Shown here in pieces: positions 1 through 44,709 of a stretch of 44,709 nucleotides of DNA. A model generated the notes under the pieces. The model did not search any database and had not been told where the DNA came from. It worked only from the letters and a program-made list of their open reading frames with translations. The stretch comes from Bradyrhizobium sp. (GTDB taxonomy: Bacteria; Pseudomonadota; Alphaproteobacteria; Rhizobiales; Xanthobacteraceae), in the NCBI RefSeq assembly GCF_019242285.1, contig NZ_JAFAVV010000003.1, forward strand, positions 1 to 44,709. The letters run 5' to 3'. Numbering within the stretch: position 1 is the stretch's first letter; each line of letters starts with the position of its first letter. A program made the position numbers and the translations under genes.

Positions 1-695
1 CGCCGTCGAGCGCGGCATGGGGATCGGTGGTCTGGCGGCCTTTGGCGTCGAGCGCGTAGCCGGGCGGGATGGGTTCGCCGCGCCGCGCGGCGCGCCGGAT
101 TTTTCCGCGCGCGGCGACCGCCGGCGACATGTCGAGATCGAACGGCATTTCCGTTCCGCCCGGTGCCGCCACCGCGATCGGGCTGGTGCCGAGCAGGCCT
201 TCGCGGCCGCCCCACGGCGGCATCGCTTTCGAGGCATTGGTGAAGACGATGCCGATATAGCCTGCATCCATCGCCTGCAGCGCATAATTGGCCGCCATGC
301 CGAAATGCGTGCTCCGGCGCGCGGAGACGATGCCGACGCCGAACTCGCGCGCCATCTCGATCGCTTCCGCCATCGCTTTGGTCGCGACCACGAAGCCGAA
401 CGCGTCCTGGCCATCGAGCGCGCCAACCATCGGCGTGACGCGCTCGACTTTCAAGTCCGGGCGCGGATTGATCAATCCGCGCCGCACGCGCTCGAGATAA
501 CGCGGCAGCGTCTGCAGCCCGTGGGTGTCGACACCGCGCAGGTCGGCGCGCACCAGGCATCGCGCGACCGTCGCCGCATCCGCCTCGGGCAAGCCATGCG
601 CGATCAGCAGCCGGCGGCCGAACACCTCGGCGGCTTCGGCGTCGGCGTAGAACGGACCTTGCGTGCCGGGACTGGTTTCCTGCGTGACCGTCATG
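1..695 (-). CDS. Ldh2/malate-L-lactate dehydrogenase-family oxidoreductase (partial, 3' end outside window)
   Basis: Manual reverse translation from ATG at 695 gives MTVTQETSPGTQGPFYADAEAAEVFGRRLLIAHGLPEADAATVARCLVRADLRGVDTHGLQTLPRYLERVRRG...STHFGMAANYALQAMDAGYIGIVFTNASKAMPPWGG, with the family-typical DLRGVDTHG and HFGMAANYA motifs. Frame is open to the window edge. Confidence 0.9.
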
Positions 696-797
696 ATGAG
701 CACCGCAACCCTTTCAATCTCGATGGCAAAGACGCGCGTGTCCCGCGCGATGATTTCCTCTGCGCCGAAATGGCTTCTGAAGAGCGTCTTGATCGCG

Positions 798-873
798 TGG
801 TGGGCCCGGCAGGACTCGAACCTGCAACCAGACCGTTATGAGCGGCCGGCTCTAACCATTGAGCTACAGGCCC
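798..873 (-). tRNA. tRNA-Ile2 (anticodon CAT, lysidine-type), CCA encoded
   Basis: Reverse complement GGGCCTGTAGCTCAATGGTTAGAGCCGGCCGCTCATAACGGTCTGGTTGCAGGTTCGAGTCCTGCCGGGCCCACCA folds as a cloverleaf: acceptor GGGCCTG/CGGGCCC, anticodon loop CTCATAA, T arm GGTTCGAGTCC. Resembles E. coli ileX more than elongator or initiator tRNA-Met. Confidence 0.9.
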
Positions 874-968
874 CGCCGCAGGGCGGCCGACGGGCTGCTG
901 AGCGGTGCCGGGTCCGTTTACAGGGCGGGGGGCAATCGCGCAATGCGCCGCGGCGGGCTCACCCAAAG

Positions 969-1961
969 TCAATCCACCGATACACCGGCGAACTGCACGA
1001 CCTTGCGCCACTTCTCGGTCTCGTCGGCGAGGAATTTGCCGAATTCGGACGGCGACATCGGCCGGGGAAGCCCGCCGAACTGGGCCAGCCGCGCCAGCAG
1101 CTTGGGGTCCTGCAACGCTTCGGCGACCGCCTTGTTGAGGATGTCGACGACCTCCGGCGGCGTACCCTTCGGCGCGCAGATGCCGTAGAAGCCGAGTGCC
1201 TCGTATCCCGGCACGGTCTCGGCGATCGCCGGCACCTCGCTCACGCCCGGCCAGCGCTGCGGCGAGGTGACGCCGAGCGCCCGCACGGTGCCGCCGCGCG
1301 ACTGCTCCAGCGCGCCGGGCAGGTTGTCGAAGATGAGCTGCACCTTGTTGGAGATGACGTCGGGATAGGCGAGCGCCGATCCCCGATAGGGCACGTGCAC
1401 CATCTCGCATTGGGTCATCGCCTTGAACAGCTCGGCGTCGAGATGCACCGACGTGCCGTTGCCGGAGGAGGCGAAGAACACCTTGCCGGGGTTCGCCCTG
1501 CAGTAGTCGATGAACTCGCGGACGGTCTTCGCGGGCACGTCGTTGGCGACCACCAGCATGTTGGGCAGCTGCATGATGCTCGCGACCGGCACGGTGTCGC
1601 GTAGGAAGTCGAACGGCAGTTTCTTGTAGAGCGAGGCCGAGATCGGGTTGTTGGCTCCGACGAACAGCAGTGTGTAGCCGTCCGCCGTGGCGTTGATCGC
1701 CGCTGCGGCCGCGATGTTGCCGCCGGAGCCGGTGCGGTTCTCGATCACGAACTGCTGGCCGAAATGATCCGACAGCCACTGGCCCATGATCCGCGCCGTG
1801 GTGTCGACCGGCCCGCCCGGCGCGAAGCCGTTGATCCAGTGCACGGCGCGGTTCGGGTAGGTATCGGCGGCGGAAACGGGCGCTGCGCCCGCTGCAAGGC
1901 CCCCAAGGCAAACGAGGGCCGACAGCGCGGCACGCAAGGTCCGAGGCATGAATCCTCCCAT
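969..1961 (-). CDS. Tripartite tricarboxylate transporter substrate-binding protein (Bug/TctC family)
   Basis: 330 aa; signal peptide then YPNRAVHWINGFAPGGPVDTTARIMGQWLSDHFGQQFVIENRTGSGGNIAAAAA, typical of Bug receptors. Confidence 0.93.
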   Translation of the reverse strand: MGGFMPRTLRAALSALVCLGGLAAGAAPVSAADTYPNRAVHWINGFAPGGPVDTTARIMGQWLSDHFGQQFVIENRTGSGGNIAAAAAINATADGYTLLFVGANNPISASLYKKLPFDFLRDTVPVASIMQLPNMLVVANDVPAKTVREFIDYCRANPGKVFFASSGNGTSVHLDAELFKAMTQCEMVHVPYRGSALAYPDVISNKVQLIFDNLPGALEQSRGGTVRALGVTSPQRWPGVSEVPAIAETVPGYEALGFYGICAPKGTPPEVVDILNKAVAEALQDPKLLARLAQFGGLPRPMSPSEFGKFLADETEKWRKVVQFAGVSVD

Positions 1962-2061
1962 TCGGCTTCTTGTTGTCGGAGGATGCTTCCATAAAATCGC
2001 AGGCTTGCCTACTGCAATGATGCGGCGTCGCGCCGTTGACGCAGAGCTCGCCTGCTCGCGC

Positions 2062-3276
2062 TCATTTCTTCACCATCGGGCACGCCCGGTCGGGCGGGCC
2101 GAACGCCTGCTCGCCCGGGATCTTCGCCAGGATCTGGTAATAGTCCCACGGATACTTGCTCTCGTCCGGCGACTTGACCTGCGCCAGCCAGAGATCATGC
2201 ACCATCAGATTGTCCTCGCGCAGCCGGCCGTTGCGGGCGAAGAAATCCTCGACCGGTTTCTCGCGCATCCTGGCCGTGACCTTCAGCGGGTCGTCGGTGC
2301 CGGTCTCCTTGATCGCGTCGAGATAATGCCAGACGGCGGAATAGACCCCGGCCTGCCACATCGTCGGCATCCGGTTCACCTTGGCGAAGTAGCGCCTGGA
2401 CCATTCCCGCGTCTTGTCGTCCATGTCCCAGTAGAACGAGGTGGTCAAAAGCAGGCCCTGCGCCGCCTTCAACCCGAGGCCGTGGACGTCGGTGATCAGC
2501 GCGAGCAGCGCCGCCATCTGCTGGCCGCCCTTGAAGATGCCGAACTCGCCGGCGGTCTTGATCTCGTTCACGTTGTTCGGCGGGCCGCCGGCAATGCCGA
2601 CGATCTTCGCCTTCGACGCCTGCGCCTGCAGGATGAAGGACGAGACGTCCGAGGTCGCAAACGGCGGCCGCACCGAGCCGACCACCTTGCCGCCGGTCTT
2701 CGTCACGACCTCGGAGGCGTCGCGCTCCAGCGAGTGCCCGAAGGCGTAGTCGTCGGTGATGAAGAACCAGCTGTCGCCGCCGCGCTTGACCACCTCCTGC
2801 GCGGTGCCCGCCGCGAGCGCATGGGTGTCGAACACCCATTGCAGCGCATAGGGCGAGCAGAACTTGCCGTGGAAATCGGCCGTTCCCGTCGACTGGGTGA
2901 TGAACAGCTTCTTCTTCTCGTTGGCGATGCTCTGCACCGCAAGGCCGACTGCGGAGACCGGCACGTCGACGATCAGGTCGACCTGCTCGGTGTCGTACCA
3001 GCGCCGCGCGATGGCCGCGCCGACGTCTGGCTTGAGCTGGTGGTCGCCGATGATGACGCTGACCGGCTTGCCGAGCACCTTGCCGCCGAAATCGTCGACC
3101 GCCATCTGCGCCGCCGTCACCGAGCCCTGGCCGGTCGGCGTCGAGGCCGGCCCGTTCATGTCGGTGAGCACGCCGATCTTGACCGCGTCGTCGGAAATCT
3201 GCGCCCGCGCCGCGCCCGGCATCAGCATTGCGGCGAGCAGCGCCGCGAGCAGGGATAATGTCCTGGCTGGAATCAA
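2062..3276 (-). CDS. ABC transporter substrate-binding protein, branched-chain amino acid type
   Basis: Mature region QISDDAVKIGVLTDMNGPASTPTGQGSVTAAQMAVDDFGGKVLGKPVSVIIGDHQLKPDVGAAIARRWYD is LivK-like. Probable TTG start at 3276 with GGAGG upstream and signal peptide MIPARTLSLLAALLAAMLMPGAARA. The ORF-track start at 3438 is probably too long. Confidence 0.9.
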   Translation of the reverse strand: MIPARTLSLLAALLAAMLMPGAARAQISDDAVKIGVLTDMNGPASTPTGQGSVTAAQMAVDDFGGKVLGKPVSVIIGDHQLKPDVGAAIARRWYDTEQVDLIVDVPVSAVGLAVQSIANEKKKLFITQSTGTADFHGKFCSPYALQWVFDTHALAAGTAQEVVKRGGDSWFFITDDYAFGHSLERDASEVVTKTGGKVVGSVRPPFATSDVSSFILQAQASKAKIVGIAGGPPNNVNEIKTAGEFGIFKGGQQMAALLALITDVHGLGLKAAQGLLLTTSFYWDMDDKTREWSRRYFAKVNRMPTMWQAGVYSAVWHYLDAIKETGTDDPLKVTARMREKPVEDFFARNGRLREDNLMVHDLWLAQVKSPDESKYPWDYYQILAKIPGEQAFGPPDRACPMVKK

Positions 3277-3480
3277 GTGGTCCTCCCCCAATCGACGCGG
3301 CGTGCGTCTTTCGTGTTGCTGCGCCTCGCCACCGGCCGAGCTCGAAGCGAGCCGGCACGCGTTTGTGTATCCCGCATCCTTATGCAGATTTCTGCGATCT
3401 TCAACCATCCGGCAAACAGCGGAAATGTCATGGAGCAACGTTCCCGCGGCGCGAAACGCCCGGGTGATGCCATTGATCCG

Positions 3481-3842
3481 GCCCTCCGGAAATCAAGAGG
3501 GCGCAGGGAATGCCGAGTGCTTCAGCCGCACCCATGGCCCGCGTGCAACAAGAACGCACGCGGCGGTTACCACAGGTTCAGCCGAGATCACCGGCATTCC
3601 CTGCGCGATGGTGTTAACGCTTATGCCGTGCTCTCCCCGGGGACCGGGCTTTCTTGCCCCCGTCGCTCGCAAGATCATCTCTCTTTGCGAGCTTGACACC
3701 AGCGTCGGGGTGTCAGGACCACACGGTTTCGCCGTCCGCGGCATCCCGTTCGTCTGACGGGTTGCCTGCGTCCATCGCACCCCGTCCCGCGTTCGTGACG
3801 ATCGCGATACGCCCCCCTTGCCGGGACGGGATGCACCTATAA
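3481..3842. repeat. Multi-hairpin non-coding element (candidate dispersed repeat or structured RNA)
   Basis: At least five inverted repeats in 360 bp: 3501-3515/3592-3606 (15 bp perfect), 3539-3546/3556-3563, 3665-3672/3685-3692, 3694-3700/3709-3715, 3781-3789/3822-3830. No convincing ORF. Confidence 0.65.
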
Positions 3843-4151
3843 TCGCACTGATTTGGGGTCGGCGTCAAGCGATTTTCCGAAAATCGGAAGGCGATAGTTG
3901 CCGTAGGCCACGGCCGGTTTTGCGCATGGTCGGCACGCGGCCTCTTGGCTCGCGGCAGTCGCGAGCGCCTCAGGCAGTGACGGCGCGATGATCGTGGCCA
4001 TGTGAAGCAAATATGATGATCGTACGACAATGATAAAGTGTTGAAGCCGGTTGACGTCAATCGACGCCTTTCTATCTACGCCGGGCAAATGATGCGACGT
4101 TGGCTGCCGTTTCTCCTCGAGAGCGGCGCGACAAGAAGATAGGAAGAAAGA

Positions 4152-4493
4152 ATGAAGCCGTTATCGAGGACGATGATCGTCCCCCCTGTGAAAGCGCTGC
4201 TTGCAATCGCTGTCGTTGCCACGACTGTGTCGAAGGCCAGCGCGGAAGATTGGTGCCGGATCAACGAACACAATCTCTTGAGCTGCGGGTTTGCGAGCAA
4301 GGAACAGTGCAATGCCATGACGTCCGGCCGCACGGGCTACTGCGACCACAATCCGTTCCCGGGCAAGCCTGCCGCTCACCACCCGATCGGGGTGTATTCC
4401 CAGGCGGAATACACCGCCTGCCTGTCCATGAAACTGGATTGCGGCGGTGGTGCGTTTGCCTATGCACCGAAGACGAGGCCGGCAAGGAACTGA
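4152..4493 (+). CDS. DUF3551-like small exported protein
   Basis: 113 aa; N-terminal hydrophobic signal, then WCRINEHNLLSCGFASKEQCNAMTSGRTGYCDHNPF, a Cys-rich DUF3551-type core. Confidence 0.75.
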   Translation: MKPLSRTMIVPPVKALLAIAVVATTVSKASAEDWCRINEHNLLSCGFASKEQCNAMTSGRTGYCDHNPFPGKPAAHHPIGVYSQAEYTACLSMKLDCGGGAFAYAPKTRPARN

Positions 4494-4605
4494 ATGAAAC
4501 GATCGGCGGCCGGTCACGCGGCTTGTAGAGCGGATGAGCGAAGCGCAATCTGTCTCAAACACCAGAGTGAAGGCCTGATTTCCAGCTCGGTTCGATGCGG
4601 CCGTG

Positions 4606-4634
4606 GGGCGGATTACGCTTTCGCTAATCCGCCC
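4606..4634. repeat. Short palindromic intergenic repeat GGGCGGATTA-N9-TAATCCGCCC
   Basis: Perfect 10-bp arms (4606-4615 and 4625-4634). A related half-copy, GCGGATTACGCTTT, lies near 4691. Confidence 0.7.
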
Positions 4635-4755
4635 ACAGGCTTCGGCGAGCTGGATAGAACGGGCAAAAGCGCGACAGTTCCGACGTTTGCAGCGGATTAC
4701 GCTTTGTCGATCCATGCGCTATACCGGAGCGGCGGAACCGGTTCGGGAGTTGAAG

Positions 4756-5139
4756 ATGGCCGTTCGCAGTGTCTCGATTGCACTCTCGACTGAGAACGTC
4801 GCGCGGTCCGTGAGGTTCTATGTGGAGCAGCTCGGCTTCACCTGCACGCTGCAATCGGAAGGCTTCGCACGCGTTCGGCTTGGCGTTGCGGACATCATGC
4901 TCGCGCAGCCCAACGCCCATCTGCCCTGGCAGGGCCCACGCTTCACCGGCTCGATCTATCTGGAGGTCGACAATGTCGAGGAGCTGTGGGAGAGCCTCAA
5001 GACTCGCGCGCGTATCTCTTACCCAATCGAGACCATGGCTTACGGCGTGCGTGAGTTCGGCCTGTTGGATGATAACGGCTATGCGTTGTCGTTTGCCCAG
5101 CATGTCGCAACGGACGAACGAGTGTCGCCGACGCCGTGA
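4756..5139 (+). CDS. VOC family (glyoxalase/bleomycin resistance-like) protein
   Basis: From internal ATG at 4756: MAVRSVSIALSTENVARSVRFYVEQLGFTCTLQSEGFARVRLGVADIMLAQPN...GSIYLEVDNVEELWESLK...GVREFGLLDDNGYALSFAQ, typical of VOC proteins. Confidence 0.85.
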   Translation: MAVRSVSIALSTENVARSVRFYVEQLGFTCTLQSEGFARVRLGVADIMLAQPNAHLPWQGPRFTGSIYLEVDNVEELWESLKTRARISYPIETMAYGVREFGLLDDNGYALSFAQHVATDERVSPTP

Positions 5140-5199
5140 CATGTCCCGATCGCGGCGATAGCATCCGGCTGACGAAGCTGACAGGCTCGGAGGCATGAC

Positions 5200-5961
5200 A
5201 TGGATCTCGATCTCACCGGCAAGACCGCGCTCGTCACGGCCGCGAGCGGCGGCATCGGCGCCGGTGTGGCGGAGGCGCTCGCGGACGCGGGGGTGCGGGT
5301 GGCGATCAGCGGGCGTACGCAGGCTTCGCTCGACGTGGTGGCCGAAAAGCTCGCCGCCAGCGCGGGCGGACGGCCGGCGATCGTGGTGGGCGATGTCGGC
5401 GCCAAGGATGGCCCGGGCCAGATCGCGGCCGAAGCCGCGGCAGCGCTCGGCGGCCGGATCGACATCCTCGTCAACAATGCCGGCGCCGCGCGGCCGATCG
5501 CCGGCGAGGTGGACGATGACTATTGGGACGAATCGTTCAACCTCAACTTCATGGCCGCGCGGCGGCTCGCCGATCTCGTCGTGCCCGCGATGAAGGCGCA
5601 GCGCTGGGGCCGGATCATCAGCATTTCCGGGGCGCTGGTGGCGCCAAGGCCGAATGCCGCGGCGCCCGCCAAGGCGGCGCTGGCGAGCTGGTCGCGAACG
5701 CTGGGGTTCGCGCTCGGCGGCTACGGCATCACGGTCAACACCATCGCGCCGGGGCGCATCAACACGGCGCAGATTCTGACCAGGCTGCACCCGACGGAGC
5801 AGTCGCGCGCCGACTACATCAAGCAGAACATTCCCGCCGGCTATTTCGGCGAGCCCTACGACATCGGCCACCTGGTCGCGTTCCTGGCCTCGCCGCTCGC
5901 GCGCTACATCAACGGCGCGGCGATCCCGGTCGACGGCGGCGCGGTGCGGCAGACGCTGTGA
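5200..5961 (+). CDS. SDR family NAD(P)-dependent oxidoreductase
   Basis: 253 aa; GKTALVTAASGGIGAGVAEAL, DILVNNAGAARP and INGAAIPVDGG motifs. The usual YxxxK motif appears altered (NAAAPAKAAL). Confidence 0.9.
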   Translation: MDLDLTGKTALVTAASGGIGAGVAEALADAGVRVAISGRTQASLDVVAEKLAASAGGRPAIVVGDVGAKDGPGQIAAEAAAALGGRIDILVNNAGAARPIAGEVDDDYWDESFNLNFMAARRLADLVVPAMKAQRWGRIISISGALVAPRPNAAAPAKAALASWSRTLGFALGGYGITVNTIAPGRINTAQILTRLHPTEQSRADYIKQNIPAGYFGEPYDIGHLVAFLASPLARYINGAAIPVDGGAVRQTL

Positions 5962-6013
5962 ATCGCGGTGCGCCCCAGGGCGAGCATCCGCGGACAAGCC
6001 ACCCTCGCGCCGG

Positions 6014-6691
6014 CTATCCTTCGTCCGCCGCGGCGAGCCGCTCGGCTTCGGCGAGATCCTCGGCCGTGTTGGCGTTGAAGAACGGATCGAGCGGTGTCGT
6101 CGGCCAAATGACGGTGGCGAGCGAAAAGCGCGCGGCCCAGCGGCCGACTTTCCTGACGCCCTCCACCACCAGCGCGTGGCGCAGCTCCTCGCGCAAGCCG
6201 ACGCGCCACAGGCCGATCACCGGATGCGACTGCTCGGCGGAGGCCGCGATGGCGAGCTCGGCGTTCTGCTCGGCACGGGCCCGATGCAGGCGCGCGACGA
6301 GATCGCGCGGCAGGAACGGGCAATCGGCCGCCGCGCTCAGCATCCATTCGACCTCCGGCCGGTTGGTTGCGGCCCAGTCGAGGCCGGCGAGGATGCCCGC
6401 GAGCGGTCCTGGAAAATCGGCGACGCTGTCGCCGATCACCGGCAGGCCGAACGCGGCGAAGCGCGCCGGCTCGCCATTGGCGTTGAGGACGAGGCCGTCG
6501 CATTGCGGCGCAAGCCGCGCGATCGCGCGTTCCAGGATGGTGCGGCCGGCAATGCTGCGCATCGGCTTGTCGCCGCCGCCCATGCGCCGCGCCAGCCCGC
6601 CGGCGACCAGCACGCCCGGCGTGGGCGGCACGCCGCGCCCGTTGAGGCGCGGAGCATCCGGATTTGCCACGGCGGCCTTGTCGGTCTTCAT
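6014..6691 (-). CDS. mobA: Molybdenum cofactor guanylyltransferase
   Basis: From ATG at 6691: ...[35 protein letters not shown] (LAGGxxxRMGGxDK nucleotidyltransferase motif) plus [10 protein letters not shown] and [11 protein letters not shown]. Confidence 0.92.
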
Positions 6692-6769
6692 GATACCGCC
6701 GAGGTTAGCATGACAGGGCGTGCGCGCGGATATAGCATTGGTGAAGATTGAACGAAATGCGGCCCCAGC

Positions 6770-6848
6770 CGTCATTGCGAGCGAAGCGAAGCAATCCACG
6801 TATCAACCCCGGGGAAAGATGGATTGCTTCGCTGCGCTCGCAATGACG
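6770..6848. repeat. Dispersed-type palindromic repeat with 29-bp arms
   Basis: Left CGTCATTGCGAGCGAAGCGAAGCAATCCA (6770-6798), right TGGATTGCTTCGCTGCGCTCGCAATGACG (6820-6848); 28 of 29 complementary. Confidence 0.9.
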
Positions 6849-6876
6849 AGGCGGCGGGTTCCGGAGAGTAGACTGA

Positions 6877-7404
6877 ATGAGAGTCATTGGGCTCGCCGGC
6901 TGGAGCGGCGCAGGCAAGACCACGCTGGTGACGCGGGTGCTGCCGCTTCTCAAGGCGCAGGGGCTGCAGGTCTCCGTGATCAAGCATGCCCACCACGATT
7001 TCGACGTCGACGTTCCCGGCAAGGATTCCTGGCGGCACCGCGAGGCGGGCGCCGAGGAGGTGCTGGTGTCGTCCGGCAGGCGCTGGGCGCTGATGCACGA
7101 ACTGCGCGGCGCCCGCGAGCCCCGCCTGCCGGAGCTGTTGGCGAAGCTGTCGGCGGTCGACCTCGTCATCGTCGAAGGCTACAGGTCCGACCCGCATCGC
7201 AGGATCGAGGTGCACCGCGCCGCCAACGCCAAGCCGCTGATGTTTCCCGACGACCCCGGCATTGTAGGGATCGTCGCCGACGTCACCGTGGCGACCACGC
7301 TGCCGACCGCTTGGCTCGACGACATTCCCGCCGTCGCCACGATGCTGCGGCGGTCCGCGATCGGGCTCGAGGATGTGCTGGCGCTGAACGCCGCGGAGAT
7401 CTGA
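6877..7404 (+). CDS. mobB: Molybdopterin-guanine dinucleotide biosynthesis adaptor protein
   Basis: 175 aa; MRVIGLAGWSGAGKTTLVTRVLPLLKAQGLQVSVIKHAHHDFDVDVPGKDSWRHREAGAEEVLVSSGRRWALMHEL. Confidence 0.93.
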   Translation: MRVIGLAGWSGAGKTTLVTRVLPLLKAQGLQVSVIKHAHHDFDVDVPGKDSWRHREAGAEEVLVSSGRRWALMHELRGAREPRLPELLAKLSAVDLVIVEGYRSDPHRRIEVHRAANAKPLMFPDDPGIVGIVADVTVATTLPTAWLDDIPAVATMLRRSAIGLEDVLALNAAEI

Positions 7405-7632
7405 GGCGCGGCGACCTTCGGTGACCGGAGGAAAGCCGGGCGCCGTCAATATGTCCGCTTCGCAAGGCGGAGGATGGCATCTTCGCGGCGATGAAATTCC
7501 CGCACGGTGGCGTCCCGGCTCTCGTGGAGACCGACGGATGCGCCGAGCTTGGCGAAAGCGTGACCGTCGTGCGGATCTGCCGGCGCGGCAGATCGGTTGA
7601 CGGCGCCGATTCCGCTCGCCATGCTGCGCTGC

Positions 7633-7902
7633 ATGACGACGATACGACTGGATCTCACCGGGCTGAAATGTCCGCTGCCGGTGCTGAAGACGCGCAAGGC
7701 GCTGATGCCGCTGAGATCGGGCGACCTCCTGGAAATTCATTGCACCGATCCGTTGTCCGTGATCGACATTCCGAATCTGGTGCGGGAGACAGGCGACAAA
7801 GTCGAGATCACCGAGCACACTGCGCAGCGGATCGTGTTCTTGATCGAAAAGACCGATCGACTGATCGGAAAGGCTAATCAGTCGTCAGCTACACAAGGCT
7901 GA
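7633..7902 (+). CDS. tusA: TusA-family sulfurtransferase
   Basis: From ATG at 7633: MTTIRLDLTGLKCPLPVLKTRKALMPLRSGDLLEIHCTDPLSVIDIPNLVRETG, with the TusA CPxPxxxT/K core. Confidence 0.85.
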   Translation: MTTIRLDLTGLKCPLPVLKTRKALMPLRSGDLLEIHCTDPLSVIDIPNLVRETGDKVEITEHTAQRIVFLIEKTDRLIGKANQSSATQG

Positions 7903-7921
7903 CCGGCCTTTCGCATCAGCG

Positions 7922-7943
7922 AAGGTCGCTACGCGACCTTTTG
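7922..7943 (+). terminator. Rho-independent terminator after tusA
   Basis: AAGGTCGC-TAC-GCGACCTT followed by TTGTC (TTTT across the stem 3' end). Confidence 0.7.
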
Positions 7944-8159
7944 TCTATCGACAACGAAAGCGGCATCTGCCCCAATCAATCTGTCGTTGCGATAGAGGTT
8001 GTGGCATGCCACGATCACACGCAAAATGGGCGTTCCGATCCCGGCGTATCTTGCGGATAGCGCAGGAGGATTCACGCGGCCCTTCGCGGTCATGCGACCG
8101 GAACAGGAATCCCAGGAGCTAGAAGAGTCCAACACGGGTGGTTGGAAGGGGAGAGATGT

Positions 8160-9815
8160 ATGGCAAGTATCGACAGCGCGGGAACCATGGCCGGCGTGGG
8201 GGCTGGACTTCTCGATCGCGAGCACACTATCGCGAAGGCCGGATTCAATCGATGGCTGGTGCCACCGGCGGCGCTGTGCATCCATCTCTGCATCGGCATG
8301 TCCTATGGGCTGAGCGTGTTCTGGCTGCCGCTGTCGCGCGCGATCGGCATCGACAAGCCCGCAGCATGTTCGAGCCCATCGATGTTCGGTGACCTGTTCA
8401 CGACCACCTGCGACTGGCAGATCACGAATCTCCTGTTCATCTTCACCATCGGAATCGTGATGCTCGGGCTGTCGGCGGCGGTGTTCGGCGGCTGGCTGGA
8501 GCGGGCAGGGCCGCGCAAGGCAGGCGCCGTCGCCGCGCTGTGCTGGGCGGGCGGTTTCGCGATTTCGTCGTTCGGCGTCTACGTCCATCAGCTCTGGATT
8601 CTCTGGCTCGGCCTCGGGCTAATCGGCGGCGTGGGGCTCGGCCTCGGCTACATCTCGCCGGTTTCGACCCTGGTGAAGTGGTTCCCGGATCGGCGCGGCA
8701 TGGCGACCGGTATGGCCATCATGGGTTTCGGCGGCGGCGCCATGATCGGCTCGCCCCTGGCCAATCTCCTGATCAACTATTTCAAGACGCCGACCGACGT
8801 CGGCGTCTGGCAGGCCTTCCTGGTGATGGGCCTGATCTACTTCGTCTTCATGATGATCGGTGCTTTCGCCTATCGGGTCTCGCCGGTCGGTTGGCAACCT
8901 GAGGGCTGGACGCCGCCGGCACAGGCCAAGGCGATGATCACGCGGAACAACGTTCACCTCGAAGATGCGCACAAGACGCCGCAATTCTGGTTGATGTGGA
9001 TGGTGCTGTGCATGAACGTTTCCGCGGGCATCGGCGTGCTCGCCATGGCCTCGCCGATGCTGCAGGAGATCTTCGGCGGTTCGCTGATCGGCCATCCGGA
9101 TATCGGCGTCTCCGCGCTCGACGCGACGCAGAAGGTGGCGGTCGCGACCATCGCCGCCGGCTTCGTCGGCCTGCTTTCGCTGTTCAACATCGGCGGCCGA
9201 TTCTTCTGGGCCTCCCTGTCGGATCACATCGGAAGGAAGAGCACCTACTACACCTTCTTCATTCTCGGCATCGCGCTCTATGCGCTCGCGCCGAGCTTCG
9301 CTCATATGGGGTCGCGGCTGCTGTTCGTCGGAGCGTTCTGCGTGATTCTCACCATGTATGGCGGCGGTTTCGCGACCATTCCGGCCTATCTTGCCGACAT
9401 GTTCGGCCCGCAATTCGTCGGCGCGATCCATGGCCGTCTGCTGACGGCGTGGTCCACCGCGGGCGTCGTCGGTCCGCTCCTGGTCGGCTACATCCGCGAC
9501 GCCCAACTGCAGGCCGGCATCGACCGGGCGCTGGCTTATGATCGCACGATGTACATCCTGGCCGGATTGCTCGTGATCGGGCTGGTCTGCAACTTCCTGA
9601 TCAAGCCGGTCGACGACAAGTGGCATCTCAGTGATGCCGAGGTCGCAAAGCTGCAGGCCGAGAGCGCCAAGAGCGAGGCGGCGATCCAGCACGGCTCGTT
9701 CGGCATCGGCAAGGGTGGCCTCGACGTCAAGGCCGCGCTGTTCTGGCTGTTCGTCGGCGTCCCGCTCGCCTGGGGCGTCTGGAAGACGCTGGAGAGCGCG
9801 GTCAAGATCTTCTGA
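8160..9815 (+). CDS. OFA-family MFS transporter (oxalate/formate antiporter-like)
   Basis: 12-TM-like hydrophobic profile; LGLGLIGGVGLGLGYISPVSTLVKWFPDRRGMATGMAIMGFGGGAMIGSPLANLLI and GGRFFWASLSDHIGRKSTY are typical of OxlT-like carriers. Start chosen at 8160 (MASIDSAG). Confidence 0.9.
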   Translation: MASIDSAGTMAGVGAGLLDREHTIAKAGFNRWLVPPAALCIHLCIGMSYGLSVFWLPLSRAIGIDKPAACSSPSMFGDLFTTTCDWQITNLLFIFTIGIVMLGLSAAVFGGWLERAGPRKAGAVAALCWAGGFAISSFGVYVHQLWILWLGLGLIGGVGLGLGYISPVSTLVKWFPDRRGMATGMAIMGFGGGAMIGSPLANLLINYFKTPTDVGVWQAFLVMGLIYFVFMMIGAFAYRVSPVGWQPEGWTPPAQAKAMITRNNVHLEDAHKTPQFWLMWMVLCMNVSAGIGVLAMASPMLQEIFGGSLIGHPDIGVSALDATQKVAVATIAAGFVGLLSLFNIGGRFFWASLSDHIGRKSTYYTFFILGIALYALAPSFAHMGSRLLFVGAFCVILTMYGGGFATIPAYLADMFGPQFVGAIHGRLLTAWSTAGVVGPLLVGYIRDAQLQAGIDRALAYDRTMYILAGLLVIGLVCNFLIKPVDDKWHLSDAEVAKLQAESAKSEAAIQHGSFGIGKGGLDVKAALFWLFVGVPLAWGVWKTLESAVKIF

Positions 9816-9840
9816 GCAGATATTCTGAGCGTTGCCATTC

Positions 9841-9882
9841 GCCGCGGGACGCCTTGCATGGCGCGTCCCGCGGCTTTCGTTT
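9841..9882 (+). terminator. Rho-independent terminator after the OFA transporter
   Basis: Perfect 12-bp stem GCCGCGGGACGC (9841-9852) / GCGTCCCGCGGC (9863-9874) followed by TTTCGTTT. Confidence 0.85.
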
Positions 9883-9916
9883 GACGTTTATCCGCAATGA
9901 CGTTCGGCGCGGATGG

Positions 9917-10099
9917 TCACGTGAAATTGTCGCAGCAAAGCGGCTCGGCGAGCAGATCGATCTCGCTCTGCACCTCGGCGGGTTCTCGCACCGCGATCGG
10001 CGCGGTCTCGGCGGTCGGCACCTCGGGCGCAAAACGGTGGCGCGCCTTCTCGATGATCTCGCGCAGCAGCGCAGCGCTCCGCGTCAGCAAAGCAGGCAT
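9917..10099 (-). CDS. Small hypothetical protein (60 aa)
   Basis: MPALLTRSAALLREIIEKARHRFAPEVPTAETAPIAVREPAEVQSEIDLLAEPLCCDNFT; plausible composition and no competing gene, but weak RBS. Confidence 0.4.
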   Translation of the reverse strand: MPALLTRSAALLREIIEKARHRFAPEVPTAETAPIAVREPAEVQSEIDLLAEPLCCDNFT

Positions 10100-10237
10100 G
10101 GCGTCATCTCATGTCGATGTTTGCCGCCGCAGCGGCATACGTCTCGCCAGGATGACGGCTGCGGCATTTAAAAACGAGATGGCCGGGTGGGGAGAAATAT
10201 AAGGGCGGCATAAGCGTCGCGTCCGACCGCGATCGTC

Positions 10238-10256
10238 TTTATGGGATTCCTATAAG
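10238..10256. promoter_or_regulatory. Palindromic candidate operator upstream of kdp
   Basis: TTTATGGGATTCCTATAAG, an imperfect palindrome (14 of 19 positions symmetric), AT-rich within GC-rich DNA, about 170 bp upstream of the first kdp ORF. Confidence 0.4.
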
Positions 10257-10391
10257 TTCAGCGCTCCCGTCTTCTCGAAAACCTATGCGGCCGATGACAC
10301 GTTTCGGCCCCGACATCGGGATGAAGGGCACCCGGCGGATTTCGCTCGCCGTTGATCCATCGCAATTCGCCCGTCCTCCCGATTCGCAACG

Positions 10392-10412
10392 ATTGTGCGC
10401 GAAGCGCACAAT
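10392..10412 (+). promoter_or_regulatory. Perfect stem-loop in the kdp 5' leader
   Basis: ATTGTGCGC-GAA-GCGCACAAT, 9-bp stem with 3-nt loop, abutting the GAGGAG Shine-Dalgarno of the micro-ORF at 10427. Confidence 0.7.
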
Positions 10413-10426
10413 GAGGAGCACCCCCC

Positions 10427-10510
10427 ATGCTGGACGTTCTGATGATCGCCCTCGCCTTCGGCCTGTTCGCGCTGGCGATCGGTTACACCTATGCCTGCGA
10501 GCGGCTCTGA
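10427..10510 (+). CDS. 27-aa single-TM micro-ORF preceding kdpF
   Basis: MLDVLMIALAFGLFALAIGYTYACERL; GAGGAG 9-14 nt upstream; 11 nt before kdpF. Confidence 0.7.
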   Translation: MLDVLMIALAFGLFALAIGYTYACERL

Positions 10511-10521
10511 AGGAGACACTC

Positions 10522-10611
10522 ATGATCTTCGACTATTCGCTGGCCGCCGCCGTCTCGCTCGGCCTGTTGGTCTATCTCACCTACGCGCTGCTGCGGCCCG
10601 AGCGGTTTTGA
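10522..10611 (+). CDS. kdpF: K+-transporting ATPase subunit F
   Basis: 29 aa, MIFDYSLAAAVSLGLLVYLTYALLRPERF, immediately upstream of kdpA, with AAGGAG upstream. Confidence 0.9.
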   Translation: MIFDYSLAAAVSLGLLVYLTYALLRPERF

Positions 10612-10648
10612 TCTCGCCCCGTTCCGCGTCCTCTGAAGGCAAAACCCC

Positions 10649-12352
10649 ATGACCGCAATTGGCTGGATTCAAATCATTCTGTACTGCGCCATCATCGTCG
10701 CCCTGACAAAGCCGCTCGGCTGGTACATGACGCGCGTCTTCAACGGCGAGCGCACCTTTCTGTCGCCGGTGCTGCGCCCGGTCGAGGCCGGTCTCTACCG
10801 GATCAGCGGCGTCGACGACAAGCGCGAGCAGCATTGGCTGACCTACACCGTCGCCATGCTCCTGTTCCATGTCGGCGGCGTCCTGATCATCTATGGCCTG
10901 ATGCGGCTGCAGGCGTTTCTGCCGTTCAATCCGGCCGCGCAATCGGCCGTCGCCGAGGACCTGTCCTTCAACACCGCAATCAGCTTCATCACCAACACCA
11001 ATTGGCAGAACTACGGCGGCGAGAGCACGCTGTCCTATCTGGTGCAGATGGTCGGCCTCACCCACCAGAACTTCCTGTCGGCCGCGACCGGCATCGTGCT
11101 GGCCGTGGCGCTGATCCGCGGCTTCGCGCGCGCCTCGATGCGCACGGTCGGCAATTTCTGGGTCGATGTGACGCGCTGCACGCTCTACATCCTGTTGCCT
11201 ATCTGCATCGTCTACGCGCTGTTCCTGGTCTGGCAGGGCATGCCGCAGACGCTCGGCGACTATGTCGAGGCCATCACGCTGGAAGGCGCAAGGCAGACCA
11301 TCGCGGTCGGCCCCGTCGCCTCGCAGGTCGCGATCAAGATGCTCGGCACCAATGGCGGCGGCTTCTTCAATGCCAACGCCGCGCATCCGTTCGAGAACCC
11401 GACGGCGCTGTCGAACTTCGTGCAGATGATCTCGATCTTCGCGCTCGGCGCGGGCCTCACCAACGTGTTCGGCCGCATGGTCGGCAACCAGCGCCAGGGC
11501 TGGGCGATCTTCTCCGTCATGGGCGTGCTGTTCCTCGCCGGCGTCGCCGTCACCTATTGGGCCGAGGCCAACGGCACCACCGCGCTCAATGCGCTCGGCC
11601 TGACCGGCGGCAACATGGAGGGCAAGGAAGTCCGCTTCGGCATCATCGCTTCGTCGATGTTCGCGGTGATCACCACCGATGCGTCCTGCGGCGCGGTCAA
11701 CGCGATGCATGACAGCCTCACTGCGCTCGGCGGCATGATCCCGCTGATCAACATGCAGCTCGGCGAGATCATCATCGGCGGCGTCGGCGCCGGGCTCTAC
11801 GGCATGCTGCTGTTCGTCGTGCTCGCGATCTTCGTCGCAGGCCTGATGGTCGGCCGCACGCCGGAATATGTCGGCAAGAAGATCGAGGCACGCGAGGTCA
11901 AGATGGCGATGCTGGCGATCCTGGTGCTGCCGCTGATGTATCTCGGCTGGACTGCGGTCGCCGTGGTGTTTCCGCCGGCCGTCGCCTCGATGGCCAATGC
12001 CGGGCCGCACGGCTTCACCGAGGTGCTCTATGCCTATACGTCGGCGACCGGCAACAACGGCTCGGCCTTCGCAGGCCTCTCCGGCAATACCTTCTTCTAC
12101 AACCTGACGCTCGCGAGCGCGATGTTCGTCGGCCGCTTCTTCATGATCGTGCCGGCCATGGCGATCGCGGGCTCGCTTGCGGGCAAGAAGTCGATTCCGC
12201 CGTCGAACGGCACGTTCCCGACCACCGGGGGCCTGTTCGTCGGCCTCGTCGTCGGTGTGATCCTGATCATCGGCGGCTTGACGTTCTTCCCGGCGCTCGC
12301 GCTCGGGCCGATCGTCGAGCATCTCGCGATGACCCAAGGCGCCGTGTTCTGA
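10649..12352 (+). CDS. kdpA: K+-transporting ATPase subunit A
   Basis: 567 aa; [70 protein letters not shown]. Confidence 0.98.
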
Positions 12353-12392
12353 GGGCACCGTGTTCTGATCGTTTCATTTCGGAGTTACGTCC

Positions 12393-14507
12393 ATGGAAGT
12401 CGTCAAGGCCAACAAGCGGATGCCGGTGTCGGCGATGCTGGATCCGAAAATCCTCAAGCCCGCGATCGTGGCTGCGTTTACCAAGCTCGATCCGCGGCTG
12501 ATGATGAAGAACCCGGTGATGTTCGTGGTCGAGATCGTGGCCGCGCTCACCACCGTGATCTTCGTCCGCGACCTCGTGACCGGCGGGGCTTATCTGGGCT
12601 TCACGTTCCAGATCATCCTGTGGCTGTGGTTCACGGTGCTGTTCGCCAACTTCGCCGAGGCCGTCGCCGAAGGCCGCGGCAAGGCGCAGGCGGATTCGCT
12701 GCGCAAGACGCGCACCGAGAGCCAGGCCAAGCTGCTGTCGGGCGCGGACGGCACGTTCCGCCTGGTGCCGGGCACCAGCCTCAAGGTCGGCGACATCGTG
12801 CTGGTCGAGGCCGGTGACGCCATTCCCTCGGACGGCGAAGTGATCGAGGGCGTGGCCTCGGTGAACGAGGCGGCGATCACCGGTGAATCCGCGCCGGTGA
12901 TCCGCGAGTCCGGCGGTGACCGTTCGGCGGTGACCGGCGGCACGCAGGTGCTGTCCGACTGGATCCGCGTCCGCATCACCGCGGCGCAGGGCTCGACTTT
13001 CATCGACCGCATGATCCGCCTGGTCGAGGGCGCGGAACGGCAGAAGACGCCGAACGAGATTGCGCTCAATATCCTGCTCGCGGGACTCACCATCATCTTC
13101 GTGTTCGCGACCGTGACGATCCCGAGTTACGCGTCCTATGCCGGCGGTCAGATCTCGGTCGTGGTGCTGGTTGCGTTGTTCGTGACCTTGATCCCGACCA
13201 CGATCGGCGCGCTGCTGTCGGCGATCGGCATCGCCGGCATGGACCGCCTGGTGCGCTTCAACGTGCTGGCGATGTCGGGCCGCGCGGTCGAGGCCGCGGG
13301 CGACGTCGACACGCTGCTGCTCGACAAGACCGGCACCATCACGCTCGGCAACCGGCAGGCGACCGCCTTCCGCCCGGTGCGCGGCATCAGCGAGCAGGAA
13401 CTGGCGGACGCGGCGCAACTCGCCTCGCTCGCCGACGAGACGCCGGAGGGCCGCTCGATCGTCGTGCTGGCGAAAGAGCAGTATGGCATCCGCGGCCGCG
13501 ACATGGCCGAGCTCGGCGCGACCTTCATCCCGTTCACGGCGCAGACCCGCATGAGCGGCGTCGATGCCGGCGGCTCGTCGGTGCGCAAGGGCGCGGTCGA
13601 GGCCATCCTCAACCATATCGGCGGCGGGTCGGCGCAGACGATGGCGAGCGGCAACACCGTCCGCGCCATCCAGGCGACGGCGAATTCCGATGTCGCCCGT
13701 GAAGTCCAGTCGATCGCCGACGAGATCGCCAAGGCCGGCGGCACGCCACTGGCGGTGGCGAAGGACGGCCGGCTGCTCGGCGTCATCCAGCTCAAGGACA
13801 TCGTCAAGGGCGGCATCCGCGAGCGCTTTGCCGAGTTGCGCCGCATGGGCATCCGCACCGTGATGATCACCGGCGACAACCCGATGACGGCCGCGGCGAT
13901 CGCGGCCGAAGCCGGCGTCGACGACTTCCTGGCGCAGGCGACGCCCGAGGACAAGCTGAAGCTCATTCGCGACGAGCAGGCCAAGGGCAAGCTGGTGGCG
14001 ATGTGCGGCGACGGCACCAACGACGCGCCGGCGTTGGCGCAGGCCGACGTCGGCGTCGCCATGAACTCCGGAACGCAGGCCGCGCGCGAGGCCGGCAACA
14101 TGGTCGATCTCGACTCCAACCCGACCAAGCTGATCGAGGTGGTCGAGATCGGCAAGCAGCTCCTGATGACGCGCGGCGCGCTGACGACGTTCTCGATCGC
14201 CAACGATGTCGCGAAATATTTCGCGATCATCCCGGCGATGTTCCTGGCATTCTATCCGCAGCTCAACGTGCTCAACGTCATGCATCTGGCGAGCCCGCAG
14301 AGCGCCATCCTGTCGGCGATCATCTTCAACGCGCTGATCATCATCGCGCTGATTCCGCTGGCGCTGAAGGGCGTCGCCTATCGCGCGATCGGCGCCGGCG
14401 CGCTGCTCCGCCGCAACCTGATGATCTACGGCGTCGGCGGCATCATCATTCCCTTCATCGGCATCAAGGTCATCGACCTCGCGGTCGCGGCCCTGCATCT
14501 GGCTTGA
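12393..14507 (+). CDS. kdpB: K+-transporting P-type ATPase subunit B
   Basis: 704 aa; [11 protein letters not shown] phosphorylation motif, [52 protein letters not shown]. Confidence 0.98.
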
Positions 14508-14531
14508 TGACGAGACCCTGGAGACACAACC

Positions 14532-15146
14532 ATGCTGAGAGAAATTCGTCCCGCCGTCGTTCTGCTGCTCCTGCTCACGCTGATCACCGGGCTCGCCTAT
14601 CCGCTCGCGATCACCGCGATTGCCGGCGTCATCTTCCCGGACCAGGCGCAAGGCAGCCTGATCCGCCGCGACGGCAAGGTGGTTGGCTCAGCGCTGATCG
14701 GGCAGCAGTTCAGGAGCGACCAGTATTTTCACGGTCGTCCGTCGGCGACCACCGCGCCGGACCCGAATGACTCCACCAAGACCGTGCCGGCGCCCTACAA
14801 CGCCGCCAATTCCGGCGCCTCCAATCTCGGCCCGACCTCGAAGGCGCTCGCCGACCGCGTCAAGGACGATGTCGAGAAGCTGAAGGCTGAAAAGCCCGGC
14901 AGCCCCGTGCCGGTCGATCTGGTCACGACCTCGGCAAGCGGGCTCGATCCCGACATCTCGCCGGAGGCGGCGCTGTTCCAGGTGCCGCGCGTGGCCAAGG
15001 CGCGCAACCTGCCGGAGGGGCGCGTCCGCGCCCTAGTCAACGACAACATCCGGGGCCGGCTTGCGGGATTGCTCGGCGAGCCGAGGGTCAACGTGCTGGC
15101 GCTGAATCTCGCGCTGGATGCCGCGTCCAGGTCGGCCGGCAAGTGA
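14532..15146 (+). CDS. kdpC: K+-transporting ATPase subunit C
   Basis: 204 aa; [30 protein letters not shown] and [25 protein letters not shown]. Confidence 0.97.
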
Positions 15147-15183
15147 GCTAGGCGTCGCTCGACGCCGAGGCTATATTCGTTGC

Positions 15184-17907
15184 ATGGCCAATTCCCGCCG
15201 CGATCCCGACCAGCGACCCTCGCCGGAAGCCTTGCTGGAAGCAGCCAAGCGCGAGGGCGGGGGTGTCGGCCATCTCAAGATTTTCGTCGGCGCCGCCCCA
15301 GGCGTCGGCAAGACCTACGAGATGCTGCAGAGCGCGCACGCCAAGCTGAAGGCCGGCGTCGATGTCGTCGTCGGCGCCGTGGAGACCCATGGCCGGGCGG
15401 AGACCGAGGCGCTGCTCCGCGGGCTCGAGGTGATCCCCCGCAGGCGCATCGAGTATCGCGGTCAGGTGCTGGAGGAAATGGATCTCGACGCGATCATCGC
15501 GCGCCGTCCGAAGATCGCGCTGGTCGATGAGCTCGCTCATACCAATGTCGCCGGCAGCCGCCATCCCAAGCGGTATCTGGATGTCGAGGAGCTGTTGTCG
15601 CGCGGCATCGACGTCTACACCGCCGTCAACATTCAGCACATCGAGAGCCTCAACGACGTCGTGGCGCAGATCACCCATGTCCGCGTGCGCGAGACCGTGC
15701 CGGATTCGGTGTTCGACCGCGCCGATGCCATCGAGCTGATCGACCTCACGCCCGACGACCTGATCCAGCGCCTGAAGGAGGGCAAGGTCTATGTCCCCAG
15801 ACAGGCCGAGCGCGCGCTGGAGCATTACTTCTCGCCCGGCAACCTGACCGCGCTGCGCGAATTGGCGCTGCGCCGCACCGCCGACCGCGTCGACGAGCAG
15901 CTCCTGAATCACATGCAGGCCAACGCGATCGCCGGTCCCTGGGCCGCGGGCGACCGCATCCTGGTCTGTGTCAGCGAGGACCCGCGCGCCGCCGGCCTCG
16001 TGCGCTACACCAAGCGGGTGGCCGATCGCGTCCATGCGCCCTGGACCGCGATCAGCATCGAAACGCGGCGGACGCTGCAGCTCTCCGACGCGCAGCGCGA
16101 TCGCCTCGCCGACACACTGCGGCTGGCGGAGGCGCTGGGCGGCGAGGCGTTGACCATTCCCGGCGTCGGGCGGCGCATCGCCGATGACATCATCAGCTTC
16201 GCCCAGGCCAACAACGTCACCCAGATCATCATCGGCAAATCGAGCCGCTCGCGCTGGTTCGAGATCATGCAGGGCTCGGTCGTTCACGAGCTGGTGCGGC
16301 GGACCGGCAACATCAGCGTCAACGTCATCGCCGGCGATGAGTTGCCGCCGGGGCCGGCCGGCAGGAGCGCGGTGCAGACCGCGGCGCGGCAGGAGCCGTT
16401 CCATCCGCGGCCCTATCTGATGGCGCTCGCGATCATCGCTGTCGGGCTCTTCGCCGGCGAAATGATCGATCGCTGGCTCGGCATCGAGAATGTCGACCTG
16501 GTGTTCCTCACCGCGGTGGTGATCGTCGCGGTGCGCTACGGCCTGTGGCCGTCGATCCTGGCCAGCATCGCCGCCTCGCTCTGCTACAACTTCTTCTTCC
16601 TGCCGCCGATCTACACCTTCACCATCACCGACCCGGTCAATATCGCAGCGTTCATCTTCTTCATGCTCATCGCCGTCCTGGTTTCCAATGTCGCAGGGCG
16701 CGTGCGGGTCCAGGCCGACACCGCGATCGGCCGGATCAGGACCACCGAGCAGCTCTACGCCTTCAGCCGCAAGCTCGCCGGCACCGCGACCCTCGACGAC
16801 GTGTTGTGGGCGACCGCCTATCAGACCGCGCTGATGCTGAAGGTACGCGTCGTGCTGCTGCTGCCGGAGGAGGGCGTGCTGGCGGTGAAGGCCGGCTATC
16901 CGCCCGAGGACCATCTCGACCAGGCGGACCTTGCCGCGGCGAACTGGGCCTGGAGCAACGACCGCCCCGCCGGACGCGGCTCGGACACGCTGCCCGGCGC
17001 CAAGCGGCTGTTCATCCCGATGCGCACCGGCCGCGGCTCGATCGGTGTCATGGGCATGGACAACGATCGCACCGGTCCGTTGCTGACGCCGGATCAGCGC
17101 CGGCTCCTCGATGCGCTGATCGACCAGGGCGCGCTCGCGATCGAGCGCGTGCTGCTGGTCGAGGACATGGACCGGGTCAAGCGCACGGTGGAATCGGAGC
17201 GCCTGCGCTCGGCGCTGCTCACTTCGATCTCGCATGATCTCAAGACGCCGCTGGCCTCGGTGCTCGGCGCGGCTTCCACCATGCGCGATCTCGCTGACGG
17301 ACTGGGCGACCAGGAGAAGCGCGACCTGCTTGCGACCGTGATCGACGAATCCGAGCGGCTCAACCGCTTCATCGCCAACCTGCTCGACATGACCCGGCTG
17401 GAATCCGGCACCATCGTGCCGAACGTGGCGCTGCACGACATCGGCGAGATCGTAGGCTCCGCGCTGCGGCGTGCCAGCAAGATCCTCGCGAACCACAAGG
17501 TCACGCTCGAGCTCGAGGCCGAGCTGCCGATGCTCGAGCTCGACGCGGTGCTGTTCGAGCAGGTGATCTTCAATCTGCTCGACAACGCTGCGAAATATTC
17601 ACCCGCCGACACCACCGTCGCGATCAAGAGCGCGCGCGAGGGCAAGCATGTCGTGCTGCAGGTGACCGACGAGGGCGACGGGATTCCGCCGTCCGAGGTC
17701 GAGAGCATCTTCGACAAGTTCTACCGGGTGCAGAAGGTCGACCAGGTGCGGCCCGGCACGGGGCTGGGGCTGGCGATCTCGCGCGGCTTCGTCGAAGCCA
17801 TGGGCGGCCGGATTTCGGCCGCGAACCGGTACGACCGCCGCGGCGCCGTGCTCACCATCCGCCTGCCGATTCCGGCCGGCGCCGCGGCGCTGGACACCGC
17901 CGCATGA
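15184..17907 (+). CDS. kdpD: Sensor histidine kinase KdpD
   Basis: GHLKIFVGAAPGVGKTYEML, DELAHTNVAGSRHPKRYLDVEELLSRGIDVYTAVNIQHIESLND, and C-terminal HisKA (SISHDLKTPLASVLGA) and HATPase motifs. ATG at 15184. Confidence 0.97.
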   Translation: MANSRRDPDQRPSPEALLEAAKREGGGVGHLKIFVGAAPGVGKTYEMLQSAHAKLKAGVDVVVGAVETHGRAETEALLRGLEVIPRRRIEYRGQVLEEMDLDAIIARRPKIALVDELAHTNVAGSRHPKRYLDVEELLSRGIDVYTAVNIQHIESLNDVVAQITHVRVRETVPDSVFDRADAIELIDLTPDDLIQRLKEGKVYVPRQAERALEHYFSPGNLTALRELALRRTADRVDEQLLNHMQANAIAGPWAAGDRILVCVSEDPRAAGLVRYTKRVADRVHAPWTAISIETRRTLQLSDAQRDRLADTLRLAEALGGEALTIPGVGRRIADDIISFAQANNVTQIIIGKSSRSRWFEIMQGSVVHELVRRTGNISVNVIAGDELPPGPAGRSAVQTAARQEPFHPRPYLMALAIIAVGLFAGEMIDRWLGIENVDLVFLTAVVIVAVRYGLWPSILASIAASLCYNFFFLPPIYTFTITDPVNIAAFIFFMLIAVLVSNVAGRVRVQADTAIGRIRTTEQLYAFSRKLAGTATLDDVLWATAYQTALMLKVRVVLLLPEEGVLAVKAGYPPEDHLDQADLAAANWAWSNDRPAGRGSDTLPGAKRLFIPMRTGRGSIGVMGMDNDRTGPLLTPDQRRLLDALIDQGALAIERVLLVEDMDRVKRTVESERLRSALLTSISHDLKTPLASVLGAASTMRDLADGLGDQEKRDLLATVIDESERLNRFIANLLDMTRLESGTIVPNVALHDIGEIVGSALRRASKILANHKVTLELEAELPMLELDAVLFEQVIFNLLDNAAKYSPADTTVAIKSAREGKHVVLQVTDEGDGIPPSEVESIFDKFYRVQKVDQVRPGTGLGLAISRGFVEAMGGRISAANRYDRRGAVLTIRLPIPAGAAALDTAA

Positions 17908-18593
17908 GCGCGAACCCGATCAAGGTGCTGGTGATCGACGACGAGCCGCCGATCCGCAAATTGCTGCGGATGGGGCTGAGCACGCAGGGCTACGAGGTCC
18001 TCGAAGCCTCCAACGGCAGAAGCGCGCTGGAGATGCTGGCGAAAGAGCCCGCGCTGATCATTCTTGATCTCGGCCTGCCGGATATCGACGGTCACGATCT
18101 CCTGCGCATGATCCGCGGCCGCAACGACGCCGTGCCGATCGTGGTGCTGTCGAGCCGCGGCGACGAGGCCGGCAAGGTGCAGGCGCTCGATCTCGGTGCC
18201 GATGACTACGTGACCAAACCGTTCGGGATGGAGGAGCTGCTGGCCCGGCTGCGCGCGGCGCTGCGGCACCAGTTGCAGGTGCATGGCGAGCGGCCGGTGT
18301 TTCGCTCCGGCGATCTGTCCGTCGACCTGGTGCGCCGCATAGTCAAGGTCGGCGACAGGGACGTCAGACTTTCGCCGAAGGAGTATGACCTGCTGCGCGT
18401 GCTGGTGCAGCATGCGGGGAAGGTCCTTACCCACCGCTTTCTCCTGAAGGAATTGTGGGACGAATTGACCGACGCGCAATATCTGCGCGTCTATGTGCGC
18501 CAGCTCCGCCAGAAGATCGAGGTCGACCCGGAGCGGCCGCATTTCGTGCTGACCGAAACCGGCATCGGCTATCGTCTGCGCGCCCCGGACTAG
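17904..18593 (+). CDS. kdpE: Response regulator KdpE
   Basis: 229 aa OmpR/PhoB-type; VLVIDDEPPIRKLLRMGL, DLGLPDIDG, LGADDYVTKPF. ATGA overlap with kdpD. Confidence 0.95.
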   Translation: MSANPIKVLVIDDEPPIRKLLRMGLSTQGYEVLEASNGRSALEMLAKEPALIILDLGLPDIDGHDLLRMIRGRNDAVPIVVLSSRGDEAGKVQALDLGADDYVTKPFGMEELLARLRAALRHQLQVHGERPVFRSGDLSVDLVRRIVKVGDRDVRLSPKEYDLLRVLVQHAGKVLTHRFLLKELWDELTDAQYLRVYVRQLRQKIEVDPERPHFVLTETGIGYRLRAPD

Positions 18594-18654
18594 TGCAAAT
18601 GCGGAACCATCTCGTTGCGCGAGGATTAGTTCCACGCAATCGGGAGAGATTTTC

Positions 18655-18867
18655 ATGGCACGCAAGGCAAGGAAATATTCAAAGAAGGCATCTTCGAGCG
18701 TCGAGCGCGCAATGAAGAAGCGCAAGCGCGGCAACCTGAAGAGCGGCCGCTCGGGCCGCAAGGTCAAGAGCCGCAAGCAGGCGATTGCGATCGGATTGTC
18801 CGAGGCGCGCAAGAAGGGCGCCAAGGTGCCGAAGAAGACGAGCAAGAAGCGCAAATCGAAGCGGTAG
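18655..18867 (+). CDS. DUF6496-like highly basic protein
   Basis: 70 aa, Lys/Arg-rich MARKARKYSKKASSSVERAMKKRKRGNLKSGRSGRKVKSRKQAIAIGLSEARKKGAKVPKK. Confidence 0.8.
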   Translation: MARKARKYSKKASSSVERAMKKRKRGNLKSGRSGRKVKSRKQAIAIGLSEARKKGAKVPKKTSKKRKSKR

Positions 18868-18890
18868 GTTTGCGAGCGAGGTCACGCAGC

Positions 18891-19127
18891 GTGGGCTAGG
18901 ATTCGCCGAAGCTCGAAGAGCGAAGGCGAAGCGTGCCCACCGCCAAGATGCATGCTGTCGAGAGAATGGGAGGCACGGTGCTCCGCCCGATGCGAAGCAT
19001 CGCGCGTGTGCGTCTTAGAGCGTTTTCGAGCGAAGTGGATACCGGTTCGCGTGAAGAAAACGCGTCAAAACAAAGAAGCTGGAGCTTCCGTTCCGATTCC
19101 ATCGGAACGAAAAAGCTCTAGCCCACC
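18891..19127. repeat. Dispersed GTGGGC/GCCCAC repeat, copy 1 (interrupted by the element at 19018-19118)
   Basis: Bounded by GTGGGCTAG...TAGCCCACC; contains GCGTGCCCACC and GTCGAGAGAATGG blocks shared with the copies at 23561 and 40010. Confidence 0.75.
19018..19118. mobile_element. 101-bp MITE-like repeat nested in repeat copy 1
   Basis: GAGCGTTTTCG...CGAAAAAGCTC near-perfect TIRs (one mismatch), flanked by TA (19016-19017 and 19119-19120); internal perfect hairpin CGTTCCGAT-TCC-ATCGGAACG. Confidence 0.7.
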
Positions 19128-20005
19128 TTGCGCTTGTGCCGCGCCGGCGAGCGATGCGCCTTGTTGGGCGCGCGCCGTTGCGTCGCGCGGCGCTGGCTCG
19201 ACCGCGCGTTTGTCCGCCGTGCCGCGCCTTTTCCCTTCAGGCTCTGCTTCAGCGCGTCCATCAGATTCACGACGTTGCTTGGCCGTTCTTCCGGCTCGGC
19301 GATCTTGATCGGTTTGCCGGCGGCCTTGCGCTTCACCAGCGTCCGCAACGCGTTCTCGTATTCGTCCTTGAATTTCGACGAGTCGAAATGCGCCGCCTTG
19401 CTGTCGAGGATGTGGACCGCGAGCTCGACCATGTCCTTCGAGATTTTCGGACTCTTGATGTCGTCGAAATAGTCGTCGGCGTCGCGCAGCTCGTAAGGAT
19501 AGCGCAGGGTGGTGCCGAGCAGGCCCTTGCCGAACGGCTCGATCATCAGCACGTGCTCGCGGTTGGTCAGCACGATGCGCGACAGCGCGACACGGTCCTG
19601 ATCCCTCATCGCGTCGCGGATCACCGCAAAAGCGTCGACGCCGGCCTTGCCGTCGGGTGCGATGTAGTAAGGATGGTTCAGATAACGCGGGTCGATCTCG
19701 TCCGTGGGCACGAAACTGTCGATCTCGATCGTATGGTTGCTCTCGATCTGCACCGCGTCGAGCTCGTCCTTCTCGATCTCGACATATTTGCCCTTGGCGA
19801 GCTCATAGCCGCGCGCCTTCTGCTCGCCCTCGACAATGTCGCCGGTCTCGGCATCGACCATCTGCTGCTTCAGCCGGTTACCGGTGTCGCGGTTGATCAT
19901 GTGGAAGCGCGTCTTCTCGACCGAGGTCGAGGCCGGGTAGAGCAGGACCGGGCAGGTCACCAGCGACAGTTTCAGCGAGCCTTTCCAATAGGCGCGGGGG
20001 GCCAT
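19118..20005 (-). CDS. ku: Non-homologous end-joining protein Ku
   Basis: 295 aa; APRAYWKGSLKLSLVTCPVLLYPASTSVEKTRFHMINRDTGNRLKQQMVDAETGDIV...KGYEL/KGKYVEIEKDELDAV, FVPTDEIDPRYLNHPYYIAPDG; basic C-terminal tail. Confidence 0.97.
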   Translation of the reverse strand: MAPRAYWKGSLKLSLVTCPVLLYPASTSVEKTRFHMINRDTGNRLKQQMVDAETGDIVEGEQKARGYELAKGKYVEIEKDELDAVQIESNHTIEIDSFVPTDEIDPRYLNHPYYIAPDGKAGVDAFAVIRDAMRDQDRVALSRIVLTNREHVLMIEPFGKGLLGTTLRYPYELRDADDYFDDIKSPKISKDMVELAVHILDSKAAHFDSSKFKDEYENALRTLVKRKAAGKPIKIAEPEERPSNVVNLMDALKQSLKGKGAARRTNARSSQRRATQRRAPNKAHRSPARHKRKVG

Positions 20006-20050
20006 TCACGATCTCCAGCGTTTCCAAGCCTTTATTTGCAGGGGCTTTTC

Positions 20051-20083
20051 GGAACTCCAACGGACGTTCGGGGTTTTGGTTCC
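20051..20083. promoter_or_regulatory. Divergent interleaved EcfG-type promoters for ligD (+) and ku (-)
   Basis: Plus: GGAAC (20051-20055)-N17-GTT (20073-20075). Minus: GGAAC (20083-20079)-N16-CGTT (20062-20059). About 54-58 bp before each start codon. Confidence 0.65.
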
Positions 20084-20132
20084 GTAGAGGTGTGCTAGGC
20101 TCTCAAGGCCGGGCGATTACGAGAGACTGATT

Positions 20133-22829
20133 GTGCCGTCGCGAAAACTGTCGACCTACCGGAAGAAGCGCGATTTCGAGCAGACCTCCGAGCCCTCAGG
20201 CGAGGTCGAGGTCGCGCCGTCGAAGCGCCGCCGCTTCGTGATCCAGAAGCATGACGCGACCCGGCTGCACTATGACTTCCGGCTCGAGTTCGACGGCGTG
20301 TTCAAGTCCTGGGCGGTTACGCGCGGCCCCTCGCTCGACCCGCATGACAAGCGGCTCGCGGTCGAGGTCGAGGACCACCCGCTCGACTACGGCGACTTCG
20401 AAGGCACCATCCCCGAAGGCCAGTATGGCGGCGGCACCGTGCAGCTCTGGGACCGCGGCTACTGGGAATCGGACGATCCGGAACGTGGCTTCAAGAAGGG
20501 CGATCTCAAATTCACCCTCGATGGCCACAAGCTGCACGGGAGCTGGGTCCTGGTGCGCATGCGCCATAATCGCGACGGCAGCAAGCGCACCAACTGGCTG
20601 CTGATCAAGCATCGCGACGACTTCGCCAGGGAGGGCGAGGCGAACGACATCCTCGACGAGGATCGTTCGGTGGCCTCGGGCCGGACCATCGCGCAGATCG
20701 CCGAGGGCAAGGGCAGGGCGCCAAAGCCGTTCATGCTGGCGAAGAACGGCCGGGGCAGGGCCGACGCGGTGTGGAATTCCAACCGCGGTGAGGCCGCCGA
20801 GGCGCGCGCGAAAGCCAAAAATAACGACGAGGCTGATCCGAAGGCGACGTCTGCGAAGGCGCAGGCGGCGGTGACAGCGAAGGCAAAACGGATCGATTCG
20901 ATTCCCGATTTCGTCGCGCCGCAGCTCTGTGCCGCGGTCGATCAGCCGCCGGGCGGCGCGAATTGGGGCCACGAGATCAAGTTCGACGGCTACCGGGTGC
21001 AGCTTCGTGTCGAGCACGGCAAGTCGACGCTGAAGACCCGCAAGGGCCTCGACTGGACCGACAAGTTTCAGGCCATCGCGCAAGAGGCGCGGGCGCTCCC
21101 GGACGTCATGATCGATGGCGAGATCGTCGCGCTCGACCACGACAATGTGCCGAATTTCTCCTCGCTGCAGGCGGCGATCTCCGACGGCGATACCAGCCGG
21201 CTGATCTTCTTCGCCTTTGATCTTCTGTTCGCGGAGGACATGGACCTGCGCCGGCTGCCGCTCTCGGAGCGCAAGCGTCGGCTGAAGGAGCTGTTGGACG
21301 CGCGGCCGAAGAGCCAGGCGAAATCGGTCCGCTATGTCGAGCACTTCGAGGCCGAAGGCGAAGAGGTGATGGAATCGGCGCGCAAGCTGAAGATGGAGGG
21401 TATCGTCTCCAAGCGGCTGAGCGCGCCCTATCAGTCCGGCCGCACCGAGAGCTGGACCAAGGCCAAGGTCCGCGCCGGGCAGGAGGTCGTGATCGGCGGC
21501 TGGAAGACCACCGGCGGCAAGTTCCGCTCACTGATGGCCGGCGTACAGCACGATGGTCATCTCGCCTATGTCGGCATTGTCGGCACCGGCTTCGGCCAGG
21601 ACAAGGTCAAGTCCATCATGCCGGCGCTGAAGGCGGCGGCATCGCGAGAGAGCCCGTTCGGCGGCAAGAACGCGCCGCGCAAGACGCGCGAGATGCACTG
21701 GGTGAAGCCGGAGCTGGTGGCCGAGATCGAATTTGCCGGCTGGACCGCCGACGGCAACGTGCGCCAGGCCGCGTTCAAAGGGTTGCGGCTGGACAAGGCA
21801 GCGAGCGAGGTGGTGGCGGAACGCCCGCACATGGCCAGCGTCGCGCAGCCCGCGACGGCGCGGGCCCAGGTCAAATCGGCGAAGGCGGCCACCGCGCGGG
21901 CCAAGCCCGCGGACAAGAACGGCGGCGAGGTGATGGGCGTCGTCATCTCCAAGCCGGACAAGGAGCTGTGGCCGGACGGCGGCGACCGCGAGGGCGTGAC
22001 CAAGCTCGACCTCGCGCGCTATTTCGAGCAAGTCGGCGAATGGATCATCCCCTATATCAAAGGGCGGCCGTGCTCGATCGTGCGCGCGCCCGACGGCATC
22101 GATGGCGAAAAATTCTTCCAACGTCACGGCATGCAGGGCACCTCGAAGCTGCTCGAGCTGGTCAAGGTGTCGGGTGACCGCAAGCCCTATCTGCAGATCG
22201 ATCGAATCGAAGGTCTCGCGGCGGTCGCCCAGGTGGGGGGCCTTGAACTACACCCATGGAATTGCGCCCCCGATGAATACGACATGCCGGGACGGCTGGT
22301 GTTCGATCTCGACCCCGCGCCTGATGTCGCGTTCGCCGAAGTGATCGAGGCGGCGAAGGAGATGCGGCAACGTCTTTCCGACCTCGGAATGGAGAGCTTC
22401 TGCAAGTCCACCGGCGGCAAGGGCCTGCATGTCGTCGTGCCGCTGCGTCTCGGTGCGAAGGACAAGGTGAGCTGGCCCGAGGCCAAGGCTTTCGCGCAAG
22501 GCGTCTGCCAGCTGATGGCGGCCGAGGATCCCGAGCGCTACCTGCTCAACATGTCGAAGAAGCTGCGCAAGGGGAAGATCTTCCTCGATTATTTGCGCAA
22601 CGACCGGATGTCGACGGCGGTCAGCCTGCTGTCGCCGCGGGCGCGGCCGGGCGCCACGGTGTCGATGCCGCTGAGCTGGTCGCAGGTGAAGGACGATCTC
22701 GATCCGAAGCGCTTCACCATCCGCACCGCACCGAAGCTGATGGCGAAGAACAAGGCCTGGCAGGGATTCGACGACGCGGCCTCATCGATCAAGGCGGCGA
22801 TCAGGAAGCTTGCGGAGAAGGCCTCTTAA
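20133..22829 (+). CDS. ligD: ATP-dependent DNA ligase D (phosphoesterase-ligase-polymerase)
   Basis: 898 aa, GTG start; N-terminal PE domain ([32 protein letters not shown]), ligase core ([14 protein letters not shown]...[10 protein letters not shown]), C-terminal polymerase domain ([41 protein letters not shown]). Confidence 0.98.
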
Positions 22830-22830
22830 T

Positions 22831-22869
22831 TCATTTCCGGGGTACGCAGGCGCGATTCCCCGGAAATGA
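22831..22869. terminator. Candidate bidirectional terminator hairpin between ligD and DUF3309
   Basis: Perfect 12-bp arms TCATTTCCGGGG / CCCCGGAAATGA between convergent genes; no strong T-tract. Confidence 0.55.
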
Positions 22870-22888
22870 GCATCTCGCGTGCGAAGGC

Positions 22889-23053
22889 TCAGATGCGTCC
22901 GAGCAGCAGCAGGATGACCAGGATCACGATGACGAGCCCGAGGCCGCCGCCGCCATAATAACCGGTGCCGTAGAACGGGCCGCCGCCGATGCCGCTGAAG
23001 CCGCCGAGCAGCGCGATGATGAGGATGATGAGGATGATCGTACCAATCGACAT
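22889..23053 (-). CDS. DUF3309-like small membrane protein
   Basis: 54 aa from ATG at 23053: MSIGTIILIILIIALLGGFSGIGGGPFYGTGYYGGGGLGLVIVILVILLLLGRI; two TM segments with Gly/Tyr-rich linker. Confidence 0.8.
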   Translation of the reverse strand: MSIGTIILIILIIALLGGFSGIGGGPFYGTGYYGGGGLGLVIVILVILLLLGRI

Positions 23054-23110
23054 GCCGCCTCCTTGAAGCCTCTCGCGAGGCCCTTTGTCAGTTCCATGAT
23101 GTGCCGGGGA

Positions 23111-23135
23111 AACGAGCGGGAACATTGAAAGTTCC
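23111..23135 (-). promoter_or_regulatory. EcfG-type promoter upstream of DUF3309
   Basis: Minus strand GGAAC (23135-23131)-N16-CGTT (23114-23111), about 58 bp upstream of the ATG. Confidence 0.6.
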
Positions 23136-23219
23136 GTTTTTTGCACTGCGATCGTGTGCGCTGCTCTTCTTTTCGCGACGGATGCGACTACATGCGATAA
23201 AACAGCAACAGGTGTTCCG

Positions 23220-23531
23220 ATGTCAGCGCCACTCGTGGTTTCGATTCCGCATCGCCTCGGCCGCGAGGAGGCGGTCCGACGCCTGAAAACCGGCCTGACG
23301 CGCGCAGCAGCGCACGTTCCGGTGCTGAGCGTCGACGAAGAACGTTGGGACGGCGATCACATGTTCTTCCGCGTCCGCGCGCTCGGGCAGGCGGCGTCAG
23401 GCCATATCGACGTCGAGGAGGACCACGTCCGGCTGGAGGTGATGCTGCCCTGGCTGCTGCAGCGCTTTGCGCAAGCCGCCCAGACGATGATCCGCGATCG
23501 CGGCAAGCTGCTATTGACCAAGAAGAACTGA
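23220..23531 (+). CDS. Polyhydroxyalkanoic acid system family protein
   Basis: 103 aa: MSAPLVVSIPHRLGREEAVRRLKTGLTRA...WDGDHMFFRVRALGQAASGHIDVEEDHVRLEVMLPWLLQRFAQ, characteristic of the PHA-granule-associated small family. Confidence 0.75.
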   Translation: MSAPLVVSIPHRLGREEAVRRLKTGLTRAAAHVPVLSVDEERWDGDHMFFRVRALGQAASGHIDVEEDHVRLEVMLPWLLQRFAQAAQTMIRDRGKLLLTKKN

Positions 23532-23560
23532 TCGGGCCTCGTTTTTAGCGAGATGCGGAG

Positions 23561-23766
23561 GGTGGGCTAAGCGCAGCGTGCCCACCAATTACGGGCAATG
23601 CCGTCGAGAGAATGGTGGGCACGGCGCTGCGCGCCTTAGTCGTACTAAGTCACATGTGTGGTGCTCTCGTTGAAACTCTTGAGCTTTTTGGAACGACCAT
23701 ATTTGCACAAAGACGAGTCGATTCAATGGCTTGAGTCTTCTTGTGACTCAGTACGATTAGCCCACC
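23561..23766. repeat. Dispersed GTGGGC/GCCCAC repeat, copy 2 (interrupted by the element at 23640-23756)
   Basis: GGTGGGCTAAGCGCAGCGTGCCCACC...GTCGAGAGAATGGTGGGCACGG...TTAGCCCACC; between convergent genes. Confidence 0.8.
23640..23756. mobile_element. 117-bp MITE-like insertion with 15-bp TIRs and TTAG target duplication
   Basis: TCGTACTAAGTCACA (23640-23654) vs TGTGACTCAGTACGA (23742-23756), 14 of 15 complementary; TTAG at 23636-23639 and 23757-23760; visibly lower GC than flanks. Confidence 0.75.
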
Positions 23767-26553
23767 CTACGAGACCTCGATGCGCTTGCGGGCCGTTTTG
23801 GCCGGGGTTTCCATCCGCGCCTTCAGCAAGGCGACCGGCAGGTGCTGGAACAGCGTGGCGAGCGGAAGCTCGCTCGTGCCGGCGTCCTCCATGGCAAAAC
23901 CGCTCACATCGACAAAGCCGTCGAAGACATCTGCTGAGGGCCATGTCCGGCCGCCTTGCGAAAGCGGCGCGAACGTGCGTCCGGCCACGACGATCGCGGC
24001 GTCCCTGCCGCGACGTCGGGCGAAGGCGATGACGTGGCTGCGATGCGTGCCGCTCACCTCGAGCGGATGATAGTCGCCGAAGGTGAAAACCTCCGCGAGC
24101 TCGTGCCGGAGTTTCAACAGGTGTGCGGTCCAGGCGAGCTTCAGCCGCCCGCTGCGCCAGTCCTGCACCAGCGCCTGCCAATCGGGAGCCTTCAGCGCCT
24201 CCAGCATATTGGCGCGCGCGTCAAAATCGATCGGGCGGCGATTGTCGGGATCGACCAGCGAGAGGTCCCAGAGCTCGGTGCCCTGGTAGAAGTCCGGCAC
24301 GCCCGGCAGCGTCGCCTTCAGCGTGACCTGGCTCAGCGAGTTGAGCGCGCCCAATAGCGCCACGCGCTGCGAGAAGGTCGCGAGCGAATCGAGGAACTCG
24401 CCCGAGGCTTCGCGATCCAGGATCCCTTCGATGAAGCCGTGCAGTCCCGCCTCATAGGCCTCGACGGGATTGAGCCAGCTCGTCTCCTGCTTGCCTTCGC
24501 GCGCAGCCTTCGATGCATAGGCCTGGATGCGCTCGGCGAAGGCGTCATCCTGCGCGGCTACGGGAAAGGCGCCGAGCAGCGCCTGGTACAGCATGTATTC
24601 GGCGGTCACCGACGGCGCGCGCATCTCGCCCCTGGTGACGACATGCGGCGCATTCAGGACCTTCCATTTCGCGACCGTGCTGGTCCATTCGCCGGATATT
24701 TCGGACAATGCCGCGAGCCTGGCGCGGGCATCCTCGCCGCGCTTGGTGTCGTGGGTCGCAGTCGCCGTCATGCCATGCGGCCAGGCCCTGGCGCGCGCCT
24801 GCATCAGCGCGTGAAACGCGGCGACCGACAATCCCTTCGAGGCCGGGTCGCCGCCGACCTCGTTGAGCGCGAGCAAGCGATGGTAGCGATAGAACGCGGT
24901 GTCCTCCAGCGACTTCGCCATCAGCGGACCGGTGAACTGCTGCAGCTTCAGCGCGAAGCGCCGCACCCGAGCGGTCGAGTGCGCGGTCTCGCCGCGCCGG
25001 ATCAGGTCCATGGTGATGGTGTCGCGAAGGAAATCGAAAATGCCGTCGTCGGCGGCGAACCAATCCGCTCGCGCCCGTTTGACGGTCTCGCCGATCAGCT
25101 CGCGGTCGTGTGCGCTCGGCCCGGGCGCCGTCAGATAGGTGCGGTAGACCGGGAAGTGCAGCACATAGAGCTCGAGCGCCTGGGTCAGGCTGTCGGCGGA
25201 ATAGTCGCGGGTGGAATAGTGCCCGTTGGCGATGCGGGCCAAGAGCCGCGCCAGCACGGTGAACTCGCTGGAGAGCAGCGTCCGCAGCACGCGCCGCTTG
25301 GCGCCGCGCAGCACCGGCTCGAGCCGGGGCGGGGTCGATGAAATCTGCCGCCAGATCTCGTCCAGCGCGTCGAGTCCGCTCGGCTCGACCAGCACCTGGG
25401 TGATGACGTTCATCCACTCGTAGCCGGTGGTGCCGTGCACGCCGGCGAAGGCCTGCAGCTTCTCGCCTTCGCCGAGGATCTTCTCGACCACCAGATAGAA
25501 TGGCCTGGGATGCTTGCCCTGGGCGTCGCGGATCAGGCGGCGCAGGCGCTGGAAATATTGCGCGGGATCGCGCAGGCCGTCGATGTGGTCGAGCCGCAGA
25601 CCCTGCAGCCGGTCTTCCGCGATCAGCCGCTTCACCAGTTGATGCGAGGCATCGAAGGTCCCGGCATCCTCGACCCGAAGCCCGGCGAGCGTGTTGACGT
25701 CGAAGAAGCGGCGATAGTTGATGTCGCTCGAGGCAAGCCGCCAGTGACCGAGCTTGTAGTGCTGACGCTCCAGGAGATGATGCAGGGCGAGCGTCGGCGC
25801 CGGGCGGTCCTTTCCCGCGCGATAGGCGGCAAGTCCCTGCGCGATGAGCTCGGCCGCGCCGATCGCCTTCAGCGCGGCCTTGAAGGAAGGCGCTTCCTCG
25901 CGGTTCGGATGGCGCAGGCCCCGGTAGCGCGACGCCAATTCGAGGATGCGCCGGCCAGCCTCGCTGTCCTCGGCGCCGGCTTCCTTCACGATCATCCGCA
26001 GCACCTCGGCGTAACGCTCGGGCGCGATCGGCAGGCGGTGCTCGAAATACCAGCAGGAGAAGCTGCCTTCGTCCGCATCGTAGCGCAGCTCGATCTCGCC
26101 GCGCTCCAGCGCCTCGCCATAGGAAACGCCGAGGATCGGCAGCAGCACGCCGCCGCGCGCGCGGTAGGGCAGTTGCTCCCAGTCGATGTCGAAGGAGACC
26201 GCGCGCGGCGAGGCCGGGCCCCATTCCAGGACATCGAGCCACCAGGGATTGTCGGCGTAGTGCACGCCGACATGGTTGGGCACGAAGTCGAGGATCAGGC
26301 CGAGATCGTGCTGCTTCAGCGCCTCACTCAACTGCGCGAAGCCGGCTTCGCCGCCGAGCTCCGGGTTCAGCCGGGTGTGGTCGACGACGTCATAACCATG
26401 GGTCGAGCCCTTGCGTGCCTTCATGAAGGGCGAGGCGTAGAGATGGGTGATGCCGAGCGCCTTCAGATAGGGCACGATCTCGGCCGCCTTGTCGAAGCCG
26501 AAATCCTTGGTGAGTTGAAGCCGATAGGTCGCGAGCGGGATCGGCGACGCCAT
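23767..26553 (-). CDS. treY: Maltooligosyl trehalose synthase
   Basis: 928 aa; MASPIPLATYRLQLTKDFGFDKAAEIVPYLKALGITHLYASPFMKARKGSTHGYDVVDHTRLNPELGG; RLDHIDGLRDP and VPDFYQGTELWDLSLVDPDNRRPID. Confidence 0.97.
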   Translation of the reverse strand: MASPIPLATYRLQLTKDFGFDKAAEIVPYLKALGITHLYASPFMKARKGSTHGYDVVDHTRLNPELGGEAGFAQLSEALKQHDLGLILDFVPNHVGVHYADNPWWLDVLEWGPASPRAVSFDIDWEQLPYRARGGVLLPILGVSYGEALERGEIELRYDADEGSFSCWYFEHRLPIAPERYAEVLRMIVKEAGAEDSEAGRRILELASRYRGLRHPNREEAPSFKAALKAIGAAELIAQGLAAYRAGKDRPAPTLALHHLLERQHYKLGHWRLASSDINYRRFFDVNTLAGLRVEDAGTFDASHQLVKRLIAEDRLQGLRLDHIDGLRDPAQYFQRLRRLIRDAQGKHPRPFYLVVEKILGEGEKLQAFAGVHGTTGYEWMNVITQVLVEPSGLDALDEIWRQISSTPPRLEPVLRGAKRRVLRTLLSSEFTVLARLLARIANGHYSTRDYSADSLTQALELYVLHFPVYRTYLTAPGPSAHDRELIGETVKRARADWFAADDGIFDFLRDTITMDLIRRGETAHSTARVRRFALKLQQFTGPLMAKSLEDTAFYRYHRLLALNEVGGDPASKGLSVAAFHALMQARARAWPHGMTATATHDTKRGEDARARLAALSEISGEWTSTVAKWKVLNAPHVVTRGEMRAPSVTAEYMLYQALLGAFPVAAQDDAFAERIQAYASKAAREGKQETSWLNPVEAYEAGLHGFIEGILDREASGEFLDSLATFSQRVALLGALNSLSQVTLKATLPGVPDFYQGTELWDLSLVDPDNRRPIDFDARANMLEALKAPDWQALVQDWRSGRLKLAWTAHLLKLRHELAEVFTFGDYHPLEVSGTHRSHVIAFARRRGRDAAIVVAGRTFAPLSQGGRTWPSADVFDGFVDVSGFAMEDAGTSELPLATLFQHLPVALLKARMETPAKTARKRIEVS

Positions 26554-26554
26554 G

Positions 26555-28317
26555 TCAGCTCTCGACGCGCCAGAACACCGACCAGGGGTCGAGCTGCTCG
26601 CCCGGCTCGCCGCCCCAGATCGGCGTGCCCGCCATCGCTTCGCGCGGCCGTGCGATGCTGCTGCCGGACAGATTGGCGAGCAGCCGGAGCGTCGTGCCGT
26701 CGCCGATGCGCCAGCTCGCCCTCAGCACGCCGTTTTCGTTGGCCTGCGCCTCGCCGAAAGCCATGCCCTGGAGCCGCGGCACAATCTCGCGCCGGCGCGT
26801 TGCGAGAAGACGCCGCACCAGCTCCAGCCGCGCGCGGCCGCTCGCGGTCGTGCGCCCATCCCAGTCGAGCACCGCCGACTTGAACGTGGCGGGATCGAGC
26901 GGATCGGGAACCTCGTCGCCATAGGCTTCATATGCCCAATCGTATTCCTCGCGCCGCCCCTTGCGCACGGCTTCGGCAAGTTCGCCCTTGAAATCGCAGA
27001 AGAACGGGAACGGCTTTTTCGAGCCCCATTCCTCGCCCATGAACAGCATCGGCGGCATCGGCGCGAGCAGGGTCACGGCCAGCGCGGCTTCGATCGCGCG
27101 CGGATCCGCGATCGCCTCCAGCCGGTCGCCGAGCGGGCGGTTGCCGATCTGGTCGTGGTTCTGCAGGAAATTGACGAAGGTGGTGGGCGCCAAATGGCCG
27201 CTCGACTCGCCGCGCGGCTTGTTGCCCCAGAACGGCGCGTTCTCGCCCTGATAGACGAAGCCCGATGCCAGCGAGCGGGCGAGATGGCCGCGCGGCGAGG
27301 TCTGGTAGTCGCCGTAATAGCCCTGGCTCTCGCCGGTCAGCAGCACATGCCAGACGTGGTGATAGTCGTCGTTCCACTGCGCGCGGAACTTGCCATGCGG
27401 AGGCTCTTGTGTGGCGTCGAGCAGGCTCGCACAATTGTCGCCATTCTCCAGCACGAGATGGATGTGCCTTCCGGTCCGGGCCGCGAACGCGCCGGCGGCG
27501 CGGCTCAGATCGTGCAGCATGGAGATCTCGCCGGGCTCGACCAGGATGTGGTTGGCGGCGTCGAACCGCAGCCCGTCGAAGCGGTAGTCGCGCAGCCAGT
27601 GCAGCGCGTTCTCGATCGCGAACGCGCGCACCTCTGGCCGGCGATAGTCGATCGCGCTGCCCCACGGCGTGTGGCCTTCGGTGAAGAAGGTCGGCGCATA
27701 GCGGTGGAGGAAATTCCCCTCCGGCCCGAAATGGTTGTAGACCACGTCGAGAAACACCATCAGCCCGCGCAGATGCGCTTCGTCGATCAGCCGCTTCAGC
27801 TCCTCGGGGCGGCCATAGGCGCTGTCGGGCGCGTACCACAGCACGCCGTCATAACCCCAGCCCCGGCTTCCCGCGAAATCCGCCAGCGGCATCAGCTCCA
27901 GCGCGGTGATGCCGGTCGCCACGAGATGATCGAGCTTGTCGATCATCGCGCGGTAGCTGCCTTCCTCCGTGAAGGCGCCGACATGGGTCTCGATGAAGAC
28001 GGCGTCCTGCCAGGGGCGCCCGCGCCAGTCCCTGGCGCGCCAGTCGAAGCGGGCATGATCGATGACTTCGCTCGGGCCGGACACGTCCTCGGGCTGGAAC
28101 GCCGATGCGGGATCGGGTACGTCGATCTCGTCGTCGATGCGGAACCTGTAGCGTGCGCCGCCCTTGATGCCAGCGACATCGGCTGTGTACCAGCCATCCG
28201 CGCCACGCTGCATCGGGTGCGGCAGTTCCAGCACCACGTCGACGCGCCTGGCCGCCGGCGCCCACAGCCGGAACGAGGCGCCGTCGTCCGTCACGCTGAC
28301 GCCGAAAGAGAGTTGCT

Positions 28318-28321
<4 letters not shown>
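26555..28321 (-). CDS. treZ: Malto-oligosyltrehalose trehalohydrolase
   Basis: From ATG at 28321: MKQLSFGVSVTDDGASFRLWAPAARRVDVVLE...ELMPLADFAGSRGWGYDGVLWYAPDSAYGRPEELKRLID; GLRFDAANHIL, LENGDN, NFLQNHDQIGNRPLGDRL. Confidence 0.96.
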
Positions 28322-30393
<2,072 letters not shown>

Positions 30394-30399
30394 GATGCG

Positions 30400-32550
30400 C
30401 TAGCTTTCCGGGATCAAATACATGGCGGCCAGTGGCGGGATGGTCAGGGCCAGCTCGGGGCCGCCGGCGCCGTCCTGGGTGTGGACCTCGCCGACATTGC
30501 CGACATTGCTGCCGCCGTAATGGGCGGAATCGGAATTGAACACCTCGCGCCAGCGGCCGGCATAGGGCACGCGGACGCGGTAGCCGTGATGGACGCTCGG
30601 TGAGAAATTGACGACGACGACGCAGCGCGCCCGCGGATCGCTGCCCTTGCGCAGCCAGGCGAACGTGTTGTGGTCGGCATCCTCGGTAATGATCCAGTCG
30701 AAGCCTGCGGCCTCGCAGTCCAGCTCGTGCAGGGCCGGCAGGTCGCGATAGAGCCGGTTGAGGTCGCGCATCAGGGCCTGGATGCCGGCATGCTTCTTCT
30801 GCTCCAGCAGATGCCAGTCGAGGGAATGGTCGTGGTTCCACTCGCGCTCCTGGCCGAATTCCGAGCCCATGAACAACAGCTTCTTGCCGGGATGGGCGAA
30901 CATGAAGCTGTAATAGGCGCGCAAATTGGCGAAGCGCTGCCAGTCGTCTCCCGGCATGCGGCCGAGGATCGAGCGCTTGCCGTGCACGACCTCGTCATGC
31001 GACAGCGGCAGGATGAAGTTCTCGGAGAAGGCGTAGTGCAGGCCGAACAGTATGTCGCCGTGGTGGTACCTGCGATGGATCGGATTCTTGCCGATGTATT
31101 TCAGCGTGTCGTGCATCCAGCCCATGTTCCACTTGTAGCCGAAGCCGAGTCCTCCGGACTCGATCGGTCGTGACACCTGCGGCCAGGCGGTCGACTCCTC
31201 CGCCGCCGTGGTGGCCTGCGGAAAGCGCGCGAACAGCTCGCGGTTGAAGCGCCGCAGGAACTCGATGGCTTCGAGATTCTCACGCCCGCCATACTGGTTC
31301 GGAATCCAGCCGCCCGACGGGCGGCTGTAGTCGAGATAGAGCATGGAGGCGACCGCATCGACCCTGAGGCCGTCGATGGCGTAGCGTTCCAGCCAGAACA
31401 GTGCGTTCGACACCAGGAGGTTGGTGACTTCGGTGCGGCCGTAATTGTAGATCAGCGTGCCCCAGTCGAGATGGCGGCCCTGCATGGGGTTGGCGTGCTC
31501 GTACAGCGCAGTGCCGTCGAAATGCGCAAGCCCGTGCGGATCGTCGGGGAAATGGCCGGGCACCCAGTCGAGCAGCACGCCGAGGCCCTCGCGGTGGCAG
31601 GCGTCGACCAGGCCTGCGAAATCGGCCGGCGAGCCGAACCGGCTGGTCGGCGCGAACAGGCCGGTCGGCTGGTAGCCCCAGGAGCCGTCGAACGGATGCT
31701 CGCTGACGGGCAGGAATTCCACGTGGGTGAAGCCGAGATCGCGGACATAGGCCGGCAGCTGCTCGGCCAGCTCGCGATAGCTCAGCCACTCGTTGTTGCC
31801 CTTGCGCCGCCACGAGCCGAGATGGACCTCGTAGATCGAGATCGGCGCGGTGCGCGAGTTGATGCCCGCAGGCGCCGGCCGCGGTCGCGGCAGGTTCGCC
31901 TCGTCGAACACGATGGAGGCGGTCTTCGGGCGCACCTCGGCCGCGAACGCCAATGGATCGGACTTCAGCGGCAGATGCTGGCCGTGCGGGCCGATGATGT
32001 CGAACTTGTAATGATCGCCCGCCTTGGCGCGCGGGATGAACAATTCCCAATAGCCGTTGCCGCGCACGCGCATCGGATGCCGCCGCGCGTCCCACAAATT
32101 GAAGTCGCCGACCACGCTGACCCGCCGCGCATTCGGCGCCAGCACGACGAAGGCCACGCCGTCGACGCCGTCGAGCGTCATCGGATGGGCGCCGAGCTTG
32201 TCATAGAGCTGCTGGTCGGTGCCTTCGCCGAGCAGATAGAGATCGTAGTCGCTGAGCACCGGCGGGAAGCGGTAGGGATCGTCGAGCTGGACGACGTTGT
32301 CGCCATATTGTGCGCGCAACTGGTAGCGCCGCGAGCCGTGCGGTGCGGTGCCTGCGAACAGCCCGGCATCGTGAATCCGCGACAGCGAAGCCACCTCGCC
32401 GTGTTCGCCGATCGCCTCGACCTTCGATGCTTCCGGCAGGAAGGCGCGCACCACGGCGCCGTCGCCCTCGTTGTGCAGTCCGAGATAGTGGAAGGGGTCG
32501 GCGTGGCGGCCTTCGACGATGGCGTAGGCTTCGGCGGAAAGTTTGCTCAT
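30400..32550 (-). CDS. glgB: 1,4-alpha-glucan branching enzyme
   Basis: 716 aa; [79 protein letters not shown]. Confidence 0.98.
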
Positions 32551-35500
32551 GAGGTCTCGCTCGGGGTCTCGCTTGCGGGCTCGGAGAGAATGCGCAGCAT
32601 CCCTAGCAGAGGAATGCGCAGCCAGTCAGGCCGGCGTGCCAGCTCATCCTCGATCTCGAACAGGAATTTTTCGACCAGGAAGAATTTCAGCAGTGCATCG
32701 CTCGCAGGCTGGTCCGCCGGCCACAGTCGTGAAGCCTTCATGATTTCGCGATAGCCGCTCAGTAATGCCGCCGTCGCGCGGTCGCGCCATCCGAGCAGTG
32801 CGGCGCCGAGCCGGCCCTTCTCGTCCGGCGCCAGGCCGAGCGCGCGGTCGAACGCAGCGCCGACCGAGTAGTCGATCGAATTGATCAGGCAGGCGAGGTC
32901 ACGCGCGGCCGGCGCCTTGCGGCGCCGTTCGTCGAGCGCAAGCCGGCCGTCGCCGTCGAAGCCGCTGATGTAGATGTCGTCCTTGACGATCAGCATGTGC
33001 GCCAGGCGCAGATCGCCGTGCTGACGGATGGTCAAGCCGCCGACGTCGGGCGACAGCAGGTTGGCGAGGAGGTCCGCGAGCGTTTCTCGCTGAGCGAGCA
33101 GGCGGTCGACCAGCGCGCGGTCGGATTCCTTGATCGTATCACGCTGCCGCTTCAACGAATCGAAAACGCGTGCGGCGCGGGCTTCCACCTCGCTGATCCA
33201 GCCTCGCACCCCGTCGGGCTCCATCGGCTCCGGCGCGAAGGGCATTTCGTCGGAGCGCGACGCCAGCGCCAGGTGCAATTCGGCGACGCGCGAGCCGGCC
33301 TGCGACATGTAGCGGAGATACGGCGTCTGCTCGTCGCTCTTGCGGTCGGAATCGCTCGCGGCCAACAGGCGGAAGTCGTCGACGAAGCGATCGAGATAGG
33401 CCGAGCTGACCGTCCAGGCGTCGCCCTGATTCTCGATCAGCGCATGCACGGTCGCAATTGCATAGTGGTTGTTGCCTTCGATGAATTCGACGCTGCCGAG
33501 CAGGGCCGGCGCATTGGCGAAGCCCACTGTCTCGGTCAGGAAATGCCCGACCTCGATCGCGGGCGCCGTCCCCGCTTCCATCTTGCGATAGATCTTGACG
33601 ACGTAATCGCTGTCCACGAGCGAGGTGTTGTTCATCCAACCGGCCTCGATCGGGCGAATGCGCCCGGGCTCGCGAACGGGCTGGTCGGTGAAGCGGCTGG
33701 TCGGCCGGAACTCGAGCCGCAGCTCGCCTTCCTTGACCGTGAGCGATTCCTGCAGGTTGCGCAGCAACAGGCCGAGAAAGATCGGCTCGGACGCGACATC
33801 GAGCAGGGTGCCTTCCCGCGCGCCCTGCCGGACGGCCGCGAAGGCGATCGGGTTGTAGCGCTCACGATCGAACCGGACCCACTCGATCTGCATCGGCAGG
33901 AGGTAGCGCGTGGTGGTGCCGCCTTGCGTGGCCTCGAAGAACGCCAGCCACGGCCGGTTGTCGCCGATCTCGCAGAACGGAATCGCCGACACCAGCCCTG
34001 GACGGATTCGTTCCGGCGTGTGCTCGGGATACCAGCGCGTCCGCGCCAGATGTCCCGGCAGCACGTCGCGCTCGAACACGCTGCGGGTGCGTGCGAGCGA
34101 GACCCAGGTCGAGCCGAGCGGCACCACCAGCGTCTCGAACTCCGGCACCGCGCGCGGGGTGACCGGCTCCGACTTGTCGCGCTCCTGCAGCAGGAACCAG
34201 TAGAAGCCGTACGGCCCGAGCGTGATCATGTAGGGCAATTCGCCGATCGCGGGAAAGCGCGAGCGGCCGAGCATCTCCAGCGGAATGCGGTCCTTCCAGG
34301 CGGACAGGTCGAGCTCGGTCGCCTGCGCCGAGCGCGACAGGTTGGCGACGCAGAGGATCACCTCGCCCTTGTACTGCCGGACATAGGCCAACACCGCGCG
34401 GTTGGCCGGGCGGATGAAGGTCATGGTGCCGCGGCCGAAGGCGAGCGTCGATTTGCGCACCGCGATCAGCCGCTTGGTGGCGCTCAGGAGCGACGACAGG
34501 CTGCGTGACTGCGCCTCGACATTGACCGACTCGTAGCCATAGACCGGGTCCATGATCATGGGGGCGTAGAGCCGCGCCGGATCGGCGCGGGAGAAGCCGC
34601 CATTGCGGTCCGGGGTCCATTGCATCGGCGTGCGCACGCCGTTGCGGTCGCCGAGATAGATGTTGTCGCCCATGCCGATCTCGTCGCCGTAATAGATGAT
34701 CGGCGTGCCCGGGAACGACAGCAGCAGCGAGTTCATCAATTCGATCTTGCGGCGGTCGTTGTCCATCAGCGGCGCCAGCCGCCTGCGGATGCCGAGATTG
34801 ATGCGGGCGCGCGGGTCGTTGGCGTAGGTCGACCACAGATAGTCGCGCTCGACGTCGGTGACCATCTCGAGCGTCAATTCGTCATGGTTGCGCAGGAACA
34901 GCGCCCATTGGCAGTTGGCGGGGATGTCCGGGGTCTGGCGCAGGATGTCGGTGATGGGAAAGCGGTCCTCCTGCGCGATCGCCATGTAGATGCGCGGCAT
35001 CAGCGGGAAGTGATAGGCCATGTGGCATTCGTCGCCATTGCCGAAATATTCCTGGACGTCCTCCGGCCATTGATTGGCCTCGGCCAGGAACAGCTTGTTC
35101 TTGGAATGGGAGTCGAGCTCGACCCTGAGCTTCTTGATGATGGCGTGGGTCTCGGGCAGGTTCTCGTTGTTGGTGCCGTCGCGCTCGCACAGATAGGGGA
35201 TGGCGTCGAGCCGGAATCCGTCGACGCCGGCGTCGAGCCAGCGCTTCATCACCTGGATCATCGCCTTGACCACGCGCGGATTGTCGAAGTTCAAGTCCGG
35301 CTGGTGCGAGAAGAAGCGATGCCAGTAGAACTGGCCGGCCTCCGGATCCCAGGTCCAGTTCGACTTCTCGGTGTCGGTGAAGATGATGCGGGTTTCCAGG
35401 TATTTCTGGTCGGTGTCGCTCCACACATACCACTCGCGCGCGCTCGAATTCCGGTGGCTGCGACGGGCGCGCTTGAACCAGTGGTGCTGATCGGAGGTGT

Positions 35501-35861
35501 GGTTGATCACGAGCTCGGTGATTACCCGCAGGCCGTGCTTCTTGGCTTCCTGGATGAAGCGGTTGAAGTCCTTCATGGTCCCGAAATCGGGATTGATGGT
35601 GCCGTAATCGGCGATGTCGTAGCCGTCGTCGCGGCCGGGCGAGGGATAGAACGGCAGCAGCCAGAGCGCGGTGACGCCGAGCTCCTGCAGATAGCCGAGC
35701 TTCTCGGTCAGGCCGGCGAAGTCGCCGATGCCGTCATTGTTGCTGTCGGCGAACGCCTTGACATGCAGCTGGTAGATGATCGCGTCCTTGTACCAGAGTT
35801 CGTCGGCGTCGAGATCGGTGGCCGGCAGCTCATGGGCGTCGATCGATGAGAGCACGTTCAT
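32547..35861 (-). CDS. treS: Trehalose synthase fused to a maltokinase-like domain
   Basis: 1104 aa; [86 protein letters not shown]-terminal Pep2-like region (RQHGDLRL...[24 protein letters not shown]). Confidence 0.96.
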
Positions 35862-36108
35862 GGCACTGTCCCCTCAAGCCATGCGACCGCATGCGGTCTC
35901 GACTCGCGCCCGCTGCATGCGGGCGCGCCCGTCGGGTGACATAGGCGGAACGACGCCGCAAGCAGCGGCGCTCTCGACAGTTTGAGTTGTATCGTTCACG
36001 GTGATGCCATTGACATGGAACCGGCGTCCCATTCCTTTAACCTAATGCCAGAAGGAGACGCTTCGACCCTCCCTAACCAAGCCTCTTCTGCGGCATTGGT
36101 TCCCGGCC

Positions 36109-36133
36109 GGAACGTCCTGTAGGCTAGAGCGTT
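36109..36133 (+). promoter_or_regulatory. EcfG-type promoter upstream of malQ
   Basis: GGAAC (36109-36113)-N16-CGTT (36130-36133), 59-77 bp before the possible starts. Confidence 0.6.
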
Positions 36134-36209
36134 AAATACGGCTATCCTGTTTTCGTATCTAGATAATTTAGCGACGCCTCGCCACCGTCGCGTGCAAACC
36201 GCGTGCCGA

Positions 36210-38159
36210 ATGGACCTCTACACCACAGCCAACAGTCTCGGAATTCTCACCGAATTTGTCGATGGCCAGGGGCAGCGTCGAATCACCGACGAAGCCGCGC
36301 TGCGAATCATCGTCGATGCCCTGCCGGTACGCCGGCCTCAGCGCTTTGTCGAGGGCGCGATCGTGGTCCGTACTGGACAACCGGCGCGGACCGAGCTCAG
36401 CCCCGCGGCCAAGCTGCCGGTGCGCTGGACCATCGAGACGCCATCGCGCGTGATCACCAGGGGCGAAGCGATCACCCGCTCCATCGTCTGGCCCAGGGGC
36501 CTGTCGAGCGGCACCTATCGGTTGAAGCTGCGCGATGATGCCAAGAAGGTCGAGGAGGTGCCGCTTATCGTCGCACCGCAGCGGGCGTTCGGCGGCGATT
36601 TCCAGCGCGGCTGGCTGCTCGCGGTGCAGCTCTACGGCGTGCGCTCGGCGCGCAACTGGGGCATGGGCGATTTCGGCGATCTGCAGGCCTTGATCAGGCT
36701 CGCGGACGAGCTGGGCGCCGATGGCGTCGGGCTCAACCCGCTGCACGCGCTATTCGACGATCGTCCCGCCGATTGCAGTCCTTATGCGCCGAACAGCCGG
36801 CTGTTCCTGAACGCGCTCTATATCGATGTCGCCGCCATCCCCGAATATCGCGACACTGTCGATTGCGAGGTGATCGCGCGGCTGCGGCAGACGCCGATGG
36901 TGGAATATACCGAGGTCGCGGCGCAGAAATGGCGCGGCCTGCGCGAGGCGTTTGCGGCATTTTGCGTCGGCGCTGCGCCCGAGCGGCTGGCCGATCTCGA
37001 AGCGTTTCGCGACGAGCGCGGCATGCTGCTGCGACGCTTCGCGAGCTTCGAAGTGCTGCGTCACCGCTTCGGCAAGCCGTGGTGGGAATGGCCGGAGGAG
37101 TGGCGGCGGCCGACGGACGGAAGATGCGCGGAGCTTCGCAGCGGACCCGATGGCAGCGAGATCGCGTTCGTCGAGTTCGTGCAATGGATCGCGGACCGGC
37201 AGTTGCGCGCCTGCAGGGAGCTCTCGCGGCAGCTCGGGATGAAGGTCGGACTCTATCTCGACGTCGCCGTCGGGGTGCAGTCCGACGGTTTCGATGCCTG
37301 GAACGAGCAGTCGGCGATCTCGCGCCATCTCGCGGTCGGTGCGCCACCCGATCCCCTGCAGCCGTTGGGCCAGAACTGGGGGCTGGCCGGCTTCAACCCC
37401 GCCGGACTCGAACTGACCTCGTTCGCGCCGTTCCGCGACATGTTGCGGGCCTCGATGCGTCACGCCGGCGCGATCCGGCTCGATCACGCGTTCGGCCTGA
37501 AGCGGCTGTATCTCGTGCCGCACGGCTTTTCCGCCAAGGACGGCGCCTATGTCCAGATGCCGTTCGGAGCGCTGCTGGCGGTGACCGCGCTCGAGAGCGC
37601 CGCGCACAAATGCGTCGTCATCGGCGAGGATCTCGGCACCGTGCCGGAAGGTTTCCGCGAGCAGATGAACGGCTGGGGCATCTGGTCCTACCAGGTCATG
37701 CTGTTTGCCCGCGACGATGGCGGCCGCTTCCGCGGCGTCGACTATTTCTCGCCCGAGGCGCTCGTCACCTTCAACACCCACGACCTCTCGACCTATGCCG
37801 GCTGGCGTTCTTTCGGCGACCTGAAGCTGAAGCGCTCGCTCGGCCTCGATCCCGGCGAAACCGACGAAGCGCGCTGGCATGCGCTCGGCATGCTGGACGA
37901 ACTGCTGCGCGACCACGGCATCGATCGCAACGATTTCTCCTCGGTGACGGGATTCCTGGCCCGCAGCCGATCGCGGCTGCTCGCGATCTCGCTGGAGGAT
38001 CTGCTCGGGATCGTCGATCAGCCCAACATTCCCGGCACCGTCAACGAGCATCCGAACTGGCGCCAGCGCCTGCCGGTGACGATCGAGGAGATGGCTGCGG
38101 CGATCGACGTCGCGGCGCTCAGGGTCGCGACGCGGGAGCGGGCGCGCATGGCGGGCTGA
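36210..38159 (+). CDS. malQ: 4-alpha-glucanotransferase
   Basis: MDLYTTANSLGILTEFVDGQGQRR..., IRLDHAFGLKRLYLVPHG, VIGEDLGTVPEGFREQM, TFNTHDLSTYAGW. Alternative GTG start at 36192. Confidence 0.95.
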   Translation: MDLYTTANSLGILTEFVDGQGQRRITDEAALRIIVDALPVRRPQRFVEGAIVVRTGQPARTELSPAAKLPVRWTIETPSRVITRGEAITRSIVWPRGLSSGTYRLKLRDDAKKVEEVPLIVAPQRAFGGDFQRGWLLAVQLYGVRSARNWGMGDFGDLQALIRLADELGADGVGLNPLHALFDDRPADCSPYAPNSRLFLNALYIDVAAIPEYRDTVDCEVIARLRQTPMVEYTEVAAQKWRGLREAFAAFCVGAAPERLADLEAFRDERGMLLRRFASFEVLRHRFGKPWWEWPEEWRRPTDGRCAELRSGPDGSEIAFVEFVQWIADRQLRACRELSRQLGMKVGLYLDVAVGVQSDGFDAWNEQSAISRHLAVGAPPDPLQPLGQNWGLAGFNPAGLELTSFAPFRDMLRASMRHAGAIRLDHAFGLKRLYLVPHGFSAKDGAYVQMPFGALLAVTALESAAHKCVVIGEDLGTVPEGFREQMNGWGIWSYQVMLFARDDGGRFRGVDYFSPEALVTFNTHDLSTYAGWRSFGDLKLKRSLGLDPGETDEARWHALGMLDELLRDHGIDRNDFSSVTGFLARSRSRLLAISLEDLLGIVDQPNIPGTVNEHPNWRQRLPVTIEEMAAAIDVAALRVATRERARMAG

Positions 38160-38186
38160 CGGGCTTCTTTTCAAAGGTTTGCGTGA

Positions 38187-39995
38187 ATGCCCTCCAGAAT
38201 CGAAGACTATGGCCTGATCGGCGATTGCGAGACCGCGGCGCTGGTCGGTCGTGACGGGTCGATCGATTGGCTGTGCTGGCCAAATTTCGATTCCGACGCC
38301 TGCTTCGCCGCCATTCTCGGCAGCGAGGAAAACGGCCGCTGGCGGATCGCGCCGACGGAGGACGTGCTGGAAACCTCCCGGTGCTACTGGGACAACACCC
38401 TGATCCTGGAGACGCGCTTCGAAACCGAGAGCGGCACGGTCGCGCTGATCGATTTCATGCCGCCGCGCGGCAAGGCCTCCGACGTCGTCCGGCTGGTGCG
38501 CGGCATCAGCGGCAGCGTGCCGATGCGGATGGAGCTGGTGCTCCGCTTCGGCTTCGGCGCCGATATTCCCTGGGTGAAGCGCGACGAGGACCGTTCCGCG
38601 CTGCTCGCGATCGCGGGGCAGGACATGACGGTGCTGCGCACGCCGGTCGAGACCCGCGGCGAGAATCTGACCACGGTCGCCGATTTCGTGGTCGGCGAGG
38701 GCGAGACCATTCCGTTCGTGCTCACCTACGGCCCCTCGCATCTGCCGCTGCCGGAGCCGATCAATCCGGCGGTTGCGCTGGAGGAGATCAAGGATTTCTG
38801 GCTCGAATGGTGCAGCCGCTGCAGATATGAAGGCGCGCACCGCGAGCTCGTCATGCGGTCGCTGATTACGCTGAAGGCGCTGACCTTCGGGCCGACCGGA
38901 GGCATCGTCGCGGCGCCGACCACCTCGCTGCCGGAGAAGCTCGGTGGCGCGCGCAACTGGGACTATCGCTTCTGCTGGCTGCGCGACGCCACCTTCACGC
39001 TGCTGGCGCTGATGAACTCGGGCTATACCGAGGAAGCCGCGGCCTGGCGCGGCTGGCTGCTGCGCGCGGCCGCCGGCGCGCCCGGAAACATGCAGATCAT
39101 GTACGGCATCTTGGGGCAGCGGCGCCTATTGGAATGGGAGGCCGGCTGGCTGCCGGGCTATGAGGGCTCGCAGCCGGTGCGGATCGGCAACGCCGCGCAT
39201 GCGCAGCTGCAGCTCGACGTCTATGGCGAGCTGCTCGATGCGTTCTACCAGGCGCGGGTGCTGACGCACGACCGGCTTGCCGACGGCACCTGGGCGCTGG
39301 AATGCGCGGTGCTGAAGCATCTTGCCGAGGTGTGGGACCAGCCCGATCACGGCATCTGGGAGCGGCGGGGCGAGGGCAGGCACTACGTGTTCTCGAAGGT
39401 CATGACCTGGGTCGCCTTCGATCGCGCCATCAGGAGCGCGGAAAAATTCGACCTCGAGGCGCCGCTCGCAAGCTGGCGCGTGCTGCGCGAGTGCATCCAC
39501 CGCGACGTCTGCCAGCGCGGCTTCGATGCCGATCTCAACAGCTTCGTCGAATCCTACGGATCGCAGATGCTCGATGCCAGCGTGCTGCTGCTGCCGGCAG
39601 TCGGCTTCCTGCCGCCTTCCGATCCGCGCGTGCGCGGCACGATCGAAGCGATCGAAAAATACATGATGCGCGACGGCTTCGTGCTGCGGCACGACCCGCG
39701 CGAGATCACCGACGAGATCCAGCCGATCGAAGGCGCGTTCCTCGCCTGCAGCCTGTGGCTCGCCGACGCCTATGTGCTGGCCGGCGACATCGGCAAGGCC
39801 GAGCCGCTGTTCAACCGCGTGGTCGGGATCGCCAACGATCTCGGCCTGCTCGCCGAGGAATACGACACGGGTGCCGGCCGCCAGACCGGCAACTTCCCGC
39901 AGGCGCTGACCCACATCGCGCTGATCAACACCGCGCACAACCTCGACGAGGCACGCAAGGCCAGCGAGAAACCCGCGATGCAGCGGTCGAAGTAG
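38187..39995 (+). CDS. Glycoside hydrolase family 15 protein (glucoamylase/trehalase-like)
   Basis: 602 aa; IEDYGLIGDCETAALVGRDGSIDWLCWPNFDSDACFAAILG, GGARNWDYRFCWLRDATFTLLALM, LLAEEYDTGAGRQTGNFPQALTHIALINTA. Confidence 0.95.
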   Translation: MPSRIEDYGLIGDCETAALVGRDGSIDWLCWPNFDSDACFAAILGSEENGRWRIAPTEDVLETSRCYWDNTLILETRFETESGTVALIDFMPPRGKASDVVRLVRGISGSVPMRMELVLRFGFGADIPWVKRDEDRSALLAIAGQDMTVLRTPVETRGENLTTVADFVVGEGETIPFVLTYGPSHLPLPEPINPAVALEEIKDFWLEWCSRCRYEGAHRELVMRSLITLKALTFGPTGGIVAAPTTSLPEKLGGARNWDYRFCWLRDATFTLLALMNSGYTEEAAAWRGWLLRAAAGAPGNMQIMYGILGQRRLLEWEAGWLPGYEGSQPVRIGNAAHAQLQLDVYGELLDAFYQARVLTHDRLADGTWALECAVLKHLAEVWDQPDHGIWERRGEGRHYVFSKVMTWVAFDRAIRSAEKFDLEAPLASWRVLRECIHRDVCQRGFDADLNSFVESYGSQMLDASVLLLPAVGFLPPSDPRVRGTIEAIEKYMMRDGFVLRHDPREITDEIQPIEGAFLACSLWLADAYVLAGDIGKAEPLFNRVVGIANDLGLLAEEYDTGAGRQTGNFPQALTHIALINTAHNLDEARKASEKPAMQRSK

Positions 39996-40009
39996 AAGCG
40001 GAGAGGTAG

Positions 40010-40153
40010 GGTGGGCTGAGGCGCGCACGCGACGATGCTTCGCATCGCGCGGAGCGACGTGCCCACCATTCTCTCACGGCCTGGCTTCAAAATGGTGGGC
40101 ACGCTCCTGGCTTTGCGTGGCGAGCTTCTGTGCATGCGGCTGCTTAGCCCACT
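40010..40153. repeat. Dispersed GTGGGC/GCCCAC repeat, copy 3 (uninterrupted at the TTAGCCC site)
   Basis: GGTGGGCTGAGG...GTGCCCACCATTCTCTC...ATGGTGGGCACG...GCTTAGCCCACT; between convergent GH15 and HAD genes. Confidence 0.75.
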
Positions 40154-40162
40154 CTGCGAACT

Positions 40163-40975
40163 CTACCCCTTGGCGTTCTCGCGCAGGATCATGTCGATGG
40201 CGTTGGCGAAACCTTCCTCCTCGTTGGAGGTGGTGACGAGCTTGGCCTGCCGCTTGATCTCGTCGGTCGCGTTGCCCATCGCGATCGACAGGCCGCTCAC
40301 GGCGAACATCGCCAGATCATTGTGCATGTCGCCGATGGTGGCGACGGCGTCGGTGGAGATTCCGAGCCGCTTCGCCATGGCCTGCACGAAGGTGCCCTTG
40401 TTGACGCCGGGCGGCGTGATGTCGAGATAATAGTTCTGCGACCGGCTCGCGGTCGCCTGCGTGCCGAGCGCTTCGCGCATCTTGGCCTCGCAGCGCACCA
40501 GCATGTCGAAATCGGACGACGAGCCGACGATCTTGCAGGCCCGCGACACATAGGGCGCGAAGTCGTCGATGATGGTGGGATCGGCGAGGATCGCGCGCTT
40601 CTCGTTCGGAACATAGGGGCCGTCGGGATTCCGCGTCAGCCATTGCTGGTTGGTGAACAGCCAGATGTCGGCGCCGAACTCGCGCAGGATATCGAGGCTC
40701 CGCGCGGCGGCCGAGGTCGGAATCAGATGCTGCTCGACCGCCTTCATGGCGGGATCGACGATCGAGGTGCCGTTGAACGGGCCGACCGGCAGCGTGATCT
40801 TGAGCGGCTCGATCAGGAAGCGCATGCCGATCGCCGGCCGGCTGGAGGTGATGGTGAAACCGATGCCGGCCCCATGCAGCCGCTGGGCCGCGGCCTTGGC
40901 GGCTTCGGTCAGCGTCTTGTCCTTGGTCACCAGCGTGCCGTCGACGTCGGAAACCACCAGCGCGATACGCGTCAT
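40163..40975 (-). CDS. Cof-type HAD-IIB hydrolase
   Basis: 270 aa; ALVVSDVDGTLVTKDKTLTEAAKAAAQRLHGAGIGFTITSSRP and GDMHNDLAMFAVSGLSIAMGNATDEIKRQAKLVTTSNEEEGFANAI. Confidence 0.93.
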   Translation of the reverse strand: MTRIALVVSDVDGTLVTKDKTLTEAAKAAAQRLHGAGIGFTITSSRPAIGMRFLIEPLKITLPVGPFNGTSIVDPAMKAVEQHLIPTSAAARSLDILREFGADIWLFTNQQWLTRNPDGPYVPNEKRAILADPTIIDDFAPYVSRACKIVGSSSDFDMLVRCEAKMREALGTQATASRSQNYYLDITPPGVNKGTFVQAMAKRLGISTDAVATIGDMHNDLAMFAVSGLSIAMGNATDEIKRQAKLVTTSNEEEGFANAIDMILRENAKG

Positions 40976-41499
40976 GCACCACCCCTCAATTGCCGCAGGA
41001 CGTCGTCGACGATGGTCGTGACCGGCGCGTCGATCGACACTGCCAATGCATGCTCGTCCGGTCCGGGCGGCTCCAGTGTCTCGAACTGGCTCGCGAGCAG
41101 GTCCGCCGGCATGAAATGGCCCTTGCGATGGCCGATGCGGTCCGCGATCAACGCCTGCGAACCGTCGAGATAGACGAAGCGGATGTCGTCGCGCCCGTGC
41201 ACCAGGAGATCGCGATAGACCCGGCGCAGCGCCGAGCAGCCGATCACGATCTTCCGGCCGCCGGCGCAGACGCGGTCGATCTCGGCCGCGATCGCCTTGA
41301 GCCAGGGCCAGCGATCCTCGTCGGTCAAAGGCTGACCCGCGCTCATCTTGGCGACGTTGCTGGCGGGGTGGAACGTGTCGGCGTCCTCGTAGGCCCAGCC
41401 CAGGCGTTCCGCGAGCGCGCCGCCGATGGTGCTCTTGCCTGAACCGGCGACGCCCATCACGATCAGCGCGCAGGGTGGCTTACTCGGGCTCGCGGGCAC
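40972..41499 (-). CDS. gntK: Gluconokinase
   Basis: 175 aa; LIVMGVAGSGKSTIGGALAERLGWAYEDADTFHPASNVAKMSAGQPLTDEDRWPWL; GCSALRRVYRDLL. Confidence 0.96.
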   Translation of the reverse strand: MPASPSKPPCALIVMGVAGSGKSTIGGALAERLGWAYEDADTFHPASNVAKMSAGQPLTDEDRWPWLKAIAAEIDRVCAGGRKIVIGCSALRRVYRDLLVHGRDDIRFVYLDGSQALIADRIGHRKGHFMPADLLASQFETLEPPGPDEHALAVSIDAPVTTIVDDVLRQLRGGA

Positions 41500-42238
41500 G
41501 AAAATCCTCCGGCAGCGCGGCCGTGTCGACCAGCCAGATCGTCTCGCCGATCGAGCGCGCGCGGTTCGCCGGCAGCTTCTCGCCGGCGAGCAACCGCGTC
41601 AAGATCGCGCGCTTGCCGGCGCCTCCGATCTCGAACAGCATCTCCCGGCAGGAGGCGAGCGCGGGCAGGGTCAGGCTCACGCGCGGCACGAACGGCTCGA
41701 CATTGGCCTTCGGCACGCCGACCACCCAGCGCGCGGTCTCCTCCACCGCCGGATAGCCCGGAAACAGCGAAGCGACGTGGCCGTCGGGCCCGGCCCCCAT
41801 CAGCACCATGTCGAACAGCGGCCGGGCGTTGTCGAGGTGATCGGCACCATGGAAGGATTGCAGCTCGCGCGCATAGCGCGCGGCGCTGGCGTCGGGGTTG
41901 GCCGTATCGGTCGGAATGGGGTGAATGTTCGCGGCAGGCGCGCATGCATCGAGGAAGGCGCTCCGCGCCATCGTCATGTTGTTGAGCGGGTCGGTCGCGC
42001 CGACGAACCGCTCGTCGCCGATGAACCAGTGCACGCGCTCCCACGGAATTCGTGTCCGGCAGGGCTCTCGCGCCAGCAAATGATAGAGCTGCTTCGGGCT
42101 CGATCCGCCGGTCAGACAGATCGCAACGCGCCCGGGGTTCGCATCGACCCGTGCCATCAGCCGCTCCGCTGCGGCCTCGGCCATCGCCGCGGCATCCGCG
42201 ACCACGATCAATCGTCGATGGTCGCGCGGCTCCGTCAC
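41480..42238 (-). CDS. pgl: 6-phosphogluconolactonase
   Basis: 252 aa; ICLTGGSSPKQLYHLLA, VHWFIGDERFVGATDPLNN, MVLMGAGPDGHVASLFPG. Confidence 0.95.
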   Translation of the reverse strand: MTEPRDHRRLIVVADAAAMAEAAAERLMARVDANPGRVAICLTGGSSPKQLYHLLAREPCRTRIPWERVHWFIGDERFVGATDPLNNMTMARSAFLDACAPAANIHPIPTDTANPDASAARYARELQSFHGADHLDNARPLFDMVLMGAGPDGHVASLFPGYPAVEETARWVVGVPKANVEPFVPRVSLTLPALASCREMLFEIGGAGKRAILTRLLAGEKLPANRARSIGETIWLVDTAALPEDFRAREPE

Positions 42239-42240
42239 GG

Positions 42241-43752
42241 TCAGAGCTTCCGCCAGCTACGGCCATCGCGCCGCAGGAGCTCCGCGGCGCCGGATGGACC
42301 CTCGCTGCCGGCCGGGTACTTCTCGAGTCCCTTGCCGCCGGCCTGCTTCCAGGCCTTGAGGAACGGCTCGACCGCCCGCCATCCCGCCTCGACGCCGTCG
42401 GCGCGCTGGAACAGGATGTTGTCGCTGATCATGCAGTCGTAGAGCAGGGTCTCGTAGCCGGTGGAGGGCTCGGCGTTGAAATAGTCCTTGTAGCGGAACT
42501 TCATTTCCACGCCGCTGATGTTGATCGTCGGTCCCGGCACCTTGCTGTTGAACTGCAGCGTGATGCCTTCGGTCGGCTCGATGCCGATGACGAGATAGTT
42601 CTCGGCCAGCCCGTCGACCGGCGTGCATTCGAACATTGCGAACGGCGCCTGCCGGAACTTGATCGCGACCTCGGTGCGCTTCAGCCCGAGCGCCTTGCCG
42701 GTGCGGAGATAGAAGGGAACGCCGGCCCAGCGCCAGTTGTCGATGGTCAGCTTCAGCGCCGCGTAGGTCTCGGTCGTGCTGTCAGGCCTCACGTCCTCGG
42801 TGGCGTCATAGGCTGGAACGATTTCGTCGCCGATCCGGCCTTGGCCATATTGCCCCCGCACCGAATTGCGCAGCGCCTCGTCCTCGTTCGGGACCTGGAT
42901 CGCCGCCAGCACCTCGGCCTTTTCCGAGCGCACGGTGTGGGCGTCGAATTTCGCCGGCGGCTCCATCGCGATCAGCGACAGCAGTTGGAACAGATGGTTC
43001 GGCACCATGTCGCGCAGCGCGCCGGTCTGGTCGTAGAAGCTGCCGCGATGTCCGACGCCGAGCTTCTCATCGACCGCGATCTGCACATGATCGATGTGAT
43101 GGCGGTTCCAGATCGGCTCGAACATGCCGTTGGCGAAGCGCAGCACCAGGATGTTCTGCACCGTTTCCTTGCCCAGATAATGGTCGATCCGGTAGATCTG
43201 GTGCTCGTTCAGAATGCTCAGCAGCTCGTCGTTCAGCGCCTTTGCCGAGGCGAGGTCGGTTCCGAACGGTTTTTCGACGATCAGCTTGCGCCACGGGCCG
43301 TTCTCGTCCTGATGCACCAGCCCGACGCGCCCGAGCTGGCGCGCGATCGGTGCGAACGCATTCGGCGGCGTTGCCAGATAGAACAGCCGGTTGCCGCCGG
43401 TATCGCGGGCGGCCTCCAGCTTCTCCAGTCGCTCCTTCATCCGGTCGAAAGAGCCCGGCTCGCTGGCATCGGCCTCGATCGCGGTGACGCATTCGAGCAG
43501 CCGGTTGGCGATAGCGTCATCCACTGCGCGGGTGGCGAACTTGCGCACGCCCTCCATCAGGCTTTCGCGCAAGGTCTCGTTCGACATGCCCCTGCGCACG
43601 ACGCCGACCACGCAAAACCGCTCCGGCAAGAGGTTCGCGGCCGCGAGGTTATAGAGCGAAGGCATCACGAGGCGATGGGTGAGGTCGCCGGTGACGCCGA
43701 ACAGGACGAAGCAGCAGGAATCCGGCTTTCTTTGCGCGTGACCGTTCGCCAT
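42241..43752 (-). CDS. zwf: Glucose-6-phosphate 1-dehydrogenase
   Basis: 503 aa; FVLFGVTGDLTHRLVMPSLYNL, KLIVEKPFGTD, YRIDHYLGKETVQNILVLRFAN, VPFYLRTGKAL. Confidence 0.98.
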   Translation of the reverse strand: MANGHAQRKPDSCCFVLFGVTGDLTHRLVMPSLYNLAAANLLPERFCVVGVVRRGMSNETLRESLMEGVRKFATRAVDDAIANRLLECVTAIEADASEPGSFDRMKERLEKLEAARDTGGNRLFYLATPPNAFAPIARQLGRVGLVHQDENGPWRKLIVEKPFGTDLASAKALNDELLSILNEHQIYRIDHYLGKETVQNILVLRFANGMFEPIWNRHHIDHVQIAVDEKLGVGHRGSFYDQTGALRDMVPNHLFQLLSLIAMEPPAKFDAHTVRSEKAEVLAAIQVPNEDEALRNSVRGQYGQGRIGDEIVPAYDATEDVRPDSTTETYAALKLTIDNWRWAGVPFYLRTGKALGLKRTEVAIKFRQAPFAMFECTPVDGLAENYLVIGIEPTEGITLQFNSKVPGPTINISGVEMKFRYKDYFNAEPSTGYETLLYDCMISDNILFQRADGVEAGWRAVEPFLKAWKQAGGKGLEKYPAGSEGPSGAAELLRRDGRSWRKL

Positions 43753-43782
43753 TCTGATGCCTTGTCCTTTATCGTTATGCTC

Positions 43783-44709
43783 TCAAGTCTTTGGCTTCGG
43801 CCCCGGTTCCCGATGGCCGCCGAAGCCGGCGCGCATGGCCGAGAGGATTTTTTCGGCGAAGGTGTGCTGCTTGCGCGAGCGGAAGCGGGCGAACAGCGCC
43901 GCGGTCAGGACTTCCGCCGGCACCGCCTCGTCGATCGCGGCGTTGACGGTCCAGCGGCCTTCGCCGGAATCCTCGACAAAGCCGGAGTAATTGTCGAGCG
44001 CGTGGTTCTCCGCGAGCGCGGACGCCGTCAGGTCGAGGAGCCAGGACGGGATCACGCTGCCGCGCCGCCACACCTCGGCAATGTCGGCGATGTCGAGATC
44101 GAAGCGGTGCTCTTCCGGCAGCGCGTCGATATTGGCATTCCTGAGAATGTCAAAACCTTCGGCATAGGCCTGCATCAGGCCGTATTCGATGCCGTTATGG
44201 ATCATCTTGACGAAATGCCCCGCGCCGACCGGGCCGGCATGGATATAGCCCTGCTCGACGCGCGGGTCACGGCCCTCGCGATGCGGCGTGCGCGGGATGT
44301 CGCCTGCACCCGGCGCCAGCACCTTGAAGATCGGATCGAGGCGGTCGACCACCGCCTTGTCGCCGCCGATCATCATGCAGTAGCCGCGCTCGATGCCCCA
44401 GATGCCGCCGGAGGTGCCGACGTCGACGTAATGGATGCCGCGCGCCTTCAGCGACTTGCCGCGGCGCACGTCGTCCTGCCAGAAGGTGTTGCCGCCGTCG
44501 ATGATGACGTCGCCATCCTCCATCGATTTCGCCAGGGTCTCGATGGTGGCCTCGGTGATCTTGCCCGCCGGCAGCATGACCCATGCGGTCCGCGGCTTCT
44601 CGAGCTTGCCGACGAAATCCTCCAGCGCCTTGGCGCCCGTGGCGCCGTCGGCGGCGAGCGCCGCCACCGCCTTTTCGTCCTTGTCATAGACTACGGTGGT
44701 GTGTCCATG
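43783..44709 (-). CDS. gnd: 6-phosphogluconate dehydrogenase, decarboxylating (partial, N-terminus outside window)
   Basis: Frame open to the window edge ([23 protein letters not shown]...); [80 protein letters not shown]. Confidence 0.96.

Follow-up and report, generated by a model that had tools for sequence, protein, structure and literature searches.

A recently spread MITE of probable IS701 type inserts preferentially at REP stem–loop junctions in a Bradyrhizobium genome

The locus

The stretch of DNA analysed here (the window) comprises 44,709 nucleotides of a Bradyrhizobium sp. contig (NZ_JAFAVV010000003.1), which belongs to a fragmented draft assembly of 7.83 Mb in 979 contigs, 92.5% complete. 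A convergent treY-like gene (23767–26553, minus strand) ends there on a TAG stop codon (23767–23769, minus strand) provided by the GTAG tag of an interrupted REP – a feature reported for GTAG REPs generally (PMC3733652) – and about 10 bp past this stop codon starts a 117-bp element without coding capacity of its own (23640–23756, plus strand). Divergent genes resembling Ku and LigD of bacterial non-homologous end joining lie a few kb away, at 19118–22829; both were recognised by translation alone.

The element is bounded by a left terminal inverted repeat, TCGTACTAAGTCACA (23640–23654, plus strand), in which the other copies end alike, and by a right one (23742–23756, minus strand) that reads TGTGACTCAGTACGA on the plus strand and TCGTACTGAGTCACA on the minus strand; the two can pair at 14 of their 15 positions and enclose 87 bp. 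On either side stands TTAG (23636–23639 and 23757–23760), a target site duplication that conforms to YTAR and is evident both from direct reading and from the alignment of the copies. With 43.6% GC, the element stands out from the flanking 500 bp on either side (64.7%), and equally GC-poor 117-mers make up only 0.03% of all 117-mers of the window. As a single strand, the element is predicted to fold with its ends paired (z = −2.9 relative to shuffles). It contains no gene; an Rfam search returned nothing credible, and a scan of the region gave one terminator-like match (23714–23733), not significant, and no promoter-like matches. The original prediction – a MITE-like element of 117 bp with 15-bp terminal inverted repeats, a TTAG duplication and an interior less GC-rich than its surroundings – is thus borne out by direct reading and by the 21 copies described below. 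Being short, non-coding and bounded by inverted repeats, and having multiple copies, target site duplications and empty sites, the element is a MITE.

The host repeat

The dispersed repeat into which the element had been proposed to be inserted can now be identified: by its sequence, it is a head-to-head dimer of GTAG-type REPs. The repeat unit consists of GTAG, a stem GGTGGGC, an unpaired TAA, a variable loop that often has a stem of its own, and GCCCACC; it is a palindrome of 20–40 bp with a terminal GTAG, present in many intergenic copies and in dimers, as GTAG REPs are. The first REP of the host dimer (23557–23586, plus strand; GGAG-GGTGGGC-TAA-loop-GCCCACC) has a tag mutated from GTAG to GGAG and a hairpin z of −2.1, compared with −5.3 and −3.7 for clean single units. 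The second (23614–23770, minus strand) is split by the MITE, with GGTGGGC (23614–23620, plus strand) on one side and GCCCACC (23760–23766) followed by the GTAG tag (23770–23767, minus strand) on the other; with the MITE removed, the joined empty site reads GTAGGGTGGG^CTAAGGCGCGCAGCGCCGTGCCCACC. The window's other REP dimer (40006–40156; tag GTAGGGTGGG at 40006, TTAG at 40144–40147) is an uninterrupted paralogue that reads CTGCTTAGCCCACT at the corresponding point, so that the earlier designation of the copy at 40010–40153 as an empty site proves correct. Twenty uninterrupted dimers read from the genome share this layout, inverted and with the GTAG tags outside, and exact matches to GTAGGGTGGGCTAAG number 86.

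Di Nocera 2013 (PMC3733652) describes GTAG REPs of Bradyrhizobium, among which GTAG-14 has several loop types, including long GCGG/CCGC loops, and head-to-head dimers are common. The repeat described here has in common with them the GTAG tag, the 7-bp GC-rich stem, the three unpaired nucleotides that precede a variable loop with GC edges, and head-to-head pairing with GTAG outside. The family is probably GTAG-14, an assignment made from the published text description and not from a consensus sequence. The orthologous locus of relatives was considered as a clean empty site and set aside: matches to the two flanking genes lie much closer together there (e.g. in G037), and relatives seem to lack the REP dimer as well.

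Copies of the element and their age

A search of the element's own genome yields 21 matches (E ≤ 7e-28, about 96–100% identical), 17 of them whole or nearly whole in length and four cut by contig ends, and contig C269 starts with the last bases of one further copy. Mean divergence from the consensus is 1.2% among 16 full-length copies, a low value that points to a recent burst of spread. Copies with the same termini, which the original prediction had proposed to seek in Bradyrhizobiaceae genomes, thus exist in the own genome, with YTAR duplications; the 271 other genomes of the genus gave no match at E ≤ 0.01, and the 117-mer had none in a plasmid collection. Support beyond chance is confirmed by the 21 copies with shared ends and YTAR duplications, the 20 element-free paralogues and the absence from congeners.

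Choice of target site

Identical YTAR tetranucleotides (CTAA, TTAG or CTAG) flank 15 of the 17 complete copies, the remaining two being L003, flanked by CTAA/TTAG, and L016, which is degraded. All copies except one (20/21) lie at a single fixed REP point, GTAG-GGTGGG^CTAA-loop-GCCCACC, where the duplicated tetranucleotide is the one right after GTAGGGTGGG (with variants in L002, L004, L006, L013 and L016); this point corresponds to the predicted junction of the REP stem and the unpaired trinucleotide. Copy L002 lies within a different palindrome, and the exception, L011, has a perfect CTAG duplication in unrelated DNA outside any REP. The copies point either way with respect to the REP, in about equal numbers, and use both ends of the dimers; the loops and spacers around the copies vary and match uninterrupted loop variants. 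The original prediction would have been refuted by an element found in every copy of the host repeat, or by a lack of other copies. Besides the 21 copies, most of the genome's 182 GGGTGGGYTAR sites are free of it.

YTAR is scarce in this genome (226 occurrences in 265 kb, an estimated ~6,700 genome-wide), and REP ends therefore make up a notable share of the possible IS701-type targets: REP junctions account for about 3% of YTAR sites genome-wide and for 4.9% in the sampled 265 kb. At a share of 2.7%, the binomial chance that at least 19 of 21 copies fall at such sites is ~4e-28, and the conclusion is unchanged if all GG(T/C)GG-type neighbours are counted (18 of 226 in the sample). Insertion at the REP junction is strongly preferred, not incidental. 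One copy seems to have had a more complicated history: L003 (G000:C352:20708–20824) reads GTAGGGTGGGCTAA-MITE-TTAGCCCACCCTAC and looks as if two MITE copies, one at each end of a single REP dimer, had recombined with loss of the intervening DNA.

IS701 elements with related ends

When 272 genomes of the genus were scanned for YTAR followed by the MITE end, with at most one mismatch, eight matched, seven of them besides the own genome. In five of these seven, an IS copy is bounded by, or starts with, an end of the form TCGTACTGAGTCA(G/C)A or TCGGACTGAGTCACA, and the end TCGTACTGAGTCAGA, which bounds the 1,503-bp elements, agrees with the terminal repeat of the MITE at 14 of 15 bases. The original prediction had suggested looking for an IS that shares the element's end; the search gave these ISs, which agree at 14 of 15 bases, and none whose ends are identical. 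Two-ended elements measure 1,503 bp (L068, with a CTAA duplication, and L069, with TTAG) or 1,523 bp (L066 and L067, with CTAG). L069 has an uninterrupted transposase frame of 439 aa, 65% identical to that of L066, whose group is recognised by NCBIfam NF033540 ('IS701 family transposase', E 3.6e-128) and by Pfam DDE_5 (E 1e-92); plasmid hits are likewise annotated 'IS701 family transposase'.

The IS701 family, split from IS4, comprises elements of 1,400–1,550 bp with ends of the form ---YACT-Y--YR and a 4-bp duplication (De Palmenaer 2008, PMC2266710). The MITE end TCGTACTAAGTCA agrees with this consensus at six of the seven conserved positions – position 9, a Y in the consensus, is A both in the MITE and in the Bradyrhizobium IS701 elements – and the target duplication is exactly 4 bp. 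The element is 117 bp long and geneless, without the length of 1,400–1,550 bp and the IS701-type DDE transposase of the family, and is therefore classed among the MITEs, as one of IS701 type, and not among the IS701 insertion sequences. In common with the Bradyrhizobium IS701 elements (L068, L069 and L066), it has the YTAR duplication and ends of ---YACT----YR type; unlike them, it lacks a transposase gene, is 117 bp long where they measure ~1.5 kb, and shows no sequence similarity to them beyond the 15-bp ends.

The likeness extends to the target. Joining the flanks of L069 gives GTAGGGTGGATTAG^CGCGAGCGTAATCCGCC, a REP split at the MITE's own insertion point, and this point is occupied by five of the nine copies of the closest IS group (L069, L070, L155, L157 and L159); the other four (L068, L154, L156 and L158) lie outside REPs, as do L066 and L067, which have the other end type. 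A coding IS701 group of the genus thus combines the same end, duplication and REP point, if less strictly than the MITE does. As L070 contains a run of N, its length (~500 bp) is uninformative and its ends and flanks alone were used; its status as a 500-bp derivative was set aside. Two further loci may be recorded here. In another species, L042 (G004:C221:190836–190854) reads GTAGGCCGGA-TTTGACTCAGTACGA-TTAGCGAAGCGTAATCCGCC, a solitary 15-bp IS701-type end that stands without an element at this same point of a REP and may be a scar of excision or deletion. In G202, an IS630-like transposase frame, recognised by translation alone (L046, 1562–2626), starts ~50 bp from the end of the IS701 element.

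The search for a parent element

The original prediction noted the lack of a transposase and concluded that any mobilisation would be in trans, a view that the present data support, an IS701-family transposase being the likely mobiliser. An IS with exactly the ends of the MITE (TCGTACTRAGTCACA) was not found in the own assembly, in the 271 congeners, in 397 genomes of the order or among GTDB representatives, and an intact transposase of the closest IS701 group was not found in the own draft assembly. In the congeners and the 397 order genomes, searched at up to one mismatch, no IS with these exact ends could be paired with a transposase of its own. The candidates that did surface were rejected: the IS701 fragment on C525, the own genome's only IS701-like gene, is truncated, 41% identical and has no MITE-like paired end nearby; one exact match to YTARTCGTACTRAGTCACA among GTDB representatives, in a Bryobacterales MAG, has no partner end and is probably due to chance; and an order-wide scan (398 genomes) gave one other genome, whose ends lie at contig edges and resolve no element. 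Given an assembly in many fragments and only 92.5% complete, the parent IS may lie in an assembly gap, or may have been lost.

Possible excision footprints

Ten GGTGGG ends carry the doubled tetranucleotide YTARYTAR without the element, the rest of the REP following directly: six read CTAACTAA, one TTAGTTAG and three CTAGCTAA. Contig C47 reads CTAATCTAAG, and one MITE copy, L015, is itself located in a doubled YTARYTAR site. Two of the loci (L123 and L130, on G000:C146 and C826) are near-identical REP loci with the same CTAGCTAA doubling and look like a single locus assembled twice; they perhaps stem from a duplication or from an assembly of more than one strain. In 60 other genomes, YTARYTAR occurs at 16 of 1,596 GGTGGGYTAR sites. 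The frequency here, 10 of 195, exceeds the 5 of 486 in the five most REP-rich congeners (P = 0.002, or P = 0.005 with the doubled locus counted once), a control that is not free of such events as congeners have IS701 elements too. The doublings are suggestive – not proof – of cut-and-paste excision that would leave both target copies behind.

Interpretation and alternatives

Taken together, the evidence makes us rather confident that the element is a recently amplified IS701-type MITE, moved in trans by an IS701-family transposase and preferring REP stem–loop junctions. In the mechanism that we propose, the transposase would bind the 15-bp inverted ends, excise the MITE and paste it into a 4-bp YTAR, which would be duplicated. 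Among YTAR sites, CTAA/TTAG at the junction of the GTAG-type REP stem–loop (GTAG-GGTGGG^CTAA) would be strongly favoured, the REP presumably being recognised by the transposase rather than by a host factor, and REP dimers would serve as safe intergenic landing sites. The GGTGGGC ends of REPs are GC-rich palindromes round a flexible TAA, and the attraction may act via the sequence or via an extruded hairpin. We are evenly divided over a broader proposal, that a Bradyrhizobium IS701 subgroup and the MITE recognise REP DNA, the element being nearly confined to REPs, sparing genes and leaving YTARYTAR behind.

Three other explanations have to be weighed. The bias towards REPs could reflect selection instead of targeting, with gene-breaking insertions elsewhere having been lost, and it is true that REPs lie between genes, for the most part downstream of them (PMC3733652), so that insertions into them are likely harmless. 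However, one exact REP tetranucleotide is used, not any intergenic YTAR, and the IS701 elements of other strains share this insertion point; we regard the explanation as unlikely on its own, although selection probably reinforces the bias by favouring harmless sites, without explaining its single-nucleotide precision. Somewhat differently, the MITE could derive from another DDE family that duplicates YTAR, such as the IS5 group, its IS701-like ends having arisen by chance. IS5 insertions also carry a YTAR duplication (PMC10359306), which makes the duplication alone indecisive, and the exact parent IS is missing; against this, coding IS701 elements of the genus share 14/15 bases of the MITE's ends, these ends fit the IS701 consensus, and IS701 elements use the identical REP point, all of which renders another origin distinctly improbable.

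That nearly all copies lie within one kind of repeat might also suggest that the element is an ancestral segment of one host-repeat subfamily, not separately mobile, which spread with the REP by means of a RAYT transposase; REPs are themselves mobile (PMC3733652). This idea is already contradicted, and we give it hardly any credence: L011, with its perfect duplication, is not in a REP at all and L002 is in a different palindrome, the host REPs vary in loop and spacer from copy to copy and match uninterrupted loop variants, and copies are found in both orientations and at both dimer ends, with YTAR duplicated each time.

Relation to known systems and significance

MITEs and REP-targeting ISs are both known already; what is new here is an IS701-type MITE family. 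With NEMIS, RUP, Nezha, Bcr1 and the other bacterial MITEs listed in PMC3733652, it shares a short, non-coding structure, target duplication, 15-bp terminal inverted repeats and tens of near-identical copies per genome; its ends and interior are unrelated to theirs as far as seen, and it differs from them in being nearly confined to one site of another repeat. With the REP-targeting ISs IS1397, IS621, ISPpu9, ISPpu10, ISPsy8, ISRm22 and ISRm19 (Tobes and Pareja 2006, PMC1525189), it has in common that nearly all copies occupy a fixed REP point, whereas those elements are autonomous and belong to the IS3, IS110, IS4, IS256 and IS5 families, the 2006 list including neither IS701 nor MITEs. The closest precedent in arrangement is QMITE2 of Coxiella burnetii (PMC5896051), where a GTAG REP and a MITE are likewise associated and an IS inserts into the REP; there, however, the REP belongs to the MITE itself and receives an IS1111 element, whereas here it is the MITE that inserts into the REP. 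In the open papers searched, neither the element nor REP-junction targeting by an IS701-type MITE was found reported.

Much of what remains is ordinary transposon biology. REP dimers occupied by the MITE lose the compact hairpin 3' of genes such as treY here, and insertions may therefore alter mRNA 3' ends. If the targeting is confirmed, IS701 and MITEs would be added to the families that home to REP hairpins, and it would become testable whether it is the REP sequence or the cruciform that attracts DDE transposases.
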